Shown here in pieces: positions 1-64,000 of a DNA stretch of 64,000 nucleotides. The position numbers were made by a program, and so were the translations under genes. Source of the DNA: Celeribacter sp. HF31 (GTDB lineage: Bacteria; Pseudomonadota; Alphaproteobacteria; Rhodobacterales; Rhodobacteraceae); assembly GCF_011806455.1 (NCBI RefSeq), contig NZ_JAATOT010000002.1, positions 488,493-552,492 of the forward strand, in the 5' to 3' direction. The notes under the pieces are model-generated. The model did not search any database and had not been told where the DNA came from. It worked only from the letters and a program-made list of their open reading frames with translations. Positions within the stretch are counted from its first letter, which is position 1. Each line of letters starts with the position of its first letter.

Positions 1-15
1 ATTCTCAAGCGGGAT

Positions 16-40
16 TATCCGAATTCCGGATTTATTCGGA
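16..40. promoter_or_regulatory. Operator-like inverted repeat before the XRE pair
   Basis: The sequence TCCGAAT, nine bases, then ATTCGGA forms an inverted repeat at 18-40. A third TCCGG half-site lies in the spacer. It overlaps the ribosome-binding region (GGAG, 38-41 area) of the downstream XRE gene, where an autoregulatory repressor would bind. The operator role is inference. Confidence 0.35.
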
Positions 41-46
41 GTTCAA

Positions 47-298
47 ATGATGGGAAGAACCTTGCGCAGTCCGGGCCACTTGGCCCTCATGGCGGCGCTG
101 AAACAGGCACGACTGAACGCAGGGCTGACACAGACCGAGTTAGCAGACCGCCTCGAACGGCCTCAGTCCTTCGTAGCCAAATACGAGAACGGTGAACGGA
201 AGGTGGAGGTCGTCGAATTCGTCCAGATCGTGAGAGCGATTGGATGCGATGGTCGTATGATCCTAGACGATGTTGCGCGTGCGGAACTGGGTGCATGA
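47..298 (+). CDS. XRE-family helix-turn-helix regulator
   Basis: This is an 83-residue protein made almost entirely of one Cro/C1-type HTH domain. Residues about 18-75 contain the pattern L-x-Q-x-R-x-x-x-G-L-T-Q-x-E-L-A followed by Q-S-x-V-x-K-Y-E-N-G-E-R, typical of the XRE fold. Two adjacent ATG codons (47 and 50) could start it, behind a GGAG Shine-Dalgarno. It overlaps the next XRE gene, so the two are probably translated together. Small HTH proteins like this control mobile-island or restriction genes. Its target is not shown by the sequence. Confidence 0.8.
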   Translation: MMGRTLRSPGHLALMAALKQARLNAGLTQTELADRLERPQSFVAKYENGERKVEVVEFVQIVRAIGCDGRMILDDVARAELGA

Positions 299-503
299 TA
301 CAGTCGAGGATTTCGGGAAGCGCCTGCGCGAGCTGCGCAAGGCACAGGGCTATTCACAGGAAGGCTTTGCCCTGACCGTGGAGCTTGACCGAACCTATAT
401 CAGCGGGATTGAACGCGGGGAACGGAATCCGGGTCTTAAGACGATCCTGAGGATCGCCGAGGCGCTCGAGGTGCCTGTGGCGGAACTGTTCAGTGCGGGA
501 TGA
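291..503 (+). CDS. XRE-family helix-turn-helix regulator, second of an overlapping pair
   Basis: This is a 70-residue Cro/C1-type HTH protein. The core contains G-K-R-L-R-E-L-R-K, Y-S-Q-E-G-F-A, D-R-T-Y-I-S-G-I-E-R-G-E-R-N-P and a C-terminal L-E-V-P-V-x-E-L-F. That layout matches the controller (C) proteins of restriction-modification systems and many phage repressors. I chose GTG at 291, which overlaps the previous stop by 8 bp; ATG at 270 in the same frame is an alternative. Two XRE proteins in tandem overlap suggest a heteromeric or counter-acting switch, which is inference. Confidence 0.78.
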   Translation: MHDTVEDFGKRLRELRKAQGYSQEGFALTVELDRTYISGIERGERNPGLKTILRIAEALEVPVAELFSAG

Positions 504-573
504 CGTGAACGGCCCATAGCCGCCATTGCCCATAGCCCAAAATGCAGCATTGCAGCTTACGCAAAGCAGCCGT

Positions 574-1272
574 TCACTTTACCGCAGATTTCAAGCTCAT
601 CCGCTTCTTTAGTGCCGTTGCAACCTCTGGCTTCAATTCAATCTTTGAGATGAGCTCAGAGAAACTATTTCCGTTGTAAATGCCGTAGTCCTTGCGCGCA
701 GTTTCTTCGATGCTGATCCTCCAGTTTTCAGCATCAAGAATAATGCTTCCAGCGTCAAATAGTCGATGTAGGTCTGCGCGGAGAGGGATACCATTCCAAG
801 CCTCATCCCCACCACCGCAAGATACAGGTATTATGTGCGCGGCCTCCAATACTGCCAAGGTCTCGCATCCAGAAATCAGACAACGCGCACCAAACATCTC
901 GAATACCTCACGTCGAAACTTAGCTTGCCGTGGCCGCTGCCAGACTTCGGCTAGTCTGCGTTGCCGCTCTGCTGCGATCTCAGCCTCGTTGCTCGCATTT
1001 TCGATCAGTTGAAACCCAAGTTTCTCGAAGTACTTTCGAAAAACGTTTGTGATAGGGTTATCGGTCATGGGATTTCCGGCGAGCTCATTAGCAAGACGAC
1101 CTAATGGCTTCACAGGGTAAGCCACACCTTCATGCATTAAGAAGCCGGTACTGGACTTTCGCATCTGCCCATTTGGCTTGGGATAATTTTCATACAGCCA
1201 AGCTAGCCCTTCGGCTTTCACACGGTCGATGGCCTCTTCGGCTTGATTTCGATCAAAGGTCAATTCGGTCAT
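574..1272 (-). CDS. HNH endonuclease domain protein
   Basis: This is a 232-residue protein with a C-terminal HNH_2-type nuclease motif. It shows a cysteine-rich entry (C-L-I-S-G-C), then L-E-A-A-H-I-I-P, W-N-G-I-P-L-R-x-D-L-H-R-L-F-D; the A-A-H, W-N-G and D-L-H residues would be the H-N-H catalytic set. The N-terminal ~110 residues are charged and unrecognised and may bind DNA or a partner. ATG at 1272 was chosen, with GAGGG upstream; an in-frame TTG at 1308 would add 12 residues. The protein lies in a defence-like island and points toward the XRE pair. It could be a type IV-like restriction nuclease or a homing-type enzyme. Confidence 0.82.
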   Translation of the reverse strand: MTELTFDRNQAEEAIDRVKAEGLAWLYENYPKPNGQMRKSSTGFLMHEGVAYPVKPLGRLANELAGNPMTDNPITNVFRKYFEKLGFQLIENASNEAEIAAERQRRLAEVWQRPRQAKFRREVFEMFGARCLISGCETLAVLEAAHIIPVSCGGGDEAWNGIPLRADLHRLFDAGSIILDAENWRISIEETARKDYGIYNGNSFSELISKIELKPEVATALKKRMSLKSAVK

Positions 1273-1425
1273 CTTATCAGTATCATCCCTCAAACTTGCT
1301 GATCGCAAAACTATCGTAACCTTGCTCTGGTGATAATCCCTGAGCGAAGGCTACTTCGGCCCAAACTAGACCATTACCCTAGCATCAAAATGCTGCAGCG
1401 CTACTCTCGAAAGCGTACATCCATA

Positions 1426-4400
1426 TCAAGGGTGCCAGCGCTCACCCACAGCGGCCTGCTCGTCTTCTCGACGGGCATCCCATTCATACCCTTCAGCAAT
1501 TGATATGAGGCTTTCCGACAAACGGGGGTGGGAGTTTCCATATCTAGCAGCAAGCTCTCGATAACGCTCGGCAAGCCTGCGTTCTTGCGCTCCGCCATCA
1601 TACGGGCTGCGCATCGTTACACCACGCGCATTGCGAACCCCCATACAGAACCGCTCCCTTAGTCCAGCAGATTCAGAGCCATCTAGGCAGTCCAAGATGA
1701 CATCTGGCAACCAGTCGTCCCAGGGCCGTCTCCTCGCCATCCGCGCGAGCAGGGCTCCTAGATGGGTTTCGGCGAATTCCTTGCGGTCAGCATCTCTAGC
1801 AAGTTGAAATGCACTTTCCATCCAGGCGTTGAATTGATCAGATGAAACTTCACCATCCTCGTCGGTACCAGGAACAGCATTCCACCCCTGAAGCGAATGG
1901 TATGCTAAGTCGGCTAAGAACTCTTTTTTCTCTGCAGAAAGCTCTTCTCGCTCCGGTTCATCTGCACCATCCCGACGACGGTAACGCCAGCAAAGTAGCT
2001 CAGCAAAGAGATTGGGGTCACGAGCAAGCTCTCGGTGCAATGCCAGCGTTCGTTCGTTATCTCGATGGCCGTGTGGGCACAAAAGTTTGACGAAGGGCAG
2101 TTCTAGGTTGGCGATTTGAGCATTAGTTATAGCTTCGTCTTCATGAAGGAACTTAAATACTTCATCTAACTCGTAAGAGCTTGGAAGCGGCCCATCCAGC
2201 TCCTCTCCGCGAGCAATTGCTTGCAGGGCATCCACCCAATGGGTGGCTGAGATTTTGTGTTTCCACAAACAAACGGCTGAGAATGCGGATCTCGGCCTCT
2301 GGTATTCGAGAAGCTTTGTAACGGCGTATTCTACTTCGTCGGATGGGGTGTCACTCCAGATACGAATTGATGCCGAATTCCAGAAGGCAGCCGCAACATC
2401 ATCCCCGAGGCTTTCCGCGACTTTCCAGCCGACTGAACGCCCCGGAAGGTGTTCCGCAAACCTCTGGCGGACCGCTTTACCTTCAAGAGCTCCTTGTTCC
2501 TTCAGGCTATCGGCCACGGCGGCAAGGTCGACCCACCCTGCACTCGAAAGCAGTTGCCGCAGGAAAGCATTGGACTGATCATTTTCCTCGGTGCGCAGCG
2601 CAGCCGAGACCCAGTGGGTCGACGTTTCCATTGCCGCATCTTGCGGTACCAAGACTAGAGCTACCAGGTCGGGTTGCTTCACGCTAAGCGCAAACGGAAG
2701 AACGGCTTGATCTCCCAATTGCTCCCTTATTTCAGCGATAGAGTTTCTGCGGCGTTCTTCGACAAGTTCGTTTTTCTCCTGCCATGACAAGCGCCCATTT
2801 TCATCGTCTTCCACCAGAGCGCGCCACTCAACGTGGGAGCTTTCAAACAGCCAACGGTGGCGAGCAGTCGGCGACTGAGGGGTCAACACCTCTTCCATAC
2901 GTCTAAGCGCTGCTGCTAATTGTTCGTCTTCTTTTCCGTCCTGATATGCGCGAAGAACATCGCGCCGACGAAGGTTGTGCCGAAGATCGGCTTTGTCCTC
3001 ATCGGTTGCTGTCTTTGACCAGTTCTCGACTTCGACTACTAACCGAGTCAGGTCATCAGGATGAAGACGTGTCGCAATTTCCAACAGCCGTTCAAGTTCC
3101 ACCTGATCAAAGGGAGCCATGTCCAGTAGCAGGCGGCTGGCTTCAACCGCCGATGCGCGGACATCCGCATCTGTCGGTGACGGCACTTCTGCATCCAATG
3201 CTCGCCATTGCGGCCTCGCGGTGCGTGACGCGAAATTTGGACCACCTCCTGGAAGAAGAGAGATGCAGACGTCCATCACAGGGTGGCGGAACTGTGCAGA
3301 CAAGCGCCGTAAGACAGTCGTCCTTTCCGTGGCGCTAAGAGCGGTGGCAGGCAACCAAGCTCTGAACAGCGCACGGGCCGTTAATTTCGGCGAGTTCGAA
3401 ACATTGTCTTCCACCTCCAAACGGCGAAGCCCAAAGACTATCTTTGCAACACGTGAAAAGTGAACTGGATGCCAGGCCAAAAGCTCAAGCGCCCAAAGCA
3501 AATTTGTCCGTAAGCACTCACCGCTTACGATGCCTTCAGTGGTTCCCATAATGGCGCGTATGGCCGGTTCCGGCTCTCTAAGCTCAGCTTCGAGGCAATC
3601 TAGGAACGCAGATGGCGATGCCTCCGCCAATGCACGCAAATGCCCCCGGATGGAAAGCCAACGTTCTTCATCTGCACCTTGCATTAGGGACCTAACGACT
3701 TCCCCAGCACGGTATGCGAGATCAACTTCCAACCTGTCACCGCAGATTTCTGCACCATGAACGGATAGAATGCACAACGCGTCGCCGAGACCGGAAAGCA
3801 GGGCTCCCGAAAAACTTCGCGCGTGCCCCAAAACATTGGCCATGTACCACTGATCTTGAGGTAGGTCTAAGGCGGGGTCTCTATCGCCCAGCAACTCCGG
3901 CAAGAGTTGAAAGAAGCGGTCCAAATCGTCTCTACTTATGTAATGCCCTACGGCAAAAAGCGCGTCGATTTGTGATACAACGACATTCACATGCCCATAG
4001 CGCGCAATTGGTGCGTCGTTCAGAGCGAGCAGTTCGTCTCGAACTGTATCTACTTCACCATCCCGAAAATCACCTAATAGCTGTAAAATTGTGCTATCAT
4101 CCAGGTTCTCGCGCTCGACCCAAGAGCCTGCCACTGCAAACGGGAGAACACTTTTTGCCGCTGCGCGATCTCTAACCCAACTAGGCCGCCGAACCTCAGG
4201 ATCATCGGAGAGCTGACGCCGCAATACAGGAACAGAATGGCCAACTTTGATGGAGAGGTTGTCCGCGTCATCACGCGATAGCCCCATGCTCTCAAGTTCA
4301 GCGCGAAAGGTTTCTGAGGGCACGTGCGAAAGCAGCAACGCCTCCCTGACGTCTAAACGCCCCTTGGAATAGGCACGGACAATCGTCAAATTTCGTCGAT

Positions 4401-5217
4401 CACCAAAGTCTAGCTCCTCCCCATCTTCGACATCCGCAACGACAATAAGGTGGTTTGCGCTCGTAGGAATTCTGACATCGCGAGATGTGGCAATAACTGT
4501 CTTATCGAGGAGATCGAGGGCATCGGCTTCGATCATCGTCGCAACGACAAATGCAACGGCCTCCCGTCTATCGTCAGCTTGAACCGGGACTATCGGCTCT
4601 CGGTCACGAAGCTTCTGCAACAACACGCTCTGCTCGTTGTGTCGCCTAGAAGAAACAAGCTTGATGGACAATGGCGGCACCGAAGCTGTCGCCCAACTAT
4701 TCCACCATTCGTGAGGTGTCTTCAGCCCAGGCCAGGTGACACCCAGCTTTTCACCCAGCCAACGGGCCGTCGCAGGCGCTTCTTCCAGCCAAGTTTCAAG
4801 GTCTATGGCGTCGAACGCCTCAACGGTCGCCCAAGCGCCTTCACCACGACGCTCTTCAAGCCAGTCTTCTTTTCCGTTCCACCTCCTCGGCGTCACGAAG
4901 ACGAATGCGCTATTCTCTCGCTGGTCTTTCGGCGTTGAGTCAGTTCTCTTTAGATAATCACCATCGGCTTTACTTCGAGGGTCTACATTACAACCCATTT
5001 CCCATACGCTTCTACCTTCCGGCACCCAAACAGTAGCGGCTTCACATTCAACTTGACCGTCAAGCCCAGGCAAATCGACCGCCTCGTTTCCGGGAAAGCG
5101 CATCGAGACAAGGGATTTCGCGGTCTCTCCAATCAGGCGACGAATAAGTATTGGTAGGTTGCTACGGCATTCGTGGCGGCCGGCCCATTGGCGTATTGCA
5201 GTTTCATCAACCGGCAT
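1426..5217 (-). CDS. Large protein with N-terminal PD-(D/E)XK nuclease signature and degenerate STAND-like NTPase region
   Basis: This 1263-residue protein is the largest gene in the island. Near the N-terminus D53 (G-L-D-G), E73 (W-E-M-G) and K83 (S-K-A-D) are spaced as in PD-(D/E)XK/Mrr-like nucleases and are followed by a beta-strand F-V-F-V-T-P. Around residues 200-300 lies a stretch with the beta-alpha pattern of a P-loop NTPase (P-I-V-P-V-Q-A-D-D-R-R-E-A-V-A-F), but with no GxxxxGK[ST]. The remaining ~900 residues look alpha-helical and repeat-like and are rich in Leu, Glu, Asp and Arg. This layout resembles nuclease-STAND antiphage proteins, but I cannot name a family. The start at 5217 has a GAGG Shine-Dalgarno; the frame stays open to 5418. 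Confidence 0.75.
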   Translation of the reverse strand: MPVDETAIRQWAGRHECRSNLPILIRRLIGETAKSLVSMRFPGNEAVDLPGLDGQVECEAATVWVPEGRSVWEMGCNVDPRSKADGDYLKRTDSTPKDQRENSAFVFVTPRRWNGKEDWLEERRGEGAWATVEAFDAIDLETWLEEAPATARWLGEKLGVTWPGLKTPHEWWNSWATASVPPLSIKLVSSRRHNEQSVLLQKLRDREPIVPVQADDRREAVAFVVATMIEADALDLLDKTVIATSRDVRIPTSANHLIVVADVEDGEELDFGDRRNLTIVRAYSKGRLDVREALLLSHVPSETFRAELESMGLSRDDADNLSIKVGHSVPVLRRQLSDDPEVRRPSWVRDRAAAKSVLPFAVAGSWVERENLDDSTILQLLGDFRDGEVDTVRDELLALNDAPIARYGHVNVVVSQIDALFAVGHYISRDDLDRFFQLLPELLGDRDPALDLPQDQWYMANVLGHARSFSGALLSGLGDALCILSVHGAEICGDRLEVDLAYRAGEVVRSLMQGADEERWLSIRGHLRALAEASPSAFLDCLEAELREPEPAIRAIMGTTEGIVSGECLRTNLLWALELLAWHPVHFSRVAKIVFGLRRLEVEDNVSNSPKLTARALFRAWLPATALSATERTTVLRRLSAQFRHPVMDVCISLLPGGGPNFASRTARPQWRALDAEVPSPTDADVRASAVEASRLLLDMAPFDQVELERLLEIATRLHPDDLTRLVVEVENWSKTATDEDKADLRHNLRRRDVLRAYQDGKEDEQLAAALRRMEEVLTPQSPTARHRWLFESSHVEWRALVEDDENGRLSWQEKNELVEERRRNSIAEIREQLGDQAVLPFALSVKQPDLVALVLVPQDAAMETSTHWVSAALRTEENDQSNAFLRQLLSSAGWVDLAAVADSLKEQGALEGKAVRQRFAEHLPGRSVGWKVAESLGDDVAAAFWNSASIRIWSDTPSDEVEYAVTKLLEYQRPRSAFSAVCLWKHKISATHWVDALQAIARGEELDGPLPSSYELDEVFKFLHEDEAITNAQIANLELPFVKLLCPHGHRDNERTLALHRELARDPNLFAELLCWRYRRRDGADEPEREELSAEKKEFLADLAYHSLQGWNAVPGTDEDGEVSSDQFNAWMESAFQLARDADRKEFAETHLGALLARMARRRPWDDWLPDVILDCLDGSESAGLRERFCMGVRNARGVTMRSPYDGGAQERRLAERYRELAARYGNSHPRLSESLISIAEGYEWDARREDEQAAVGERWHP

Positions 5218-5638
5218 GGTGACCTCATTGGGCTTGGGACTCTGTTCAGCCCAGAGTAAGCGTTTGAGTTGATTTGGTGCAATGCGCCCGGTGAGAGTAA
5301 AGTCTGCTTTGTGGGAGTGCGGATGAAAATCTTGCGCTTGCAGCGAATGGCCGGAATTCGCCCTTATTTTTCGTCGAATTTGATACCCTAAGCCGCCTTT
5401 CGGGCTCAAGTTTCTCACTGCAACGCGGCGTCAGAGAAGCGTTCGCTCGTCCACGTCGGCATGCTTTTGCTAATTGACTTCGAGATTAGCCAGCAGAAAC
5501 TGAAGCAGGCAGGTTATTGGGAAACTAGGGGTACCTCAATTTGAGGGATGATCTATTCTAGTTGGTGGACCACTTTCAGAGGCACACTTTCGGCAGCACG
5601 TCACAAAGTCCAACATTTTCACTTTTACAGAATCGAGA
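5218..5638. other. Divergent intergenic region between two giant island genes
   Basis: This is about 420 bp without a convincing gene and more AT-rich than the flanking nuclease gene. It must hold the promoters of both divergent genes. A perfect 13-bp palindrome (CCTCAA-T-TTGAGG, 5534-5546) lies about 95 bp before the rightward gene and is a candidate operator. A 71-codon ORF from 5548 overlaps the next gene and shows no protein-like features. Confidence 0.4.
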
Positions 5639-8600
5639 GTGGGGGCAAAATCCAAACATTACAATTGTTGGATCAGTACTTTGAGACATTCGAAAAAACT
5701 CTATCGCCTACTCTTTGGGATTCTGTCTGCTTTGCTTGTGGCCGTTCAAGTTTCAGCCGATGAGTGGAATTGGCCCGTAGAAGAACTTGAATATCTTTCA
5801 GCCGAACAATCCACACCCAATAATTCACAGAATTTCGGTGCTTACCATTTCAGCCGAGCGCTATACTTGAATATCTTTTCAAAGCTGGAAGAAATCGATC
5901 CGAAGCCGAACAACCCTGCTTATTTGAATGAGTACTGTGACGTCTTAACGGGAGAATTCGAAGCTGCTGAAGAGGATCTTGCATTGGTTGCTGGTGCGGT
6001 CATGGGTCGAGTGTATAACGGTAGCCGATGGACGTTAAATTCAAGTGATATCCCGGCCGTATTCAGCCCCATTTCAAACATATGGGACAGCGTGGAAGAA
6101 GGCGACCATCCTGCTCTAAAGGCACTTGGCTCGATGGTTAAGCACTATGCGGAAGCGAAGTCAATTTTCTCATTTGCGGTTGATAGTTGTGATTTACTCA
6201 AAAGAGATGGGTATCTATTCGAGTCTTCCCGCCTGGAGATCTCGGGCAACCAGTTCGGCGCGGTATCAGAGATTTTGCAAGCTCCCGAACAGCTTTCAAA
6301 ATTTAGAACTTTTGCTCAAAACTGGATTTCACAACTTCCAACAGCCGAATATTTGGAAATGGGCATACCCGCCGGTATCTACCACTTCAGCGACGCTGAA
6401 CGGCTAGAGGATCAGACCGATTCTGATCAGAACTACCTCGGTCTCCCCCAGCGAGTTGATCCGAATAGGGCCGTGTATGAATATGTGTGCGATAGGCCGG
6501 ATTCGGGACATGAGTTTGAATGTCGTAACGTAGAACCGTTAGGCGCGGAAAAGCTGCTAGTCCAATTATTGGAAAGCACACCCACGATAGGGCTTTATGC
6601 CAATGACGAATTTTTATCGCGAGTTTTGGCACAATATTCGGCACTCTACGGAACCGCCCCCAAAACTCTTAGTTTTAAAAATTTGGCCATAAACATCGAT
6701 CTAACGGAAAGTGGGATAGTTATTCCGTCCATTGAAATCCATGGTGTTGTTAGTGGCTCAATTTTCTTTCTACCAAGCAACTTCAATGAGATTGAAGTAT
6801 CTAGATCGATAGTTCATGACTTGAATTCAGAACGGTTTGATGTCGATGAGAACAAGGCATCGCCTATGAACTTCAGCGTGACCGAGACCCAAATGGGTTT
6901 TCTGAATTCAGACAACCTCAAAGCAAGCACGGTTTACATCCGAGGTGTCACGGGCATTCAGCAGTATCTTATCAAAAAACTTTCAGATTTCGACCCTCAC
7001 TCGTTCGGCGATCCAACCCAAGACCAATCCTTATGTGCAGGAGAGGACGCGCAAACAGGCCAACAGTTGGGCGCTAGATTATCCATCGAAAACGCACATT
7101 TCGAATGGTTCACGATGCGAGACAGCTCCATTTGCTCTTTGGACTTGGAGGGCTCGAAGACCGAGTACGATGTGGAAATATCGAACACACGGGTCGGGCA
7201 AGCTGTCTATTTGTCCTCCGCAAAAGCTCGAGGATTCGATCTTGAGAAAATTACCGGAGTAAGACCGGAAAGGACCGAAGAAGATGATAGCAGCTTTCCA
7301 ATTCTAAACATGTATGATGCGGACGTGGAGGAAGAAATCAGCCTCTCGGACATCACCGGATTTCACGACATCCGCCTGAGAAAAACAACGTCAAGCGTCA
7401 TTAGGATCAACCGTGGCCACATATCCGGCACTATGAACTTGTGGGGAGCTAAAGCTTCACAATTATTTCTAGACAATTTCAACATCGATGAGACTCTATC
7501 TTTTTGGTACGCTAACATCGATGCAATTCAGCTTGGCGGTGAGGACGGTGAAATCGCCAAAATCGCGCGCATCGAGGCGCCGCATCTGCGCTCACAACTT
7601 CAATTAAACCTAGGTGACCTTGAGACAGAATTTCTTGATTTTTCCAATGCTCAAACGGGTCACCTGAGATTTACATGCGTAAAGGTGTCAGGTCCGGTCT
7701 ACATGACGGACGTTCGCAACGACGAAGTTGTTTGGTTGGATCGCGTAAATGCTAAAGGTGCGTACTTCGGTGGCCTACACTCCCCCAAACTTTACACGCA
7801 CTATAAACCTCAAACGTCGACCGGCGCCGAGGACATGGATAGCGCGAATGAAAAGGGCGATCAGCAAGAAGAAAGCGATGCCGAAAGCAATACCCGTTCC
7901 GTTTCAAAATCTGCGGAACACTGTGCAAACCTAGAAAATCGATTTGGCGTTCTTCATCTAGAAGAAAGCCAAATAGAAATCGCACAAATCAATGTAGAAA
8001 TCAGCCATCAATTGATATTGAATCGCGCCAAGATCGGCAGCTTAACCATGGTACACGCCCTCAGTAAAATTTCGGAAAATGCCTATCTCAATTTCCGCCA
8101 AGCGACGATCGGCTCAATTCTTTTACCGAAGGACTATTTTGGAAAAAACGGAGCGGGAAAGCGCCCATTCTTGGATGTAACGGGAGCTGATATTGGCTTC
8201 TTCCAAATTGCCAGCGCCCAAGATGAGTCTTCTACCGGTATGAGGGATGGTGCCTTGATCCCTGTAAATCTGGAAGAGATTATAAAACAAAATTCAAGGG
8301 ACGCGAAGCTCTACGATGCCTTCTTATTTGACAGTCTTCTCCCCGCGCTGCGCCAATCCCCGGAGTTTTACTCAACCGCGGAGTATAACGCGGAAACCTA
8401 CGCTATCGTCCGAAACTCCCTGCAACGACTGGGATTATTCGACCTGTCGCGAAAAATCGCGATCGAACAAAACGATCACTATCGAGCTGCCACGAACGAA
8501 AGAGCAACAAAAGTCATTTACGGTTTGGGTCGCGCGCTTACACGGTACGGTTATGAGACCTATCGAGCGGTGTTCTACTTGCTTGGCCTTTGGCTGGCCG

Positions 8601-8896
8601 GTTTCGCAGTCTTACTGCTGGACCAGATTCTGATGCTTAGAAAACAAGATGGAAAACTGCATCGACCCAAATTGTGGGAAGCACTCAACAAATGCGTGTT
8701 TTATAGTCTGGACAGAACAGTTCCAACGCTAGTGCTCGACGAAGTATTTAATTCTCCGGCGACCAGCGGCGACCGCCCCTACAGAGCGCGCACTCAAACC
8801 AGTGCCTGGGTGATTTCAGTGTTGTATATCCAGCGCATGCTCGCGTTTTTGGTTATAGCATTCGCCATCGGAGGCCTGTTCAATGTGTACCAATAG
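5639..8896 (+). CDS. Membrane-anchored beta-helix-like protein, uncharacterised
   Basis: This is a 1085-residue protein. A signal peptide or N-terminal anchor (L-L-F-G-I-L-S-A-L-L-V-A-V, then V-S-A before D-E-W) precedes a very long extracytoplasmic-looking region. From about residue 330 to 860 it shows irregular 18-22-residue repeats of alternating hydrophobic strands (I-x-L-x-x-S, L-x-L-x-x-x-x-I) like a right-handed beta-helix or degenerate pentapeptide solenoid. Near the C-terminus is a helical segment (Y-A-I-V-R-N-S-L-Q-R-L-G), then a hydrophobic stretch at about 980-1005 and another at about 1060-1083. The start is GTG 5639; TTG 5681 would give a more canonical signal peptide. Codon use is AT-rich, unlike its neighbours. 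No catalytic motif was found. Confidence 0.7.
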   Translation: MGAKSKHYNCWISTLRHSKKLYRLLFGILSALLVAVQVSADEWNWPVEELEYLSAEQSTPNNSQNFGAYHFSRALYLNIFSKLEEIDPKPNNPAYLNEYCDVLTGEFEAAEEDLALVAGAVMGRVYNGSRWTLNSSDIPAVFSPISNIWDSVEEGDHPALKALGSMVKHYAEAKSIFSFAVDSCDLLKRDGYLFESSRLEISGNQFGAVSEILQAPEQLSKFRTFAQNWISQLPTAEYLEMGIPAGIYHFSDAERLEDQTDSDQNYLGLPQRVDPNRAVYEYVCDRPDSGHEFECRNVEPLGAEKLLVQLLESTPTIGLYANDEFLSRVLAQYSALYGTAPKTLSFKNLAINIDLTESGIVIPSIEIHGVVSGSIFFLPSNFNEIEVSRSIVHDLNSERFDVDENKASPMNFSVTETQMGFLNSDNLKASTVYIRGVTGIQQYLIKKLSDFDPHSFGDPTQDQSLCAGEDAQTGQQLGARLSIENAHFEWFTMRDSSICSLDLEGSKTEYDVEISNTRVGQAVYLSSAKARGFDLEKITGVRPERTEEDDSSFPILNMYDADVEEEISLSDITGFHDIRLRKTTSSVIRINRGHISGTMNLWGAKASQLFLDNFNIDETLSFWYANIDAIQLGGEDGEIAKIARIEAPHLRSQLQLNLGDLETEFLDFSNAQTGHLRFTCVKVSGPVYMTDVRNDEVVWLDRVNAKGAYFGGLHSPKLYTHYKPQTSTGAEDMDSANEKGDQQEESDAESNTRSVSKSAEHCANLENRFGVLHLEESQIEIAQINVEISHQLILNRAKIGSLTMVHALSKISENAYLNFRQATIGSILLPKDYFGKNGAGKRPFLDVTGADIGFFQIASAQDESSTGMRDGALIPVNLEEIIKQNSRDAKLYDAFLFDSLLPALRQSPEFYSTAEYNAETYAIVRNSLQRLGLFDLSRKIAIEQNDHYRAATNERATKVIYGLGRALTRYGYETYRAVFYLLGLWLAGFAVLLLDQILMLRKQDGKLHRPKLWEALNKCVFYSLDRTVPTLVLDEVFNSPATSGDRPYRARTQTSAWVISVLYIQRMLAFLVIAFAIGGLFNVYQ

Positions 8897-9098
8897 CAGA
8901 ATAGCTTTTCCCCTCCTCAAGACACTGAAAGCTACAGTTGATGCTTGGTACGAGGTGAATAAATGCCACTAACTTTGCTGCTCGGCGGCCGGTGCCTATC
9001 AGCGCTTTCACATAAATAAGGGAACGGGGCGCTGAACGCCCGCTTTGCTTCCGAATGGAGACTTTCAGTCAAGACGCGGCGAATGTCCGCATTCCGCC

Positions 9099-11750
9099 CT
9101 ATCTCCCTAAAGCCGCCATCACTTGCACCCGTACCTCCTTCGGATCGCCGCGTTCCATCGTCGCCATAACGAAGACAGCCTTGCCCCCTGACGCCTTGGC
9201 CCACTGCTGGCCGATCAGCTCCTTCTCGCGGCTGTCGCGGCTTTCTTCCGGAGACAACTGCTTGCCCTTGTATTCGACCACCAAGAGATGGCCATCCTCC
9301 ATGACGGCCACGAAATCCGGGTAGAACTTGTCGGTTGAGGTCGGCAGCGAGAACGAGTTTGGATGCCTGCTGACGTTGCGGGTCCAGTATTTCAGGCCCG
9401 GCAAGGCATCTAGCGCCAAGGCGCATTTGACCTCTTCGCCGCCATCCTTGCTGTCGAAGGTCGGCACTTCGTCCGGTCCCATGAAGTGCCGGTTGAACTT
9501 GTACATGCCCCGATACTTCGGCACGTCGAAATACATCTCGTCGAAGAAGCGGATGCCGTCATCGAACGACACCTCGACACGCGCCTCGGGGCCGAACAGG
9601 TTCATCTGGTAAACCTTGTCGCGCTCCATCTGGCGGAACCCCCTGATCTTCTCGTTCAACTTGCGCGCCAGGATGAACTTGCAGCGCATCAGCTGCGATA
9701 GGGGGATATCACGGTCGCGGTTTAGATGGGTGACGACATCGTTCAGCCAGGCCAGAAGCTCCGCCTGTCCGATCCATGGGTCGCGCACCTTACCGTCCAG
9801 CCAGCGCACCAGCGAGTTCGGCGTCCAGTCGTCTACGTCGATGTCCAGGGAAAGCTGCTCGGAACTGTCCGCCGCCGAGATTGACAGGTGGTTGCCGTCT
9901 AGATCGATCTCGAAGGTGTTGGTCGTCTCGACAATATCGAACTCTGCCTTGGTCAGTCGCGCCGGGTAATTGGCCAGCGACCAATCGTGATATTCCATCA
10001 GGATATCGGTATCGCCAAAGACCAGCTCACCCTGCACATGCGCCATCAGGCGCGGCACGGTGAATTCTTCACCAAGATGGGCGGGAGCCAGATCGTCGGC
10101 GTGCTGCGCCTTGAACGCATCCAGTTTCTCACGCAGCACGCCATGCAGGCGCTCAGGGGCCGTCTTGAACAGTCGCTTTTCATCCTTGGGCTTGGGCACG
10201 CCGGTGAACTCGATCCGGGTCTTGCCGTCATCTCCCGCCGACACCGTGATCTTGCCTGGCGCGACACCTCCGATCTCCTTGCGCTCCGCCTCGGAGGCGT
10301 CCAGCTCCACCGTCATCGTCGGACGCGGCCGGGTTTGCCGTCCGAACAGCCCGTCATCAAGCCCCGGCTGCTCTGCCTCGATATTGTCTTCCGCTTCGCC
10401 CTCTTCGAACCCCATATCGACCAGCTTGTCGCGCAGACTGACAGCGGCCTCGGAGAAATGCTTCGACACCAGCTTGGCGTAGGACTTGTTCAGCGCCGGT
10501 TCCTTGCGTTTCGTGGCATAGGGCATCCGTAGCACCCGGCCCAGAAGCTGTTCGGCATCGGTCGAGCTGCGGATATTGGCCAGCGAGCAGAACACATAGG
10601 CAAAGGAACAATCCCAGCCTTCTTTCAGAGCCTCGATGGTAATGACATATTCAATCGGGCAATCGGGCTTGAACAGGTCGATCCCGTCCAGATCACGTTG
10701 CGCGCCGGTCGCCACGGCGATCTTGACCGGATCAATATTCTCATTGTCGATCAGATGCTGTTTCAGCACATCGACCGTGACCTCTTCGCCCTTCTTCTGG
10801 GCCTGAAACAGTACGATGGGCCGGATATAGCCCTCCCGGTCCAGATCGGCGTACTCCTGCAACTCGGCGCGTTTCAAAATGGCTGAGTTTACCGCCCCCT
10901 GCCAGGTTTCCGCCTCGTCCAGCACCACCGGCATCTTGATCATCTCTTCATCCTTCAACTCCTGCGCTGTCACGGAATGAAGGATGTTGTTGAACCCCTT
11001 AGGCGTTGCGGTGAATTCGATGCACGCGCTCGGGTTGATGCGCTCATAGACATCCTGGCTGAGGTTCGTGCCCGCCTTGTGCGCCTCGTCCATGATCACG
11101 AGCGGGCGGTGCAGATGCATCAGGTTGGCAAAGCTGAACCGGATGCCCCCCGTCCCGTCGACCTCAGTCCGCTCAAGCCCCGGCGTGTTGGGCGACACGG
11201 TGCTGAAATGCCCCTCCAGCATCTCGTGATGGGCATAAACTTTGCGCCCATCCGTGTTGGTCACCCGAAGCGTCTGGATCGTGCCGACCACGACACAGAG
11301 GTTCGAGCGCAGGTCATGCGGCGTGATCTGGGTGAAATCACCAATGTCGAACACCCGCACGCGGCCCTCGAAGGCCTCATCCAGCACCTGCCGGTACGGG
11401 TGGCGCGGGTTTTTCAGTGCTTCTGCGGTCTGGATACGGATCGTGTTCGTCGGCACCAGCCACAGCACCAGTGGGAAATCCTTTTCCACCCAGGCATCCT
11501 TCGCCACGGTAATGGAATGCGCCGCGAGGATCGTCTTGCCGCCGCCCGTAGGCAGACGCAGACAGACATAGGGCACCTCTGGCAGGGCCTTGATCGGCTT
11601 GTAACCCGCCGCGTAGCCCTTGAGCCGTTTCGCCAGCTCCGGTTCTGCCGTCAATGCCTCATAGGCCGGTTTCGGGCCGGTGATGCGGGCCTCCTCAAAG
11701 AACCGGCGCAGCGTTTTCAGGGACTCCTTTTGATACTGCTTGAGCTTCAT
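9099..11750 (-). CDS. res: Type III restriction enzyme, Res subunit (DEAH helicase-nuclease)
   Basis: This 883-residue protein is the ATP-dependent restriction subunit that acts with Mod to cut DNA beside head-to-head recognition sites. The N-terminal SF2 motor shows Walker A L-P-T-G-G-G-K-T and a DEAH box (V-I-M-D-E-A-H-K). Later helicase motifs include S-x-T-D-A-E-Q-L-L-G-R-V-L-R-M-P. The C-terminal nuclease core is P-D-F with E-Y-K (PD...ExK) near residues 815-840. Its ATG overlaps the mod stop by 4 bp, so the subunits are translationally coupled. A weak GC hairpin about 55 bp past the stop may end the transcript. All key residues are intact. Confidence 0.93.
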   Translation of the reverse strand: MKLKQYQKESLKTLRRFFEEARITGPKPAYEALTAEPELAKRLKGYAAGYKPIKALPEVPYVCLRLPTGGGKTILAAHSITVAKDAWVEKDFPLVLWLVPTNTIRIQTAEALKNPRHPYRQVLDEAFEGRVRVFDIGDFTQITPHDLRSNLCVVVGTIQTLRVTNTDGRKVYAHHEMLEGHFSTVSPNTPGLERTEVDGTGGIRFSFANLMHLHRPLVIMDEAHKAGTNLSQDVYERINPSACIEFTATPKGFNNILHSVTAQELKDEEMIKMPVVLDEAETWQGAVNSAILKRAELQEYADLDREGYIRPIVLFQAQKKGEEVTVDVLKQHLIDNENIDPVKIAVATGAQRDLDGIDLFKPDCPIEYVITIEALKEGWDCSFAYVFCSLANIRSSTDAEQLLGRVLRMPYATKRKEPALNKSYAKLVSKHFSEAAVSLRDKLVDMGFEEGEAEDNIEAEQPGLDDGLFGRQTRPRPTMTVELDASEAERKEIGGVAPGKITVSAGDDGKTRIEFTGVPKPKDEKRLFKTAPERLHGVLREKLDAFKAQHADDLAPAHLGEEFTVPRLMAHVQGELVFGDTDILMEYHDWSLANYPARLTKAEFDIVETTNTFEIDLDGNHLSISAADSSEQLSLDIDVDDWTPNSLVRWLDGKVRDPWIGQAELLAWLNDVVTHLNRDRDIPLSQLMRCKFILARKLNEKIRGFRQMERDKVYQMNLFGPEARVEVSFDDGIRFFDEMYFDVPKYRGMYKFNRHFMGPDEVPTFDSKDGGEEVKCALALDALPGLKYWTRNVSRHPNSFSLPTSTDKFYPDFVAVMEDGHLLVVEYKGKQLSPEESRDSREKELIGQQWAKASGGKAVFVMATMERGDPKEVRVQVMAALGR

Positions 11751-13291
11751 CTGCGGGCCTTCACATCATATGGGGTTTGTTTGAATTCGATCTGTTCGGC
11801 TTTCAAGGTCGCCTCGGACAGCGCCGTGCGCTCGCCATAGACGGTCAGCGGGCCGGTAAAATCGCCCTGTGCCGCGCGGATCACGGCCAGCGTCTTGCGG
11901 GTCAGGACGTTGCCGCCCGAAACCGATTTGTCGCCAAGAATACCGTTGTAGAGCAGGGCATAGCCCCGGCCCTCCTGCGCCCCAAGGAAGGGGCTGAGGG
12001 GCTTCGGCTCTGACCACGGACTGCCGGTTTCGGCGAACCAGATATGGGCGGCCAGCACGGGAAAGCGGATATCGGGCTGGATCTGACCATCTTCGGTAAA
12101 GACCGGAGGGCCGAGGCGGTAGAAACGGAAGCCACCGCCGCCTTGCCAGTTCTGGACCTTGGAAATCCCGCCCTGCTCGCCGTCGATCACCTTTTGCAGA
12201 CGCGGCGCGCAATGGGTGACGGCATGATCCCCCATCTCGATCCCGATATAGCGGCGGTTCATTTTCTGGGCGACGGCGGCAGTGGTGCCGGAGCCAAGGA
12301 AGCTGTCGAGCACGAGGTCGCCCGGGCTGGTAGTCATCTCCATGATGCGTTCCAGAAGCCTCTCGGGCTTAGGTGTCCCGAATGGCTTCGCATTCAGCGC
12401 AATCTGCTCTTTTCGTCCATCTTGGGTATGCCCCACATCACCCCAAAGCCAAATGGTTTGGGGCACAGCGCCGTCATCTTCGACGTCTGACAAAAAGCGC
12501 TTGTAAGCAGGCACCTTGTTCTTGCCGGTCTTGCCCCACCATAGACGATTCTCTTTTGCGTGACGCTCATATTCGTCTTTGCCATAGCCCCAGACACGCG
12601 TAGTTTTGGGCCAAATCTCTTCACCAGTAAAAGGATTGGTGACAGGATAATATAAGTTGGGACGTTCCTCGGACGATTTCGCACAGGTATAGTCGCCCGC
12701 CTTCCATGGGCCTCTTGGATCGTCATCCGGATTTTTGTAGGCTGCGTTCGATTTCTCGCTTCTCGCGAGTTTATTAGGTCGCCAAATCGCCTTAGATTTC
12801 GCAAAACCCATCAAATGATCGTGGTTGTCGCTTAGCCAAATTGCGTCGTTTGCAGGTGCATACTTCTTTTGCCAGATGACATTAGCTACAAAATTCCCAC
12901 GCCCGAACACCTCATCCATGATGACCTTAAGGTAATGCCCTTCCCGGTCATCAATGCTCACCCAGATCGAGCCATCCTCGGCCAGCAACTCCCTCAGCAG
13001 CTCCAGCCGGGGCCACATCATGGCCAACCATTGCGAATGCTCCAGATTGTCGTCGTAATGCTCGAAGGCCGATCCGGTGTTATAGGGCGGGTCGATATAG
13101 ATGCATTTCACCTGACCCGCGTAATAGGGCAAAAGCGCCTTCAACGCCTCAAGGTTATCGCCCTGGATCAGCATATTGCCCGCATCCCGGTCACCATAGC
13201 CCAGCTCAGCGGCCTCCTCCAACAGGCGGTAAGGCACCTTCTCAGCGGCGCGCACATCGTCGTCTCGGGTCAACCAGCGTAGGGTGGGCAT
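11747..13291 (-). CDS. mod: Type III DNA adenine methyltransferase, Mod subunit
   Basis: This 514-residue protein transfers a methyl group from S-adenosylmethionine to adenine and supplies sequence recognition to Res. Motif IV D-P-P-Y-N-T-G lies near residue 68 and motif I (D-S-F-L-G-S-G-T-T) near residue 310, the beta-class order. The variable stretch between them (about 150-280) is the likely target-recognition domain. It is somewhat shorter than the 600 or more residues of EcoP-type Mod proteins. I see no simple-sequence repeat at the 5' end of the kind that makes some mod genes phase variable. The gene precedes res with an ATGA overlap. Confidence 0.93.
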   Translation of the reverse strand: MPTLRWLTRDDDVRAAEKVPYRLLEEAAELGYGDRDAGNMLIQGDNLEALKALLPYYAGQVKCIYIDPPYNTGSAFEHYDDNLEHSQWLAMMWPRLELLRELLAEDGSIWVSIDDREGHYLKVIMDEVFGRGNFVANVIWQKKYAPANDAIWLSDNHDHLMGFAKSKAIWRPNKLARSEKSNAAYKNPDDDPRGPWKAGDYTCAKSSEERPNLYYPVTNPFTGEEIWPKTTRVWGYGKDEYERHAKENRLWWGKTGKNKVPAYKRFLSDVEDDGAVPQTIWLWGDVGHTQDGRKEQIALNAKPFGTPKPERLLERIMEMTTSPGDLVLDSFLGSGTTAAVAQKMNRRYIGIEMGDHAVTHCAPRLQKVIDGEQGGISKVQNWQGGGGFRFYRLGPPVFTEDGQIQPDIRFPVLAAHIWFAETGSPWSEPKPLSPFLGAQEGRGYALLYNGILGDKSVSGGNVLTRKTLAVIRAAQGDFTGPLTVYGERTALSEATLKAEQIEFKQTPYDVKARR

Positions 13292-13333
13292 GAGGTCTGC
13301 TCTTTCATTCTTGGGCGTGGCTGCGCCGGGTCG

Positions 13334-13687
13334 TTATCGATTGTGGATCAGATATGCAAATTGCGCCAGCGACAGCAGGGCGACAAGCCCGCTGACGGAC
13401 GCGACGAGGGCTGTTAGTGGATTGGGGGCATGGCCGCTCAAGCTGGCCAGTGCGGCGAGGACGAAGGCGTAGCCCATAACGGCACCTGCCGCGCTGGCCT
13501 GCGCCATGGGCCAAAACAACGCGTTGCGGAATGCCGACCGCGCCTTGGCCCGTGCATTTTCCAACTCTGGCTTGGGTGCAATGTTCACAAGGCGCTGATC
13601 ACTGGCCGACATCGTTGCAAGCACCTGTGCGCGCTGCCGTTCAAGAGCCTCGCGCATGACTTGTCTTATTTCTTCCGGTGTGGGCAT
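13334..13687 (-). CDS. Small membrane protein in the XRE cassette
   Basis: This is a 117-residue protein. The N-terminal half is a charged amphipathic region (P-E-E-I-R-Q-V-M-R-E-A-L-E-R-Q-R), and the C-terminal half holds two hydrophobic segments separated by a short loop. ATG 13687 was chosen because A-G-A-G-A-G-G lies just upstream and 10 bp separate it from the XRE stop. A GTG at 13726 would overlap that gene. It is co-directional with the XRE gene before it and with mod after it. No family was recognised. Confidence 0.6.
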   Translation of the reverse strand: MPTPEEIRQVMREALERQRAQVLATMSASDQRLVNIAPKPELENARAKARSAFRNALFWPMAQASAAGAVMGYAFVLAALASLSGHAPNPLTALVASVSGLVALLSLAQFAYLIHNR

Positions 13688-13697
13688 AAGCCTCTCT

Positions 13698-14090
13698 TCA
13701 AATTGCCAATCTGATAATTTCTTCACATTCCGCCGGGTTCAGCTTGCCCGTCTCGGACATCTTGCGAACCAGGTATCGGACAATCTTCGCCTCTTTTTCC
13801 GGCGGCACGTCCAACCCGTGTTCGGTCAGGAATTCACGCGTCACCACAACGGCACTTTCGATGATGTCGTCCGTCATCTTGGTGGTCATGCCCGCCCGCC
13901 CAAGCAGCAGCCATTCCGCCGACAGGTCGTAGTCCTGGCACAGTTTGACCGCGAGGCTGATCGGCAGTTCGGTCGCCTCGCGTTCATAGTTTTTGTACGC
14001 CGATTGCGAGACGCCGAGTTCCTCCGCAAAGGGGATCTGTGTTTTGCCAAGGCTTTTTCGGAAATGGGCGAGTCGCTTCGCAATTGTCAT
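13698..14090 (-). CDS. XRE-family phage-type repressor
   Basis: This 130-residue protein has an N-terminal Cro/C1 HTH (A-K-R-L-A-H-F-R-K, then L-G-V-S-Q-S-A-Y-K-N-Y-E-R-E). The phrase D-L-S-A-E-W-L-L-L-G-R-A-G, typical of phage-type repressors, follows. The C-terminal ~60 residues are charged and helical. The frame extends to 14201, but ATG 14090 leaves a 109-bp divergent promoter region before the excisionase-like gene, whereas ATG 14201 would overlap that gene's start. It probably represses the integrase operon, as inferred from position. Confidence 0.78.
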   Translation of the reverse strand: MTIAKRLAHFRKSLGKTQIPFAEELGVSQSAYKNYEREATELPISLAVKLCQDYDLSAEWLLLGRAGMTTKMTDDIIESAVVVTREFLTEHGLDVPPEKEAKIVRYLVRKMSETGKLNPAECEEIIRLAI

Positions 14091-14199
14091 TAGACTTGCA
14101 TCCAGTATCGAATTGTGTACCTTAAATTCGAGGCGATACATTTCCAATTGGATTCGTCTCGATTTCTGTAAATAGTCTACGATTTTTCGAGGATTCGCC

Positions 14200-14421
14200 A
14201 TGCAAAATAATCTGGAGACCCCAAAGGAGCTGGCGCAACGCCTCGGCTGGCCTGAACGCCGTGTCCGGTCGCTGATCTCAACGAGGCAACTTCGTCATGT
14301 GAAGATTGGTGGACTGTACTTCGTGCCAGACGGGGCGATGGATGAGTTTCTGAACGCCCGCATGGTCGAGCCGCAGCAACGAAAGCCTGTCCTCGACAAG
14401 TCCGCTGCCAAAACCGAGTGA
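14200..14421 (+). CDS. Excisionase-like small helix-turn-helix protein
   Basis: This 73-residue protein contains a winged-helix/MerR-like DNA-binding motif: T-P-K-E-L-A-Q-R-L-G-W-P-E-R-R-V-R-S-L-I, then H-V-K-I-G and a beta-turn Y-F-V-P-D. Proteins of this size and layout act as recombination directionality factors or AlpA-like activators. It opens the rightward operon that ends with the integrase and faces the XRE repressor. The family match is clear; its role as the island excisionase is inferred from position. Confidence 0.75.
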   Translation: MQNNLETPKELAQRLGWPERRVRSLISTRQLRHVKIGGLYFVPDGAMDEFLNARMVEPQQRKPVLDKSAAKTE

Positions 14422-14429
14422 GGTCAGTT

Positions 14430-14633
14430 ATGGTCAAACTCGACAGGCTCGCCGTAGAGGCGAAAGGCGCGGCGCGGATGTTGTCGATGACTGTTAGGGA
14501 GTTCCTGTTTCTCGTCGAACAAGGCGCACTCCCACCGCCGATCCAGCTAGGAAAGCACACCCTCTGGGTGGTGGCCGAGATCGAGGCGGTCCTGACGGAC
14601 AGCAAAATTGAGCCGGAGGCGTTTGTGGTATGA
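14430..14633 (+). CDS. AlpA/HTH_17-like small DNA-binding protein
   Basis: This 67-residue protein has a helix-turn-helix arrangement (A-A-R-M-L-S-M-T-V-R-E-F-L-F-L-V-E-Q-G) followed by the P-P-P-I-Q-L-G-K-H-T-L-W wing. The wing pattern P-x-x-x-x-x-G...W is characteristic of AlpA-type prophage regulators and excisionases. ATG 14430 follows a GAGG at an 8-base distance. GTG 14418 in frame would overlap the previous gene. The stop overlaps the integrase start by 4 bp, so translation is coupled. Confidence 0.72.
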   Translation: MVKLDRLAVEAKGAARMLSMTVREFLFLVEQGALPPPIQLGKHTLWVVAEIEAVLTDSKIEPEAFVV

Positions 14634-15727
14634 AGCGCCCCAATCTTCCTTATCTCGAAATCAAGACCGTCAAGGGCAGAACCTACATCTATTTTCGCAA
14701 GGGCAAGTTCCGGGAGAGGTTGCCTGACGACCCAGATACCGAGGAATTCGCCCTGAAATACTGGGCTATTCGTAACGGGAAGAGCAAGCGGATCGTCAAA
14801 ACTACGTGGGAAGCGCTGATCGTCAGTTACTATTCCAGTGCCGAGTTTAAGGAATTGGGCGATGACACAAAGAAGAACTATCGCCGTCATTGCGAAGATA
14901 TCCGTGAGAAAAATGGTTCAAAGGATGTGCGGCACTTCAAGCGAGCCGATGCGCTGCGTGTGCGAGATGAGCTTAAAGACACTTGGTCAAAGGCTAACGA
15001 GCGGATCGCTGTGCTGTCGATCCTCCTGCAGCGGGCAATGGATCTTGAGTGGGTTGACCGCAATCCAGTGGCAAACATCCGCAAGCTCAAGGGCGGCTCT
15101 TATAAAGCGTGGCCTGCAGCCACGTTGGAAGCATATGAGCAGCACTGTGAAGATCATGGTCTGTCGGTCGCTCGGACAATCTATGAACTTGCGATCGGCA
15201 CGGGCCAGCGGCTCGGGGATTGCGTAGCGATGAAGTGGGATGATTTTGACGGTGAATATATGTCGGTCGTTCAGCAAAAGACGGGCGCTAAGATCGACGT
15301 TTACTGCCCGGCGCGATTGCAGGCCTATCTTGCTGGGCTTCCCCGGCGCGGAAAGCACATTCTTGCCAAGAACGCGACCGAACCGCTTGGCAAGCGGCAG
15401 GTGCAGAAGGCCGTAGAGAACGTGCGCGAAGCGATTGGCGTCAAGGATGGGGATGACAGGTTGGTGCCCCACGGGTGGCGCTACACGGCAGCCAAGGAGA
15501 TGGCCGATGCGGGTGTCGATATCCGCGACATCCAATCGGTGACGGGGCACAAGACCCTTGAGATGGCTCAGAAATATGCTTCCGGCGCGGATCAGAAAAA
15601 GGCGTCGAAACGGGCGCAACAGAAGCGGGAACAAAACAGCGACAAACCCGGAAAGTGCGAAACAAATTGCGAAACTTCGCCGGTGTCGCGGGGGCAAACA
15701 AAGGAGAATCCTGAGAATGATCAATAA
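14630..15727 (+). CDS. int: Tyrosine recombinase (island integrase)
   Basis: This 365-residue site-specific recombinase has an N-terminal SAM-like core-binding domain (about 55-160) and a C-terminal catalytic domain. The catalytic set is visible: Arg in G-T-G-Q-R-L-G-D, Lys in Q-Q-K-T-G, His and Arg in H-G-W-R, His in T-G-H-K and the nucleophilic Tyr in Q-K-Y-A. The last ~45 residues are a polar Lys/Gln/Asn-rich tail. The stop lies 9 bp from the 3' end of tRNA-Leu, so this enzyme most likely inserted the island there. Its start overlaps the preceding DNA-binding gene. Confidence 0.95.
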   Translation: MKRPNLPYLEIKTVKGRTYIYFRKGKFRERLPDDPDTEEFALKYWAIRNGKSKRIVKTTWEALIVSYYSSAEFKELGDDTKKNYRRHCEDIREKNGSKDVRHFKRADALRVRDELKDTWSKANERIAVLSILLQRAMDLEWVDRNPVANIRKLKGGSYKAWPAATLEAYEQHCEDHGLSVARTIYELAIGTGQRLGDCVAMKWDDFDGEYMSVVQQKTGAKIDVYCPARLQAYLAGLPRRGKHILAKNATEPLGKRQVQKAVENVREAIGVKDGDDRLVPHGWRYTAAKEMADAGVDIRDIQSVTGHKTLEMAQKYASGADQKKASKRAQQKREQNSDKPGKCETNCETSPVSRGQTKENPENDQ

Positions 15728-15735
15728 TTTCAAAG

Positions 15736-15819
15736 TGGTGCGGGTGAAGGGACTCGAACCCCCACGCCAAAGGCGCCAGAACCTAAATCTGGTGCGTCTA
15801 CCAATTTCGCCACACCCGC
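15736..15819 (-). tRNA. tRNA-Leu (anticodon UAG)
   Basis: This 84-nt cloverleaf is read on the minus strand. The acceptor stem is GCGGGTG paired with CACCCGC, the anticodon loop is TTTAGGT between CCAGA and TCTGG (anticodon TAG), the T-loop is GGTTCGAGTCC, and CCA is encoded at 15736-15738. The variable arm is the short class II type seen in alphaproteobacterial leucine tRNAs. The 3' end faces the integrase, so the gene doubles as the island attachment site (attR, within about 15736-15785). Confidence 0.96.
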
Positions 15820-15980
15820 GTGGCGGGTCTGATAGCAAAAGGTCTCTGAGAGGGAAAGAGATAATCGCACGCCAGCCCCTCACGAGAACACGACGCGCTG
15901 CCCAAGAAAATTCTGTTCGTTAACACAAAATTACCATATTCTGTGCAGCATATGAGGCAGAGACATTCAGAGGCCCTGAC

Positions 15981-16301
15981 ATGACCTATAAAGGCAGCGG
16001 GCACGATCATGAGCATGACGACGGGCGAAATCCGTCGAAACGGCTCTGCGTGCGTGACATTTTACCCAATCATGACAAGGGCTTGCCCCTTGGCACCAAG
16101 GTGATGACCGCCGACGGCATCCTTCCCGTCGAATTTCTGGAACCCGGCGACCGGGTGATCACGCGGGCAGGAATGCGGACGCTTTTGGGCATCGACACCC
16201 CTGCGCCGAAACGGTTCAAACTGAGTTTTGAGCGCGAGGAAGTGATCTATGCCGACGGTCTCATGGTGATGAGCGAGACGGGCATGCCCTTCGCCGCCTG
16301 A
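15981..16301 (+). CDS. Short Hint-domain protein
   Basis: This 106-residue protein has a middle region G-T-K-V-M-T-A-D-G-I-L-P-V-E-F-L followed by P-G-D-R-V-I-T-R-A-G, which matches the start of Hint_2 domains common in Rhodobacterales. Full Hint proteins continue for a further ~100 residues. Here only the first beta-hairpins are present, and the usual nucleophilic Cys at the domain start is Gly-Thr, so splicing or self-cleavage is unlikely. The N-terminus is His/Asp-rich. It is the first gene outside the island, and a terminator follows. Confidence 0.7.
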   Translation: MTYKGSGHDHEHDDGRNPSKRLCVRDILPNHDKGLPLGTKVMTADGILPVEFLEPGDRVITRAGMRTLLGIDTPAPKRFKLSFEREEVIYADGLMVMSETGMPFAA

Positions 16302-16325
16302 TTTTTCAGCGTGTTCCGAAATGAG

Positions 16326-16353
16326 AAAAGCCGCCCCTATCGAGGCGGCTTTT
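16326..16353 (+). terminator. Rho-independent terminator, bidirectional
   Basis: AAAAGCCGCC and GGCGGCTTTT form a 10-bp stem around an eight-base loop, followed by T-rich sequence. It lies between the Hint gene and the convergent nnr gene and could serve both strands. Confidence 0.85.
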
Positions 16354-16383
16354 GTTTTGAGTATTTTGAGCAGCAAAGGAAAC
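16350..16383. repeat. Terminator-linked motif, copy 1
   Basis: TTTTGTTTTGAGTATTT followed by CAAAGGAAAC directly abuts a terminator hairpin. Near-identical arrangements occur at 40660-40692 and, inverted, at 57793-57825. In all three cases the CAAAGGAAAC end faces a gene stop codon and the other end touches the hairpin. Confidence 0.6.
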
Positions 16384-16394
16384 CTGAAGCGCCT

Positions 16395-17978
16395 TTATAG
16401 GTCGAGCGTCCGGAAGACTTTCGGCAATTCTTCTGGCAGGTCTTCCGCGATCAGGCCGGGACCAAAGCTGCGGGCGGCCTCTGTGTGGAGCCAGGCGGCG
16501 GTTTCGCAGGCTTGATGCGGCGTGAAGCCACGCGCAAGGAGCCCGGTGATCAGCCCCGCGAGCACATCGCCGGAGCCAGCAGTGGCAAGCCAGGGCGCGG
16601 CGCGCTCATAGACGGCGGCATTGATCGAACAGCGCCCGTTTGGCGACGCGATGACGGTGTCCGGGCCTTTGAACAGCACCGTGCAGCCTGCGCGTTCGGC
16701 GGCCGCGCGCGAGGCATCGACTTTGCTGTAGGCGGGGCCTTTGGTAGGCGGTTCAGCCAGTTTCGCCGCGATGTCGGGGAAGAGGCGCTTGAACTCGCCC
16801 GCGTGAGGCGTGAGGACGCAGTTTTCGTGGAGATCGGCAAAGCCGATTTCGCTCTCTGAGAGGGCTGTGAGCGCGTCGGCGTCGAGCACCGTGGCGCGTT
16901 TGGCGGCGAGCGCATGGGGCAGGAATTCCGCGGCGCGCGCGACGCCGAAACCGGGGCCGATGCAGAGCGCATTGAGGCGTTTGTCGGTCAGCACACGGGA
17001 CAGGATTTCCGGCGTGTCGATCTCAGTCAGCATAAGGGCGGTGATCTGGGCGGCGACTTCTGTGACGGCCTCATGCGGGGTGCCGAGGGTGACGAGACCT
17101 GCGCCGACACGCAGAGCGGCGCGGGCGGCGAGACGGGCAGCGCCGGTTTTGCCCGAGAGACCGGAGAGGATCAGGGCATGGCCGTGGGTGTATTTGTGGG
17201 AGTCACCGCCCTTATCAAGCCAAGCTTTATGGATCGGCCCAACGGCTTTAACCGGAGAATTGAGCTTTGCTGGCCTGCCTTTTGACAAGCCGATGTCCAC
17301 CACGACAAGCTTTCCACACTTTTGAGGTCCATCAAAAAGATAATGCCCGCGTTTTGCGCTGTGAAAACTCACAGTCAGATGCGCTGTTGCCGAAGCGCGC
17401 CACCAATGTTCCTCGATCTCGAAGTCTCTCCCACTGTCCGCGCAGAGGCCACTGGGGATGTCGACCGCCACAATGGCCGGCCTCCCGAGGGGATGGTTCG
17501 GCTCGACGGCAAAACAATCGACCATGTCCTCCATATTCCAGAACAGCTCACCAAGCTCGGGCGCGGCGCGCGTGAGCCCAGTGCCGAACAGTGCGTCAAC
17601 CACAAGACTACAGGCCCATGTCTTACGCTCCGAGTAAGACGTAAAAGGCAGCACCTCCCCCATCTCCCCCCACCGCTCATAATTCACCTTCGCATCCGGC
17701 GGCAGTTTTTCGGGATCGCCGTAGAGGAACACCTCCACCTCCCAGCCGCGTTGCTTCAACAGGCGCGCGATGACGAAGCCGTCGCCGCCGTTGTTGCCGG
17801 GGCCGCAGAGGACGACGGCTTTGTAAGAGGATTGCGCCAATTCGGGCCATTCTGCCATGACAGCCTCGACGACGCCCGCGCCTGCGCGTTCCATCAATTC
17901 GAGGCCGGTGACCTCGCCGCTGTCGATGGCGGCTTTCTCGATGGCACGCATTTGCGCGGCGGTGAGAATCTCGGTCAT
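16395..17978 (-). CDS. nnr: Bifunctional NAD(P)H-hydrate epimerase / ADP-dependent NAD(P)H-hydrate dehydratase
   Basis: This 527-residue cytoplasmic enzyme repairs hydrated NADH and NADPH. The N-terminal YjeF_N epimerase domain (1-~220) contains G-P-G-N-N-G-G-D-G-F-V-I (59-70) and a V-D-A-L-F-G-T-G-L motif. The C-terminal ribokinase-like dehydratase domain (~240-527) carries L-T-P-H-A-G-E-F-K and the anion-hole motif G-S-G-D-V-L-A-G. The fused length and domain order match bacterial Nnr. The ATG at 17978 overlaps the stop of a 30-codon ORF that begins with a similar peptide. Confidence 0.95.
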   Translation of the reverse strand: MTEILTAAQMRAIEKAAIDSGEVTGLELMERAGAGVVEAVMAEWPELAQSSYKAVVLCGPGNNGGDGFVIARLLKQRGWEVEVFLYGDPEKLPPDAKVNYERWGEMGEVLPFTSYSERKTWACSLVVDALFGTGLTRAAPELGELFWNMEDMVDCFAVEPNHPLGRPAIVAVDIPSGLCADSGRDFEIEEHWWRASATAHLTVSFHSAKRGHYLFDGPQKCGKLVVVDIGLSKGRPAKLNSPVKAVGPIHKAWLDKGGDSHKYTHGHALILSGLSGKTGAARLAARAALRVGAGLVTLGTPHEAVTEVAAQITALMLTEIDTPEILSRVLTDKRLNALCIGPGFGVARAAEFLPHALAAKRATVLDADALTALSESEIGFADLHENCVLTPHAGEFKRLFPDIAAKLAEPPTKGPAYSKVDASRAAAERAGCTVLFKGPDTVIASPNGRCSINAAVYERAAPWLATAGSGDVLAGLITGLLARGFTPHQACETAAWLHTEAARSFGPGLIAEDLPEELPKVFRTLDL

Positions 17979-18067
17979 GGCCTCCCTCCCCGTGCCATCG
18001 TCGCAACCGCGTTGAAAGACGCGGGATTAGTGGCGCGCATTTGTGCAATGGTCAGCCTTTCTGCCAT
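17975..18067 (-). CDS. 30-residue upstream ORF overlapping the nnr start
   Basis: The ORF starts at ATG 18067 behind a GAGG Shine-Dalgarno (6-base gap) and ends in a TGA overlapping the nnr ATG by 4 bp. Its first residues M-A-E-R-L-T-I-A-Q-M-R-A closely resemble the nnr N-terminus M-T-E-I-L-T-A-A-Q-M-R-A; after that the two differ. It may be a relic of a partial duplication or a leader peptide that couples translation into nnr. It is too short for a fold. Confidence 0.45.
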   Translation of the reverse strand: MAERLTIAQMRATNPASFNAVATMARGGRP

Positions 18068-18122
18068 AAAAAACCTCATAAGTTTTTAAATTGCCCTTTT
18101 TGAATCCACTACGCACAAATAA

Positions 18123-18578
<456 letters not shown>

Positions 18579-18666
18579 GGGAGGCGCATGGCGCGGAGCC
18601 GAGGGGTAATCCGGGGTCGCGCCTTTCGCCAAAACGCAATTATCAACCAAAGGGACAAGGTCAAAA

Positions 18667-20073
18667 ATGAGCATCCAAGACGTTCTCAAGACCATGAAGG
18701 ACGAAGACGTCCAATATGTAGACGTGCGGTTCACCGACCCGCGCGGCAAGCTTCAGCACGTGACGCTGCGCCACACGGAAGTGGACGAAGACTTCTTTGA
18801 AGAAGGCTTCATGTTCGACGGCTCCTCCATCGCTGGCTGGAAATCCATCGAAGAATCCGACATGAAGCTGATCCCGGATCCGGCATCTGCTTACATCGAC
18901 CCGTTCTACGCCGAAAAAACCCTCTGCGTGCACTGCACCGTGGTTGAGCCGGACACCGGCGAATCCTACGACCGCGACCCGCGCGGCTGTGCACAACGCG
19001 CCGAAGCCTACCTGAAATCCTCCGGCATCGGCGACGCGTTTTACTGCGGCCCGGAAGCGGAATTCTTCCTCTTCGACGACGTGCGCTACTCCGTCACCCC
19101 GAACAAAGTGGGCTATCAGATCGACGCCGATGGCGCCGCCTGGAACACCGACGCTGAGTTCGAAATGGGCAACCTGGGCCACCGTCCGGGCTACAAAGGC
19201 GGCTATTTCCCGGTGAACCCGTCCGACGACGGCCAGGACATCCGTGGCGAAATGCTGACCACCATGGCCAACATGGGCATGAAGGTCGACAAGCACCACC
19301 ACGAGGTGGCAACGTCCCAGCACGAGCTTGGCATGATCTTCGGCCAGCTCACCGAGCAAGCCGACAACCTGCAGAAATACAAATACGTGATCCACAACGT
19401 GGCTCTGGCCTATGGCCGTTCCGCGACCTTCATGCCGAAGCCGATCAAAGGCGACAACGGCTCGGGTATGCACGTGAACATGTCGATCTGGAAAGACGGC
19501 AAGCCGCTCTTCGCTGGCGACAAATATGCCGATCTCTCCGACGAAGCCCTGTGGTTCATCGGCGGCATCCTGAAGCACGCCAAAGCGCTCAATGCCTTCA
19601 CCAACCCGTCCACCAACTCCTACAAACGTCTGATCCCGGGCTTCGAAGCTCCGGTTCTGCGTGCGTATTCCGCCCGTAACCGTTCCGGTTGTGTGCGTAT
19701 TCCGTGGGCCGAATCCCCGAAAGCGAAACGCGTCGAGGCCCGCTTCCCCGACCCAAGCGCAAACCCGTATCTCTGCTTCGCAGCGCTTCTGATGGCCGGC
19801 CTCGACGGCATCAAGAACAAGATCGATCCGGGTGCAGCAAGCGACAAAGACCTCTACGATCTGCCGCCGGAAGAACTGGCCGAGATCCCGACCGTTTGCG
19901 GCTCGCTCCGTGAAGCGCTCGAAGAGCTCGAAAAAGACATGGACTTCCTCACCGCAGGCGACGTGTTCACCAAGAGCCAGATCGAAGGCTACCTCGACCT
20001 CAAATGGGAAGAAGTGTACTCCTACGAGCACACCCCGCACCCGGTCGAGTACGAAATGTACTACTCCTGCTAA
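18667..20073 (+). CDS. glnA: Glutamine synthetase, type I
   Basis: This 468-residue enzyme makes glutamine from glutamate, ammonia and ATP, and forms a dodecamer. Signature elements include F-D-G-S-S near residue 55, N-G-S-G-M-H-V-N (ATP site region) and R-I-P-W-A at the substrate site. The adenylylation tyrosine in K-D-L-Y-D-L falls at residue 397, the same number as in enterobacteria, so GlnE control is expected. It follows glnB and is closed by a terminator at 20098. Codon use is strongly biased, as in highly expressed genes. Confidence 0.97.
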
Positions 20074-20097
20074 GCGGCACGAGACTTACAGATTTGG

Positions 20098-20129
20098 AAA
20101 GGGCTCCTTCTCGGGGGCCCTTTTCTTTT
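20098..20129 (+). terminator. glnBA terminator
   Basis: AAGGGC and GCCCTT pair around a C-rich/T-rich loop (TCCTTCTCGGG allows further pairing) and are followed by TTTTCTTTT, 24 bp after the glnA stop. Confidence 0.8.
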
Positions 20130-20260
20130 GAGAGCGAAAGAACCCCACAACATTTCACAATTTTCAAAAACATATCCCGATGCGGGCACAGTTTGGCCAT
20201 GTTCCTATGCGAGGCTCAGACAAAGCAAATTTTTAAAAGACAAGACATTGAGGCCAAATC

Positions 20261-21493
20261 GTGAGCGCATCTATCGAACAAAAATCGTCTTCTTCATCTT
20301 CCCCTCTGCACCTCAAAAAAATCTTCATTTCGAAACCCAGCATGCAAGAAAACGCCAAATATTACGATGCTTGGTCCTCGCTACACGATTATACTCAGGC
20401 GGCTATCCATTCAGCCGGTTTTCTAGCAGGGGAATTCCCGATTGAAGCCTCTTGGCTATTCGCGGCCGATTATTACATCGGTGAGGCCATGAACGGCGGG
20501 CATTCGCGTTATCTGGGCAATCTTTCCAATCTCATGGGAAACAATGACCACATGATTCCATATGCGCTCAAAGGTCTCCAGTTGATTGGGTGCACACAGT
20601 ATCGTGACATTCTGCAGGGTGTATTAAGATGGCAGAGAGACTTCCCTGAAGACGCAGCTTCTCAGAATGGCTTCACACAAAGAGCTCAGGCTCTTGATAA
20701 GTTCGATGAGAGTTTTTTTGCTCTGGACGACGAAACCTATTACCTCGCAGTCCGAGAATGGCTTAAAACCTCACCGCTTGTCGAATTTCTGTCTGAGGAA
20801 GAATGTCGCGAGAGACGTAAAAATCTCTACCGTCAAAACCCGAATTTTGAGCTGCGCAAGCGTGCCAAAATCATCGAAGCCCAAGACGATCTGCTAACGC
20901 AGGGAATTATCTCAATCTTCAGGGCGAGCGTAGCTGGTTTTTATGTAAACGAAGAGACTTTCCTTATTGAAAGCATAAGCCAAGCGCGAGACAAGAAGAA
21001 CCCCTTCTTTAACTCGAAGGGGGGCGACTTTACCGATCCTGCGAATATGGTCTGGAAACTCAAAACCGAAGTCGGGCAATTTTTCGGCTTTGTCACTTCA
21101 GACGAGGTGGTCATCTGCGACGACGTCAGTAAAAATGGTGTTTACCATAGCATTTTTCGCCGTTCGCTGAAAGAGGTCGCTGAACTACAAAAACGTGCAG
21201 CCCAACAAAAACCGACACGCTATGCGTACGAACTTTTGAAACAGGTCGCCCCCTCTGAAAGCATCGCCTATCTAAGTTTCCTTACAGACGAAGACTTTCC
21301 GGAGGAAATTTCTAAATCCTGCATGTTCTACTTCATCAGGTGCCAAAGCGGTGCCCTGTATTTAATGATGGTAAACGATAAGATCGTTAACTTGTACAGT
21401 CGGGAAACCATTGAAACCGTTGAAGCCATAGCGTCTTTGAAAGGGAAAGCTCTGGACACTCTCAGGGCCCAGGATTTTAGCAAACTTATGTGA
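20261..21493 (+). CDS. DUF4375 (DMP19)-like protein
   Basis: This 410-residue protein is probably cytoplasmic, with no signal peptide or membrane segment. Residues about 70-110 hold F-A-A-D-Y-Y-I-G-E-A-M-N-G-G-H and Y-A-L-K-G-L-Q-L-I-G, resembling the N-G-G core of DUF4375/DMP19 proteins. The C-terminal ~200 residues are unrecognised and include an F-F-G-F-V-T-S-D-E strand. GTG 20261 was used as the start; ATG 20342 is an alternative. It is AT-richer than glnA next to it, which hints at acquisition. Function is unknown. Confidence 0.6.
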   Translation: MSASIEQKSSSSSSPLHLKKIFISKPSMQENAKYYDAWSSLHDYTQAAIHSAGFLAGEFPIEASWLFAADYYIGEAMNGGHSRYLGNLSNLMGNNDHMIPYALKGLQLIGCTQYRDILQGVLRWQRDFPEDAASQNGFTQRAQALDKFDESFFALDDETYYLAVREWLKTSPLVEFLSEEECRERRKNLYRQNPNFELRKRAKIIEAQDDLLTQGIISIFRASVAGFYVNEETFLIESISQARDKKNPFFNSKGGDFTDPANMVWKLKTEVGQFFGFVTSDEVVICDDVSKNGVYHSIFRRSLKEVAELQKRAAQQKPTRYAYELLKQVAPSESIAYLSFLTDEDFPEEISKSCMFYFIRCQSGALYLMMVNDKIVNLYSRETIETVEAIASLKGKALDTLRAQDFSKLM

Positions 21494-21531
21494 CGTTCGA
21501 CTTTTGGGGGGACGTGGCCCCGGCTGGCCCC

Positions 21532-22407
21532 TCAATTCGACTGCTTCCGACGCAGGGCGCACAGGACAAACGCCGGGTCCACCTCGCAGCGTTCCGCGCG
21601 GATTTGCGCCCAGATCAGCCCGGTGAAAATCACCGTCCCGCCAAGGATATTGCCGACAAGCGCGGGCAGGATAAATCCGAAGACGCCCTCTCCCACCGTG
21701 AGATGATCGGTCAGCATCAGCAGAACCGCTTCACTGGTCCCGGCGATCACATGAGAGAACCCTGCCAGAGAGATCAGCCAGGTGACCAGAATGATCAGAA
21801 ACAGTTTTGCGGAGCCTGCGTTGGGCATCATCCAGACCAGACAGGCGATGAGCCACCCGGCCCCAACGCCCAGAAACAGCACCTGCCAGACGCCGCCCTC
21901 GACCGCGTGCTCAGAAATCGTCACCAGCGCCTCAAACACCTCCGGCTCGGTGAAACGGATGTGATAGACCGCCGCGGCAAAGAGTGCCGATCCGGCGAGG
22001 TTGAACAGCAAAACGATGCCCCAAAGCTGCATGATCCGCACGAACACCCGAGGCGTCGGGCGGGTCAGAAACGGCACGACGGCGGTGATGGTGTTCTCGG
22101 TGAAAAGCTGCATTTTCCCCATGATCACAATGACAAAGCCGATGGCATAGCCGAGGTTTTCCACCAGAGGACGCCACTGAGCATCCGGAAGATGCGCATG
22201 AAACAAAGCCTTGCCCAGCACTGAGAACCCAAGCGCCAACCCCGCGATCATTGCGGACATGGCCAGAGACGAGTTCGGCCGTTGCAATTCCTCGGCGCCT
22301 TCGCGGCGGATCACCTCAAAGACCAGAGGCGCGGCCATGCTCGACGCCTCTTCGAGCACCTCTTCCTGATGCGCCTCGGATTGATGTGTTGTTGTTTTCT
22401 GCGACAT
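21532..22407 (-). CDS. Formate/nitrite transporter (FNT) family channel
   Basis: This 291-residue inner-membrane protein has an acidic cytoplasmic N-terminus (E-E-V-L-E-E-A-S-S) and six predicted transmembrane segments, as in FocA/NirC pentameric channels. The G-K-M-Q-L-F-T-E-N-T motif and the F-S-H-V-I-A-G-T half-helix with its conserved His region are visible. Sequence style is closest to the YfdC-like branch, whose substrate is unsettled. ATG 22407 was preferred over an upstream in-frame start because the extra residues lack family character. Confidence 0.85.
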   Translation of the reverse strand: MSQKTTTHQSEAHQEEVLEEASSMAAPLVFEVIRREGAEELQRPNSSLAMSAMIAGLALGFSVLGKALFHAHLPDAQWRPLVENLGYAIGFVIVIMGKMQLFTENTITAVVPFLTRPTPRVFVRIMQLWGIVLLFNLAGSALFAAAVYHIRFTEPEVFEALVTISEHAVEGGVWQVLFLGVGAGWLIACLVWMMPNAGSAKLFLIILVTWLISLAGFSHVIAGTSEAVLLMLTDHLTVGEGVFGFILPALVGNILGGTVIFTGLIWAQIRAERCEVDPAFVLCALRRKQSN

Positions 22408-22512
22408 GTTCCGCCCCGTCCTTCGCGATTCAACTCGCATGCGGGTCAACGCCGCAGGGGCCGTTGCTGTTCCCATCTGTTTTCATCCGCGCCATTGCGG
22501 TAAGTCGTCACC

Positions 22513-22944
22513 ATGACCATCACACTGCGCCCGCATCACCTTTTGTGCCTCCTGACCTATGTCGGCAAAGGCTATTCCCCCGCCTTCGTCGCGGGCTATG
22601 ACCGGATCGTCGCGCGTCTGAACGCGGGCGAAGAGGTCGAAATCACGGCGGGCCCGGATGACATCTGCGCGCCGATTGCCTGCGATCTCAGGGAACATTG
22701 CCACGGCCCCTCGGTGATCTCGCGGGACACCCGCGCCGCGCAGGATGTGGGTCATCTTCTGAGTACAGAGATCACCCCCGGCGCGCGTCTGACCCTGACG
22801 CCGGAGAGCACCAGAGCTTTGCGCCGGGGCTTTGCCACAGGCGACATCCGAAGCGCCTGCCCGGGCTGCGAGTGGGAGGCGCTCTGCACCAAGGTGGCCA
22901 AAGACGGCTATCCCGATGTGCGGTTCAGGCCCTCGGTCACTTGA
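22513..22944 (+). CDS. DUF1284 domain protein
   Basis: This 143-residue cytoplasmic protein starts L-R-P-H-H-L-L-C-L-L-T-Y-V-G-K-G-Y-S, the hallmark of DUF1284. Eight cysteines, including C-A-P-I-A-C, R-E-H-C and C-P-G-C-E-W-E-A-L-C, suggest an Fe-S or other metal site; that is inference. It is transcribed divergently from the FNT channel. Biochemical function is unknown. Confidence 0.85.
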   Translation: MTITLRPHHLLCLLTYVGKGYSPAFVAGYDRIVARLNAGEEVEITAGPDDICAPIACDLREHCHGPSVISRDTRAAQDVGHLLSTEITPGARLTLTPESTRALRRGFATGDIRSACPGCEWEALCTKVAKDGYPDVRFRPSVT

Positions 22945-23001
22945 TCCCATAGATCTTCGGACCTATTCTGATTACAAACCAATAGATTAATGGAATTTGC
23001 A

Positions 23002-23562
23002 ATGACCTCCTTCCGCCTTCCCCTCGCCGCCTCTGCCCTTTTCGCGCTCGCTGCCTGTGGCGGCGATGTCATCCCGGATTACGAGAGCTACAAAACCGCC
23101 AACCCCTATGGCTCCGGCGCAGGACAGGTCACGACGGCCCCGGCCCCCGTCGCCGCAAGTGCCGCGCCCTCTGTGCCCGCCACACCGGTCGCATCATCGG
23201 GTGTCGCAGCAGATGTAGCATCGCGCACACCCGCCATGACAGGCAGCCGGGTCGCGTTCAAAATGACCTATGAAACCAACCGCATGGGCGGCACCGCCCG
23301 CGTCAATGGCGAGACGGTCGAAGTGCGCCGCGCCGGAAAGGCCACCTCGGGCAATGTCACCTATGTGGTGATGTTCATGGGCAAATCCGGTCGCCCGACG
23401 GCGATCGCGCCCGCCCAACAGCCCGGAATCGCCGCAGATGTCGTGCGCGGCATGAGCCTGTGTCAGGTGACAGAACCGGCCATGGCCTCAAGCGGCGATG
23501 TCTTGTCCTTTGTCGGCGGCGTGCCGGAAGCGCGCTATATCGTCAAGGCGGTTTGCCCTTAA
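23002..23562 (+). CDS. Putative lipoprotein
   Basis: This 186-residue protein begins with a signal peptide ending in a lipobox (F-A-L-A-A-C-G-G), so it is probably lipid-anchored in the envelope. A Pro/Ala/Ser-rich linker (about 35-75) precedes a compact C-terminal domain of alternating strands (V-A-F-K-M-T-Y-E-T-N-R-M-G-G-T-A-R-V). ATG 22990 would add four residues. No family name can be assigned. Confidence 0.75.
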   Translation: MTSFRLPLAASALFALAACGGDVIPDYESYKTANPYGSGAGQVTTAPAPVAASAAPSVPATPVASSGVAADVASRTPAMTGSRVAFKMTYETNRMGGTARVNGETVEVRRAGKATSGNVTYVVMFMGKSGRPTAIAPAQQPGIAADVVRGMSLCQVTEPAMASSGDVLSFVGGVPEARYIVKAVCP

Positions 23563-23664
23563 GGCAATCCCCTGCCGCGTCCCTCGACATTTTCCCCCTG
23601 ACAGAACGGGCGGGCCGACGCATTCTTGCTCTATATCGCCCAATCACGTCAGGGAGAGCCTCAT

Positions 23665-24468
23665 ATGAGCCGTGTAAAAAGTGTTGGTTTGGCCGGGTCG
23701 ACCGGTCTGTTGGTGGTGTTGGCGCAGGCTGGCGTCGCGGAAAATGCCCGCATTGTCAGTTGCGAAGCCGGGCATGGCTGTACCTTGGAAGAGGCCACAA
23801 TCTCGATTGAAGATGCCGCCATCGTCTATGGCATCGACCCCGACACAGTGGCGCAGGACAGCCATGTGATCTTGCGCGCGCCTGATGGGATGGGCGGCAC
23901 GATCATTGCCGCCGATCCGCAGCAATTGCACGAAGACAACGGTGGCGTGCTTGAGATCCCCCATGTCATCCCGGTGATGCAGGACGGCACAGAACAGGCC
24001 GCCATCGAGGTCTTTGAAGGGGACGCGGGTGCGGATGGCGAGATTGTCCCCGAAGACGGGCTTTGGACCGTCACCTTTCGCGAGATGACCCAGAAAAATT
24101 GTAGCGCGATGATGATGAACATGCTGCAAGGCATGGCAGAGCAACCGCCGCAAAGCCATGAGATCGCGTGGCACGGCTCGAACCATCCCGATGCGCTCAA
24201 TTTCCTCAATCCGCAGGGGCAGAGCCTGAGTTGGACCCAGACCGGCCCGAACAGTTATGAGGGCGAAGTTTTGGCCAATGCGGGCGAGAATATGGATATT
24301 TCCGCCGATGTCGGCTTTGAGGTCAAAACACCGACCCTGATCGAGACCTCCTCGGTGCTGAACCTCGCGATGATGTTGCAGGGCGACCCGGAGACGCTCG
24401 CCGTGTTTCAGAACATGGGCATGGCCGACTGCGAACTCACGATGCTCTTTGACATGACAAAGGGCTGA
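23665..24468 (+). CDS. Predicted secreted protein, uncharacterised
   Basis: This 267-residue protein has a cleavable signal peptide (hydrophobic L-L-V-V-L-A-Q-A, then G-V-A before E-N). ATG 23665 follows A-G-G-G-A-G-A-G closely. The mature part is acidic, has cysteines in S-C-E-A-G-H-G-C, K-N-C and D-C-E, and is rich in beta strands. It is likely periplasmic with at least one disulfide. No enzymatic motif was found. Confidence 0.7.
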   Translation: MSRVKSVGLAGSTGLLVVLAQAGVAENARIVSCEAGHGCTLEEATISIEDAAIVYGIDPDTVAQDSHVILRAPDGMGGTIIAADPQQLHEDNGGVLEIPHVIPVMQDGTEQAAIEVFEGDAGADGEIVPEDGLWTVTFREMTQKNCSAMMMNMLQGMAEQPPQSHEIAWHGSNHPDALNFLNPQGQSLSWTQTGPNSYEGEVLANAGENMDISADVGFEVKTPTLIETSSVLNLAMMLQGDPETLAVFQNMGMADCELTMLFDMTKG

Positions 24469-24484
24469 GCGCGGCTTTTTCCCG

Positions 24485-24513
24485 ATCCTGCCCAAATCCT
24501 GCCCAAATCCTGC
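24485..24513. repeat. Short 11-bp tandem repeat
   Basis: ATCCTGCCCAA occurs twice in direct succession followed by a partial third unit, just after the stop of the secreted-protein gene. It may be replication slippage; no role is evident. Confidence 0.7.
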
Positions 24514-24563
24514 CGTGGCGCCTCGCGAAGGTGAGGTTCAAGAGATCAGATGAAGAGGCGCCC

Positions 24564-25100
24564 ATGTTTGGCCCCATGTTGGGATTGTCGCGTGAGCTGC
24601 ACCCGCTCGACAGCCGCCACCCGAACAACCGCAAAATCGACCGCGCCCTCAAAGCGCGGCGCGAGGGCTTTCGCACGGCGGAAAAAGGCCATGCGACACG
24701 GCATTTTTTCCTGCCGCCCAAGGCAGAGACCGCCCGCAGCCGTCTGGCGGAATTGAAAAGCAAACCGCACCTCAACCACAGCCAAGAACGCGAGGTGACA
24801 CGTCTCGAGGCCCGGCTTTACGAGCTGGACCGGGATCAGGTCGAAAAAGACACGCTCAAAAGCGTGCCCCTGCCCCTGCGTTTGATGTTTGGCGCCCCGA
24901 TCCGCGCCTATGCGATGATGCGCGGGCAATGGTCGGTGCGTGGGCGCAAACAGCGGGACCGTTGGACGATCTGGCATGTACTGGCGATCGGTGCGGTTCT
25001 CCTCCCGGCAATCTACACCGAAGGCGGCCTTGGCCCGGCGATAGAGGCATTGCTCGACGGGCTAAGGATCGGCAGCACCTCGCTGATCACCAAACCATGA
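24564..25100 (+). CDS. Uncharacterised protein with one membrane segment
   Basis: This 178-residue protein is strongly basic in its first two thirds (R-A-L-K-A-R-R-E-G-F-R-T-A-E-K-G) and has a coiled-coil-like stretch (about 70-105). One hydrophobic segment (W-H-V-L-A-I-G-A-V-L-L-P-A-I-Y) sits near residue 150. ATG 24564 follows GAAGAGG at good spacing. It overlaps the next small membrane gene by 4 bp, so the two are probably co-translated. Family not recognised. Confidence 0.65.
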   Translation: MFGPMLGLSRELHPLDSRHPNNRKIDRALKARREGFRTAEKGHATRHFFLPPKAETARSRLAELKSKPHLNHSQEREVTRLEARLYELDRDQVEKDTLKSVPLPLRLMFGAPIRAYAMMRGQWSVRGRKQRDRWTIWHVLAIGAVLLPAIYTEGGLGPAIEALLDGLRIGSTSLITKP

Positions 25101-25279
25101 AGTATCACCCGAGCCCCAGCCGCTTTGCCCGTTTCATCGACGGCCTCTACAGCATGGGGTTCTGGTTTCGCCTCAGCGGGTTCTGCATCTTTCTCGGCCT
25201 GCTTGTGGTTCAGGACGAGTTGCGCCACGCCGTTTTCGGTTTGCTGCGAGATGGCATCGTCAACCTGATGGGGCCTTAA
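25097..25279 (+). CDS. Small membrane protein, 60 residues
   Basis: The ATG overlaps the stop of the preceding gene (ATGA). The protein has a basic start (F-A-R-F-I-D-G-L-Y), one transmembrane helix (F-R-L-S-G-F-C-I-F-L-G-L-L-V-V) and a short tail. Its stop codon is formed by the terminal TTAAAGCG of a repeat element. Confidence 0.6.
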   Translation: MKYHPSPSRFARFIDGLYSMGFWFRLSGFCIFLGLLVVQDELRHAVFGLLRDGIVNLMGP

Positions 25280-25392
25280 AGCGTTTTTCGTTTAATCTGT
25301 TTCAGATTGAGCGAAAAACGTTGCCACACTGAATTGATATTGCTCCGTTTCTCAAAAATTGAGTGCCTCAAGTTTTTTGAGAAACGCTTTAA
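25276..25392. repeat. 117-bp double-hairpin repeat, copy 1
   Basis: The ends are inverted (TTAAAGCGTTT and AAACGCTTTAA). Inside are two long hairpins: CGTTTTTCG...AATCTG/CAGATT...CGAAAAACG, and GTTTCTCAAAAA/TTTTTGAGAAAC with a TTGAG/CTCAA top. They are separated by a unique-looking CCACACTGAATTGATATTG spacer. It lies between two convergent genes and supplies both stop codons. A second copy lies at 29353-29466. Confidence 0.9.
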
Positions 25393-25805
25393 CGCCAATA
25401 GCGGGTCTGAAACCGGTAATCCTTGCGCGGGCCGGTGACGCGCCAATTGGCCGTCCAATTGGGCCAATCCCCGAACTCATAGCGCACCTGATAGCTATCC
25501 GGGTCGCAGGCATGATCGGCCTCGGGCGCGGAGGCATTCGGGTCGAAGCTATGAAAAAAACGCCCGTCGTCGAAGAACACCGCGATCTCTTGCGTCACCG
25601 CGCGCCAAAGATAGCGCCGCTCCGCCTGCAACGGCTTGTCGCGCCCCGGCAGGTGCAAAAAGCCGCGCTCGTCCTGCCAAAATCCGCCCTCACCGTCCGC
25701 CACAAAGTCGCAGGTGCCCGTCAGGTCAGACCGCGCATCGGCACGAAAATCCTCAATCTCGCGCGCCATGGACCAGCGCCCGGCAAAGTCTTGCAATCGG
25801 ATCAT
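25389..25805 (-). CDS. DUF6314 family protein
   Basis: This is a 138-residue cytoplasmic protein. The pattern L-x-D-F-A-G-R-W...R-x-I-x-D-F near the start, A-E-R-R-Y-L-W-R in the middle and F-F-D-D-G-R-F-F-H-S-F matches the lipocalin-like DUF6314 family, which I know from Rhodobacterales. ATG 25805 follows GAGGAG. The TAA stop is part of the repeat element. Function is unknown; small-ligand binding is only a fold-based guess. Confidence 0.75.
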   Translation of the reverse strand: MIRLQDFAGRWSMAREIEDFRADARSDLTGTCDFVADGEGGFWQDERGFLHLPGRDKPLQAERRYLWRAVTQEIAVFFDDGRFFHSFDPNASAPEADHACDPDSYQVRYEFGDWPNWTANWRVTGPRKDYRFQTRYWR

Positions 25806-25845
25806 CACGCTCCTCTCGACGCCCCGCGCGCCCCTCTTGGGCCGG

Positions 25846-26394
25846 CTATTCTTCCGTGCCGCTCGTCTCAGGGCCGCTTGTCTCAGGGCCGCTTGTCTCA
25901 GGATCGTCGCGCTCTGGCCAGTCCTTTTTCATCTGCCGTTCCAGGCGTTCCTGCGCGATCAGCTCATAGCTGCGCGCCGCCCAACGGGCCGCATCGATAT
26001 CCGATTGAGACCAGCTTCGCCGATGTTGATGCACCGCAGAAATGCCCCCGATCACCTCGCCATTCAGACGACAGGGCACGCCGAGATAGGCCATGATCCC
26101 CATGCTATGCACCGCCCCGCTGTCCCGCACCAAAGGATGCGTCAGCGTGTCGTCGATCACGATCTCCTGCTCCATCTCGACCACCAGATGCCCGATCGTT
26201 TTGTCCGGCATTAAAAGCCGCTCCAGCGGCTGGTTCACTGGCGTGCTGGTGTTGGCCAGCACCTCGAGAAGCGTCTGTCCGCCTTCATGCCGCGCGCGAT
26301 AGAATACGACCCCAGAGGGCCTAACGATGTCATGAAGCTCAAACGCCAATGTCGTCAGCTTCGGATCCCCATAATCGAACAAAAGCCGTCCCAC
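25846..26394 (-). CDS. GAF-domain protein with PETSG tail
   Basis: This 182-residue protein has a GAF-like sensory fold over residues ~10-150: P-S-G-V-V-F-Y-R-A-R, then Y-L-G-V-P-C-R-L-N-G-E-V-I-G-G-I-S-A-V-H, then a closing helix. It may bind a small ligand. The last residues are a PETSG tandem repeat (three units), encoded by 15-bp DNA repeats at about 25861-25903. The GTG start at 26394 is the only good option in frame. No output domain is present. Confidence 0.75.
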   Translation of the reverse strand: MGRLLFDYGDPKLTTLAFELHDIVRPSGVVFYRARHEGGQTLLEVLANTSTPVNQPLERLLMPDKTIGHLVVEMEQEIVIDDTLTHPLVRDSGAVHSMGIMAYLGVPCRLNGEVIGGISAVHQHRRSWSQSDIDAARWAARSYELIAQERLERQMKKDWPERDDPETSGPETSGPETSGTEE

Positions 26395-26556
26395 CCCAAA
26401 GTGCTTTCTTAAAACTGGATTTTACCACGGCACGCCTATGTCCCAAAGCCTTTTGATAAAGGCTTTTGATCCGCATCACATGCGTCAGACTTGCACGCCG
26501 CGCCCCATCCCCGTAAGAGAGCCGCGACGCGTTTGTATAACCTGAAAGGCCTGCCG

Positions 26557-27861
26557 ATGATCCCCCGTTATGCCCGCAAAGAGATGGTCGACATCTGGGA
26601 ACCCGCCACCAAGTTCAAAATCTGGTACGAGATCGAGGCCCACGCCTGTGACGCTCAGGCCAAACTCGGCGTAATCCCGCAGGAAAACGCGGATGCGGTG
26701 TGGAAAGCCAAGGACGTCGAATTCGACGTCGCCCGCATCGACGAGATCGAAGCCGTCACCAAACATGACGTCATCGCCTTTCTGACCCACCTCGCTGAAC
26801 ACGTTGGCTCCGAAGAGGCCCGTTTCGTCCATCAGGGCATGACCTCCTCGGACGTCCTCGACACCTGCCTCAACGTTCAACTCGTGCGCGCCGCCGACAT
26901 CCTTCTCGAAGGCGTCGACAAGGTTCTGGCCGCGCTGAAAAAACGCGCGATGGAACATAAGATGACCGTGCGCGTCGGCCGCTCCCACGGCATTCACGCC
27001 GAGCCCACCACCATGGGTCTGACCTTTGCGCGTTTCTACGCCGAGATGGATCGCAATAAGAACCGTCTCGAGAAAGCCAAATGGGAGATTGCCACCGGCG
27101 CGATTTCCGGCGCGGTCGGCACATTTGCCAACATCGACCCGGCGGTTGAAGAGCACGTCTGCGCGCAGATGGGCCTGCGCCCCGAGCCGATCTCGACCCA
27201 GGTCATCCCGCGCGACCGTCACGCCATGTTCTTTGCCACTTTGGGCGTGATCGCGTCGTCGATCGAAAACATCGCGATTGAAATTCGCCACATGCAGCGC
27301 ACCGAAGTGCTTGAAGGCGCTGAGTTTTTCTCCATGGGCCAAAAAGGCTCCTCGGCGATGCCGCACAAGAAGAACCCGGTTCTGACCGAGAACCTCACCG
27401 GTCTCGCCCGTCTCGTCCGCATGACCGTGGTGCCCGCGATGGAGAACGTGGCGCTGTGGCACGAGCGCGATATTTCGCACTCTTCTGTGGAGCGCGGCAT
27501 CGGGCCCGACGCCACTGTGACGCTTGATTTTGCGCTCAACCGTCTCGCCGGTGTGGTCGACAAAATGATCATCTACCCGGAGAACATGTTGGCCAACATG
27601 AACAAATTCCCGGGGCTCGTGATGTCCCAGCGCGTGCTTCTGGCGCTCACCCAAGCCGGTGTGTCCCGCGAAGATGCCTATTCCATGGTGCAGCGTAACG
27701 CCTTGAAAGTCTGGGAAGATCGCGTCGATTTCCGCGAACAGCTTTTGGCCGACGAAGACGTGGTCAAGGCATTGGGCGTCGATGGCATCAACGCGAAATT
27801 CGACATGGACTATCACACCAAACATGTCGACACGATCTTTAAGCGGGTGTTTGGCGAGTAA
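26557..27861 (+). CDS. purB: Adenylosuccinate lyase
   Basis: This 434-residue enzyme of purine synthesis splits SAICAR and adenylosuccinate, releasing fumarate. The fumarate-lyase signature S-S-A-M-P-H-K-K-N-P is intact, and H-Q-G-M-T-S-S-D-V and R-S-H-G-I-H-A-E-P (catalytic His regions) are seen. ATG 26557 begins the family-typical M-I-P-R-Y; an upstream in-frame ATG at 26491 adds 22 non-family residues. Confidence 0.96.
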   Translation: MIPRYARKEMVDIWEPATKFKIWYEIEAHACDAQAKLGVIPQENADAVWKAKDVEFDVARIDEIEAVTKHDVIAFLTHLAEHVGSEEARFVHQGMTSSDVLDTCLNVQLVRAADILLEGVDKVLAALKKRAMEHKMTVRVGRSHGIHAEPTTMGLTFARFYAEMDRNKNRLEKAKWEIATGAISGAVGTFANIDPAVEEHVCAQMGLRPEPISTQVIPRDRHAMFFATLGVIASSIENIAIEIRHMQRTEVLEGAEFFSMGQKGSSAMPHKKNPVLTENLTGLARLVRMTVVPAMENVALWHERDISHSSVERGIGPDATVTLDFALNRLAGVVDKMIIYPENMLANMNKFPGLVMSQRVLLALTQAGVSREDAYSMVQRNALKVWEDRVDFREQLLADEDVVKALGVDGINAKFDMDYHTKHVDTIFKRVFGE

Positions 27862-27933
27862 TCGCGCCGGGCGGGTCTTCGGCGAATAACGCCTGTCTCA
27901 AACCCCTGCGAAAATCACTGATTCTATGATATG

Positions 27934-27966
27934 ATCTCCCGAAAGCGCATTTCGTTTTCGGGAGAT
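27934..27966 (+). promoter_or_regulatory. Hairpin that buries a Shine-Dalgarno
   Basis: ATCTCCCGAAA pairs with TTTCGGGAGAT in an 11-bp stem. The 3' arm contains GGGAG, exactly 6 bases before the ATG of the small secreted-protein gene. It could act as a translational switch or thermometer, or be a purB terminator reused by the next gene. Confidence 0.5.
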
Positions 27967-27970
27967 TTTC

Positions 27971-28129
27971 ATGTTGAAACGCACACTTCTCGTCACTGTC
28001 CTGCTCGTCCCCTCCGCCCTCGTGGCGCAGGACTACACATGCCCCCATGAACAAAAACTCGCCTCCTGCGCGGACGGCTATACATGGGACAAGGAAACCG
28101 GCACCTGCGTCCAACAGGTTGTTGGATAA
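27971..28129 (+). CDS. Tiny secreted cysteine-containing protein, 52 residues
   Basis: A signal peptide (K-R-T-L-L-V-T-V-L-L-V-P-S-A-L-V-A) is followed by a ~32-residue mature peptide with cysteines spaced C-x8-C-x12-C and the phrase C-A-D-G-Y-T-W-D-K-E-T-G-T-C. That phrase is reminiscent of chitin-binding type-2/EGF-like loops, but too short to assign. A strong Shine-Dalgarno sits 6 bases upstream. It is probably a periplasmic or secreted peptide. Confidence 0.65.
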   Translation: MLKRTLLVTVLLVPSALVAQDYTCPHEQKLASCADGYTWDKETGTCVQQVVG

Positions 28130-28234
28130 ACGCATTTTTCGGTAAATTTCGCGCCGCTGGTCACTTTGCGTTAAGGCTCATCCTCCATGGTGATCCCAAC
28201 AAAAGTGAATCGCTAAAATGGCTGTGAGGCGCGC

Positions 28235-29356
28235 GTGGACGGATTGCCGCAAATCTCTGACGATATGGGGTCCCTGCCCGATTTGGGCGGCATGGGAAAC
28301 ATGGGGGACACCGGGGACTTTGGTGGGGGCTTTGACCTGCCGCCGCCCGTGTCGCGTATGCCCGCACGCCTGTCGAAAAAGGCCAAGGCAGCGATCATCG
28401 TCAAACTTCTCGCCGCGCAAGAGGTCAAGCTACCGCTTGCCACCTTCCCCGAGGAGATGCAGGTCGAGCTGGCGCATCAGCTCACAGAACTGCGCTATAT
28501 CGACAAACACACTCTGACCTCTGTGGTCGAGGAATTCCTCGAAGAGCTCGAAGCCATCGGGCTCAGCTTTCCCGGCGGTCTTGAGGGCGCGCTTAAGGTG
28601 CTCGATGGCACAATCTCCGCGACCACCGCCTCCAAACTGCGCTCCAACGCAGGTTTCTCACTCACCGGTGACCCGTGGCAGCGCATTTCGGATGTGGAAA
28701 TTCCCCGCCTTCTGCCCATTTTGCAGGAAGAAAGCGTCGAGGTGGGCGCCGTGCTGTTGTCCAAGCTCAAGGTCTCGAAAGCCGCGCAGCTCATGTCCAT
28801 GCTCCCCGGCGAACGCGCCCGGCGTGTGGCCTACGCGATTTCGCTGACGTCCTCAGTTTCCCCCGAAGTGGTGCAACGCATCGGCATCTCTCTGGCCGCC
28901 CAACTCGATTCGCAACCGTCTCAGGCCTTCACCGACGAGCCGCCCGAACGCGTCGGCGCCATCCTCAACTTCTCGTCGTCGAGCACACGCGATGGTGTGC
29001 TTGAGGGCTTGGATGAAACCGACAAGGACTTCGCCGAACAGGTCCGCAAGAACATCTTTACCTATGCCAATATCGCCACCCGCATCGATGCGCGCGATGT
29101 CGCCAAAGTGGTGCGTGGCGTCGAGCAGGATCTGCTGATCAAGGCGCTCGCGGGTGCCACAGGCGAGGCGGCTGCCTCCACCGAGTTCATCCTGTCGAAC
29201 ATGTCCAAACGCATGGCCGACGGGTTGCGCGAAGAAATGGAGAACCTCGGCAAGGTCAAGGACACGGACGCCGAGGAGGCCATGAATGCCGTGGTGGCCG
29301 CGATCCGTGATCTGGAGGCCACGGGCGAGATTTTCCTTTTGACCGGGGACGATTAA
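28235..29356 (+). CDS. FliG-like flagellar motor switch protein (divergent)
   Basis: This 373-residue protein has a Gly/Met/Asp-rich N-terminal tail (residues 10-35), then FliG-like N (K-A-A-I-I-V-K-L-L-A-A), middle and C domains. The C-terminal torque domain keeps S-N-M-S-K-R-M-A-D-G-L-R-E-E-M-E and D-T-D-A-E-E-A. The E-H-P-Q signature of the middle domain is replaced by E-E-S-V. No other flagellar gene lies nearby. It may be the functional FliG of a split flagellar set or a paralogue. The start is GTG 28235 behind GAGG. Confidence 0.75.
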   Translation: MDGLPQISDDMGSLPDLGGMGNMGDTGDFGGGFDLPPPVSRMPARLSKKAKAAIIVKLLAAQEVKLPLATFPEEMQVELAHQLTELRYIDKHTLTSVVEEFLEELEAIGLSFPGGLEGALKVLDGTISATTASKLRSNAGFSLTGDPWQRISDVEIPRLLPILQEESVEVGAVLLSKLKVSKAAQLMSMLPGERARRVAYAISLTSSVSPEVVQRIGISLAAQLDSQPSQAFTDEPPERVGAILNFSSSSTRDGVLEGLDETDKDFAEQVRKNIFTYANIATRIDARDVAKVVRGVEQDLLIKALAGATGEAAASTEFILSNMSKRMADGLREEMENLGKVKDTDAEEAMNAVVAAIRDLEATGEIFLLTGDD

Positions 29357-29466
29357 AGCATTTTCGTTTCATCTGAATCAGATTGAGCGAAAAACGTTGC
29401 CACACTGGATTGATATTGCGGCGTTTCTCAAAAAATGAGTGCCTCAAGTTTTTGAGAAACGCTTTA
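29353..29466. repeat. 114-bp double-hairpin repeat, copy 2
   Basis: This is the same orientation and architecture as the 25276 copy: TTAAAGC end, hairpin with ATCTGAATCAGAT, GAGCGAAAAACGTTGCCACACTG spacer start, then a TTTCTCAAAAA/TTTTTGAGAAA hairpin and GCTTTA end. It begins on the stop codon of the FliG-like gene. Confidence 0.9.
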
Positions 29467-29548
29467 GACACAGGCTCGGCTGTGACGCGGACCGCCTTTG
29501 CAGCCCGTCATATGGACAAAAGACAGCGCCGCTCTTAGCGTCCCCCAG

Positions 29549-30454
29549 ATGATCTGGTTTTCCCGCCTGCCCGCACAGTCGCGCGGCATTCTTTACATGC
29601 TGGTCTCCGTCACGGTTTTCGCCACGATGGATATGACCGCCAAGCTTTTGGGGCAGCGTGTCAGCCTGCCCCAGGTGCTTTGGGCCCGCTATGGCGGCCA
29701 GCTTTTGGTGTTGGCCCTGATCTTCGGGCCGCGCCTGCGCCCTGCCCTCAACACGGACCACCCCTGGCTTCAGCTGCTGCGCGCCATCATGCAGCTTGGC
29801 GCGACCGCGTTTTTCTTTGCCGCGCTCCAACACCTCGGCCTCGCCGAAGCGACCGCCATCGCCGAATTGTCGCCCATGCTGATCACTCTGGGCGCGGCGC
29901 TTTTCCTGAAAGAAAAGGTCGGCTTGCGCCGCAGTCTCGGCGTTGCCTTCGGCCTGATCGGCGCGCTCATGATCATCCGCCCTGGCTCGGAGATTTTCAC
30001 CCCCGCTTCGCTTTGGCCCTTGGCCACGGCGGCCTGCCTTGCGACCTACGTCCTCGCGACGCGACATATCGGCCTCAAGGAAAGCCCGATCACCGCCTTG
30101 CTCTATTCCGCGCTGTTTTGCACGGGTGGTCTGACGCTCATCGTGCCCTTCCATTGGGTCCGCCCTGATGCAACAGCTCTGGGTCTGATGCTCGCCATCG
30201 GCGTCTTGGGCACGCTTGGGCAACTGACCATGATCCGGGCCTATTCCGTGACCGAAGCCTCCGCCATCGCGCCCATTTCGCACCTCGGCCTTCTGGCCGC
30301 CGCCGGTCTCGGCTATGTCACCTTCGGCACTTTGCCGGACCTTTGGACGGCCTTGGGTGGTCTTGTGATCGTGGCCGCCGCGCTCTATGTCTGGCACCGA
30401 GAACGCAAGGCTGGCACGGCAGCCCCCGTGCCCGAAGAGATGGGACAGCCATGA
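29549..30454 (+). CDS. DMT-superfamily (EamA) transporter
   Basis: This 301-residue inner-membrane protein has about ten hydrophobic segments in two EamA halves. The first half shows M-D-M-T-A-K-L-L-G and F-F-F-A-A-L-Q-H-L-G-L-A-E-A-T-A-I; the second shows A-Y-S-V-T-E-A-S-A-I-A-P-I. Substrates of this family are metabolites or amino acids and cannot be read from sequence. ATG 29549 was chosen. The stop overlaps the next start (ATGA). Confidence 0.88.
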   Translation: MIWFSRLPAQSRGILYMLVSVTVFATMDMTAKLLGQRVSLPQVLWARYGGQLLVLALIFGPRLRPALNTDHPWLQLLRAIMQLGATAFFFAALQHLGLAEATAIAELSPMLITLGAALFLKEKVGLRRSLGVAFGLIGALMIIRPGSEIFTPASLWPLATAACLATYVLATRHIGLKESPITALLYSALFCTGGLTLIVPFHWVRPDATALGLMLAIGVLGTLGQLTMIRAYSVTEASAIAPISHLGLLAAAGLGYVTFGTLPDLWTALGGLVIVAAALYVWHRERKAGTAAPVPEEMGQP

Positions 30455-31380
30455 AAATCAAACGCGGAGAGATCGAAGGGACGCTGGGGCAGTACCTTGG
30501 CAATCTTGCGACGCGTGGGCTTTTGGCCATGGCGCTGTCTTTGCCTTATCGCACTCGGGTGCGCTTCATGGGCTGGTTCATGGCGCGGGTTTTTGCCCCG
30601 CTGGCCGGGTATTCAAACCGGGTGCGCGAGAACCTGAACCATGTCCTGCCCGATCTGCCGGAGGCCGAGGTCAGGCGCCTGATGCGGGCCGTGCCGGACA
30701 ACGCCGGACGCACCCTGATCGAGATTTACTCCGGCCCGGAATTCATCGCCAAGATGAAGGACATCCGTTTTGACGGCCCCGGCGCCGAGATTCTGCGCGA
30801 AGCGCGCGACACGCGCCGCCCGGTCATTTTGCACACCGGACATTTCGGCAATTACGACGTGCCGCGCGCCGCTCTTATCGCGCATGGTTATGACGTCGGC
30901 TCGCTTTACAATCCGATGAAGAACAAATTCTTCAACGCGCATTACGTCAAAGCCATCGGCACCATAGGCCAGCCTCTGTTTCCGCGCGGGCGCAAAGGCT
31001 ATGCGCAATTGTTGAAACATCTGAAATCCGGCGGGATGATCGGATTTCTCTCTGACGTTTATGTCCACCAAGGCGCCATGTTGACGTTTTTCGGCAAACC
31101 GGCGCGGACTGCCCTGTCCGCGGCGGAGCTGGCGTTGAAATACGACGCGCTTCTGGTGCCGATCTATGGCGTGCGCGAGGCAGACGGGCTGAATTTCCGG
31201 GTGCAAGTCGAAGCGCCCATTGCGCATGGAGCACCGGAAGACATGGCTCAGGCGCTAAACGACAGCCTCGAGGCCATCACGCGCCAGCATATGGAACAGT
31301 GGTTCTGGATTCACCGGCGCTGGAAGCCGGAGCGCCTGGCGCAAGAGCTGGCCGAAGTCAGCTCTGATCCCCGGCCTTAA
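30451..31380 (+). CDS. LpxL/HtrB-type lysophospholipid acyltransferase
   Basis: This 309-residue membrane-associated acyltransferase carries the catalytic H-x4-D motif (H-F-G-N-Y-D), with R-V-R-E-N-L-N-H-V-L and F-P-R-G-R-K-G downstream, as in lipid A late acyltransferases. It may acylate lipid A or ornithine lipid precursors; the substrate is inferred from family. It is translationally coupled to the DMT transporter. Its TAA overlaps the stop of the convergent Cache-like gene. Confidence 0.88.
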   Translation: MKIKRGEIEGTLGQYLGNLATRGLLAMALSLPYRTRVRFMGWFMARVFAPLAGYSNRVRENLNHVLPDLPEAEVRRLMRAVPDNAGRTLIEIYSGPEFIAKMKDIRFDGPGAEILREARDTRRPVILHTGHFGNYDVPRAALIAHGYDVGSLYNPMKNKFFNAHYVKAIGTIGQPLFPRGRKGYAQLLKHLKSGGMIGFLSDVYVHQGAMLTFFGKPARTALSAAELALKYDALLVPIYGVREADGLNFRVQVEAPIAHGAPEDMAQALNDSLEAITRQHMEQWFWIHRRWKPERLAQELAEVSSDPRP

Positions 31381-32024
31381 AGCAACAAATCCGCAACGAC
31401 GCCCACCGTCACGGCGCCGATCGGCTCGCCCGTGGCCGGATCCACGATGGTGGCGGAGACCTGCGCCTGAGAGATGCCAATCGAGGCATCGAACTCAATC
31501 TCGCCGATTTCCATGCCATCTTTGCCAGCGCCAAAGGACTTTTGGAATTTGGCCTCATCGCCTTGCCAATAATCCGAGGTCGGGGCGGCCGCAGCCACAT
31601 TGAGCCCCTGCGCATCCATGACAAAGATTTCCGCAATCACGCCGCCTGCACGGGCGATTTTATGCAGCAGATGCTCGGCAACAGGGCCTTCGACCACGGC
31701 ATCGACCATGGGATGATCCTGTTCCCCCACTTGGGCCCGCCACTCTTGATCAAGATCGATGATTTCGGCCTCTGTCAGCCCCTTTGTGCGTTCGTTTTGC
31801 GCCCGAATGGCGCCAAGCAGCCAAGGCTCCTGCAGCATCTCCGCGATTTCATCCTCGAAATAGACCCGAAGCACCTGCGAGATCGCCTCTTGGTTCAGAG
31901 GTTCAATGTCCGACTCGGCAGCCATGCCGGCCAAGCTCCCCGCGCAAAGAAAAACCACAGAGGCGCAGAGAGTCCGCAACGCAGTCGGGACAGAGGAAAA
32001 GAAACGGGGTGGCATCAGGCGCAT
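31377..32024 (-). CDS. Secreted Cache/PDC-sensor-like protein
   Basis: This 215-residue protein has a signal peptide (T-L-C-A-S-V-V-F-L-C-A-G-S-L-A-G-M-A-A). The mature part resembles a single Cache domain: V-M-D-A-Q-G-L-N-V-A-A, S-D-Y-W-Q-G-D-E-A-K, then Q-V-S-A-T-I-V-D and P-I-G-A-V-T-V-G-V. No output domain is attached, so it would be a free periplasmic binding protein. ATG 32024 has GGAG upstream. Confidence 0.72.
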   Translation of the reverse strand: MRLMPPRFFSSVPTALRTLCASVVFLCAGSLAGMAAESDIEPLNQEAISQVLRVYFEDEIAEMLQEPWLLGAIRAQNERTKGLTEAEIIDLDQEWRAQVGEQDHPMVDAVVEGPVAEHLLHKIARAGGVIAEIFVMDAQGLNVAAAAPTSDYWQGDEAKFQKSFGAGKDGMEIGEIEFDASIGISQAQVSATIVDPATGEPIGAVTVGVVADLLL

Positions 32025-32120
32025 ATCGGTCTCCAGCAGGGTTGCAGCGTGCAACATCGCGACCTTGTTAGCGGAGAAGCCTTTACGTTGGATTAAATCA
32101 TATCGCCAAAATGCAAAACG

Positions 32121-32924
32121 TCACTGCGAGGCGATTTGGCCGTTGGGCGCATCCGTGCGCACAGCGGCGAGGATCGGACCGGGGCCATTGGGGCTCGCGG
32201 CCTGAAGCACGACCGCGGCGCTCTCGGGCCCATCGAGATCAAAAGCGACGGCAAGAGGCTGCTGCCCGTTCCAATCGACGAGAGGACGCCATTCGGTGAC
32301 GATATTGGTGTAATCCACTTCGCGGCCCGCGTTTTCGCCCCGGGTGATGGAGACACGTTCATGCGGATCGAAGCGCACGATCTGCAGGCGCATGTTGGGC
32401 GGCAGCGCCCCCATCGGCATGGCGGTGATCATCAACCTGTTCCCGGTCTGCGTGACGGAAAGGGTCACGGGCGCGGTGGTTTGGTCGTGATGGCGCATGA
32501 TCAGATCTGCAAGCCGCATGGGTTTCGCGCCAACGAGATGATCTGCGCCCTGGACGATGAGCTGCGGCGTGTAGATCGTGCGTTTGCCTGCGGCATGGGC
32601 GTAGGCTTTCTGCCGCTTGGTGAATTCGGGTTTGGCGAAATGATCGCGCCAGCCGATGTAATCCCAGTAATCGACATGCAAGGAGAGCGGCAACACCCCC
32701 TCGCGCGTCGCGAGTTCGGCCATCATCGCATCCGCGGGCGGACAGGACGAGCAGCCCTGAGAAGTAAAGAGTTCGACCACGACGAGCGGCTTTTGAGCAG
32801 AGCTTTGAGCCTCCTGAGCGGCCAGGGGCGCGGCACACGGCAGTGCGACAGCAAGCGCCAAGACCCCACTCCGCATCAGGCGAGAGGGGGATAAGGGTCT
32901 CAAAGCTGCAAAAATCTGTCGCAT
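32121..32924 (-). CDS. DUF1223 secreted thioredoxin-like protein
   Basis: This 267-residue protein has a signal peptide (V-A-L-P-C-A-A-P-L-A-A) and then V-V-E-L-F-T-S-Q-G-C-S-S-C-P-P-A-D, the DUF1223 hallmark with a C-x-x-C pair on a thioredoxin-like fold. D-Y-W-D-Y-I-G-W-R-D and Y-T-P-Q-L-I-V-Q-G follow as expected. It is probably periplasmic. A redox role is suggested by C-S-S-C but unproven. Confidence 0.88.
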   Translation of the reverse strand: MRQIFAALRPLSPSRLMRSGVLALAVALPCAAPLAAQEAQSSAQKPLVVVELFTSQGCSSCPPADAMMAELATREGVLPLSLHVDYWDYIGWRDHFAKPEFTKRQKAYAHAAGKRTIYTPQLIVQGADHLVGAKPMRLADLIMRHHDQTTAPVTLSVTQTGNRLMITAMPMGALPPNMRLQIVRFDPHERVSITRGENAGREVDYTNIVTEWRPLVDWNGQQPLAVAFDLDGPESAAVVLQAASPNGPGPILAAVRTDAPNGQIASQ

Positions 32925-33071
32925 GTCGGCTCCGTCGGTTGCGCCCTAGGTGTAAGCCGCTTGCACGCATCTGGCCAATCAAGGAATTGCGAGATGCTGT
33001 TACAGGGCGTTGAGCGTGCCGTGAGGGTCACAGGCGGCCGATCAGATCGCCGGTCATGCGACAGGTGCGGG

Positions 33072-33638
33072 TCAGCTCTTGAGTCTGGCCAGGATCTCCG
33101 CCGTCGGATCGACCTTGGCATAGCTGGCCGCCAGAGGCGCCATGATCGCGGCATGCACCATCTCGGAGGGCACATCGACGCCGCCATGCGAAACAGAGGC
33201 GGCGGCGCAGGCGTCGTGAGCGACGGTGACCTTATAGCCCAGATCAACCGCCGCGCGAACGGTCGCATCGACGCACATCTGACTCATGGCGCCGCAAACG
33301 ATCAGCTGCTCCACCCCAGCGTCGCGCAACAGCGCGTCCAGCCCCGTGCCCACGAAACTCGATGGTCGGGCCTTTGTGACCACCGTCTCGGAGGCCAGCG
33401 GCGCGACGCTCGCATGAATCTCGGCACCCGGCGTGTCAGGGATAAAGAACGGCGCGTCTTTGGTCGGCATCACGTGTTGAATGTGCACCACCGTCATCCC
33501 GGTGTCGCGCGCGGCGGCGAGCAGGCTTGCCGCCTGTTGAGAGGCCGCATCCATGGCCGGAAGTGGCATTTTGCTGTCGGGGAAGTTTGGGAAGTAATCG
33601 TTTTGGATGTCGATCAGGATCAGGGCGGATGTGGTCAT
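33072..33638 (-). CDS. Cysteine hydrolase (isochorismatase family)
   Basis: This 188-residue cytoplasmic hydrolase has the catalytic triad of the isochorismatase/nicotinamidase fold: Asp in L-I-D-I-Q-N-D-Y-F, Lys in T-K-A-R and Cys in S-Q-M-C-V-D-A-T. ATG 33638 lies behind GGAGG. It is divergent from a GlxA-type regulator, a pairing that often means local control. The substrate is unknown. Confidence 0.88.
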   Translation of the reverse strand: MTTSALILIDIQNDYFPNFPDSKMPLPAMDAASQQAASLLAAARDTGMTVVHIQHVMPTKDAPFFIPDTPGAEIHASVAPLASETVVTKARPSSFVGTGLDALLRDAGVEQLIVCGAMSQMCVDATVRAAVDLGYKVTVAHDACAAASVSHGGVDVPSEMVHAAIMAPLAASYAKVDPTAEILARLKS

Positions 33639-33732
33639 GAGGGCCTCCATGGAAATCTGGTGGAAAACTGGTGAAAATCAGTCTGTCCTTGTCGGTTTAC
33701 AGGCGACAAAGGCGGATCTACGATTGGCGCAT

Positions 33733-34668
33733 ATGACAAATAATATGCCAGATACGCCAACAATTGCCCTCGTCGCCTACGAAGGCGCGCAGCAATCCGC
33801 GCTGCATGGGCTAGGCGAAATGTTCGACGTGGCCAACCGGCTCGCCGACGCCTCCCCGGCGCGCCAGATCAGCCATCGGCTTTTGGATCCTGCCTCATTG
33901 GACGAGACACAGAGGTTCGATGCCGTGATCCTGCCTCCGAACCTGACCGGAGTGCGGGGCGAAGAGGACGGCCCGTTGCACGCGTGGCTCAGGCGTCAGC
34001 ATCTCAGAGGCACGATCATGTGCTCGGCCTGTGCGGGCGGCTACTGGCTTGGCTATGCGGGCATTCTCGAGGGCCGCCCGGCGACCACGCATTGGGCGCT
34101 TGAGGCGGATTTCCGGGCGACATTTCCCAAGGTCATGCTCACCCCCGAACGCATTCTCGTGGACGACAACGATGTGGTGACGGCGGGGGGCGTCATGGCT
34201 TGGGTCGATCTCGGGTTGCATCTGGTTGGGCGCTGGCTGGGGCCTGCGACGGTCTCGCGCATCTGTCGTCAGATGTTGATCGACCCGGCGGGGCGGGAAC
34301 AGCAGACCTATCGCCGGTTCAGCCCGAACATGAGCCACACCGACCAGAGCATCCGCAGCCTCCAGCTTTGGATGGAGAGCCACACCGGGGAGGATCTGTC
34401 AGTGCGCGCGCTGGCCCAACGTGCCGGGATGTCCGAACGCTCCCTGCATCGACGGTTCGCGAAGGCGACCGGCCTGACCATCAACAGCTATGTGCAGGAG
34501 TTGCGGGTGGAGCGCGCCAAAGGGCTCTTGGAACTGACATCCCTGCCCGTGACCACGATTTGCTGGCAGGTCGGCTATCACGATGTGCCCGCCTTTGCCC
34601 GTCTGTTCAAAGCCGCCACGGGCGTCAGCCCCGGCGCGTACCGCCATCGGTTCCAGATCGCGGCGTGA
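33733..34668 (+). CDS. GlxA-type AraC-family transcriptional regulator
   Basis: This 311-residue protein has an N-terminal DJ-1/PfpI-like domain (residues ~8-170; S-A-C-A-G-G-Y-W-L with the nucleophile-elbow Cys) and a C-terminal AraC HTH (R-A-G-M-S-E-R-S-L-H-R-R-F, then V-G-Y-H-D-V-P-A-F-A-R-L-F). The 94-bp gap to the divergent hydrolase likely holds its operator. Related proteins regulate amine catabolism; its effector is unknown. Confidence 0.9.
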   Translation: MTNNMPDTPTIALVAYEGAQQSALHGLGEMFDVANRLADASPARQISHRLLDPASLDETQRFDAVILPPNLTGVRGEEDGPLHAWLRRQHLRGTIMCSACAGGYWLGYAGILEGRPATTHWALEADFRATFPKVMLTPERILVDDNDVVTAGGVMAWVDLGLHLVGRWLGPATVSRICRQMLIDPAGREQQTYRRFSPNMSHTDQSIRSLQLWMESHTGEDLSVRALAQRAGMSERSLHRRFAKATGLTINSYVQELRVERAKGLLELTSLPVTTICWQVGYHDVPAFARLFKAATGVSPGAYRHRFQIAA

Positions 34669-34674
34669 GGCACG

Positions 34675-34708
34675 AAAAAGGGCGACACCTCAGGTGCCGC
34701 CCCCTTTT
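34675..34708. terminator. Bidirectional terminator between the AraC gene and acnB
   Basis: AAAAAGGGCG-ACACC and GGTGC-CGCCCCCTTTT pair around TCA. A-runs and T-runs flank both sides, so it can end transcripts from either convergent gene. Confidence 0.85.
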
Positions 34709-34728
34709 AAACTCTCACCTCTGACGGA

Positions 34729-37518
34729 TCAGAAATGCGCGGATTTCGTGGTTGCCGGGACTTGGAGCGGCGGTGCGAATTTCGTCAGGTCGATGCCTTC
34801 AACCGCGTGTTTGTACTCGTCGAGCGTCGGCGTGCGGCCCAAGATCGCGGAGAGCACCACAACGGGGGTCGAGGCCAAGAGGCTTTCGCCTTTCTTGTTC
34901 TCGCTGTCTTCCACAACGCGGCCCTGGAACAGGCGGGTCGAGGTGGCGAGAACGGTGTCGCCCTTTTCGGCCTTCTCCTGGTTGCCCATGCAGAGGTTAC
35001 AGCCCGGACGTTCCAGATAGAGCGTGTTCTCATACTCGGTGCGCGCGTTGGCCTTCGGGAAGAGATCGTCGAACTCGAAACCCGAGTACTTCTGAAGCAC
35101 TTCCCAGTCGCCCTCTTCCTTCAACTCATCAATGATGTTGTAGGTCGGCGCGGCCACCACGAGCGGCGCTTTGAATTCGACCTTGCCGGTCTCTTTCTCA
35201 ATATTTTTGAGCATTTGCGCGACGATCTTGACGTCACCCTTATGCACCATACAGGAACCGACAAACCCGAGATCGACTTTTTTGTCCGCACCATAGTAGG
35301 AAATCGGACGGATGGTATCGTGGGTGTAGCGGCGCGAAGGATCGGCGTTGGCCACGTCCGGGTCCGCGATCATCGGCTCATTGATCTGATCAAGATCGAC
35401 AACCACTTCGGCGGCGTATTTGGCATTCGCATCCGGGGTCAGGGCCGGGCGCTCGCCGGACTTGATCTCTGCGATACGGGCATCGGCCTTGGCGATCAGA
35501 CTTGCAAGCATGCCGTTGTCATGCTCCATGCCCTTGTCGATCATGATCTGGATGCGGCTCTTGGCCAACTCCAGCGAGCCGATAAGCGTTTCGTCATTGG
35601 AGATACAGATCGAGGCCTTGGCCTTCATCTCCGCGGTCCAGTCGGTGAAGGTAAAGGCCTGGTCCGCCAGCAGCGTGCCAATGTGCACCTCGATCACGCG
35701 ACCCTGAAAGACGTTGTCGCCATGCTGTGCAAGCATCTGCTGCTGTGTGGCATGGACCACGTCGCGGAAATCCATGTGATCGGCCATCTTGCCCTTGAAG
35801 GTCACCTTGACCGATTCCGGGATCGGCATGGTCGCCTCACCGGTCGCCAGCGCCAGCGCCACGGTGCCGCTGTCGGCACCAAAAGCCACACCTTTGGACA
35901 TCCGGGTGTGGCTGTCGCCACCGATGATGATGTCCCAGTCGGAAACGGTGATGTCGTTAAGAACCTTGTGGATCACGTCCGTCATGGAGTGATAGACGCC
36001 CTTCGGGTCACGCGCGGTAACAAGACCGAAATCGTTCATGAACTTCATCAAGCGCGGGGTGTTGGCCTGTGCTTTCTTGTCCCAGACCGACGCGGTGTGA
36101 CAGCCGGATTGATAAGCGCCGTCCACCTTCGGCGACAGGACCGTTGCGGCCATCGCTTCGAGTTCCTGCGAGGTCATCAAGCCGGTGGTGTCCTGAGAAC
36201 CCACAATGTTGACCGCCACACGGACGTCCGAACCAGCGTGCAGGGTCTTGCCCGGGGTCGCACCGACGGCATTGCGGTTAAAGATCTTTTCGACCGCTGT
36301 CATGCCCTGACCTTCGTGCGAGATTTCCTTGGCAGGCGCAAAGACCTGCGGCGCGGGAACGCCCAGCGTCTCGGCGGCAAATGTCTGGAGCTTCTTGCCG
36401 AAGACGATCGCATAGGAGCTGCCCGCCTTCATGAATTCGACCTTTTGCGGCGTGAAGGAAGCGGACACATCCACCAGCTCTTCGCCGTCTTCGCTCAGCA
36501 GCTTGTGGTTTTTGGTGTCGATTTTCAGCACCGTGCCGGTCGCCACCGAATATTTCTGATCGAGGATCGGGTTGCCTTCGTTGTTGAGGATCGGCTTGCC
36601 GTCCTCGTCCAGCTTCTTGACCCAGTTCTTGAGATCGAGCCCGATACCGCCGGTCACGCCAACGGTGGTCAGAAAGATCGGCGAGATACCATTGGTGCCC
36701 GCAACAATCGGCGCGTAATTGACGAAAGGCACGTAGGGAGAGGTCGGTTTGCCGGTCCAGAGCGCCACGTTGTTGACGCCGGACATCCGGCTTGAACCGA
36801 CACCCATGGTGCCTTTTTCAGCGATCAGCATGACGCGTTTGCCGGGGTGCTGCAGCTTCAGCGCCTCGATTTCCTTTTGCGCCTGCTCACTGATCATGCA
36901 CTTGCCGTGCAGCTCACGGTCGGAGCGGGAGTGCGCCTGGTTGCCCGGCGACAGAAGGTCGGTCGAAATGTCGCCTTCGGCGGCGATGTAAGTGACGATT
37001 TCGATCTCTTCGTCGATGTCCGGAAGCTTGGTGAAGAACTCGGCCTTCGCGTAGCTTTCCAGAATGCTCTTGGCGACCGAATTCCCGGCCTCCAAGGCGG
37101 TTTTCAGACGATCCATGTCAGCCTCGTAAAGGAAGACCTGGGTCTTCAACACTTCAGCAGCCTCTTCGGCAATCGCGGCATCTTCACCCAGCGCGAGATC
37201 GAGCAGAACCTCGACCGACGGGCCGCCCTTCATATGCGACAACATCTCAAAGGCGAAGGTCGGGGTGATTTCCGCGACAGTGGTTTCCCCGAGGATGATC
37301 TTCTTGAGGAAAGCAGCCTTCACGCCCGCAGCGCCTGTGGTGCCCGGCAGGGTGTTGTAGATGAAGAAGTTCAGCGCCTCTTCGCGATGCGCATTGCCCT
37401 CATCCTCAATCAGGGAGATCAGCTCAGCAACCAGTGCGCCATCGTCGATGGGCTTCGGGTGCAACCCCTCACCTTTGCGCGTTTCGATTTCGGTTAGGTA
37501 GTCGGTGTACAAGCTCAT
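34729..37518 (-). CDS. acnB: Aconitate hydratase B / 2-methylisocitrate dehydratase
   Basis: This 929-residue TCA-cycle enzyme is of the AcnB type, with an N-terminal HEAT-like domain (1-~160), a swivel domain and a C-terminal 4Fe-4S catalytic part. The cluster ligands are in G-C-H-T-A-S-V-W and C-N-L-C-M-G-N-Q. ATG 37518 begins the usual M-S-L-Y-T-D-Y; the frame is open farther upstream. It is divergent from acnA 337 bp away. Confidence 0.96.
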   Translation of the reverse strand: MSLYTDYLTEIETRKGEGLHPKPIDDGALVAELISLIEDEGNAHREEALNFFIYNTLPGTTGAAGVKAAFLKKIILGETTVAEITPTFAFEMLSHMKGGPSVEVLLDLALGEDAAIAEEAAEVLKTQVFLYEADMDRLKTALEAGNSVAKSILESYAKAEFFTKLPDIDEEIEIVTYIAAEGDISTDLLSPGNQAHSRSDRELHGKCMISEQAQKEIEALKLQHPGKRVMLIAEKGTMGVGSSRMSGVNNVALWTGKPTSPYVPFVNYAPIVAGTNGISPIFLTTVGVTGGIGLDLKNWVKKLDEDGKPILNNEGNPILDQKYSVATGTVLKIDTKNHKLLSEDGEELVDVSASFTPQKVEFMKAGSSYAIVFGKKLQTFAAETLGVPAPQVFAPAKEISHEGQGMTAVEKIFNRNAVGATPGKTLHAGSDVRVAVNIVGSQDTTGLMTSQELEAMAATVLSPKVDGAYQSGCHTASVWDKKAQANTPRLMKFMNDFGLVTARDPKGVYHSMTDVIHKVLNDITVSDWDIIIGGDSHTRMSKGVAFGADSGTVALALATGEATMPIPESVKVTFKGKMADHMDFRDVVHATQQQMLAQHGDNVFQGRVIEVHIGTLLADQAFTFTDWTAEMKAKASICISNDETLIGSLELAKSRIQIMIDKGMEHDNGMLASLIAKADARIAEIKSGERPALTPDANAKYAAEVVVDLDQINEPMIADPDVANADPSRRYTHDTIRPISYYGADKKVDLGFVGSCMVHKGDVKIVAQMLKNIEKETGKVEFKAPLVVAAPTYNIIDELKEEGDWEVLQKYSGFEFDDLFPKANARTEYENTLYLERPGCNLCMGNQEKAEKGDTVLATSTRLFQGRVVEDSENKKGESLLASTPVVVLSAILGRTPTLDEYKHAVEGIDLTKFAPPLQVPATTKSAHF

Positions 37519-37855
37519 GACGGTCCCTACAATTTGGTGTGCGATTTGAGATGCGAGTTGGTGACAAAAACCCGAAAAACCGGGCCGCACAGACTTGCAT
37601 TTCCCGACTCTCGAATTATTTGTATGCAAAAGTATACGAAGCGTTCCGCACATGCAAGATATGCGAGCGCTCACAGATCAAATCTCTTCTAGTGCCCTGC
37701 GCTCTGTTCTGTCCATCGCAACAAACCCTGTTGCACGCCCCTCTTGCAGGTCCTGTCATGGACATGACGCCAGAATGCGCTAAGATTCGAGACAGCCACG
37801 TCAGGTACAACAGACCGTTGTGCCGCGCAGTTTTAGTAAGACCCGGAGGCATTCC
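37519..37855. promoter_or_regulatory. Shared divergent control region of acnB and acnA
   Basis: This is 337 bp without a gene. It contains a perfect inverted repeat GTCATG-GA-CATGAC (37755-37768). An AT-rich patch near 37621-37642 carries TTGTATGCAAA and AGTATACGAA, each similar to GntR-type operators (TTGTATACAA). No iron-box match was convincing. Roles are inference. Confidence 0.4.
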
Positions 37856-40603
<2,748 letters not shown>

Positions 40604-40636
40604 GCGGAAGCCTGATCGCGCCTGTTGTGACATGAG

Positions 40637-40663
40637 AAAGCCCCGTGGAAACACGGGGCTTTT
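40637..40663. terminator. acnA terminator
   Basis: AAAGCCCCGTG and CACGGGGCTTT form an 11-bp stem with loop GAAA... and a T-run. It is bordered by the repeated GAGTATTT motif. Confidence 0.88.
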
Positions 40664-40692
40664 GTTTTGAGTATTTATGCAACAAAGGAAAC
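40660..40692. repeat. Terminator-linked motif, copy 2
   Basis: TTTTGTTTTGAGTATTT and, after four bases, AACAAAGGAAAC. It has the same layout as at 16350-16383, with the GGAAAC end beside the stop codon of the KAP ATPase gene. Confidence 0.6.
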
Positions 40693-40695
40693 GGG

Positions 40696-42489
40696 TTAGT
40701 CGGTGTCTGGTGGGGTCAATTTCCAGTAGAATTCTAGAAAGGCCGCGAGTTGCGCCTGTTCGACAAAGCCAGCCGACCGGGCAAGGTTTTCGAGTTCAGC
40801 GCGCAGGGACATCGCCCATTTGCGCTCATCGTCCCATGTGTTGTCCGCGCTGTGGCGCTCGCCAAGACGCGTAACGAACCCGCCAATCTCATCCTGCTTC
40901 CCCGCAGATATCGCGTCAAACACGACTATCGCGATACGTTTCGGGTCACAAAGATGCAGCACGGGCGAATCGTAAAAAGAAGGCCCCGCCATGTTCCGAA
41001 CGAATTTCCAGCCGGCATGTTCAAAATCCTCTTCGATTTTGAGGGTCAGATCTTCTGCTTCTTCCTGAAGCTCCCTCTCATAGCGCGAAAGCTGTTGCTC
41101 TCGCATCGCGACAATGAGGGGCATGAAATGAGGACTAGGTTCGCTCGCATATCCACCAAATGAAAACCTTCGAAGTTCCCCCGACCAGCCGAACTCCATG
41201 CCAAACCTTGCTTTTGGAATGTAGTCCTTTTCGCCCAGCGCGTGGATGCGCGCGACGCATTTTTCCGAAAGATCCGTGGCGAGGTCTTCCTGTCCCGCAG
41301 CGACATGAATTTGCATCAGGTTATCCGCAATGTGCAGAAACGGCCCAGTTCCTATATCAGCTTTTTCAAAAAGATATGACTTTGCTGCTTCAATATCGTC
41401 TTTCAACTGTTCCGTGGGTTGCTCCCGCCACTTCACCATTCGGAGCCAAAGAGGATTGTCCTCTTGTTTCCTGAACGCGCCTGTCGCCCTCAACTCCAAA
41501 TTCAATAGAGCCTCGTTAACAAACCCGCGACCAAGCAAGGTCTGGCCGAGCGCAACACTCAAGGTTCCGCCTGAGCCAGCCATGATGTCGGCGCCTTGAT
41601 GACGGTCCATGATCGTTTTGAACGTATGAGGTTCCCCTTCCGAGGGCGAAAACACCTTCCAATCCGCACGCCGCCCCAAATCCTCCTCCGCAATCTCGCC
41701 CTTGCCCAGCGCCATGGCGAGGGCGAGATAGGTGCGGGTGAAACGCGCCATGGGCTCTTGCGCTTCGAAAAGCGCATCTTCAATCCGGTCCAGCACCAGC
41801 GCGTACTCCCGAAGCGCATTGCGCAAGAGGCGCAGGTTGTTGTGTCCGGCCTGCTCGAAGACCTCTCGGATCAGATCGGGATGGTCCTTCAGGTACTGTT
41901 TCCCCCTGCCCTCATCCATAAGCTTGATGAAAGCAGGTAAAGCGGCATCCATATCCGCTTCGACCCGCAAGGTCCGCCCGATCAGCTTTTCCTTTTTCTC
42001 GAGAAACTTGTCTTTCCACGGATGCTTCTCGGAGTTCACCAAGAGGATCACCCGCTTGCCCTCATGTTCGACGAAATCGTTGATCAGGCCAAACACAAGC
42101 TCCGGCGTCATGGCCGTGCGCTCCAGATCGTCAAAGATCAGCGTCTCAGGCAGCGCCTCCATCAGGCGTTCTTCGACGATATCGCGCGCGAGCGTGCCGA
42201 TATTTCCCACCTTGGCGAGTTTTCCGAAGGTATCGCCAAGCCATGCGCCATTTTCCAAAACACCGCTGCCCAGCTCGCCTTTCAACAGGGCGCGTCGAAA
42301 TCCCGCCGCATCGGCCACACCGTTCAACGTCGCATATCGGACAGTCGGATCGGTTTTCACTCCGCAGACCTTCGAAATGAAATGCGTTTTCCCGCTGCCC
42401 CAAGGCGCATCAACCAAGATCGCGTATCCGGGCGCGCGCATTGCCAGATAGCTCTCAAGCGCCCCCCGCGCTGCCACATTCAAATCCAT
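40696..42489 (-). CDS. KAP-family P-loop NTPase-like protein
   Basis: This 597-residue protein has Walker A A-P-W-G-S-G-K-T-H (28-36) and Walker B with the KAP hallmark L-I-F-D-D-L-E-R (117-124), followed by a sensor-like L-L-V-N-S-E-K. The remaining ~370 residues are helical and unrecognised. KAP ATPases are often membrane-associated and some sit in antiphage systems, but no transmembrane pair is evident here. ATG 42489 was chosen. It stands alone between acnA and a metabolic cluster. Confidence 0.78.
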   Translation of the reverse strand: MDLNVAARGALESYLAMRAPGYAILVDAPWGSGKTHFISKVCGVKTDPTVRYATLNGVADAAGFRRALLKGELGSGVLENGAWLGDTFGKLAKVGNIGTLARDIVEERLMEALPETLIFDDLERTAMTPELVFGLINDFVEHEGKRVILLVNSEKHPWKDKFLEKKEKLIGRTLRVEADMDAALPAFIKLMDEGRGKQYLKDHPDLIREVFEQAGHNNLRLLRNALREYALVLDRIEDALFEAQEPMARFTRTYLALAMALGKGEIAEEDLGRRADWKVFSPSEGEPHTFKTIMDRHQGADIMAGSGGTLSVALGQTLLGRGFVNEALLNLELRATGAFRKQEDNPLWLRMVKWREQPTEQLKDDIEAAKSYLFEKADIGTGPFLHIADNLMQIHVAAGQEDLATDLSEKCVARIHALGEKDYIPKARFGMEFGWSGELRRFSFGGYASEPSPHFMPLIVAMREQQLSRYERELQEEAEDLTLKIEEDFEHAGWKFVRNMAGPSFYDSPVLHLCDPKRIAIVVFDAISAGKQDEIGGFVTRLGERHSADNTWDDERKWAMSLRAELENLARSAGFVEQAQLAAFLEFYWKLTPPDTD

Positions 42490-42566
42490 TCTGAAAACCC
42501 GCTGAAACCTTGATCTATCAGGCGTAGTATAAATGCCCCCGCGCAAAGATCACCAAGGGATTGAGA

Positions 42567-42797
42567 TCAGGCGTTTAAACACAGGCCCATCGCCCGCGCG
42601 ATCACCGCGAAATCTTCACGCGAGATGGCGAACGCGCCGCGGCGGAAAGGCATGCCCCAGTGCTGAACGTCGGGGATAAAGGACAGCCGGGACAGCAGGG
42701 GGTGGATCGGGGCTTCGATGGCATTCGCAACATAGCGAACGTCGCGCCGGTAGGGGCAAAACCCGGGCGCCTGTTCGGCCTGATACATCTCGCTCAT
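42567..42797 (-). CDS. Small uncharacterised protein, 76 residues
   Basis: The sequence has a compact, protein-like pattern: F-C-P-Y-R-R-D-V-R-Y-V-A-N-A-I-E-A-P, W-G-M-P-F-R-R-G-A-F-A-I and a closing helix. The start could be ATG 42797 or 42788. It is the last gene of a leftward cluster after the N-demethylase-like gene. No family was recognised. Confidence 0.5.
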   Translation of the reverse strand: MSEMYQAEQAPGFCPYRRDVRYVANAIEAPIHPLLSRLSFIPDVQHWGMPFRRGAFAISREDFAVIARAMGLCLNA

Positions 42798-42946
42798 CAC
42801 CTGTCCGATGGCCTATCTGGTCAACCTGTTGCTCATTCGCTTTGGCGTCAAAGAGGGCATGATGGACCCGCGCATGACGGTTCACGGGTCCATGGATCAC
42901 GCGCACGGTCCTGCGGCGCATGAAGGTCACCAGATGTGAGGGATCG

Positions 42947-43744
42947 TTAATCCGCCAGACGGATCGGACGGTCTTCAAGAGCGGCGGCCTGCTCCGGGGT
43001 GAGCGCCTCGGGCAGCACGACCTGCGTGTGGATCGTAAACACCACCGCGCGGGTCTCCGGCAGCCGCACAAGGCTTTGCCGTTCGACCCGGATATAGCGC
43101 GACTCCGTTGTGCCGTGGCGGTAGTCCCCCTCGGAGCGCGGATCGCAAAGATGCGCATCGGATCGCGACGCCGTCCCCCGCATCAGCCCCCGACCCACCT
43201 GCACGCCGTTCATCATCCGCTGCACCCGCGCAGCGAGATCGGCGGTGTAGACCTCAATCGGTTTGTGAATGCGCAGCATCGGTTTCATGAATTTCTCCGG
43301 CAGCCGCCAGCCGGAGGGAAAACAGAGCACGCCGCCCGTCAGAACGCTCTCTTCCGTCTCGCCGCTTGGGTCGGGCTGCATCAGGCAGATGTCGCATTGC
43401 AACAACCGCCCCATCGTGTGCATCGGCCGGTCGCGATCCATCGGCACCGTAACGCCATCGGGGCGCGTGACGTCGCTCTGCGTGACGGCAAACCCAAGTC
43501 CCGGCAACAGCCCCAAAATCATGTCGAGCAATTCCAGAGCCGCAGGCCGCGCAGAGTCATCCAGCGCGATGACCTCCTTGGGCGTCGTGGCAATCAGATG
43601 ATCGCGCAGGGCCATCTGCGCCGCGTAAGCCGTGTCCACCTCAAGCCAGTCGTCCAGCTCAAAGGGGATCACCCCCGGCAGCCGCGCGGTGCGGGGATCG
43701 GCCCAGGGGGCAAAGCTCAGTTTTGTCTGTAGAATCGGCTCCAT
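42947..43744 (-). CDS. Heme-dependent oxidative N-demethylase-like protein (DUF3445)
   Basis: This 265-residue protein matches the DUF3445/HODM alpha-like family, whose studied members use heme to demethylate dimethylamine-type substrates. Typical pieces are the early L-S-F-A-P-W-A-D-P-R, C-F-P-S-G-W-R-L-P-E-K near the middle, I-H-K-P-I and the late R-V-E-R-Q-S-L-V-R-L-P-E-T. ATG 43744 fits the family start; the frame extends upstream. A flavin reductase gene lies just before it and may supply electrons, which is inference. Confidence 0.82.
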   Translation of the reverse strand: MEPILQTKLSFAPWADPRTARLPGVIPFELDDWLEVDTAYAAQMALRDHLIATTPKEVIALDDSARPAALELLDMILGLLPGLGFAVTQSDVTRPDGVTVPMDRDRPMHTMGRLLQCDICLMQPDPSGETEESVLTGGVLCFPSGWRLPEKFMKPMLRIHKPIEVYTADLAARVQRMMNGVQVGRGLMRGTASRSDAHLCDPRSEGDYRHGTTESRYIRVERQSLVRLPETRAVVFTIHTQVVLPEALTPEQAAALEDRPIRLAD

Positions 43745-43811
43745 GACGACATGCTGCACCGGATTTCCCGACACCGGAAGGGACCAGATCAGCGCATCCT
43801 TGAGGCCAGTG

Positions 43812-44429
43812 TTAGCCCTCGTAAATCTCATCCAGAGGCGGTGCGGTGAGCACGAATTGATCCTCGGAGCCCACGTAATTGTCGCCATGCAGCCGCGCGA
43901 TGGGTTGATACACCGCCGGGTTCACATAGCGCCCTTCGGCATCGAGACAGTCGCGCCGCACATGCATCTGCACCACCTCGCCAATCACCAGCACCCGGTT
44001 CGGCCAGTCGAGCAACCGCTCGGTCCTGCACTCAAACACACATGACGCGCCGGTGATGCGCGGTGCGGAAATCATCGTGCAGGCCTCCGTCTCCACCCCC
44101 GCCAAAGCCAATTCATCCACGCCTGAAGGCACCGCAAGACCGGCGATCAACATGGTGTCCGACAGCGCCTTGTCGACCATATGAATGGCGAACTCGCCGG
44201 TGCGGCGGATGTTGGCGGCGGTGTCTTTTTCCTGCTCCGGTTTGGAGGCGATGCCCAGAACCAAAAGCGGCGGCTCCGACGACATCACGTTGAAAAAGCT
44301 CATCGGCGCGGCGTTCGAACTGCCGTCCGGGTTCACCGTCGTCACAAGCGCGATGGGACGCGGCCCGACGAAATTCGTCAACAAACGATAGCGGTCGCGG
44401 GCGGGAAGCGTGGTGAAATCGAACTGCAT
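43812..44429 (-). CDS. Flavin reductase-like FMN-binding split-barrel protein
   Basis: This 205-residue protein shows the flavin-reductase pattern: R-P-I-A-L-V-T-T-V-N-P-D-G-S-S-N-A-A-P-M-S, then D-T-A-A-N-I-R-R-T-G-E-F-A-I-H. It would bind FMN and reduce it or a substrate with NAD(P)H. Its Shine-Dalgarno is buried in the hairpin at 44435-44465. Neighbours are a GST upstream and an N-demethylase-like protein downstream. Confidence 0.88.
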   Translation of the reverse strand: MQFDFTTLPARDRYRLLTNFVGPRPIALVTTVNPDGSSNAAPMSFFNVMSSEPPLLVLGIASKPEQEKDTAANIRRTGEFAIHMVDKALSDTMLIAGLAVPSGVDELALAGVETEACTMISAPRITGASCVFECRTERLLDWPNRVLVIGEVVQMHVRRDCLDAEGRYVNPAVYQPIARLHGDNYVGSEDQFVLTAPPLDEIYEG

Positions 44430-44434
44430 CTCAT

Positions 44435-44465
44435 GTCTCTCTGGCCAGAAGGCCGCCAGAGAGAC
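44435..44465 (-). promoter_or_regulatory. Perfect 11-bp hairpin over the flavin reductase ribosome-binding site
   Basis: On the minus strand GTCTCTCTGGC pairs with GCCAGAGAGAC around a nine-base loop. The AGAGAG in the 3' arm is the likely Shine-Dalgarno for the ATG at 44429. There is no U-run after it, so it is less likely to be a terminator. Confidence 0.5.
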
Positions 44466-44486
44466 ACAGGACAGGCAAAAAGTCCA

Positions 44487-45113
44487 TCAAGCGCGCGCAA
44501 GCCGCATATCTTGCGCCGCCATGGCATCATAGGCCTCGGATTGCGCGATGACAGGCTCTGCCCCGCAACGCGCCACCCAGTCGCGGATCACCGGGACGTC
44601 CGGCGTGGCCTCCGGGAACCACAAAAACGGCGAGGCAATCAAAAGATCGGCGGCGCTGAAGCGCTCACCCATGAGGAACTCACGCTTCTGAAGACCAGAC
44701 ACCAGATAGGCCACCGCCTCCGACATGCCCCGGAAGGTCGCCGTCAGCGCCGGATGCGATAGCCCCGCGATCTGATGCACATAGGCGGGTTCCAACACAT
44801 TACCGTACCAGAACAGCCAGCTCAGATAGGCCCCTCGCCCCCGCGCGCCGACAGCTGGCGCCAGATCGGATGGGAAACGGTCGGTCAGATAGAGCATGAT
44901 CGCATTGCTTTCACGGATCATCTCGCCGTCTTCGGTGACCAAAAGCGGCACCTTGCCCTCGGGATGCGGGTTGTTCGGATCGCGCGCGCCAGAGCCGTCC
45001 TGGCGCGGAATATCGGTGAGACGGATATCCACCTCCGACATCGCGTCGAGCGCCATCAACAGCGTGACGATCCGCGAGCTGCGCGATTTGGGGGCGTGGT
45101 AAAGGGTGAGCAT
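44487..45113 (-). CDS. Glutathione S-transferase family protein
   Basis: This 208-residue protein has an N-terminal thioredoxin-like domain (L-Y-H-A-P-K-S-R-S-S, G-K-V-P-L-L-V-T, R-E-S-N-A-I-M-L-Y-L) and an alpha-helical C-terminal domain (F-S-A-A-D-L-L-I). The serine-rich start suggests a Ser-type catalytic residue. ATG 45113 was chosen. It is divergent from a WYL regulator with a 116-bp gap, so it may be its target. Confidence 0.88.
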   Translation of the reverse strand: MLTLYHAPKSRSSRIVTLLMALDAMSEVDIRLTDIPRQDGSGARDPNNPHPEGKVPLLVTEDGEMIRESNAIMLYLTDRFPSDLAPAVGARGRGAYLSWLFWYGNVLEPAYVHQIAGLSHPALTATFRGMSEAVAYLVSGLQKREFLMGERFSAADLLIASPFLWFPEATPDVPVIRDWVARCGAEPVIAQSEAYDAMAAQDMRLARA

Positions 45114-45229
45114 GATTTTTCCTCTCAGGACTTTGCAATTGAGGCGGAGCATGGCAGGCTCCTGCTGTCAGAAACCGTCAGCAGGGCTTTGGCACCTTCA
45201 GATCAATTTCGGATCGAAAAGGAGGCCCC

Positions 45230-45982
45230 ATGGCCAAATCGGATCGCCTGTTTCGCCTCATGCACCTCATGCGCAGCCTGCGCCCGCCGGTGACGGCGAC
45301 GCTCTTGGCCAAGGAGCTGGGCGTGTCGCAACGCACGCTCTATCGTGACATCGAAGCGCTGCGCATTGCGGGTGCGCGGATTGAGGGAGAGGCCGGGTTT
45401 GGCTATACCCTGACCGAGGATTACGCCCTGCCGCCGCAGAGCCTGACACAGTTGGAAATCGAGGCGCTGGTCCTGGGCCTGTCTGAGGTGCGCCTGCGTG
45501 GAGACGCGGCCTTGTCACAGGCCGCAGGCGATGCGCTGAGCAAGATCACCGCCAGTCTGCCGGAGACAAAACGTGCACATATCGAACATTCTGTGGGGTT
45601 GGTGCATCGGTATCAGCCGCAAAAACAGTATAAAGCCGATCTCTCCCTCATTCGTCAGGCCTGTTGGGACGAACGCGCGCTTGTGCTCGGGTATCGCGAT
45701 CGCGAGGGTCGAGACAGCACCCGCACGGTCTGGCCACTGGCCATCGTCTATCTCGACGACGAGCTGATGCTGCTCGCCCATTGCCGTTTGCGGGGGGCGT
45801 TTCGGCAGTTTCTTGTCGGCTCGATCCAGTCGCTCACCCTAGGCGACGAATTCTTCCGTCCGCACCGCGTGCCGATGCTGCGCGACTATATGTCTGAGCT
45901 GCGCACCCGCTACCAAATCGCCCCCGCCTGCGAAGACGGGCGGCGGATCATGGCGGAGGAAGGTCTTACAGCACAGACCTGA
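45230..45982 (+). CDS. YafY-type HTH and WYL-domain transcriptional regulator
   Basis: This 250-residue regulator has an N-terminal DeoR-like HTH (L-A-K-E-L-G-V-S-Q-R-T-L-Y-R-D-I-E-A-L) and a C-terminal WYL ligand domain (L-G-Y-R-D-R-E-G-R, W-P-L-A-I-V-Y-L, L-L-A-H-C-R-L-R). It probably senses a small ligand or nucleic acid and controls the divergent GST. The 3' end overlaps convergent arsC by 17 bp. Confidence 0.9.
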   Translation: MAKSDRLFRLMHLMRSLRPPVTATLLAKELGVSQRTLYRDIEALRIAGARIEGEAGFGYTLTEDYALPPQSLTQLEIEALVLGLSEVRLRGDAALSQAAGDALSKITASLPETKRAHIEHSVGLVHRYQPQKQYKADLSLIRQACWDERALVLGYRDREGRDSTRTVWPLAIVYLDDELMLLAHCRLRGAFRQFLVGSIQSLTLGDEFFRPHRVPMLRDYMSELRTRYQIAPACEDGRRIMAEEGLTAQT

Positions 45983-46307
45983 CCGTTTCGGGTGGTCGCC
46001 CAAGCGCAACGCCTTTCTCGCTTTCGACCACCGGTCGTTCCATCAAACGCGGATGCGCCGCAATGGCATCCAAAATCGCCTCCGGGTCGGATTTCGCCGT
46101 CACCCCGAGCGCCTTGGCCTCCTCCTCTTTCGCCCGCAGAAACGCGCTCGCAGGCAGGCCGGAACGCGCCACAAATTCCGTCAGTTTCTCGCGTGACACT
46201 GGCGTTTCGAGGTAGAGCACGACCTCGGGCGTGATGCCCTCCGCCTCGATCAGTTTCAGCGTCTCGCGCGATTTGGAACAGCGGGGATTGTGGTAAATCG
46301 TTGTCAT
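45966..46307 (-). CDS. arsC: Arsenate reductase (glutaredoxin type)
   Basis: This 113-residue ArsC-like enzyme has active-site motif N-P-R-C-S-K-S-R-E (Cys10, C-x3-R) and the family motifs Y-L-E-T-P and R-P-V-V at the C-terminal half. It reduces arsenate using glutathione and glutaredoxin. No other ars genes are adjacent. ATG 46307 fits the family start; an upstream ATG at 46331 adds eight residues. Confidence 0.92.
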   Translation of the reverse strand: MTTIYHNPRCSKSRETLKLIEAEGITPEVVLYLETPVSREKLTEFVARSGLPASAFLRAKEEEAKALGVTAKSDPEAILDAIAAHPRLMERPVVESEKGVALGRPPETVRSVL

Positions 46308-46440
46308 CTCAGGCACCTCATTGTTGTGCATAACCTGCGCTTTGGACGGCGCACAGACAACAAGAACAAAAGAGAAACATATTGTTTCCCGCCGACGCTA
46401 TCTCATAGTGAGTTTTGGTTAACCATTGCGCTTTAGCCCT

Positions 46441-46551
46441 ATGGCCATGAAACAGATCCTGTCCCATATCCCTCTGCCGCAAAGCCCGCTTCCTCTGACG
46501 GAGCTTGCGCTTCTTGTGCCCTTTTTCGCCGTCATGATCCTTGTGGGATGA
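46441..46551 (+). CDS. Possible 36-residue membrane peptide
   Basis: The ORF begins M-A-M-K-Q-I-L and contains a Pro-rich middle and one hydrophobic helix (L-L-V-P-F-F-A-V-M-I-L-V-G). No clear Shine-Dalgarno precedes it. It may be a real mini-protein or chance. Confidence 0.25.
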   Translation: MAMKQILSHIPLPQSPLPLTELALLVPFFAVMILVG

Positions 46552-46686
46552 TCGCAAAATTGCGGAATCCTAGCGAACACCCTGCGCGGTTGAATCACGC
46601 TCATGATCTTGTTGCGCAGAGACCCGGTTGAAAGCCCCTCCCCCTGCGCGTAATGTCGCAGGGATTTTGCGATTTGGGAGGACAAA

Positions 46687-47964
46687 ATGTCCGAGAAAAA
46701 ACAAGGCTTTGACACGATCCAGGTGCATGCGGGCACGGAACCCGACCCGGCGACCGGCGCGCGTCAGGTGCCGATTTACCAGACCACGGCCTATGTCTTC
46801 AAAGACGCCGCGCACGCCGCGCGGTTGTTTAACCTCGAAGAGGTCGGCTACATCTATTCGCGCCTGACGAACCCGACCGTGGCCGCTTTGCAAAATCGCA
46901 TGGCAGCCCTCGAAGGCGGCGCTGGCGCGGTCTGTTGTTCCTCCGGTCATGCCGCCCAGATCATGGCGCTCTTCCCGCTCATGGCGCCGGGCAAGAACAT
47001 TGTCGCCTCGACCCGCCTTTACGGCGGCACGCTGACGCAATTCACCCAGACCTTCAAACGTTTTGGCTGGTCGGCAAAATTCGTGGATTTCGACAATTTC
47101 GACGCCGTCCGCGCCGCGATTGACGAGAACACCCAGGCGATCTTCTGCGAAAGTCTTGCCAACCCGACGGGCGCGATCATGGACCTCGACGCGCTTGGTG
47201 AGATTGCCAACAAGGCGGGCATTCCTCTGATCATCGACAACACCTCGGCGACGCCGTATCTGTGTAACCCGATCAACCATGGTGCCACCTTGGTCGTGCA
47301 TTCCACGACGAAATATCTGACCGGCAATGGCACCGTCACCGGCGGCTGCATCGTCGACAGCGGCACCTTTGATTGGTCCGCTTCTGGCAAATTCCCGTCG
47401 CTTTCCGAACCCGAACCCGCCTATCATGGCCTTGATTTCCATGAAACTTTCGGCCCTCTTGCCTTTACCTTCCACGGCATCGCCGTGGGTCTGCGCGATC
47501 TCGGCATGACGCTGAATCCGCAGGCGGCGCATTACACATTGATGGGGATCGAAACCCTGTCTCTGCGCATGCAAAAACATGTTCAAAACGCGCGCGAGAT
47601 CGCGAATTGGCTCGAAGGCGATGATCGGATCGAGGCCGTGACCTACGGCGGTCTGCCCTCGTCCAGCTATTATGATCGCATGACCCGTATCTGTCCGCGC
47701 GGCGCAGGTGCGCTGTTCACTGTCGCGCTCAAGGGCGGCTATGACGCCTGTGTCGACACCGTCGCCAAGCTCAAACTGTTTTCGCATGTGGCAAACCTTG
47801 GCGACACCCGCTCTCTGGTCATCCATCCGGCCTCAACGACACACAGCCAGTTGACGCCGGAAGAACAGGTCAAGGCCGGCGCAGGTCCGAACATCCTGCG
47901 CCTGTCGATCGGGATCGAGGATGCCAACGACCTGATCGGTGATCTGGATCAAGCGTTGAGCTGA
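46687..47964 (+). CDS. metY: O-acetylhomoserine aminocarboxypropyltransferase (sulfhydrylase)
   Basis: This 425-residue PLP enzyme makes homocysteine from O-acetylhomoserine and sulfide in methionine synthesis. The PLP lysine lies in H-S-T-T-K-Y-L-T-G-N-G, and the Cys/Met-metabolism signature D-N-T-S-A-T-P-Y precedes it. Length and T-I-Q-V-H-A-G-T-E-P start match MetY. The ATG follows GGGAGG. The 120-bp leader holds two GC hairpins but no riboswitch I can confirm. Confidence 0.95.
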   Translation: MSEKKQGFDTIQVHAGTEPDPATGARQVPIYQTTAYVFKDAAHAARLFNLEEVGYIYSRLTNPTVAALQNRMAALEGGAGAVCCSSGHAAQIMALFPLMAPGKNIVASTRLYGGTLTQFTQTFKRFGWSAKFVDFDNFDAVRAAIDENTQAIFCESLANPTGAIMDLDALGEIANKAGIPLIIDNTSATPYLCNPINHGATLVVHSTTKYLTGNGTVTGGCIVDSGTFDWSASGKFPSLSEPEPAYHGLDFHETFGPLAFTFHGIAVGLRDLGMTLNPQAAHYTLMGIETLSLRMQKHVQNAREIANWLEGDDRIEAVTYGGLPSSSYYDRMTRICPRGAGALFTVALKGGYDACVDTVAKLKLFSHVANLGDTRSLVIHPASTTHSQLTPEEQVKAGAGPNILRLSIGIEDANDLIGDLDQALS

Positions 47965-47986
47965 GGCGCCATAGCGACAAAAACGC

Positions 47987-48015
47987 AAAACCCGCCGAGA
48001 TTTCGGCGGGTTTTT
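47987..48015 (+). terminator. metY terminator
   Basis: AAAACCCGCCGA and TCGGCGGGTTTTT form a strong stem with a short loop, 23 bp after the metY stop. Confidence 0.9.
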
Positions 48016-48196
48016 CTATGCTCTTCTTATAAAAAGAGCACAAAGTTCACATTGCGAACAACAAAAAAGCCCGACCGCTCCTCCCAGTGTAGCAATCCAG
48101 CGCATTAACCTTAATCTGATTAACCTGAATGCCGCGTTGAAAAGACATCATGCCCCTGCGGGAAACGGGTCAGTACGCAGCGGCAAGCTTGCACCC

Positions 48197-48736
48197 TCAC
48201 TGTCCCGCTTTCGCGATCTCAGGTTTGATGTATTTTTCCATGATCTCGACCGTGATCGGGCCCGCAAACCGGTAGGCGATATGGCCTTCGGCATCGAGGA
48301 TATAGGTCTCCGGCACGCCGTAGACACCCCATTCCAAAGCGGTCCGCCCCGGCTCATCCTGCGCAACGGCCCCATAGGGATTTCCAAGTTCGTCCAGGAA
48401 TTTCAATGCGTTGCTGGCTTCGTCTTTATAGTTGATGCCATAGATGGTGATGCCTTCTTCAGCCAAGGTCTCCAACTGCGGATGCTCGGCACGACAGGGT
48501 GCACACCACGAGGCCCAGTAGTTGACAAGCTTCACGCCGCCATTGCGCAGCATGTCGTCTGAGAGCGGCGCAAGATCGTCCAAAGGCGTCACAGAGGCAA
48601 TCGACGGCGCCTCGCGCCCGATCTGAGAGCTTGGCAATTGCTGCGCATCCTCGCGTCCCATGCCGAAGATGAAAAGCCCGGCGAGCCCGGCAAACACCAA
48701 AGGCGGCAGAGCAATCATCGGATTGAATTTAGCCAT
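48197..48736 (-). CDS. ccmG: Thiol:disulfide interchange protein CcmG/DsbE
   Basis: This 179-residue periplasmic thioredoxin is anchored by an N-terminal helix (A-L-P-P-L-V-F-A-G-L-A-G-L-F-I). The active site is W-C-A-P-C, preceded by L-V-N-Y-W-A-S. The G-V-x-G-V-P-E-T motif with cis-Pro is typical of CcmG. It keeps apocytochrome c cysteines reduced. The start overlaps the ccmD stop by 8 bp. Confidence 0.95.
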   Translation of the reverse strand: MAKFNPMIALPPLVFAGLAGLFIFGMGREDAQQLPSSQIGREAPSIASVTPLDDLAPLSDDMLRNGGVKLVNYWASWCAPCRAEHPQLETLAEEGITIYGINYKDEASNALKFLDELGNPYGAVAQDEPGRTALEWGVYGVPETYILDAEGHIAYRFAGPITVEIMEKYIKPEIAKAGQ

Positions 48737-48881
48737 GATGTTTGCGCTCCTCAGCCGCTTTCAAAAGACGTTTCACCTTGGACGAACGGATCAGAGACCC
48801 CGCAATCAACCCGGCCAAAAGCAAAAGCGTCGCCCCATAGGCCATCAAGACATCGCCCGCGTATTTCCCGAGATCAGGCAT
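48729..48881 (-). CDS. ccmD: Heme exporter protein CcmD
   Basis: This 50-residue protein has a single membrane helix (V-L-M-A-Y-G-A-T-L-L-L-L-A-G-L-I-A) followed by a basic tail (R-S-S-K-V-K-R-L-L-K), the standard CcmD form. It overlaps ccmC upstream and ccmG downstream by 8 bp each. It helps release heme-loaded CcmE from the CcmABC complex. Confidence 0.9.
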   Translation of the reverse strand: MPDLGKYAGDVLMAYGATLLLLAGLIAGSLIRSSKVKRLLKAAEERKHHG

Positions 48882-49623
48882 CTTTCACCCTTTCGCGCAT
48901 CTCAAGCGCGTGCAACCGGCGCGCGCGAATTTCCGTCCGGGTGCGCAGGAGCACCAGCGAGACAAACAGCAAAATGAACCCCGCAATCGCCACCAAAGCG
49001 GGATACCAATAGACGTCGGCGACGTTTTCCTCGGCATCGAGAGACAGGGAGGCCCCTTGGTGAAGCCCTTGATTCCAAAAGAGAACCGCATAGCGCGAGA
49101 GGAGCGCAAAGACCGAACCGACAAGGCAGAGCACAGAGGTCAGATCGGCCGCCGTATCCGGGTTATCAATCGCCTCCCAAAGCGCCATATAGCCAATGTA
49201 GAACAGCAAAAGGATCAGGAACGAGGTCAGCCGCGGGTCCCATTCCCAATAGGTCCCCCACATCGGCTTGCCCCAGACGGCGCCGGTAATGAGCGCAATC
49301 AGCGTCATCGTCATGCCAATCGCGGCAGCGGATTTCGCGGCCAGGGCCGAGACATGGTGCCGCCGCACGATCCAGACGAGAGAGGCCACCAGCATCATCG
49401 CCCAGATGTTGATCGCCATCATCGCGGAGGGCACGTGGATGTAAAAAATCTTGACCGTCGCGCCTTGGCGATAGTCATCGGGGGTGAAGAAAAAGCCCCA
49501 AACGAGCCCACCTACGAAAATCACAGCCGCCAGCACCGAGATCACGGGCAAGGCCCGGTCGGTCCAGCGCATGAATTTGCGCGGATTTGCCCATTCCCAG
49601 AAGGCATTCCAGTTGATGGCCAT
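48874..49623 (-). CDS. ccmC: Heme transporter CcmC
   Basis: This 249-residue protein has six membrane segments and the heme-handling WWD-type motif G-T-Y-W-E-W-D-P-R-L-T-S, flanked by conserved His in Y-I-H-V-P-S-A. It loads heme onto CcmE in system I cytochrome c maturation. ATG 49623 was chosen over the longer frame. It is preceded by ccmB and overlaps ccmD. Confidence 0.95.
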   Translation of the reverse strand: MAINWNAFWEWANPRKFMRWTDRALPVISVLAAVIFVGGLVWGFFFTPDDYRQGATVKIFYIHVPSAMMAINIWAMMLVASLVWIVRRHHVSALAAKSAAAIGMTMTLIALITGAVWGKPMWGTYWEWDPRLTSFLILLLFYIGYMALWEAIDNPDTAADLTSVLCLVGSVFALLSRYAVLFWNQGLHQGASLSLDAEENVADVYWYPALVAIAGFILLFVSLVLLRTRTEIRARRLHALEMRERVKDA

Positions 49624-49693
49624 TCTCGCTCTCTCCCCAATACCCACGCCAAAATTTTGTGCCAGACTATGCGCAAGCCCGATTGATCTCAAC

Positions 49694-50350
49694 TCACCTT
49701 AAAGCGACCCGGATGGCCGCCGCTGCGGCAAAGGGCAGTAAGGCGATGGCGCCCAAAGTGATCCCCGCTTGCATCGCCAAAGGTGTGGCGACCAGAAAGC
49801 CGCCTGCCCCACGCCGCACGACTTCCGCGCCGAATATCAGCGTCGGGATATAAAGCGGCAGGACCAGAAGGCTCATCAGCAACCCACCACGTTTCAACCC
49901 CACTGTCAGCGCCGCCCCGAAAGAGCCGATGAAGGACAGCGCAGGCGTGCCGATCAGCAGCGTCACGATCAGCCAGCGATAGGCCGCGCTGTCGAGATGC
50001 AAAAGGAACCCAAGCGCAGGCGCCGCGATCACCAGAGGCAGGCCGGTGGTGATCCAATGCGCTAGGGCCTTCATCGCGACGACACCCTCCAGAGGGATCG
50101 GCGCCGTGGCCAAAAGATCGAGCGAGCCGTCCTCGAAATCCAGCGCGAAAATCCGATCCAAAGACAAGAGACAGGCCAGCAAAGCGCCGACCCAAAGGAT
50201 GCCCGGCGCAATTGCGCTCAGCATCTCGCCATTGGGGCCCACGCCAAAGGGCACCAGCGTCACAAGGATCAGGAAAAACCCGAGGCCCAGCCCGAAACCG
50301 CCGCCCGAGCGGAACGCCAGAGTGATGTCGCGCCACAACAGCCGGATCAT
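49694..50350 (-). CDS. ccmB: Heme exporter permease CcmB
   Basis: This 218-residue integral membrane subunit of the CcmABCD transporter has about six hydrophobic segments. The [11 protein letters not shown] region is typical of CcmB. The start overlaps the ccmA stop by 4 bp. Confidence 0.95.
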
Positions 50351-50967
50351 AGGAAGGCCTCGTCAAAATCGTCGCGGACCACATCCATGCGGGCTTTGAA
50401 CGGCGTCACATCGAAGACGGTTTCCTCAAAACCCAAATCGATATGGGTCGCGATCACCGCCGCGCCGCCTGCCGCGACATGGGCTTTGACCGCAGAGGCA
50501 AAGAGCGCCACAGAGGCCGCGTCCAAAGACACCGTCGGCTCGTCCAACACCCAGATCGGGCGCCCGGTCACCATGAGCCGCGCCAAGCCCAAGCGCCGCT
50601 TTTGCCCCGCTGAAAGATTGCCCGCCGGACGGTCGCGCAGAGCATCGAGATTGAAATGCAGGATCGCAGGCTCAATGTCATGACCGCCGTAGACCCCGGC
50701 CCAAAAGCCAAGGTTCTCCGCCACACTCAAGGTCGCTTTTAACCCATCCGCATGGGCGGCATAGGCGACGCTCTCAGGCTCAGAGATGACCTCACCCGCG
50801 TAAGGCGGCTGCAACCCGGCCAGCGTGCGCAAGAGGGTGGTCTTGCCCGAGCCATTCGGCCCACGCAGCACCAACACCTCGCCCGCAGAGACGGCAAAGC
50901 TCAGCCCTTCGAGCACCGGCATCCCGCCTCGTGAGACGGTCAGATCTTTTACGGAAATCAAACTCAT
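50347..50967 (-). CDS. ccmA: Heme exporter ATP-binding protein CcmA
   Basis: This 206-residue ABC ATPase has Walker [10 protein letters not shown], signature N-L-S-A-G-Q-K-R-R and Walker [12 protein letters not shown]. Its ATP hydrolysis drives release of holo-CcmE from CcmC. It is the first ccm gene and lies 44 bp after the Mth938-like gene. ccmE, ccmF and ccmH are not in the window. Confidence 0.95.
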
Positions 50968-51011
50968 GCGGCCCTGTTTACAGCGATTCTAAGATTTTCA
51001 TCTGATACGGA

Positions 51012-51365
51012 TCAAACGGTCAGCAGTGCCACCGCAACACGCCGACCTTCCGAGGCCAGCACATTATAGGTGCGCGCCGCGGTGGGAGTCGCCATCGGCT
51101 CCAAGCCGATCTCGGCCGCGTCCAGCGCCTCGCGGAAACTTTGCGGCAGATGCGTCATCTCCGGCCCCGTGCCGATCACGATGAAATCGATCCGCCCGCG
51201 CAGCTCAATCAGAGAGGCCGTGTCGGCATAGCCGCCCCAAGGCACCACCGCGTTGCCACAGACCAGCATCGCGCCCTGATAAACCTTGCCGTCAATGCGA
51301 AACATGTTCGGGCCATAACCATCGACCGGCACGGCATCCTCGAACGGCATTTCATTGAATTGCAT
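51012..51365 (-). CDS. Mth938-like domain protein
   Basis: This 117-residue protein has the DUF498/Mth938 pattern: V-D-G-Y-G-P-N-M-F-R-I-D-G, D-F-I-V-I-G-T-G-P-E-M and P-T-A-A-R-T-Y-N-V-L. ATG 51365 follows a near-perfect AAAGGAGG. Homologues often sit beside secDF, as here. Function is not established. Confidence 0.88.
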   Translation of the reverse strand: MQFNEMPFEDAVPVDGYGPNMFRIDGKVYQGAMLVCGNAVVPWGGYADTASLIELRGRIDFIVIGTGPEMTHLPQSFREALDAAEIGLEPMATPTAARTYNVLASEGRRVAVALLTV

Positions 51366-51445
51366 GGCACCCTCCTTTGGCGAAAAGGCCCGCGACACGC
51401 GCGAGCCCCTTCATTGCAGTCAAAATACTCAAATGCCCGCGCGCG

Positions 51446-54073
51446 TCAAACCGCGCTGCCGTCGGCCTGGATGCCTTTGGCGGGCTCTTTCTTGTCCCAA
51501 TCCCGCTTGACGCCCAGCCACAACAGGATGTTGGAGGCGACAAAGACCGACGACCAGGTGCCGACCACAACGCCCAGGGTCATCGCGAAGACAAAGCCCC
51601 GGATCACATCGCCGCCCAGCACCAACAATGCGATCAAGGCGATCAACGTGGTGCCGGAGGTCATCACCGTCCGCGACAGGGTCTCGTTGATCGACATGTT
51701 CAACACGCCAGCGAGGTCCATTTTCTTGTAGCGGCGCAGGTTCTCACGCACCCGGTCGAACACGACCACGGTGTCGTTGAGCGAATAGCCGACAATGGTC
51801 AGCAAAGCCGCGATGATCGTCAGGTCGAATTGGATGCCGAAGAGCGCAAACACCCCGATGGTGATCGCCACGTCATGCACCAGCGCCACCACGGCGCCCA
51901 CCGCGAATTGCCATTCGAACCGCAGCCAGATGTAGAACAACACGGCGGCGATGGCGGCGGCCACGGCCTCGACGGCGGTCCAGATCAGCTCGCCTGAGAC
52001 CTTCGGTCCGACGGATTCGACGGAAGGGAAAGTGATCGAGGGATCGACGGTCTGAAGCGCCTCTTCGACCTTTTGGATGGTCTCCGGCGTGATCGCTTCG
52101 ACATCGTCCTGGGCCTGAATACGGACCATGGCGACGTGTTGGTTTTCATCGAAATTCGGATCGAAGACCTCGGTGATCGAAATATCGCCAAGCCCCAAAT
52201 CGGCCATGGCCGAACGGTAGTCAGCCACATCGACGGCGCTTTCGGATTGCGTCCGAATGGTTGTGCCGCCTTTGAAATCAATGCCGAAATTAAGACCGAT
52301 GGACAGAAACGCCGCCACGGCCATGGCCACCAGAACGGCGGAGAATCCGAAGGTCACTTTGGCGCGTTTGAAGAAATCCACCGCCGTTTCAGCCGGCACA
52401 AGATGCACGCCCTTGAGCGTCCAGCCCTTGCGGTTCTTGCGACCGTACCAGGCGACAACCATGGCGCGGGTCACGAAAATCGCGGTGAAGACAGAGGTCA
52501 CAAGCCCGAAGACAAGCGTCACGGCAAAGCCTTTGACTGGACCCGAGCCCATGACAAAGAGGATCGCAGCGGTGATGAAGGTGGTGATGTTGGCGTCGAT
52601 GATGGCCGACAGCGCCTTTTCATAGCCAAGCTCGATGGCGCGGCCCGTCGATTTCGAGTTCTTCAACTCTTCGCGGATGCGCTCGAAAATCAGCACGTTG
52701 GCATCGACCGCCATCCCGACCGTGAGCACGATCCCGGCGATCCCCGGCAAGGTCAGCGTCGCCCCGATGGAGGACAACAGCCCGAACAGAAGCCCGACGT
52801 TGATCACGAGCGCGATATTGGCGAACATGCCGAAGAGACCGTAGGCCAGCCCCATGAAGATCAGCACGGCGGCAAAGGCCACCATAGTGGCGATCCGGCC
52901 CGCTTCGATACTGTCGGCGCCCAACTCAGGCCCGATGGTCCGTTCTTCCAGGAAATTGATCTTGGCTGGCAGTGCCCCTGCACGCAGAAGCACCGACAAT
53001 TCGGTCGATTCCTCAACCGTAAAAGAGCCGGTGATCTGGCCGGAGCCGCCCCGGATCGCGTCCTGAATGCGCGGCGCGGAGATCACTTCGTTGTCCAAGA
53101 CGATGGCAAACAACGCACCGACATTGGCGGCGGTATAATCGCCGAATTTGCGCGCGCCGGTCGGGTTGAACCGGAAGGTCACCGAAGGCCGCCCGTTCTG
53201 GTCAAAGGCCGGTTGGCTGTCAGTCAGCTCATCGCCCGAGACCACGGCGGTTTGTTCGAGGATATAATAGACGCCCGGCTCGTTGATCGAAGGCGCGATG
53301 AAGTTGCGTGCGCCGGGGGCTTCGTCCGGGTTCGTGGTGCGGCCCACGACCGGGTTAAAGGTCAGCTTGGCGGTGGTGCCGATCAGCGATTTCAACTCGG
53401 CGGCGGAGCCGATGCCCGGCACCTGGATGAGAACCCGATCCTCGCCCTGGCGCTGGATCGTCGGTTCGCGGGTGCCGACCTCGTCGACCCGGCGACGAAT
53501 GATTTCAAGAGTTTGTTGCATGGTGCGGTCATCGGTGGCGGCTTTTTCGGCCTCCGAGAGCTGCACCGTGAGAATGTCGCCCGTGGCGGACACAGCGATG
53601 TCGCGTTCCCCTGCGGCGGTCAGCGAGACCACCGGCGTGCCCAGAGCGCGGACGGTGGCAAGCGCCGTTTCCATACCGGAGGATTCGGAAATCCGCACGC
53701 GAAGTTGGCCAGCGGGGGCGTCGAGACGGCGGATCGTGCCGACCACATCGCGTTCGTCACGCAGCGCGTCACGCACCTCCGGCCAATAGGCATCCATCCG
53801 CGCGGCATAGACCTCTTCGACCTCGACCTCGCCCAAAAGATGCGCCCCACCGCGCAAATCGAGGCCCAGGTTCACCAGATTTGAGGGCAGGAAAGACGGC
53901 CAGGCGTCTCGGGCTGCGGCGCGTTCGGGCGTCTCTCCGGCTTTCTCGATGGCGACGATCGCATCGTTGTGGCTTTCGACCCGCGGGTAGAAGGCGTTGG
54001 GGAGCGCAGCCAGAAGGCCAAGGGCCACAAGGCCCCAAATCACGATCCGTTTCCAGAGTGGCATTTGCAACAT
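51446..54073 (-). CDS. secDF: Fused protein translocase SecDF
   Basis: This 875-residue inner-membrane protein uses the proton gradient to help pull proteins through SecYEG. The SecD half has a first helix, a large periplasmic P1 domain and D-L-R-G-G motif (residues ~70), then the V-G-M-A-V-D-A-N-V-L-I-F-E-R motif. The SecF half starts near residue 560 with a second first-helix, F-G-I-D-F-K-G-G and D-T-V-V-V-F-D-R-V-R-E-N. Many alphaproteobacteria keep secD and secF as two genes. It follows yajC. Confidence 0.95.
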   Translation of the reverse strand: MLQMPLWKRIVIWGLVALGLLAALPNAFYPRVESHNDAIVAIEKAGETPERAAARDAWPSFLPSNLVNLGLDLRGGAHLLGEVEVEEVYAARMDAYWPEVRDALRDERDVVGTIRRLDAPAGQLRVRISESSGMETALATVRALGTPVVSLTAAGERDIAVSATGDILTVQLSEAEKAATDDRTMQQTLEIIRRRVDEVGTREPTIQRQGEDRVLIQVPGIGSAAELKSLIGTTAKLTFNPVVGRTTNPDEAPGARNFIAPSINEPGVYYILEQTAVVSGDELTDSQPAFDQNGRPSVTFRFNPTGARKFGDYTAANVGALFAIVLDNEVISAPRIQDAIRGGSGQITGSFTVEESTELSVLLRAGALPAKINFLEERTIGPELGADSIEAGRIATMVAFAAVLIFMGLAYGLFGMFANIALVINVGLLFGLLSSIGATLTLPGIAGIVLTVGMAVDANVLIFERIREELKNSKSTGRAIELGYEKALSAIIDANITTFITAAILFVMGSGPVKGFAVTLVFGLVTSVFTAIFVTRAMVVAWYGRKNRKGWTLKGVHLVPAETAVDFFKRAKVTFGFSAVLVAMAVAAFLSIGLNFGIDFKGGTTIRTQSESAVDVADYRSAMADLGLGDISITEVFDPNFDENQHVAMVRIQAQDDVEAITPETIQKVEEALQTVDPSITFPSVESVGPKVSGELIWTAVEAVAAAIAAVLFYIWLRFEWQFAVGAVVALVHDVAITIGVFALFGIQFDLTIIAALLTIVGYSLNDTVVVFDRVRENLRRYKKMDLAGVLNMSINETLSRTVMTSGTTLIALIALLVLGGDVIRGFVFAMTLGVVVGTWSSVFVASNILLWLGVKRDWDKKEPAKGIQADGSAV

Positions 54074-54103
54074 GGGAAGGTCCTGAGACGTCTTTGAATG
54101 GGA

Positions 54104-54127
54104 AAGGCCCGCTGATGCGCGGGCCTT
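54104..54127. terminator. Hairpin between yajC and secDF
   Basis: AAGGCCCGC and GCGGGCCTT form a 9-bp stem with a six-base loop. On the minus strand it is followed by only TTTCCC, so it is more likely an attenuator or stability element than a full stop. Confidence 0.5.
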
Positions 54128-54149
54128 GGAAGTGTTTTAAAACCGGGGC

Positions 54150-54479
54150 TTAGGCGCCAGCGGCCGGTTCGGTTTTCGACACCACATTGGCGAGCGTCGC
54201 CTTCTGGACCTTGACCTTGACGCCATCGGCGATCTCGACCTCGACGAAACCGTCTTCGCGCACTTTGACGACCTTGCCCATGATGCCGCCAGCGGTCACG
54301 ACCTCGTCACCGCGACGCACGGCTTCGATCATCGCCTTGTGCTGCTTCATCTTCTTTTGCTGCGGACGGATCATGAGGAAATACATGATCGCGAAGATCA
54401 GGATCAGCGGCGCGAATTGCATGATCGGGTTGGCGGCGGCGCCACCTGCGGCCTGCGCATAAGCGGGGGTCACGAACAT
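54150..54479 (-). CDS. yajC: Preprotein translocase subunit YajC
   Basis: This 109-residue protein has an Ala-rich start, one membrane helix and then M-I-R-P-Q-Q-K-K-M-K, followed by G-D-E-V-V-T-A-G-G-I-M-G-K-V, the YajC hallmark. ATG 54479 has AAAGGA upstream. It leads the secDF-ccm run. Confidence 0.95.
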   Translation of the reverse strand: MFVTPAYAQAAGGAAANPIMQFAPLILIFAIMYFLMIRPQQKKMKQHKAMIEAVRRGDEVVTAGGIMGKVVKVREDGFVEVEIADGVKVKVQKATLANVVSKTEPAAGA

Positions 54480-54600
54480 CTGTTGGTCCTTTATGTCTCT
54501 TTGGGAGGGCTTTTCGCCCATGTAAGTCGCCGCGCACCCTATAGCGGGGTTTTCCCCTTGTCCAGCAAGGGGCGCAGGGTTTCACGACCCTGTTAGCGGA

Positions 54601-54999
54601 TTACAAAAACCGCCCGCCGCGCTGGATCACTTCGATCTTGTAGCCGTCCGGGTCGGTGATGAAAAAGAACTTCGCCACACGGGTGCCCGCAGGCGCGAAA
54701 TCGACGATCTTGCCGGGAGTGAGCCCGGCCTTGTCCATCCGCGCGTGCTCGGCTTCCAAGTCCTCGACCGACACCGCAAAATGCCCGTAGCCATTGCCGA
54801 GATCGTAAGGCTCTGAGGTGCCTTTGTTGACGGTCAACTCCAACTCGAACTCGGAAAGCGGGTTCGACATGTAGATCAGCGCGAAGTCCGGGAAGTCGAG
54901 TTTCTCCGCGATGGTCAGCCCAAACGCCGCCTCATAAAACGCAACAGACCGCGCCTCATCGAGGACACGGATACAGGAGTGAATGGCTTTGGCTGGCAT
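54601..54999 (-). CDS. gloA: Lactoylglutathione lyase (glyoxalase I family)
   Basis: This 132-residue VOC-fold enzyme has typical S-C-I-R-V-L-D..S-V-A-F-Y, F-E-L-E-L-T-V-N, G-Y-G-H-F-A-V-S-V and D-P-D-G-Y-K-I-E-V-I. It would detoxify methylglyoxal with glutathione and a metal; His, Glu, His and Glu ligands are in place. ATG 54999 has AAAGGA upstream. Confidence 0.88.
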   Translation of the reverse strand: MPAKAIHSCIRVLDEARSVAFYEAAFGLTIAEKLDFPDFALIYMSNPLSEFELELTVNKGTSEPYDLGNGYGHFAVSVEDLEAEHARMDKAGLTPGKIVDFAPAGTRVAKFFFITDPDGYKIEVIQRGGRFL

Positions 55000-55088
55000 G
55001 GTGGATCCTTTGGGCTTGGCGGTGTGGGCTTGGCGGAACGCGGGGTTGTGGGGGATATAGGGATAGATTTGACGAATGGAATTGCGAG

Positions 55089-56426
55089 ATGTCAGAAAAG
55101 AACAGTTTTTGGGAATGGCTCGGTTACACAGATACTCCGAATTGGGGGAAAGCACGTGGGCTTGGTGGTTTCTTGGGCTTTGCGGTGCTCTTGGTGGCAC
55201 TTGTTATTGGCATTGCGGGCCTTGCCGGACTGATTAAAGCACTCATGCTCTACGTCATGAACGGCGATGAAAGCGGAGACCCGTCCGCTGCGGCACGAAA
55301 TATCGGCCTCTTGCTTGCCGCCGCTTTCGGTGCGCCGTTTGTAGCATGGCAAGCGATTGTGAGACAGAAGCAGACGGATATTGCGGAGCAAGGCCTCATC
55401 ACAGATCGCCTTAACAAAGCTATCGAAGGCCTTTCCTCAGAAAAGGTTGTCAAGTTTCGGAACCGCAAGATCACCGTTGAACGTCCGCATGAAACACAAG
55501 AGTATTTTCTCAACGAAGGTGACATACTTGAGCGTTTCTCAGATGAGATTGGACGCACATCTGGGGACTGGAGCGTTCAGGAGAGGACAGTTCCAAATCT
55601 TGAAGCGCGTATTGGGGCAATCTTTTCTCTCGAAAGAATTGCCCAAGATAGCCTTCGAGATCATCTCCAAATCATGGAAATTCTCTGTGCCTATGTTCGA
55701 GAAAATGCACCCGCAAAGAACATGGAACCATCCGGCTTTCCATTTAAGAAAGCCCGAGCCGACATACAAACAGCAATACGTGTCATAGGTCGTAGATCAG
55801 ACATTCAAAAAAGTGCCGAAAGCCAAAAACAATTCAGGTTGGACTTGAGAAACGTTGATCTTTCAGGAGCAGATTTCACTGGCTTGGATTTTACGGGTGC
55901 AATTTTCTTTAATTCTAAATTTGAGGGCGCAATTTTTCAGGACTCCAAGCTAAGCGGAGCGAATTTCAACTATTCCTTGTTAAACTTTTCAGATTTTAGA
56001 CGAAGCGAACTGATCGGGTGCCAATTTGAAAATGTTTCAGTGACAGTTGACGGTGGTATGCAATTTCTAAATTTCACCTATGGAAATACATACGGCTCAT
56101 CAATCTTAGGAGCCAACCTAACCGGTCTTCGATATATTCGCGTAGGAAAAATTGAAAATATGCTGGGTTCAAAAGATACAATTTTTGGTGAAGGAAAACT
56201 CAAAACTGACTGGGAAAACTCTCAGCTTTTAATCGGAGAGTATCAATTACTATCGCAGCTCGAAGATGGGGCGCGGATCAAAGAAATCTGGACAGAATTG
56301 GAAGCAAAAGGACTAACTCAATTCGTTGAGTGGTCAACTTACACCTCAAGTGATTTCGCCAACTATGAAATCCGCGAAGCCTTCGCAAAAAAACGCGGAC
56401 TAATCGGCTGGCCGTATTGGTACTAA
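55089..56426 (+). CDS. Transmembrane pentapeptide-repeat protein
   Basis: This 445-residue protein has two membrane helices (about 26-55 and 67-91), then a cytoplasmic helical region (about 95-250). A short block of A(D/N)LxG-type pentapeptides follows (D-L-S-G-A-D-F-T-G-L-D-F-T-G-A-I-F-F, S-G-A-N-F-N-Y). The C-terminal ~130 residues are unrecognised. Codon use is much more AT-rich than in gloA and serS on either side, which points to horizontal gain. Similar TM-pentapeptide proteins are common accessory genes of unknown or antiphage role. Confidence 0.8.
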   Translation: MSEKNSFWEWLGYTDTPNWGKARGLGGFLGFAVLLVALVIGIAGLAGLIKALMLYVMNGDESGDPSAAARNIGLLLAAAFGAPFVAWQAIVRQKQTDIAEQGLITDRLNKAIEGLSSEKVVKFRNRKITVERPHETQEYFLNEGDILERFSDEIGRTSGDWSVQERTVPNLEARIGAIFSLERIAQDSLRDHLQIMEILCAYVRENAPAKNMEPSGFPFKKARADIQTAIRVIGRRSDIQKSAESQKQFRLDLRNVDLSGADFTGLDFTGAIFFNSKFEGAIFQDSKLSGANFNYSLLNFSDFRRSELIGCQFENVSVTVDGGMQFLNFTYGNTYGSSILGANLTGLRYIRVGKIENMLGSKDTIFGEGKLKTDWENSQLLIGEYQLLSQLEDGARIKEIWTELEAKGLTQFVEWSTYTSSDFANYEIREAFAKKRGLIGWPYWY

Positions 56427-56499
56427 CTCCCCGTTGATCCCCCCCGCGCCCTAAGGCATAAGCCTTCGCAAACCCAACCAACCCCCGAGGACCCAACCG

Positions 56500-57792
56500 A
56501 TGCATGACATCAAGGCCATTCGCGAAAACCCCGAAGCTTTCGACGCCGCCATGGCGCGCAGAGGGTTGTCTGGGGTGTCTTCCGAAGTCCTCGCGCTCGA
56601 CGCCGACCGCCGGGCCAAAATCGCCGCCGCCGAAGAGGCCAAAGCCGAACAGAACAAAGCCTCCAAAGAGGTCGGTGCCGCCAAGGCGAAAGGCGACGAG
56701 GCCGAGTTCGAACGCCTCCGCGCGCTTGTGGCCGAGAAAAAGGCCGAGATCGCGCGTTTGAATGACGAAGCCAAGGCCGAGGACGAGCGCCTGCGCGACA
56801 TCCTCATGGGCCTGCCCAACATCATGGCCGCCGACGTGCCGGATGGCACCGACGAAGACGACAACGTCGAAATTCACCGCTGGGGCACGCCCGCCAGCTT
56901 CGATTTCGCGCCGAAAGAGCATTACGAGATCGACGGCGTCAAAGCCGGGATGGACTTTGAAACGGCGGCGAAACTCTCCGGCGCGCGCTTTGTCCTGCTC
57001 TCCGGCGCCGTGGCCCGCATTCACCGCGCGCTGGCACAGTTCATGATCGACACCCATGTCGACAACCATGGCCTGACCGAAACCATGACCCCCGTCTTGG
57101 TGCGTGAAGAGATGCTTTACGGCACAGGGCAATTGCCGAAATTCGGCGAGGACAGCTATAAAACCACCGATGGCTGGTGGCTGATCCCGACCGCCGAGGT
57201 GACGCTGACCAATATCGTGAACAACGTGACCGTGGACGAAGATTACCTGCCGCGCCGCTATGTCGCCGACACGCAATGTTTCCGCTCGGAGGCCGGGTCC
57301 GCAGGCCGCGACACCTCCGGCATGCTGCGTCAGCACCAGTTCGAAAAGGTCGAGATGGTCTCCATCACCCGCCCCGATGAGTCTGAGGCGGAACATATCC
57401 GCATGACCACTCAGGCGCAGAATATTCTTGAGGCCCTCGGCCTGCCCTACCGCACCGTGAAACTCTGCTCCGGCGACATCGGCTTTGGCGCGGTGCGCAC
57501 CCACGACATCGAGGTCTGGCTGCCCGGTCAGGACAAATACCGCGAAATCTCCTCGGTCTCGACCTGTGGCGATTTCCAGGCGCGCCGCATGAACGCCCGG
57601 TTCAAACCCAAAGACGGCGGCAAACCGGAGTTTGTTCACACGCTGAACGGCTCGGGGCTTGCCGTCGGGCGCTGCCTCATCGCTGTGCTGGAAAACGGCC
57701 AGAACGCCGACGGCTCCGTCACCCTGCCCGAGGCGCTGTCGCCCTACCTGCGCGGCAAGCTGACACTGACAGCCGAAGGCCAACTCGTCTAA
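56500..57792 (+). CDS. serS: Seryl-tRNA synthetase
   Basis: This 430-residue class II synthetase has an N-terminal coiled-coil arm (about 25-105) and a catalytic core with motif 2 ([12 protein letters not shown]) and motif 3 (G-S-G-L-A-V-G-R). It charges tRNA-Ser. A terminator follows at 57822. Confidence 0.97.
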
Positions 57793-57825
57793 GTTTCCTT
57801 TGTTGTCTTAAATACTCATCTAAAA
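57793..57825. repeat. Terminator-linked motif, copy 3 (inverted)
   Basis: GTTTCCTTTGTTG, then AAATACTC and AAAACGG: the reverse complement of the 16350 and 40660 copies. It again lies between a stop codon (serS) and a terminator hairpin. Confidence 0.6.
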
Positions 57826-57850
57826 CGGCGCCCTTTACGGCGCCGTTTTT
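57822..57850 (+). terminator. serS terminator
   Basis: AAAACGGCGCC and GGCGCCGTTTTT form an 11-bp stem around six bases, with a T-run. Confidence 0.9.
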
Positions 57851-57867
57851 CGTTCTAGATCAATCCT

Positions 57868-58587
57868 ATGACCAACACACGCCTGATCGCCCTTCTCCAC
57901 CTCGCCGCCGCCCTGGCCTTTGCCATCGCAGGCCCTCTTCTGGCACCCGATTTTCGCGGCTACGACCCCGCAGATTTCCCGATCCCGCAAGACAATGCGC
58001 CCGTGGGGCCTGCGGGCTATGCGTTTTCGATCTGGGGGGTGATTTACCTGTGGCTCATTGTCTCCGCCGCCGTGGGTCTGAAACGCCATGACGCCCCCGA
58101 CTGGGCGCCGATGCGCGGCCCCTTGATCATCGCGCTCCTCATAGGCACGCCTTGGCTGAGCGTCGCCGTCGCCAGCCCGATCCTCGCCACCGTGATGATC
58201 TTTGCCATGCTGGCCTTTGCGCTCAAAGCCATGAGCCGGGCGCCCGTGCTTGACCCGTGGCTCGCCCGCGCGCCGAATGCGCTCTTTGCAGGCTGGTTGA
58301 CGGCGGCGTCCTTTGCCTCACTAGGCTATGTCGGCGCGGGCTATGGCATTGTCTTTGGCGCGGTCGGCTGGGCTTATATTTGCCTCATCGGCGCGCTCGC
58401 GGTGGCCTATGCGGGCACACGCCTGCGCCCCGACGCGCCGCTTTACCCGCTGGGGACGGCTTGGGCTTTGGTCGCTATCGTGGTGAAAAACTGGGGCTCG
58501 GAATGGGGTGTTGCAGGGCTGGCCGGTCTTGGCACGGTTTTGCTTTTGGCGTTTGCCGTCAAAGCGTGGCGACGGCCCGCGCCTTGA
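57868..58587 (+). CDS. TspO/MBR-related membrane protein
   Basis: This 239-residue integral membrane protein has about seven hydrophobic segments and the tryptophan-rich loops seen in TspO-like proteins (Y-A-F-S-I-W-G-V-I-Y-L-W). It is longer than classical five-helix TspO. Ligand is unknown; porphyrin or sterol binding is known for true TspO. It overlaps the convergent NUDIX gene by 29 bp. Confidence 0.75.
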   Translation: MTNTRLIALLHLAAALAFAIAGPLLAPDFRGYDPADFPIPQDNAPVGPAGYAFSIWGVIYLWLIVSAAVGLKRHDAPDWAPMRGPLIIALLIGTPWLSVAVASPILATVMIFAMLAFALKAMSRAPVLDPWLARAPNALFAGWLTAASFASLGYVGAGYGIVFGAVGWAYICLIGALAVAYAGTRLRPDAPLYPLGTAWALVAIVVKNWGSEWGVAGLAGLGTVLLLAFAVKAWRRPAP

Positions 58588-59002
58588 GCGCATTTTGGGC
58601 CACACGGGTCACATCCGGAGATAGCTCCCGCGTGGTGATCAAAAGATCGTCCAGGCTCATCCAATCCACATCCGCCGCATCGTCGGCGGCCACCGGTTCG
58701 CCCGACACATAGGCACAGCGCACCGCCATGAGCAGGAAGTGATAGGCGCCGGAGGCGTCTTCGGGTTCGATCAGCTCGACGTGGTCAATGACCTCACCCG
58801 CCTCGGCCACCACGCCGGTCTCTTCACAAAGTTCCCGCACGGCCGCCTCTGTCAGAGCCTCGCCGAATTCCACATGCCCGCCGGGAAAGCCCCAGGTGCC
58901 AAGCGCGGGCGCTTTGCCGCGTTGGACCATGAGGAATTTTCCGTCGCGCTCGCAGACCGCGAGCACCGCGAGTTTTGGCGTCCCTGTCGTCGGGGCGGTC
59001 AT
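58559..59002 (-). CDS. NUDIX hydrolase
   Basis: This 147-residue enzyme has a complete Nudix box ([23 protein letters not shown]). The preceding [10 protein letters not shown] suggests an ADP-ribose or nucleotide-type substrate. The start overlaps the uvrA stop by 4 bp, so the two are co-translated. Substrate is unknown. Confidence 0.92.
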
Positions 59003-61863
59003 TCTGCCGCCCTCCGGATGGCCGCTTTCTCAAGCATCGGCTTGAGGTAGCGCCCGGTGTGGGACGCCGCGACCTCCGCCACCTCTTCGGGCGTGCCGGT
59101 GGCCACGATCTGACCGCCTCCGTCCCCGCCCTCGGGACCGATGTCGATGATGTGGTCGGCGGTTTTGATCACGTCGAGATTGTGTTCGATCACGATCATC
59201 GAATTGCCCTGATCGACCAACTCGTGCAGCACGTCCAAAAGCTTCTTCACATCCTCGAAATGCAGCCCCGTGGTCGGCTCGTCGAGGATATAAAGCGTCC
59301 GTCCCGTGGAGCGTTTCGCAAGTTCCTTCGACAGCTTCACCCGCTGCGCCTCACCTCCCGAAAGCGTCGTCGCCTGTTGCCCGACCTTGATGTAGCCAAG
59401 GCCCACGCGCATCAGCGCATCCATCTTTTCGCGGATTGAGGGCACCGCCTTAAAGAACTCCTGAGCATCCTCGACCGTCATATCAAGAACGTCGGCTATG
59501 CTTTTGCCTTTAAACTGAATTTCCAGTGTTTCGCGATTGTAGCGCTTGCCCTTGCAGGTCTCGCATTCGACGTAAACATCGGGAAGGAAGTGCATCTCGA
59601 TCTTGATCACCCCATCGCCCTGACAGGCCTCGCAGCGCCCGCCTTTGACGTTAAAAGAGAACCGCCCCGGCTTATACCCGCGCGCTTTCGATTCCGGCAG
59701 TCCGGCGAACCAGTCGCGGATCGGGGTGAAGGCCCCGGTGTAGGTCGCCGGGTTCGACCGCGGGGTGCGGCCGATGGGGCGCTGGTCGATGTCGATCACC
59801 TTGTCGAGATGCTCAAACCCTTTGATGGTTTCACAGGGCGCAGGCGTCTCCCGCGCGCCGTTCAACCGGGTCGCGGCGGTCTTGTAGAGCGTCTCGAGAG
59901 TGAGCGTCGATTTGCCCCCGCCCGACACGCCGGAAACGCAGACGAATTTGCCCAGCGGGAAGTCGGCGGTGACCTCCTTGAGGTTGTTGCCGGTGGCTTT
60001 CACGACGGTGAGTTTCTTGCCATTGCCCTTGCGGCGCGTGGTCGGCACGGCGATCTCGCGCGTGCCCGACAGGTACTGCCCGGTGAGCGAGGCAGCGTCG
60101 CTTTCGATCTCGCTCGGTGTACCCTTCGCCACGACAGCGCCGCCATGCACACCGGCCCCCGGCCCCATGTCAAAAACGTAATCCGCCTCGCGGATCATGT
60201 CCTCGTCATGTTCGACCACGATCACCGTGTTGCCCTGATCGCGCAGGTTCTTGAGCGTGCCGATCAACCGATCGTTGTCGCGCTGGTGCAAGCCAATTGA
60301 GGGCTCGTCCAAGACGTACAAAACGCCCTGAAGGCCCGAGCCGATCTGGGAGGCCAGACGAATCCGCTGGCTCTCGCCGCCCGACAGCGTGCCCGCGTTG
60401 CGCGACATGGTCAGGTATTCGAGACCGACGTTGTTCAAAAAGCCCAAGCGCTCACGGATTTCCTTGACGATGGCCCGCGCGATTTCCTGTTTCTGTGGGC
60501 TGAGCGTCTCCATCACCCCGTCGATCCACTGAAACGCCTCCTTGATGGATTTCTCCACCACCTGCCCGACGTGATGCTGGTCGATCTTGACGGCCAGTGC
60601 CTCCTCGCGCAGGCGATAGCCGCCGCAATGGCCACAGGGCCGGTTGTTCTGGTAACGCTCGAATTCTTCGCGCACCCAATTGCTGTCGGTCTCGCGATAG
60701 CGCCGCTCCATATTGGGGATGACACCCTCAAAACTGCGCTCGATCTCATAGACCCGGCCGCCGTCGTCATAGCGGAATTTGATCTCCTCCTCGCCGGAGC
60801 CGTAGAGGAACATCTTCTGCACCTTGGCGGGCAGGTTTTTCCACGGCGTCGAGGGTTTGAATCCGTAATGTTTCGCAAGCGCCTCAATGGTTTGCAGGAA
60901 ATAGGGCGTCTTGCCTTTGCGCCAAGGCGCAATCGCCCCGTCGGCCACTTTCAACGCCGCATCGGGCACCACGAGGCGTTCATCAAAGAACAGCTCGACA
61001 CCAAGCCCGTCACAATGCGGACAGGCCCCGAAGGGCGCGTTGAAGGAAAACAGCCGCGGCTCGATTTCCGGGATGGTGAAGCCCGAGACCGGACAGGCGA
61101 AATTTTCCGAAAACGTGATGCGCTCCGGCTCGCCCTCTTTCGGTGCGGTTTCCAGAATGGCGATCCCGTCGGCCAGATCCAAAGCGGTGCGCAGGCTGTC
61201 CGCCAGACGCGTCTCCAAGCCCTCCCGCACCACGATCCGGTCCACCACCACGTCGATATTGTGGCGGAATTTCTTGTCCAATGTGGGCGGCTCGTCGAGG
61301 TCGTAAAACTCCCCGTCCACCTTCACACGCTGAAAGCCCTGCTTCCTAAGCTCCAGAAATTCCTTGCGATATTCGCCTTTCCGGTCGCGCACGATGGGCG
61401 CCAGGAGGTATCCCCGTGTGCCCTCCTCCATCCGCATGGTGATATCGACCATGTCCTGCACCTGCTGCGCTTCGATCGGCTCGCCCGTCGCGGGGCTGTA
61501 GGGCGTGCCCGCGCGGGCGAACAAAAGGCGCAGGTAGTCGTAAATCTCGGTCACCGTGCCGACGGTCGAGCGCGGGTTCTTCGACGTGGTCTTTTGCTCG
61601 ATGGAAATCGCCGGGCTGAGACCCGAAATATGATCCACATCCGGCTTGCCCATCATATCGAGAAACTGCCGCGCATAGGCCGAGAGACTTTCGACATAGC
61701 GTCGCTGCCCCTCCGCATAAATAGTGTCGAAGGCCAGCGAGGATTTGCCCGAGCCAGACAGCCCGGTGATCACCACCAACTCGTCGCGCGGGATGTCCAC
61801 ATCCACGCCTTTGAGATTGTGTTCGCGCGCACCGCGCACTTCGATCGATTTCAACTCGGCCAT
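58999..61863 (-). CDS. uvrA: Excinuclease ABC subunit A
   Basis: This 954-residue DNA-damage sensor of nucleotide excision repair has two ABC ATPase modules (Walker [10 protein letters not shown] and [10 protein letters not shown]) and two L-S-G-G-E signature loops. Zinc sites include C-P-H-C and C-E-A-C...C-E-T-C. ATG 61863 gives [16 protein letters not shown], the family start. It acts with UvrB and UvrC, which are not in the window. Confidence 0.97.
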
Positions 61864-62089
61864 CGGGCACCCCACTCGGTTTCTGCCCTCATATCTAGTG
61901 GAGAGCTTGCGCCGTTCCAACAGGAAACTGAGAACATAACAAGAACTAGCGGACAGATCGCCCCTTTTTTCACCGATCCCACATTTAGGACAGCCCGCCT
62001 GCCCCATTTGGGTGATTTGGTCACAGACGCGCCTCCTGTCGCCACGCTACAAAGGGGCAAACAAGAACAATGACTGCAAAGGTGAACCA

Positions 62090-62452
62090 ATGTTTGGATT
62101 GTTTGGCGGCGGCGCTCCGAAAATCTCCGTGGAGGATGTGAAAGCCGGGATGGCGAAGGGCACATTGGTGCTCATCGACGTGCGTGACGGGGTGGAGCTG
62201 CATATGTCCGGCACCGCGAAAGGCGCGCTGCATATTCCGTTGCAGGAGCTGAAGGCGAAATGCGATCCGGCCTCGCCCACTTGCCTGCCGGAAATGAAGG
62301 ACACCAAGACGACGAAGGTGCTCTATTGCGCCTCAGGCGCACGGTCTTCGGGCGGTGTGCGGCTTTTGAAATCTCTGGGCCATGAAGATGTGCAGAACCT
62401 TGGCGGGCTGCACAATTGGGTGTCGGGCGGCGGCGAGTTGCACAACGTCTGA
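62090..62452 (+). CDS. Rhodanese-like sulfurtransferase
   Basis: This 120-residue single rhodanese domain has L-I-D-V-R-D-G-V-E, then the active-site loop Y-C-A-S-G-A-R-S with the persulfide-forming cysteine. It has a short Gly-rich start (F-G-L-F-G-G-G-A-P). ATG 62090 has AAGGTG upstream. It likely moves sulfur in the cytoplasm; acceptor unknown. Confidence 0.9.
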   Translation: MFGLFGGGAPKISVEDVKAGMAKGTLVLIDVRDGVELHMSGTAKGALHIPLQELKAKCDPASPTCLPEMKDTKTTKVLYCASGARSSGGVRLLKSLGHEDVQNLGGLHNWVSGGGELHNV

Positions 62453-62481
62453 GACGTCGTTCAAGCCTCAGATATTAAAAC

Positions 62482-62509
62482 AAAAGCGGCCCTGAAAGGC
62501 CGCTTTTTT
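62482..62509. terminator. Terminator between rhodanese and LysR genes
   Basis: AAAAGCGGCC and GGCCGCTTTTTT pair around CTGAAA. It reaches into the LysR stop codon (TAA), so it also serves the opposite strand. Confidence 0.88.
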
Positions 62510-63473
62510 ATTCCGCAATCTCGCTGGCGATGCCTTCGAGTTTTGCCCCGTCCGACCGCGTCGCCGCATTGGCTGAGCTTTCGTCCAGCCCCATGTAAAG
62601 CGCGCGCCGCGCCGTGATCCGGTTGGCGATGAACCGCATGAATTCCGTCACCCGCGGCACATGGCGCAGATCGGGATGGGTCAGCACCCAGATCGGAGTA
62701 TGATCCGACAGCGGAACCCCAGGCACCCGCACCAGTTTCGGATCGCTCGACCCCAAAAGATGCGAAGTCCGCACCATCCCCATGCCTTGACGCGCCAGAG
62801 ACATGGCCGACACCATATCGTCCGTCTTGATCGCCACGCGCACCGGCGGCAGTTCAGAAAACAGCCCTGCAGGCGTCGAGGCGAACCAGGCGGAAAACCC
62901 GATGTAGGGGAGCGCGGTGTCCATATCGCGGCGCTCAAACACATCCTTATAGCGCTCGACGAATTCCGGAGAGGCAAACCACCCTGCCCGCTGCGGCGTG
63001 ACCATCCGGCCCCAAAGGCTCTCCTCCGGCGCCTGGGTGACCCGTATGGCCACATCCGCCTCGCGCCGGTGCAGGTTCAACACCTCCGTCGCGCCCAGAA
63101 GATGCACATCAATCCCCGGATGCAGCGCTTTGAATTCCTTGATGTCTTCGGCAAAATTATCTTCCGCCATCAAGGGCGGAATGGTCACTTTCAGCTCGCC
63201 TTCTTCGGTCTCGTCCCGCGCGGCCAAGGCCATATCGAGCGCGACCATCCGCGCCTCGACTTCCTCGGCATGGGAAATGGCGACCTGACCGGCTTCGGTC
63301 GGCTGAAGGCCGGACGCAAGCCGCGTGAAGAAACGAACACCAGCGGCATCTTCGGCCTTGGCCAACTGCCGCGACACGGTCGCATGGTTCACGCCCAGCA
63401 CACGCGCCGCGCCCGAAAGCCCGCCCTCGCGCGCCACGGCGAGAATGTAACGAAGAGAATCCCAATCAGTCAT
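62508..63473 (-). CDS. LysR-family transcriptional regulator
   Basis: This 321-residue protein has an N-terminal winged HTH (G-G-L-S-G-A-A-R-V-L-G-V-N-H-A-T-V-S-R-Q-L) and a periplasmic-binding-like effector domain. ATG 63473 fits the family (M-T-D-W-D-S-L-R-Y-I-L); the frame opens farther upstream. Its target and effector are not evident from neighbours. Confidence 0.92.
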   Translation of the reverse strand: MTDWDSLRYILAVAREGGLSGAARVLGVNHATVSRQLAKAEDAAGVRFFTRLASGLQPTEAGQVAISHAEEVEARMVALDMALAARDETEEGELKVTIPPLMAEDNFAEDIKEFKALHPGIDVHLLGATEVLNLHRREADVAIRVTQAPEESLWGRMVTPQRAGWFASPEFVERYKDVFERRDMDTALPYIGFSAWFASTPAGLFSELPPVRVAIKTDDMVSAMSLARQGMGMVRTSHLLGSSDPKLVRVPGVPLSDHTPIWVLTHPDLRHVPRVTEFMRFIANRITARRALYMGLDESSANAATRSDGAKLEGIASEIAE

Positions 63474-63554
63474 AAGCGTCAGATTACATGACCTACATTT
63501 ATGCACAAGAGGCGCGCATATAATATCACCCATCACAGATGTTGATAGATCGCC

Positions 63555-63908
63555 TTAAATGCGCGCCGCCATAACGGCACGATACCGCGGGAAAGTTGCG
63601 TTGAGATGAATCGGCACTGTGCCGATCAACAAAGACATCACGACAAGCGGAACGGCCAAAGGCCAGCGGATGCGAAATCCGTGTTCAGGCGCGACCTCCG
63701 CCAAGAGCGCCGCCGCCTCTTTCCGCCGGCTGGTTGGCACGGCAATCGGCATACCACCCAAAGCCAACGCCATCTCCGGGCGGATCATATGGGTCTGCGC
63801 CCCATGGAGGAACAGCGGAATATCCGTCGCCCCGAACGCTGCCTCAAGAAGCGCGAAATCGGTCGAACCATAGGCACGACCGATCTCGGTGAGAGGCTCC
63901 GCCCTCAA
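63555..63908 (-). CDS. DUF2007-like small protein with a membrane segment
   Basis: This 117-residue protein has an N-terminal fold (D-F-A-L-L-E-A-A-F-G-A-T-D-I-P-L-F-L-H-G, then G-G-M-P-I-A-V-P) resembling DUF2007 putative signalling proteins. One C-terminal membrane helix (A-V-P-L-V-V-M-S-L-L-I-G-T) follows. The TTG start overlaps the stop of the preceding dihydrolipoamide dehydrogenase gene, which favours translational coupling. Confidence 0.62.
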   Translation of the reverse strand: MRAEPLTEIGRAYGSTDFALLEAAFGATDIPLFLHGAQTHMIRPEMALALGGMPIAVPTSRRKEAAALLAEVAPEHGFRIRWPLAVPLVVMSLLIGTVPIHLNATFPRYRAVMAARI

Positions 63909-64000
63909 ATATGCAGCGCCCGGCCATAGGCGGCGAGCACGGATTCATGCATCATTTCCGACATCGTCGGGTGCGGGAAGACCGTGTTCATCAGCTCTTC
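63905..64000 (-). CDS. lpdA: Dihydrolipoamide dehydrogenase, 3' end only
   Basis: Only the last 31 codons are in the window. They read E-E-L-M-N-T-V-F-P-H-P-T-M-S-E and end G-R-A-L-H-I. The F-x-H-P-T-x-S-E signature holds the catalytic His-Glu pair of lipoamide dehydrogenases. The rest of the gene lies beyond position 64000. Confidence 0.88.
   Translation of the reverse strand, partial: EELMNTVFPHPTMSEMMHESVLAAYGRALHI

Follow-up and report, generated by a model that had tools for sequence, protein, structure and literature searches.

A predicted nuclease receptor with a STAND-like core devoid of the P-loop, encoded in an integrase-borne island of Celeribacter sp. HF31: a candidate antiphage protein

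We report a protein of 1263 amino acids from Celeribacter sp. HF31, which probably functions on its own as an antiphage nuclease receptor whose STAND core is inactive and whose action involves no ATP cycle. In the window, i.e., the whole stretch of 64,000 nucleotides that was analyzed, its gene occupies positions 1426..5217 of the minus strand, with the ATG at 5217, the stop codon at 1426, and a GAGG 5 bases upstream of the ATG; the plus-strand reading of the same interval contains 42 stops and was rejected. The 1263 codons plus stop specify, in order, a predicted nuclease, an inactive STAND core, a winged helix, and a helical solenoid. Searches of Pfam, NCBIfam, PADLOC, and PDB sequences with this protein returned no convincing match: the best Pfam and NCBIfam matches have E-values of 0.086 and 0.1, respectively, no PADLOC family is recovered at E up to 1, and a 98-row profile of the family searched against PDB found no relative (best E 0.16, to ~30 residues of a kinesin light chain). 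It has no name in Pfam, NCBIfam, or PADLOC, the three annotation libraries searched, and the sequence-only reading, which had placed it in an unassigned defense type, agrees with its failure to match any PADLOC model. Searches of open-license articles in PMC likewise brought up no recognizable account of an architecture combining a nuclease, a P-loop-less STAND domain, and a solenoid.

The N-terminal residues 1-160 (4738..5217, minus strand) are predicted to form a PD-(D/E)XK-type nuclease domain. In fold searches, this part of the model displays the restriction-endonuclease fold with its alpha/beta nuclease core, nearest to FokI/MspJI-type restriction enzymes, and the nuclease fold anticipated around residues 40-90 is present in the predicted structure. 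The residues D53 (5059..5061), E73 (4999..5001), and K83 (4969..4971), all encoded on the minus strand, are kept, individually and jointly, in 52/52 cluster representatives at 60% identity. Across the 214 aligned family members of more than 1200 aa, target included, the three occur together in 211, with the exceptions being P0020, which has a different N-terminus, P0234, which is N-terminally incomplete, and P0175, which shows a K to Q substitution. A later batch retains the triad in 40 of its 43 sequences, while the other three lack the N-terminus. In the sequences compared, the conservation of these residues is far beyond chance. Of the earlier assignment of D53, E73, and K83 to a PD-(D/E)XK site, the triad itself stood, but K83 falls outside the canonical ExK place: DSSP of the model puts it in the helix after the E73 strand, and position 75, two after E73, is G in 43 and S in 9 of the 52 representatives.

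Residues 173-340 (4198..4701, minus strand) are predicted by the model, fold search, and alignment to constitute a STAND NTPase-like domain without a P-loop. In the model, helices at 301-343 come after the last strand, and residues 173-445 adopt a STAND/NLR fold near those of Avs3, CED-4, and plant NLRs, wherein the STAND/AAA-like unit is succeeded by a winged helix. The STAND resemblance, guessed earlier from the letters, is reinforced by Avs3 emerging as the first fold match of the core (E 2.3e-9). The companion claim, that an NTPase-like stretch had lost its P-loop, also survives: the segment is predicted as a STAND fold, and at the P-loop position GK[ST] is found in 0/214 family members and in 0/43 of the later batch (three of which are without the region), with a conserved 'aDs.eEA.AF' turn there instead. 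Since no family member examined has a Walker A at this point, its absence is not a local accident. In the target, the Walker A place is taken by a turn and the start of a helix at residues 215-223 (D215..E219 A A F223; 4549..4575, minus strand), with E219 present in 52/52 and D215 in 50/52 representatives. Such conservation is stronger than a pure structural cap needs, and might mean that a nucleotide or other small ligand is bound at the D215/E219 turn, making this a switch of new chemistry and not a dead NTPase. We deem this very unlikely, given that D-S-x-x-E in the first helical turn commonly serves as a helix cap and that the length of the P-loop is gone in the model, where the strand runs to 214 and the helix begins from 217.

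The inactive core is followed by the predicted winged-helix part, residues 345-445 (3883..4185, minus strand), which is common to different effector types; CED-4/NLR chains align as far as residues 429-450. Beyond it, residues 446-1263 (1429..3882, minus strand) are nearly all helix in the model, in keeping with the long helical region noted from the sequence, and are predicted to form a HEAT-like solenoid, the presumed sensor. The AlphaFold2 pLDDT for residues 320-1263 is 92.1, and fold searches with the solenoid gave generic HEAT/karyopherin-type matches only. Residues 831-1150 (1768..2727, minus strand) are the most variable stretch among 39 close homologs, with a mean identity of 0.567 as against 0.723 for the nuclease and 0.773 for residues 446-640. 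Near the C-terminus lies a motif of the form N.RG........GG..E (residues 1196-1212; 1582..1632, minus strand), whose G1199, G1209, and E1212 are found in 214/214 and R1198 in 212/214 members; N1196, R1198, and E1212 are invariant also in a 13-row alignment across types.

We observed that the front end of these proteins is exchanged among relatives. In two Rhodobacterales, an unrelated, probably membrane-inserting domain with one hydrophobic helix stands in place of the nuclease, as in the Salipiger-type protein, and the receptor part (residues 164-1263) is 74-75% identical to that of the target. The winged helix and solenoid recur in distant relatives, where the N-terminal arrangement takes two other forms. 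In the type B relatives, another nuclease-like front end precedes these elements, and no NTPase domain can be recognized from the sequence. In the split relatives L067 and L050, the receptor, in which the winged helix and solenoid are retained but an NTPase domain would not fit, is encoded beside a separate HetE-N-type protein, the two having in common a short motif that may be amyloid-like. The putative interchangeable killers are two nuclease types, a membrane domain, and the separate HetE-N protein. This modularity of the front end relative to the receptor is new here; the N-terminal exchange across relatives points to an effector-plus-receptor architecture, with the N-terminus as the putative effector and everything C-terminal to it as the putative receptor.

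The same exchanges bear on two other readings. One holds that the inactive STAND domain itself senses invader nucleic acid and signals to the nuclease, with the solenoid only scaffolding. Passages of Kaur et al. 2021 (PMC8195603) put forward inactive STAND domains as receptors of nucleic acid, and passages of PMC12839542 propose a sensory role for BrxB/BrxF in BREX; moreover, the NTPase-like domain is among the less conserved parts of the family (mean identity to the target of 0.339 over the other 213 members). Nevertheless, because the split and type B relatives are without a recognizable NTPase domain, it is simpler to assign sensing to the solenoid, which also holds the most variable stretch among close homologs, and we regard a sensory STAND domain as unlikely. 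The other reading, which we consider quite improbable, is that of a restriction-like enzyme, whose winged helix and solenoid recognize modified or foreign DNA and which cuts without an infection trigger. This would accord with the proximity of its nuclease fold to FokI/MspJI-type enzymes and with the restriction genes among the neighbors. However, the target differs from those enzymes in having its lysine on the following helix and in the alignment of its remaining chain with STAND and HEAT proteins; further, the same body bears the non-nuclease domain in two genomes and lies next to the separate HetE-N protein in two records, neither of which a DNA-binding restriction enzyme would account for, and its STAND layout is the one known from triggered receptors.

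Of the 289 genomes in this class, 10, the target's own included, carry homologs, which were also found on 23 plasmid records and at prophage and island sites. Members or relatives among the records listed come from Rhodobacterales, rhizobia, Bacillota, Actinomycetota, Bacteroidota, and Enterobacterales. A confinement of homologs to core-gene contexts, which would have spoken against the sequence-only reading, is refuted by this distribution, which, going by the sequence records, is mobile and patchy. Neighbors were compared in 14 genomes; the test is a weak one, as it omitted 3 of the 122 test ORFs and 41 of the 158 controls (40 of the latter thinned by hand, approximately every fourth, and 1 by size) and some control contigs were short. 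The comparison gave 32 families, 25 of them among those listed, and many of the 32 model the same handful of AbiE proteins. As the Pfam families listed for the 119 test ORFs scanned are mostly metabolic, the surroundings are mixed and not pure defense islands. A comparison on plasmids drew on 10 of the first 12 regions, with gene tables (L021 and L024 left out), and on control windows chosen by hand about half a plasmid away; three further plasmid regions with partial or other-type relatives were left uncounted. The control region L123, which has lone DNA methyltransferases, was counted negative, and if it is taken as positive this comparison stands at 7 vs 3.

An AbiEi/AbiEii toxin-antitoxin pair lies head-to-head beside the family gene in 4 of 73 loci (L023, L025, L093, and L102), with other toxin-antitoxin genes nearby in L027 and L029. 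These linkages, together with N-terminal extensions of 61-130 residues in 35/214 members, many with a HigA-like HTH detected by Pfam, might be held to favor the database names, HigA family antidote and XRE regulator, and hence a regulator or addiction-module protein. We find this highly improbable. The HTH is an optional add-on seen in some homologs only, whereas a Pfam search of the target at E up to 1 recovers none; other members bear DUF433, HTH_17, or DUF2442 instead, and 174/214 have at most 20 extra N-terminal residues. The AbiE pair, for its part, has no match in 69/73 loci, and no AbiE family was found among the window proteins scanned with Pfam and PADLOC; AbiE systems are, besides, phage-defense genes in their own right.

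In Celeribacter, the gene lies within an element of ~22.5 kb inserted in a tRNA-Leu gene, whose other genes include a type III restriction system, an HNH endonuclease, and HipA. The tyrosine integrase of the element (14630..15727, plus strand; Pfam Phage_integrase, E 1e-19) adjoins the tRNA-Leu that served as insertion site (15736..15819, minus strand), and a partial copy of the tRNA is located beyond the left edge of the window, at a distance of 22.5 kb. A 17-base exact repeat, GGCGCCAGAACCTAAAT, occurs at 15772 and at C6:481772, within a longer imperfect copy of part of the tRNA. The proposal of an integrase-borne island is thereby sustained, as is that of other defense genes close by, namely the Res (9099..11750, minus strand; PADLOC REase_III, E 7.7e-174) and Mod (11747..13291, minus strand; PADLOC MTase_III, E 3.3e-189) subunits of the type III restriction system and an HNH_2 endonuclease gene downstream of the target (574..1308, minus strand; Pfam HNH_2, E 2.7e-11). 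In tblastn searches (E 1e-8) of the 73 loci of relatives, HipA had a relative in one locus, and the other queries (the HNH protein, the protein of 1085 aa, Res, Mod, XRE, the integrase, and Mob) had none. The lack of any HNH relative in these loci led us to discard a two-gene system made up of the target and the HNH gene.

Among known systems, the Avs (AVAST) STAND proteins, Avs3 and Avs5 above all, offer a close parallel in their order of effector, STAND domain, winged helix, and helical repeat sensor, and the effector of Avs3 is a nuclease. The target departs from Avs in having neither a Walker A nor a sequence match to any PADLOC model; passages of PMC12931631 describe the Walker A residues of Avs5 as essential. 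PD-Lambda-4_A (PDLC03991) has a similar length and, judged by eye, runs from a nuclease-like N-terminus through a P-loop domain to a helical remainder; a review table places PD-lambda-4 under P-loop NTPase (PMC10952713). The similarity of the target to it is faint and limited to the solenoid (hhalign probability 65%, E 6e-5), and its match to the PD-Lambda-4_A profile, at E 8.4e-4, covers only positions 559-664 (~106) and not the full length. The PADLOC match of P0158 to PD-Lambda-4_A was ruled out as an identification by a true member elsewhere in the same genome (E 3.1e-299), which differs in its intact GLSGVGKS P-loop and its nuclease-like motif. The iSTAND modules of MoxR-vWA systems and of the BREX proteins BrxB, BrxF, and PglW are described in passages of PMC8195603 and PMC12839542 as having eroded NTP-binding motifs, with a sensor or switch role proposed and with fusion to a nuclease in some cases (PglW). 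The target resembles them in its STAND fold with an eroded Walker A, the motif compared. However, the iSTAND systems are multi-gene and, in the passages of PMC12839542, are described as being without a C-terminal helical bundle, whereas the target stands as one protein in which the winged helix is retained and a solenoid of ~800 residues follows; Pfam scans of seven window neighbors and four left-hand island proteins found no MoxR-vWA pair or PglZ/BrxC genes. Finally, L067 and L050, in which a HetE-N-type protein and a receptor have a short motif in common, recall the bacterial receptors that are linked to separate effectors through matching short domains (EADs) or amyloid signaling motifs, from which the 1263-aa protein differs in having its effector in cis.

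We posit that the nuclease receptor would be triggered by the binding of a phage component to its solenoid, which varies most over residues 831-1150, upon which the nuclease domains would be freed or gathered and DNA would be cut. The dead NTPase domain might serve as a clamp or an assembly scaffold in a process independent of ATP, and the output would be the cleavage of phage or host DNA, thereby protecting the population.

In STAND/NLR receptors, from Avs to plant resistosomes, nucleotide binding is thought to be needed for both the off-state and assembly. We tentatively suggest, with somewhat less than even confidence, that the present family belongs to a widespread class of NLR-like receptors without an ATP switch, in which the nuclease branch lost the P-loop throughout and sister branches lost the NTPase domain itself, even as interchangeable killers are still driven, with activation being achieved by ligand-driven shape change or assembly alone. 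The natural exchanges of effectors separate the sensor from the killer. Moreover, a large family found in nature that shares this layout and retains the nuclease site while having no P-loop would make the dispensability of the nucleotide switch directly testable, and would offer a way to learn how a receptor stays silent without such a switch.

The target gene runs on the minus strand from an ATG at 5217, preceded five bases upstream by GAGG, to a stop at 1426, and encodes 1263 residues; its frame is open for another 67 codons upstream of the ATG, and the length of 1263 residues recurs in all eight best homologue records (P0001-P0008, the target's own included). No family in Pfam, NCBIfam or PADLOC matched the protein, nor did any PDB sequence, and its own genome holds a single match to it.

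The strongest new evidence is the exchange of effectors. Proteins from two Rhodobacterales, Salipiger aestuarii (P0020) and Pseudooceanicola endophyticus (L008), which are separate records, are 74-75% identical to the target from residue 164 onward; their first ~180 residues, one hydrophobic helix followed by polar sequence, are 97% alike yet unrelated to the target nuclease. Because the killing part is exchanged and the body stays, we read that body as a receptor. At loci L045-L047, L066, L081 and L085 the winged helix and solenoid follow another N-terminus, ~280-295 residues long, with the patterns STG.GG..FE, D..QIK/QVK,.TDD and Q[IV]K and the longer 'SNP.STG.GG..FE...QA.FV.LML.GG'. This region has no Pfam name and no NTPase-like domain recognisable by sequence; by eye, it resembles a further PD-DExK effector, as yet undescribed, carried by the same receptor. 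Such a front end on the receptor occurs in 8 of 5426 E. coli genomes, near prophage tail-fibre genes in both E. coli loci opened.

In a third arrangement, on the Buttiauxella plasmid pBTX_57 (L067) and a viral contig (L050), only ~40 residues precede the winged helix, and a gene of ~106 codons lies directly upstream of the receptor (8549-8869 then 8869-11643 in L067; 7342-7656 then 7653-10475 in L050). The small protein of L067 is Pfam HetE-N (E 1.5e-40), and its L050 counterpart is 51% identical. The end of the HetE-N-type protein (QNHSGTGDN..G..KI) resembles the receptor start (QNHTGTGHNVAGD, QTHSGAGHNIARD), and the two proteins may assemble together, with a candidate signalling motif pair. 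The short motif QxH[ST]GxGxN is common to the HetE-N-type protein and the effector-less receptor, at their junction-facing ends. Across effector types the winged-helix/solenoid part is homologous, with E187, W230, E233, N851, R853 and E867 (first-row numbering) invariant in a 13-row alignment.

Residues 446-1263 are predicted to form a continuous helical array (pLDDT 92.1 and pTM 0.78 for the modelled 320-1263), whose fold matches are generic HEAT-type only. Among 39 close homologues, identity to the target averages 0.723 in the nuclease, 0.773 at 446-640 and lowest, 0.567, at 831-1150, the pattern expected of a sensing surface. A motif near the C-terminus, N.RG........GG..E, is nearly invariant.

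One homologue search (7992 scored candidates) recovered 188 proteins at E <= 0.001; among the matches listed, two profile searches added members in Salmonella, Klebsiella, E. coli, Pectobacterium, Pseudomonas and one Nitrososphaerota record. The family is accessory. Within the class, 10 of 289 genomes carry it, and within the phylum 12 of 398 (C-terminal profile), both counts including the own genome; it also occurs in 23 of 72,556 plasmid records, 18 of which hold 80% or more of the protein, and in 1 of 50,697 phage records. Of 5426 complete E. coli genomes, 204 match a nuclease-type relative, and in 125 of these one place spans 80% or more of the query; IS3 elements underlie the match and interrupt the relative in 15 of 15 genomes among the matches listed (of 204). 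In the one such locus opened (L086, 9001-15269) the relative is split and an integrase adjoins. The N-terminal extensions of P0158, P0246 and L026 are DUF433, DUF2442 or HTH_17 instead of a HigA-like HTH, by which a dangerous gene perhaps regulates itself.

Among 10 annotated plasmid windows of relatives, 7 hold a defence-named gene, versus 2 of 10 control windows from the same plasmids (Fisher p 0.070); SIR2, type I R-M and Shedu/SLATT genes occur once each in this set. An AbiEi/AbiEii pair lies head-to-head with the family gene, ~100 bases off, in 4 of 73 loci versus 0 of 24 control regions (L023 7079-8594; L025 7076-8610; L093 6365-7896; L102 7346-8868). Its family partners are long members, annotated as helix-turn-helix proteins in L023 and L025, and since the AbiE pairs compared are 50-83% identical, the association is recurrent rather than single. 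By neighbour protein, PADLOC shows a small contrast (at least 7 of 119 versus 3-5 of 117 controls, 14 genomes), many neighbours in that set being metabolic. The genes that flank the target in the window do not recur beside relatives elsewhere, and the target gene therefore most likely works alone.

Its surroundings comprise genes for an HNH protein, the type III subunits Res and Mod, an XRE regulator and an integrase, besides tRNA-Leu. A partial tRNA-Leu copy with an exact 17-base repeat, which together with the integrase/tRNA-Leu delimits an element of ~22.5 kb, is found left of the window, as is a Mob_Pre match that is weak (E 2.7e-5) and falls marginally short of the Pfam cut-off. The same element carries, also left of the window, a HipA kinase gene (485475-486764 of the contig; HipA_C, E 1.9e-50); small HTH-type frames seen by eye at ~50-500 of the window could encode its partner antitoxins. 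A plus-strand gene (5639-8896 of the window), which diverges from the target gene, encodes a 1085-residue protein; four stretches of it are hydrophobic, two of them close to the C-terminus. It matched nothing in Pfam, NCBIfam or PADLOC and is possibly another unnamed defence gene. A full PD-Lambda-4_A protein with an intact P-loop (L069; 124808-128632 of the contig; E 3.1e-299) is encoded ~361 kb from the target gene.

On balance, we lean towards a one-protein receptor that stays silent until its solenoid is bound by a phage component, whereupon the nuclease domains would be released or gathered, DNA would be cut and infection would fail; the inactive STAND domain, which lacks a P-loop, would serve as a hinge or assembly surface. 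Of this picture, the conservation, the missing P-loop, the exchanged N-termini and the distribution are shown, whereas the folds are predicted and the trigger, assembly and outcome are all inferred. STAND nuclease receptors have been described (Avs, PD-Lambda-4), and so have inactive STAND modules, in MoxR-vWA and BREX systems, where passages of PMC8195603 and PMC12839542 propose them as invader sensors. The target family, which joins a STAND nuclease receptor and an inactive STAND module in one chain, fails defining tests of Avs, of PD-Lambda-4_A and of the iSTAND systems built from several genes (MoxR-vWA, BREX), and hence we set it apart as a new variant rather than counting it as a member.
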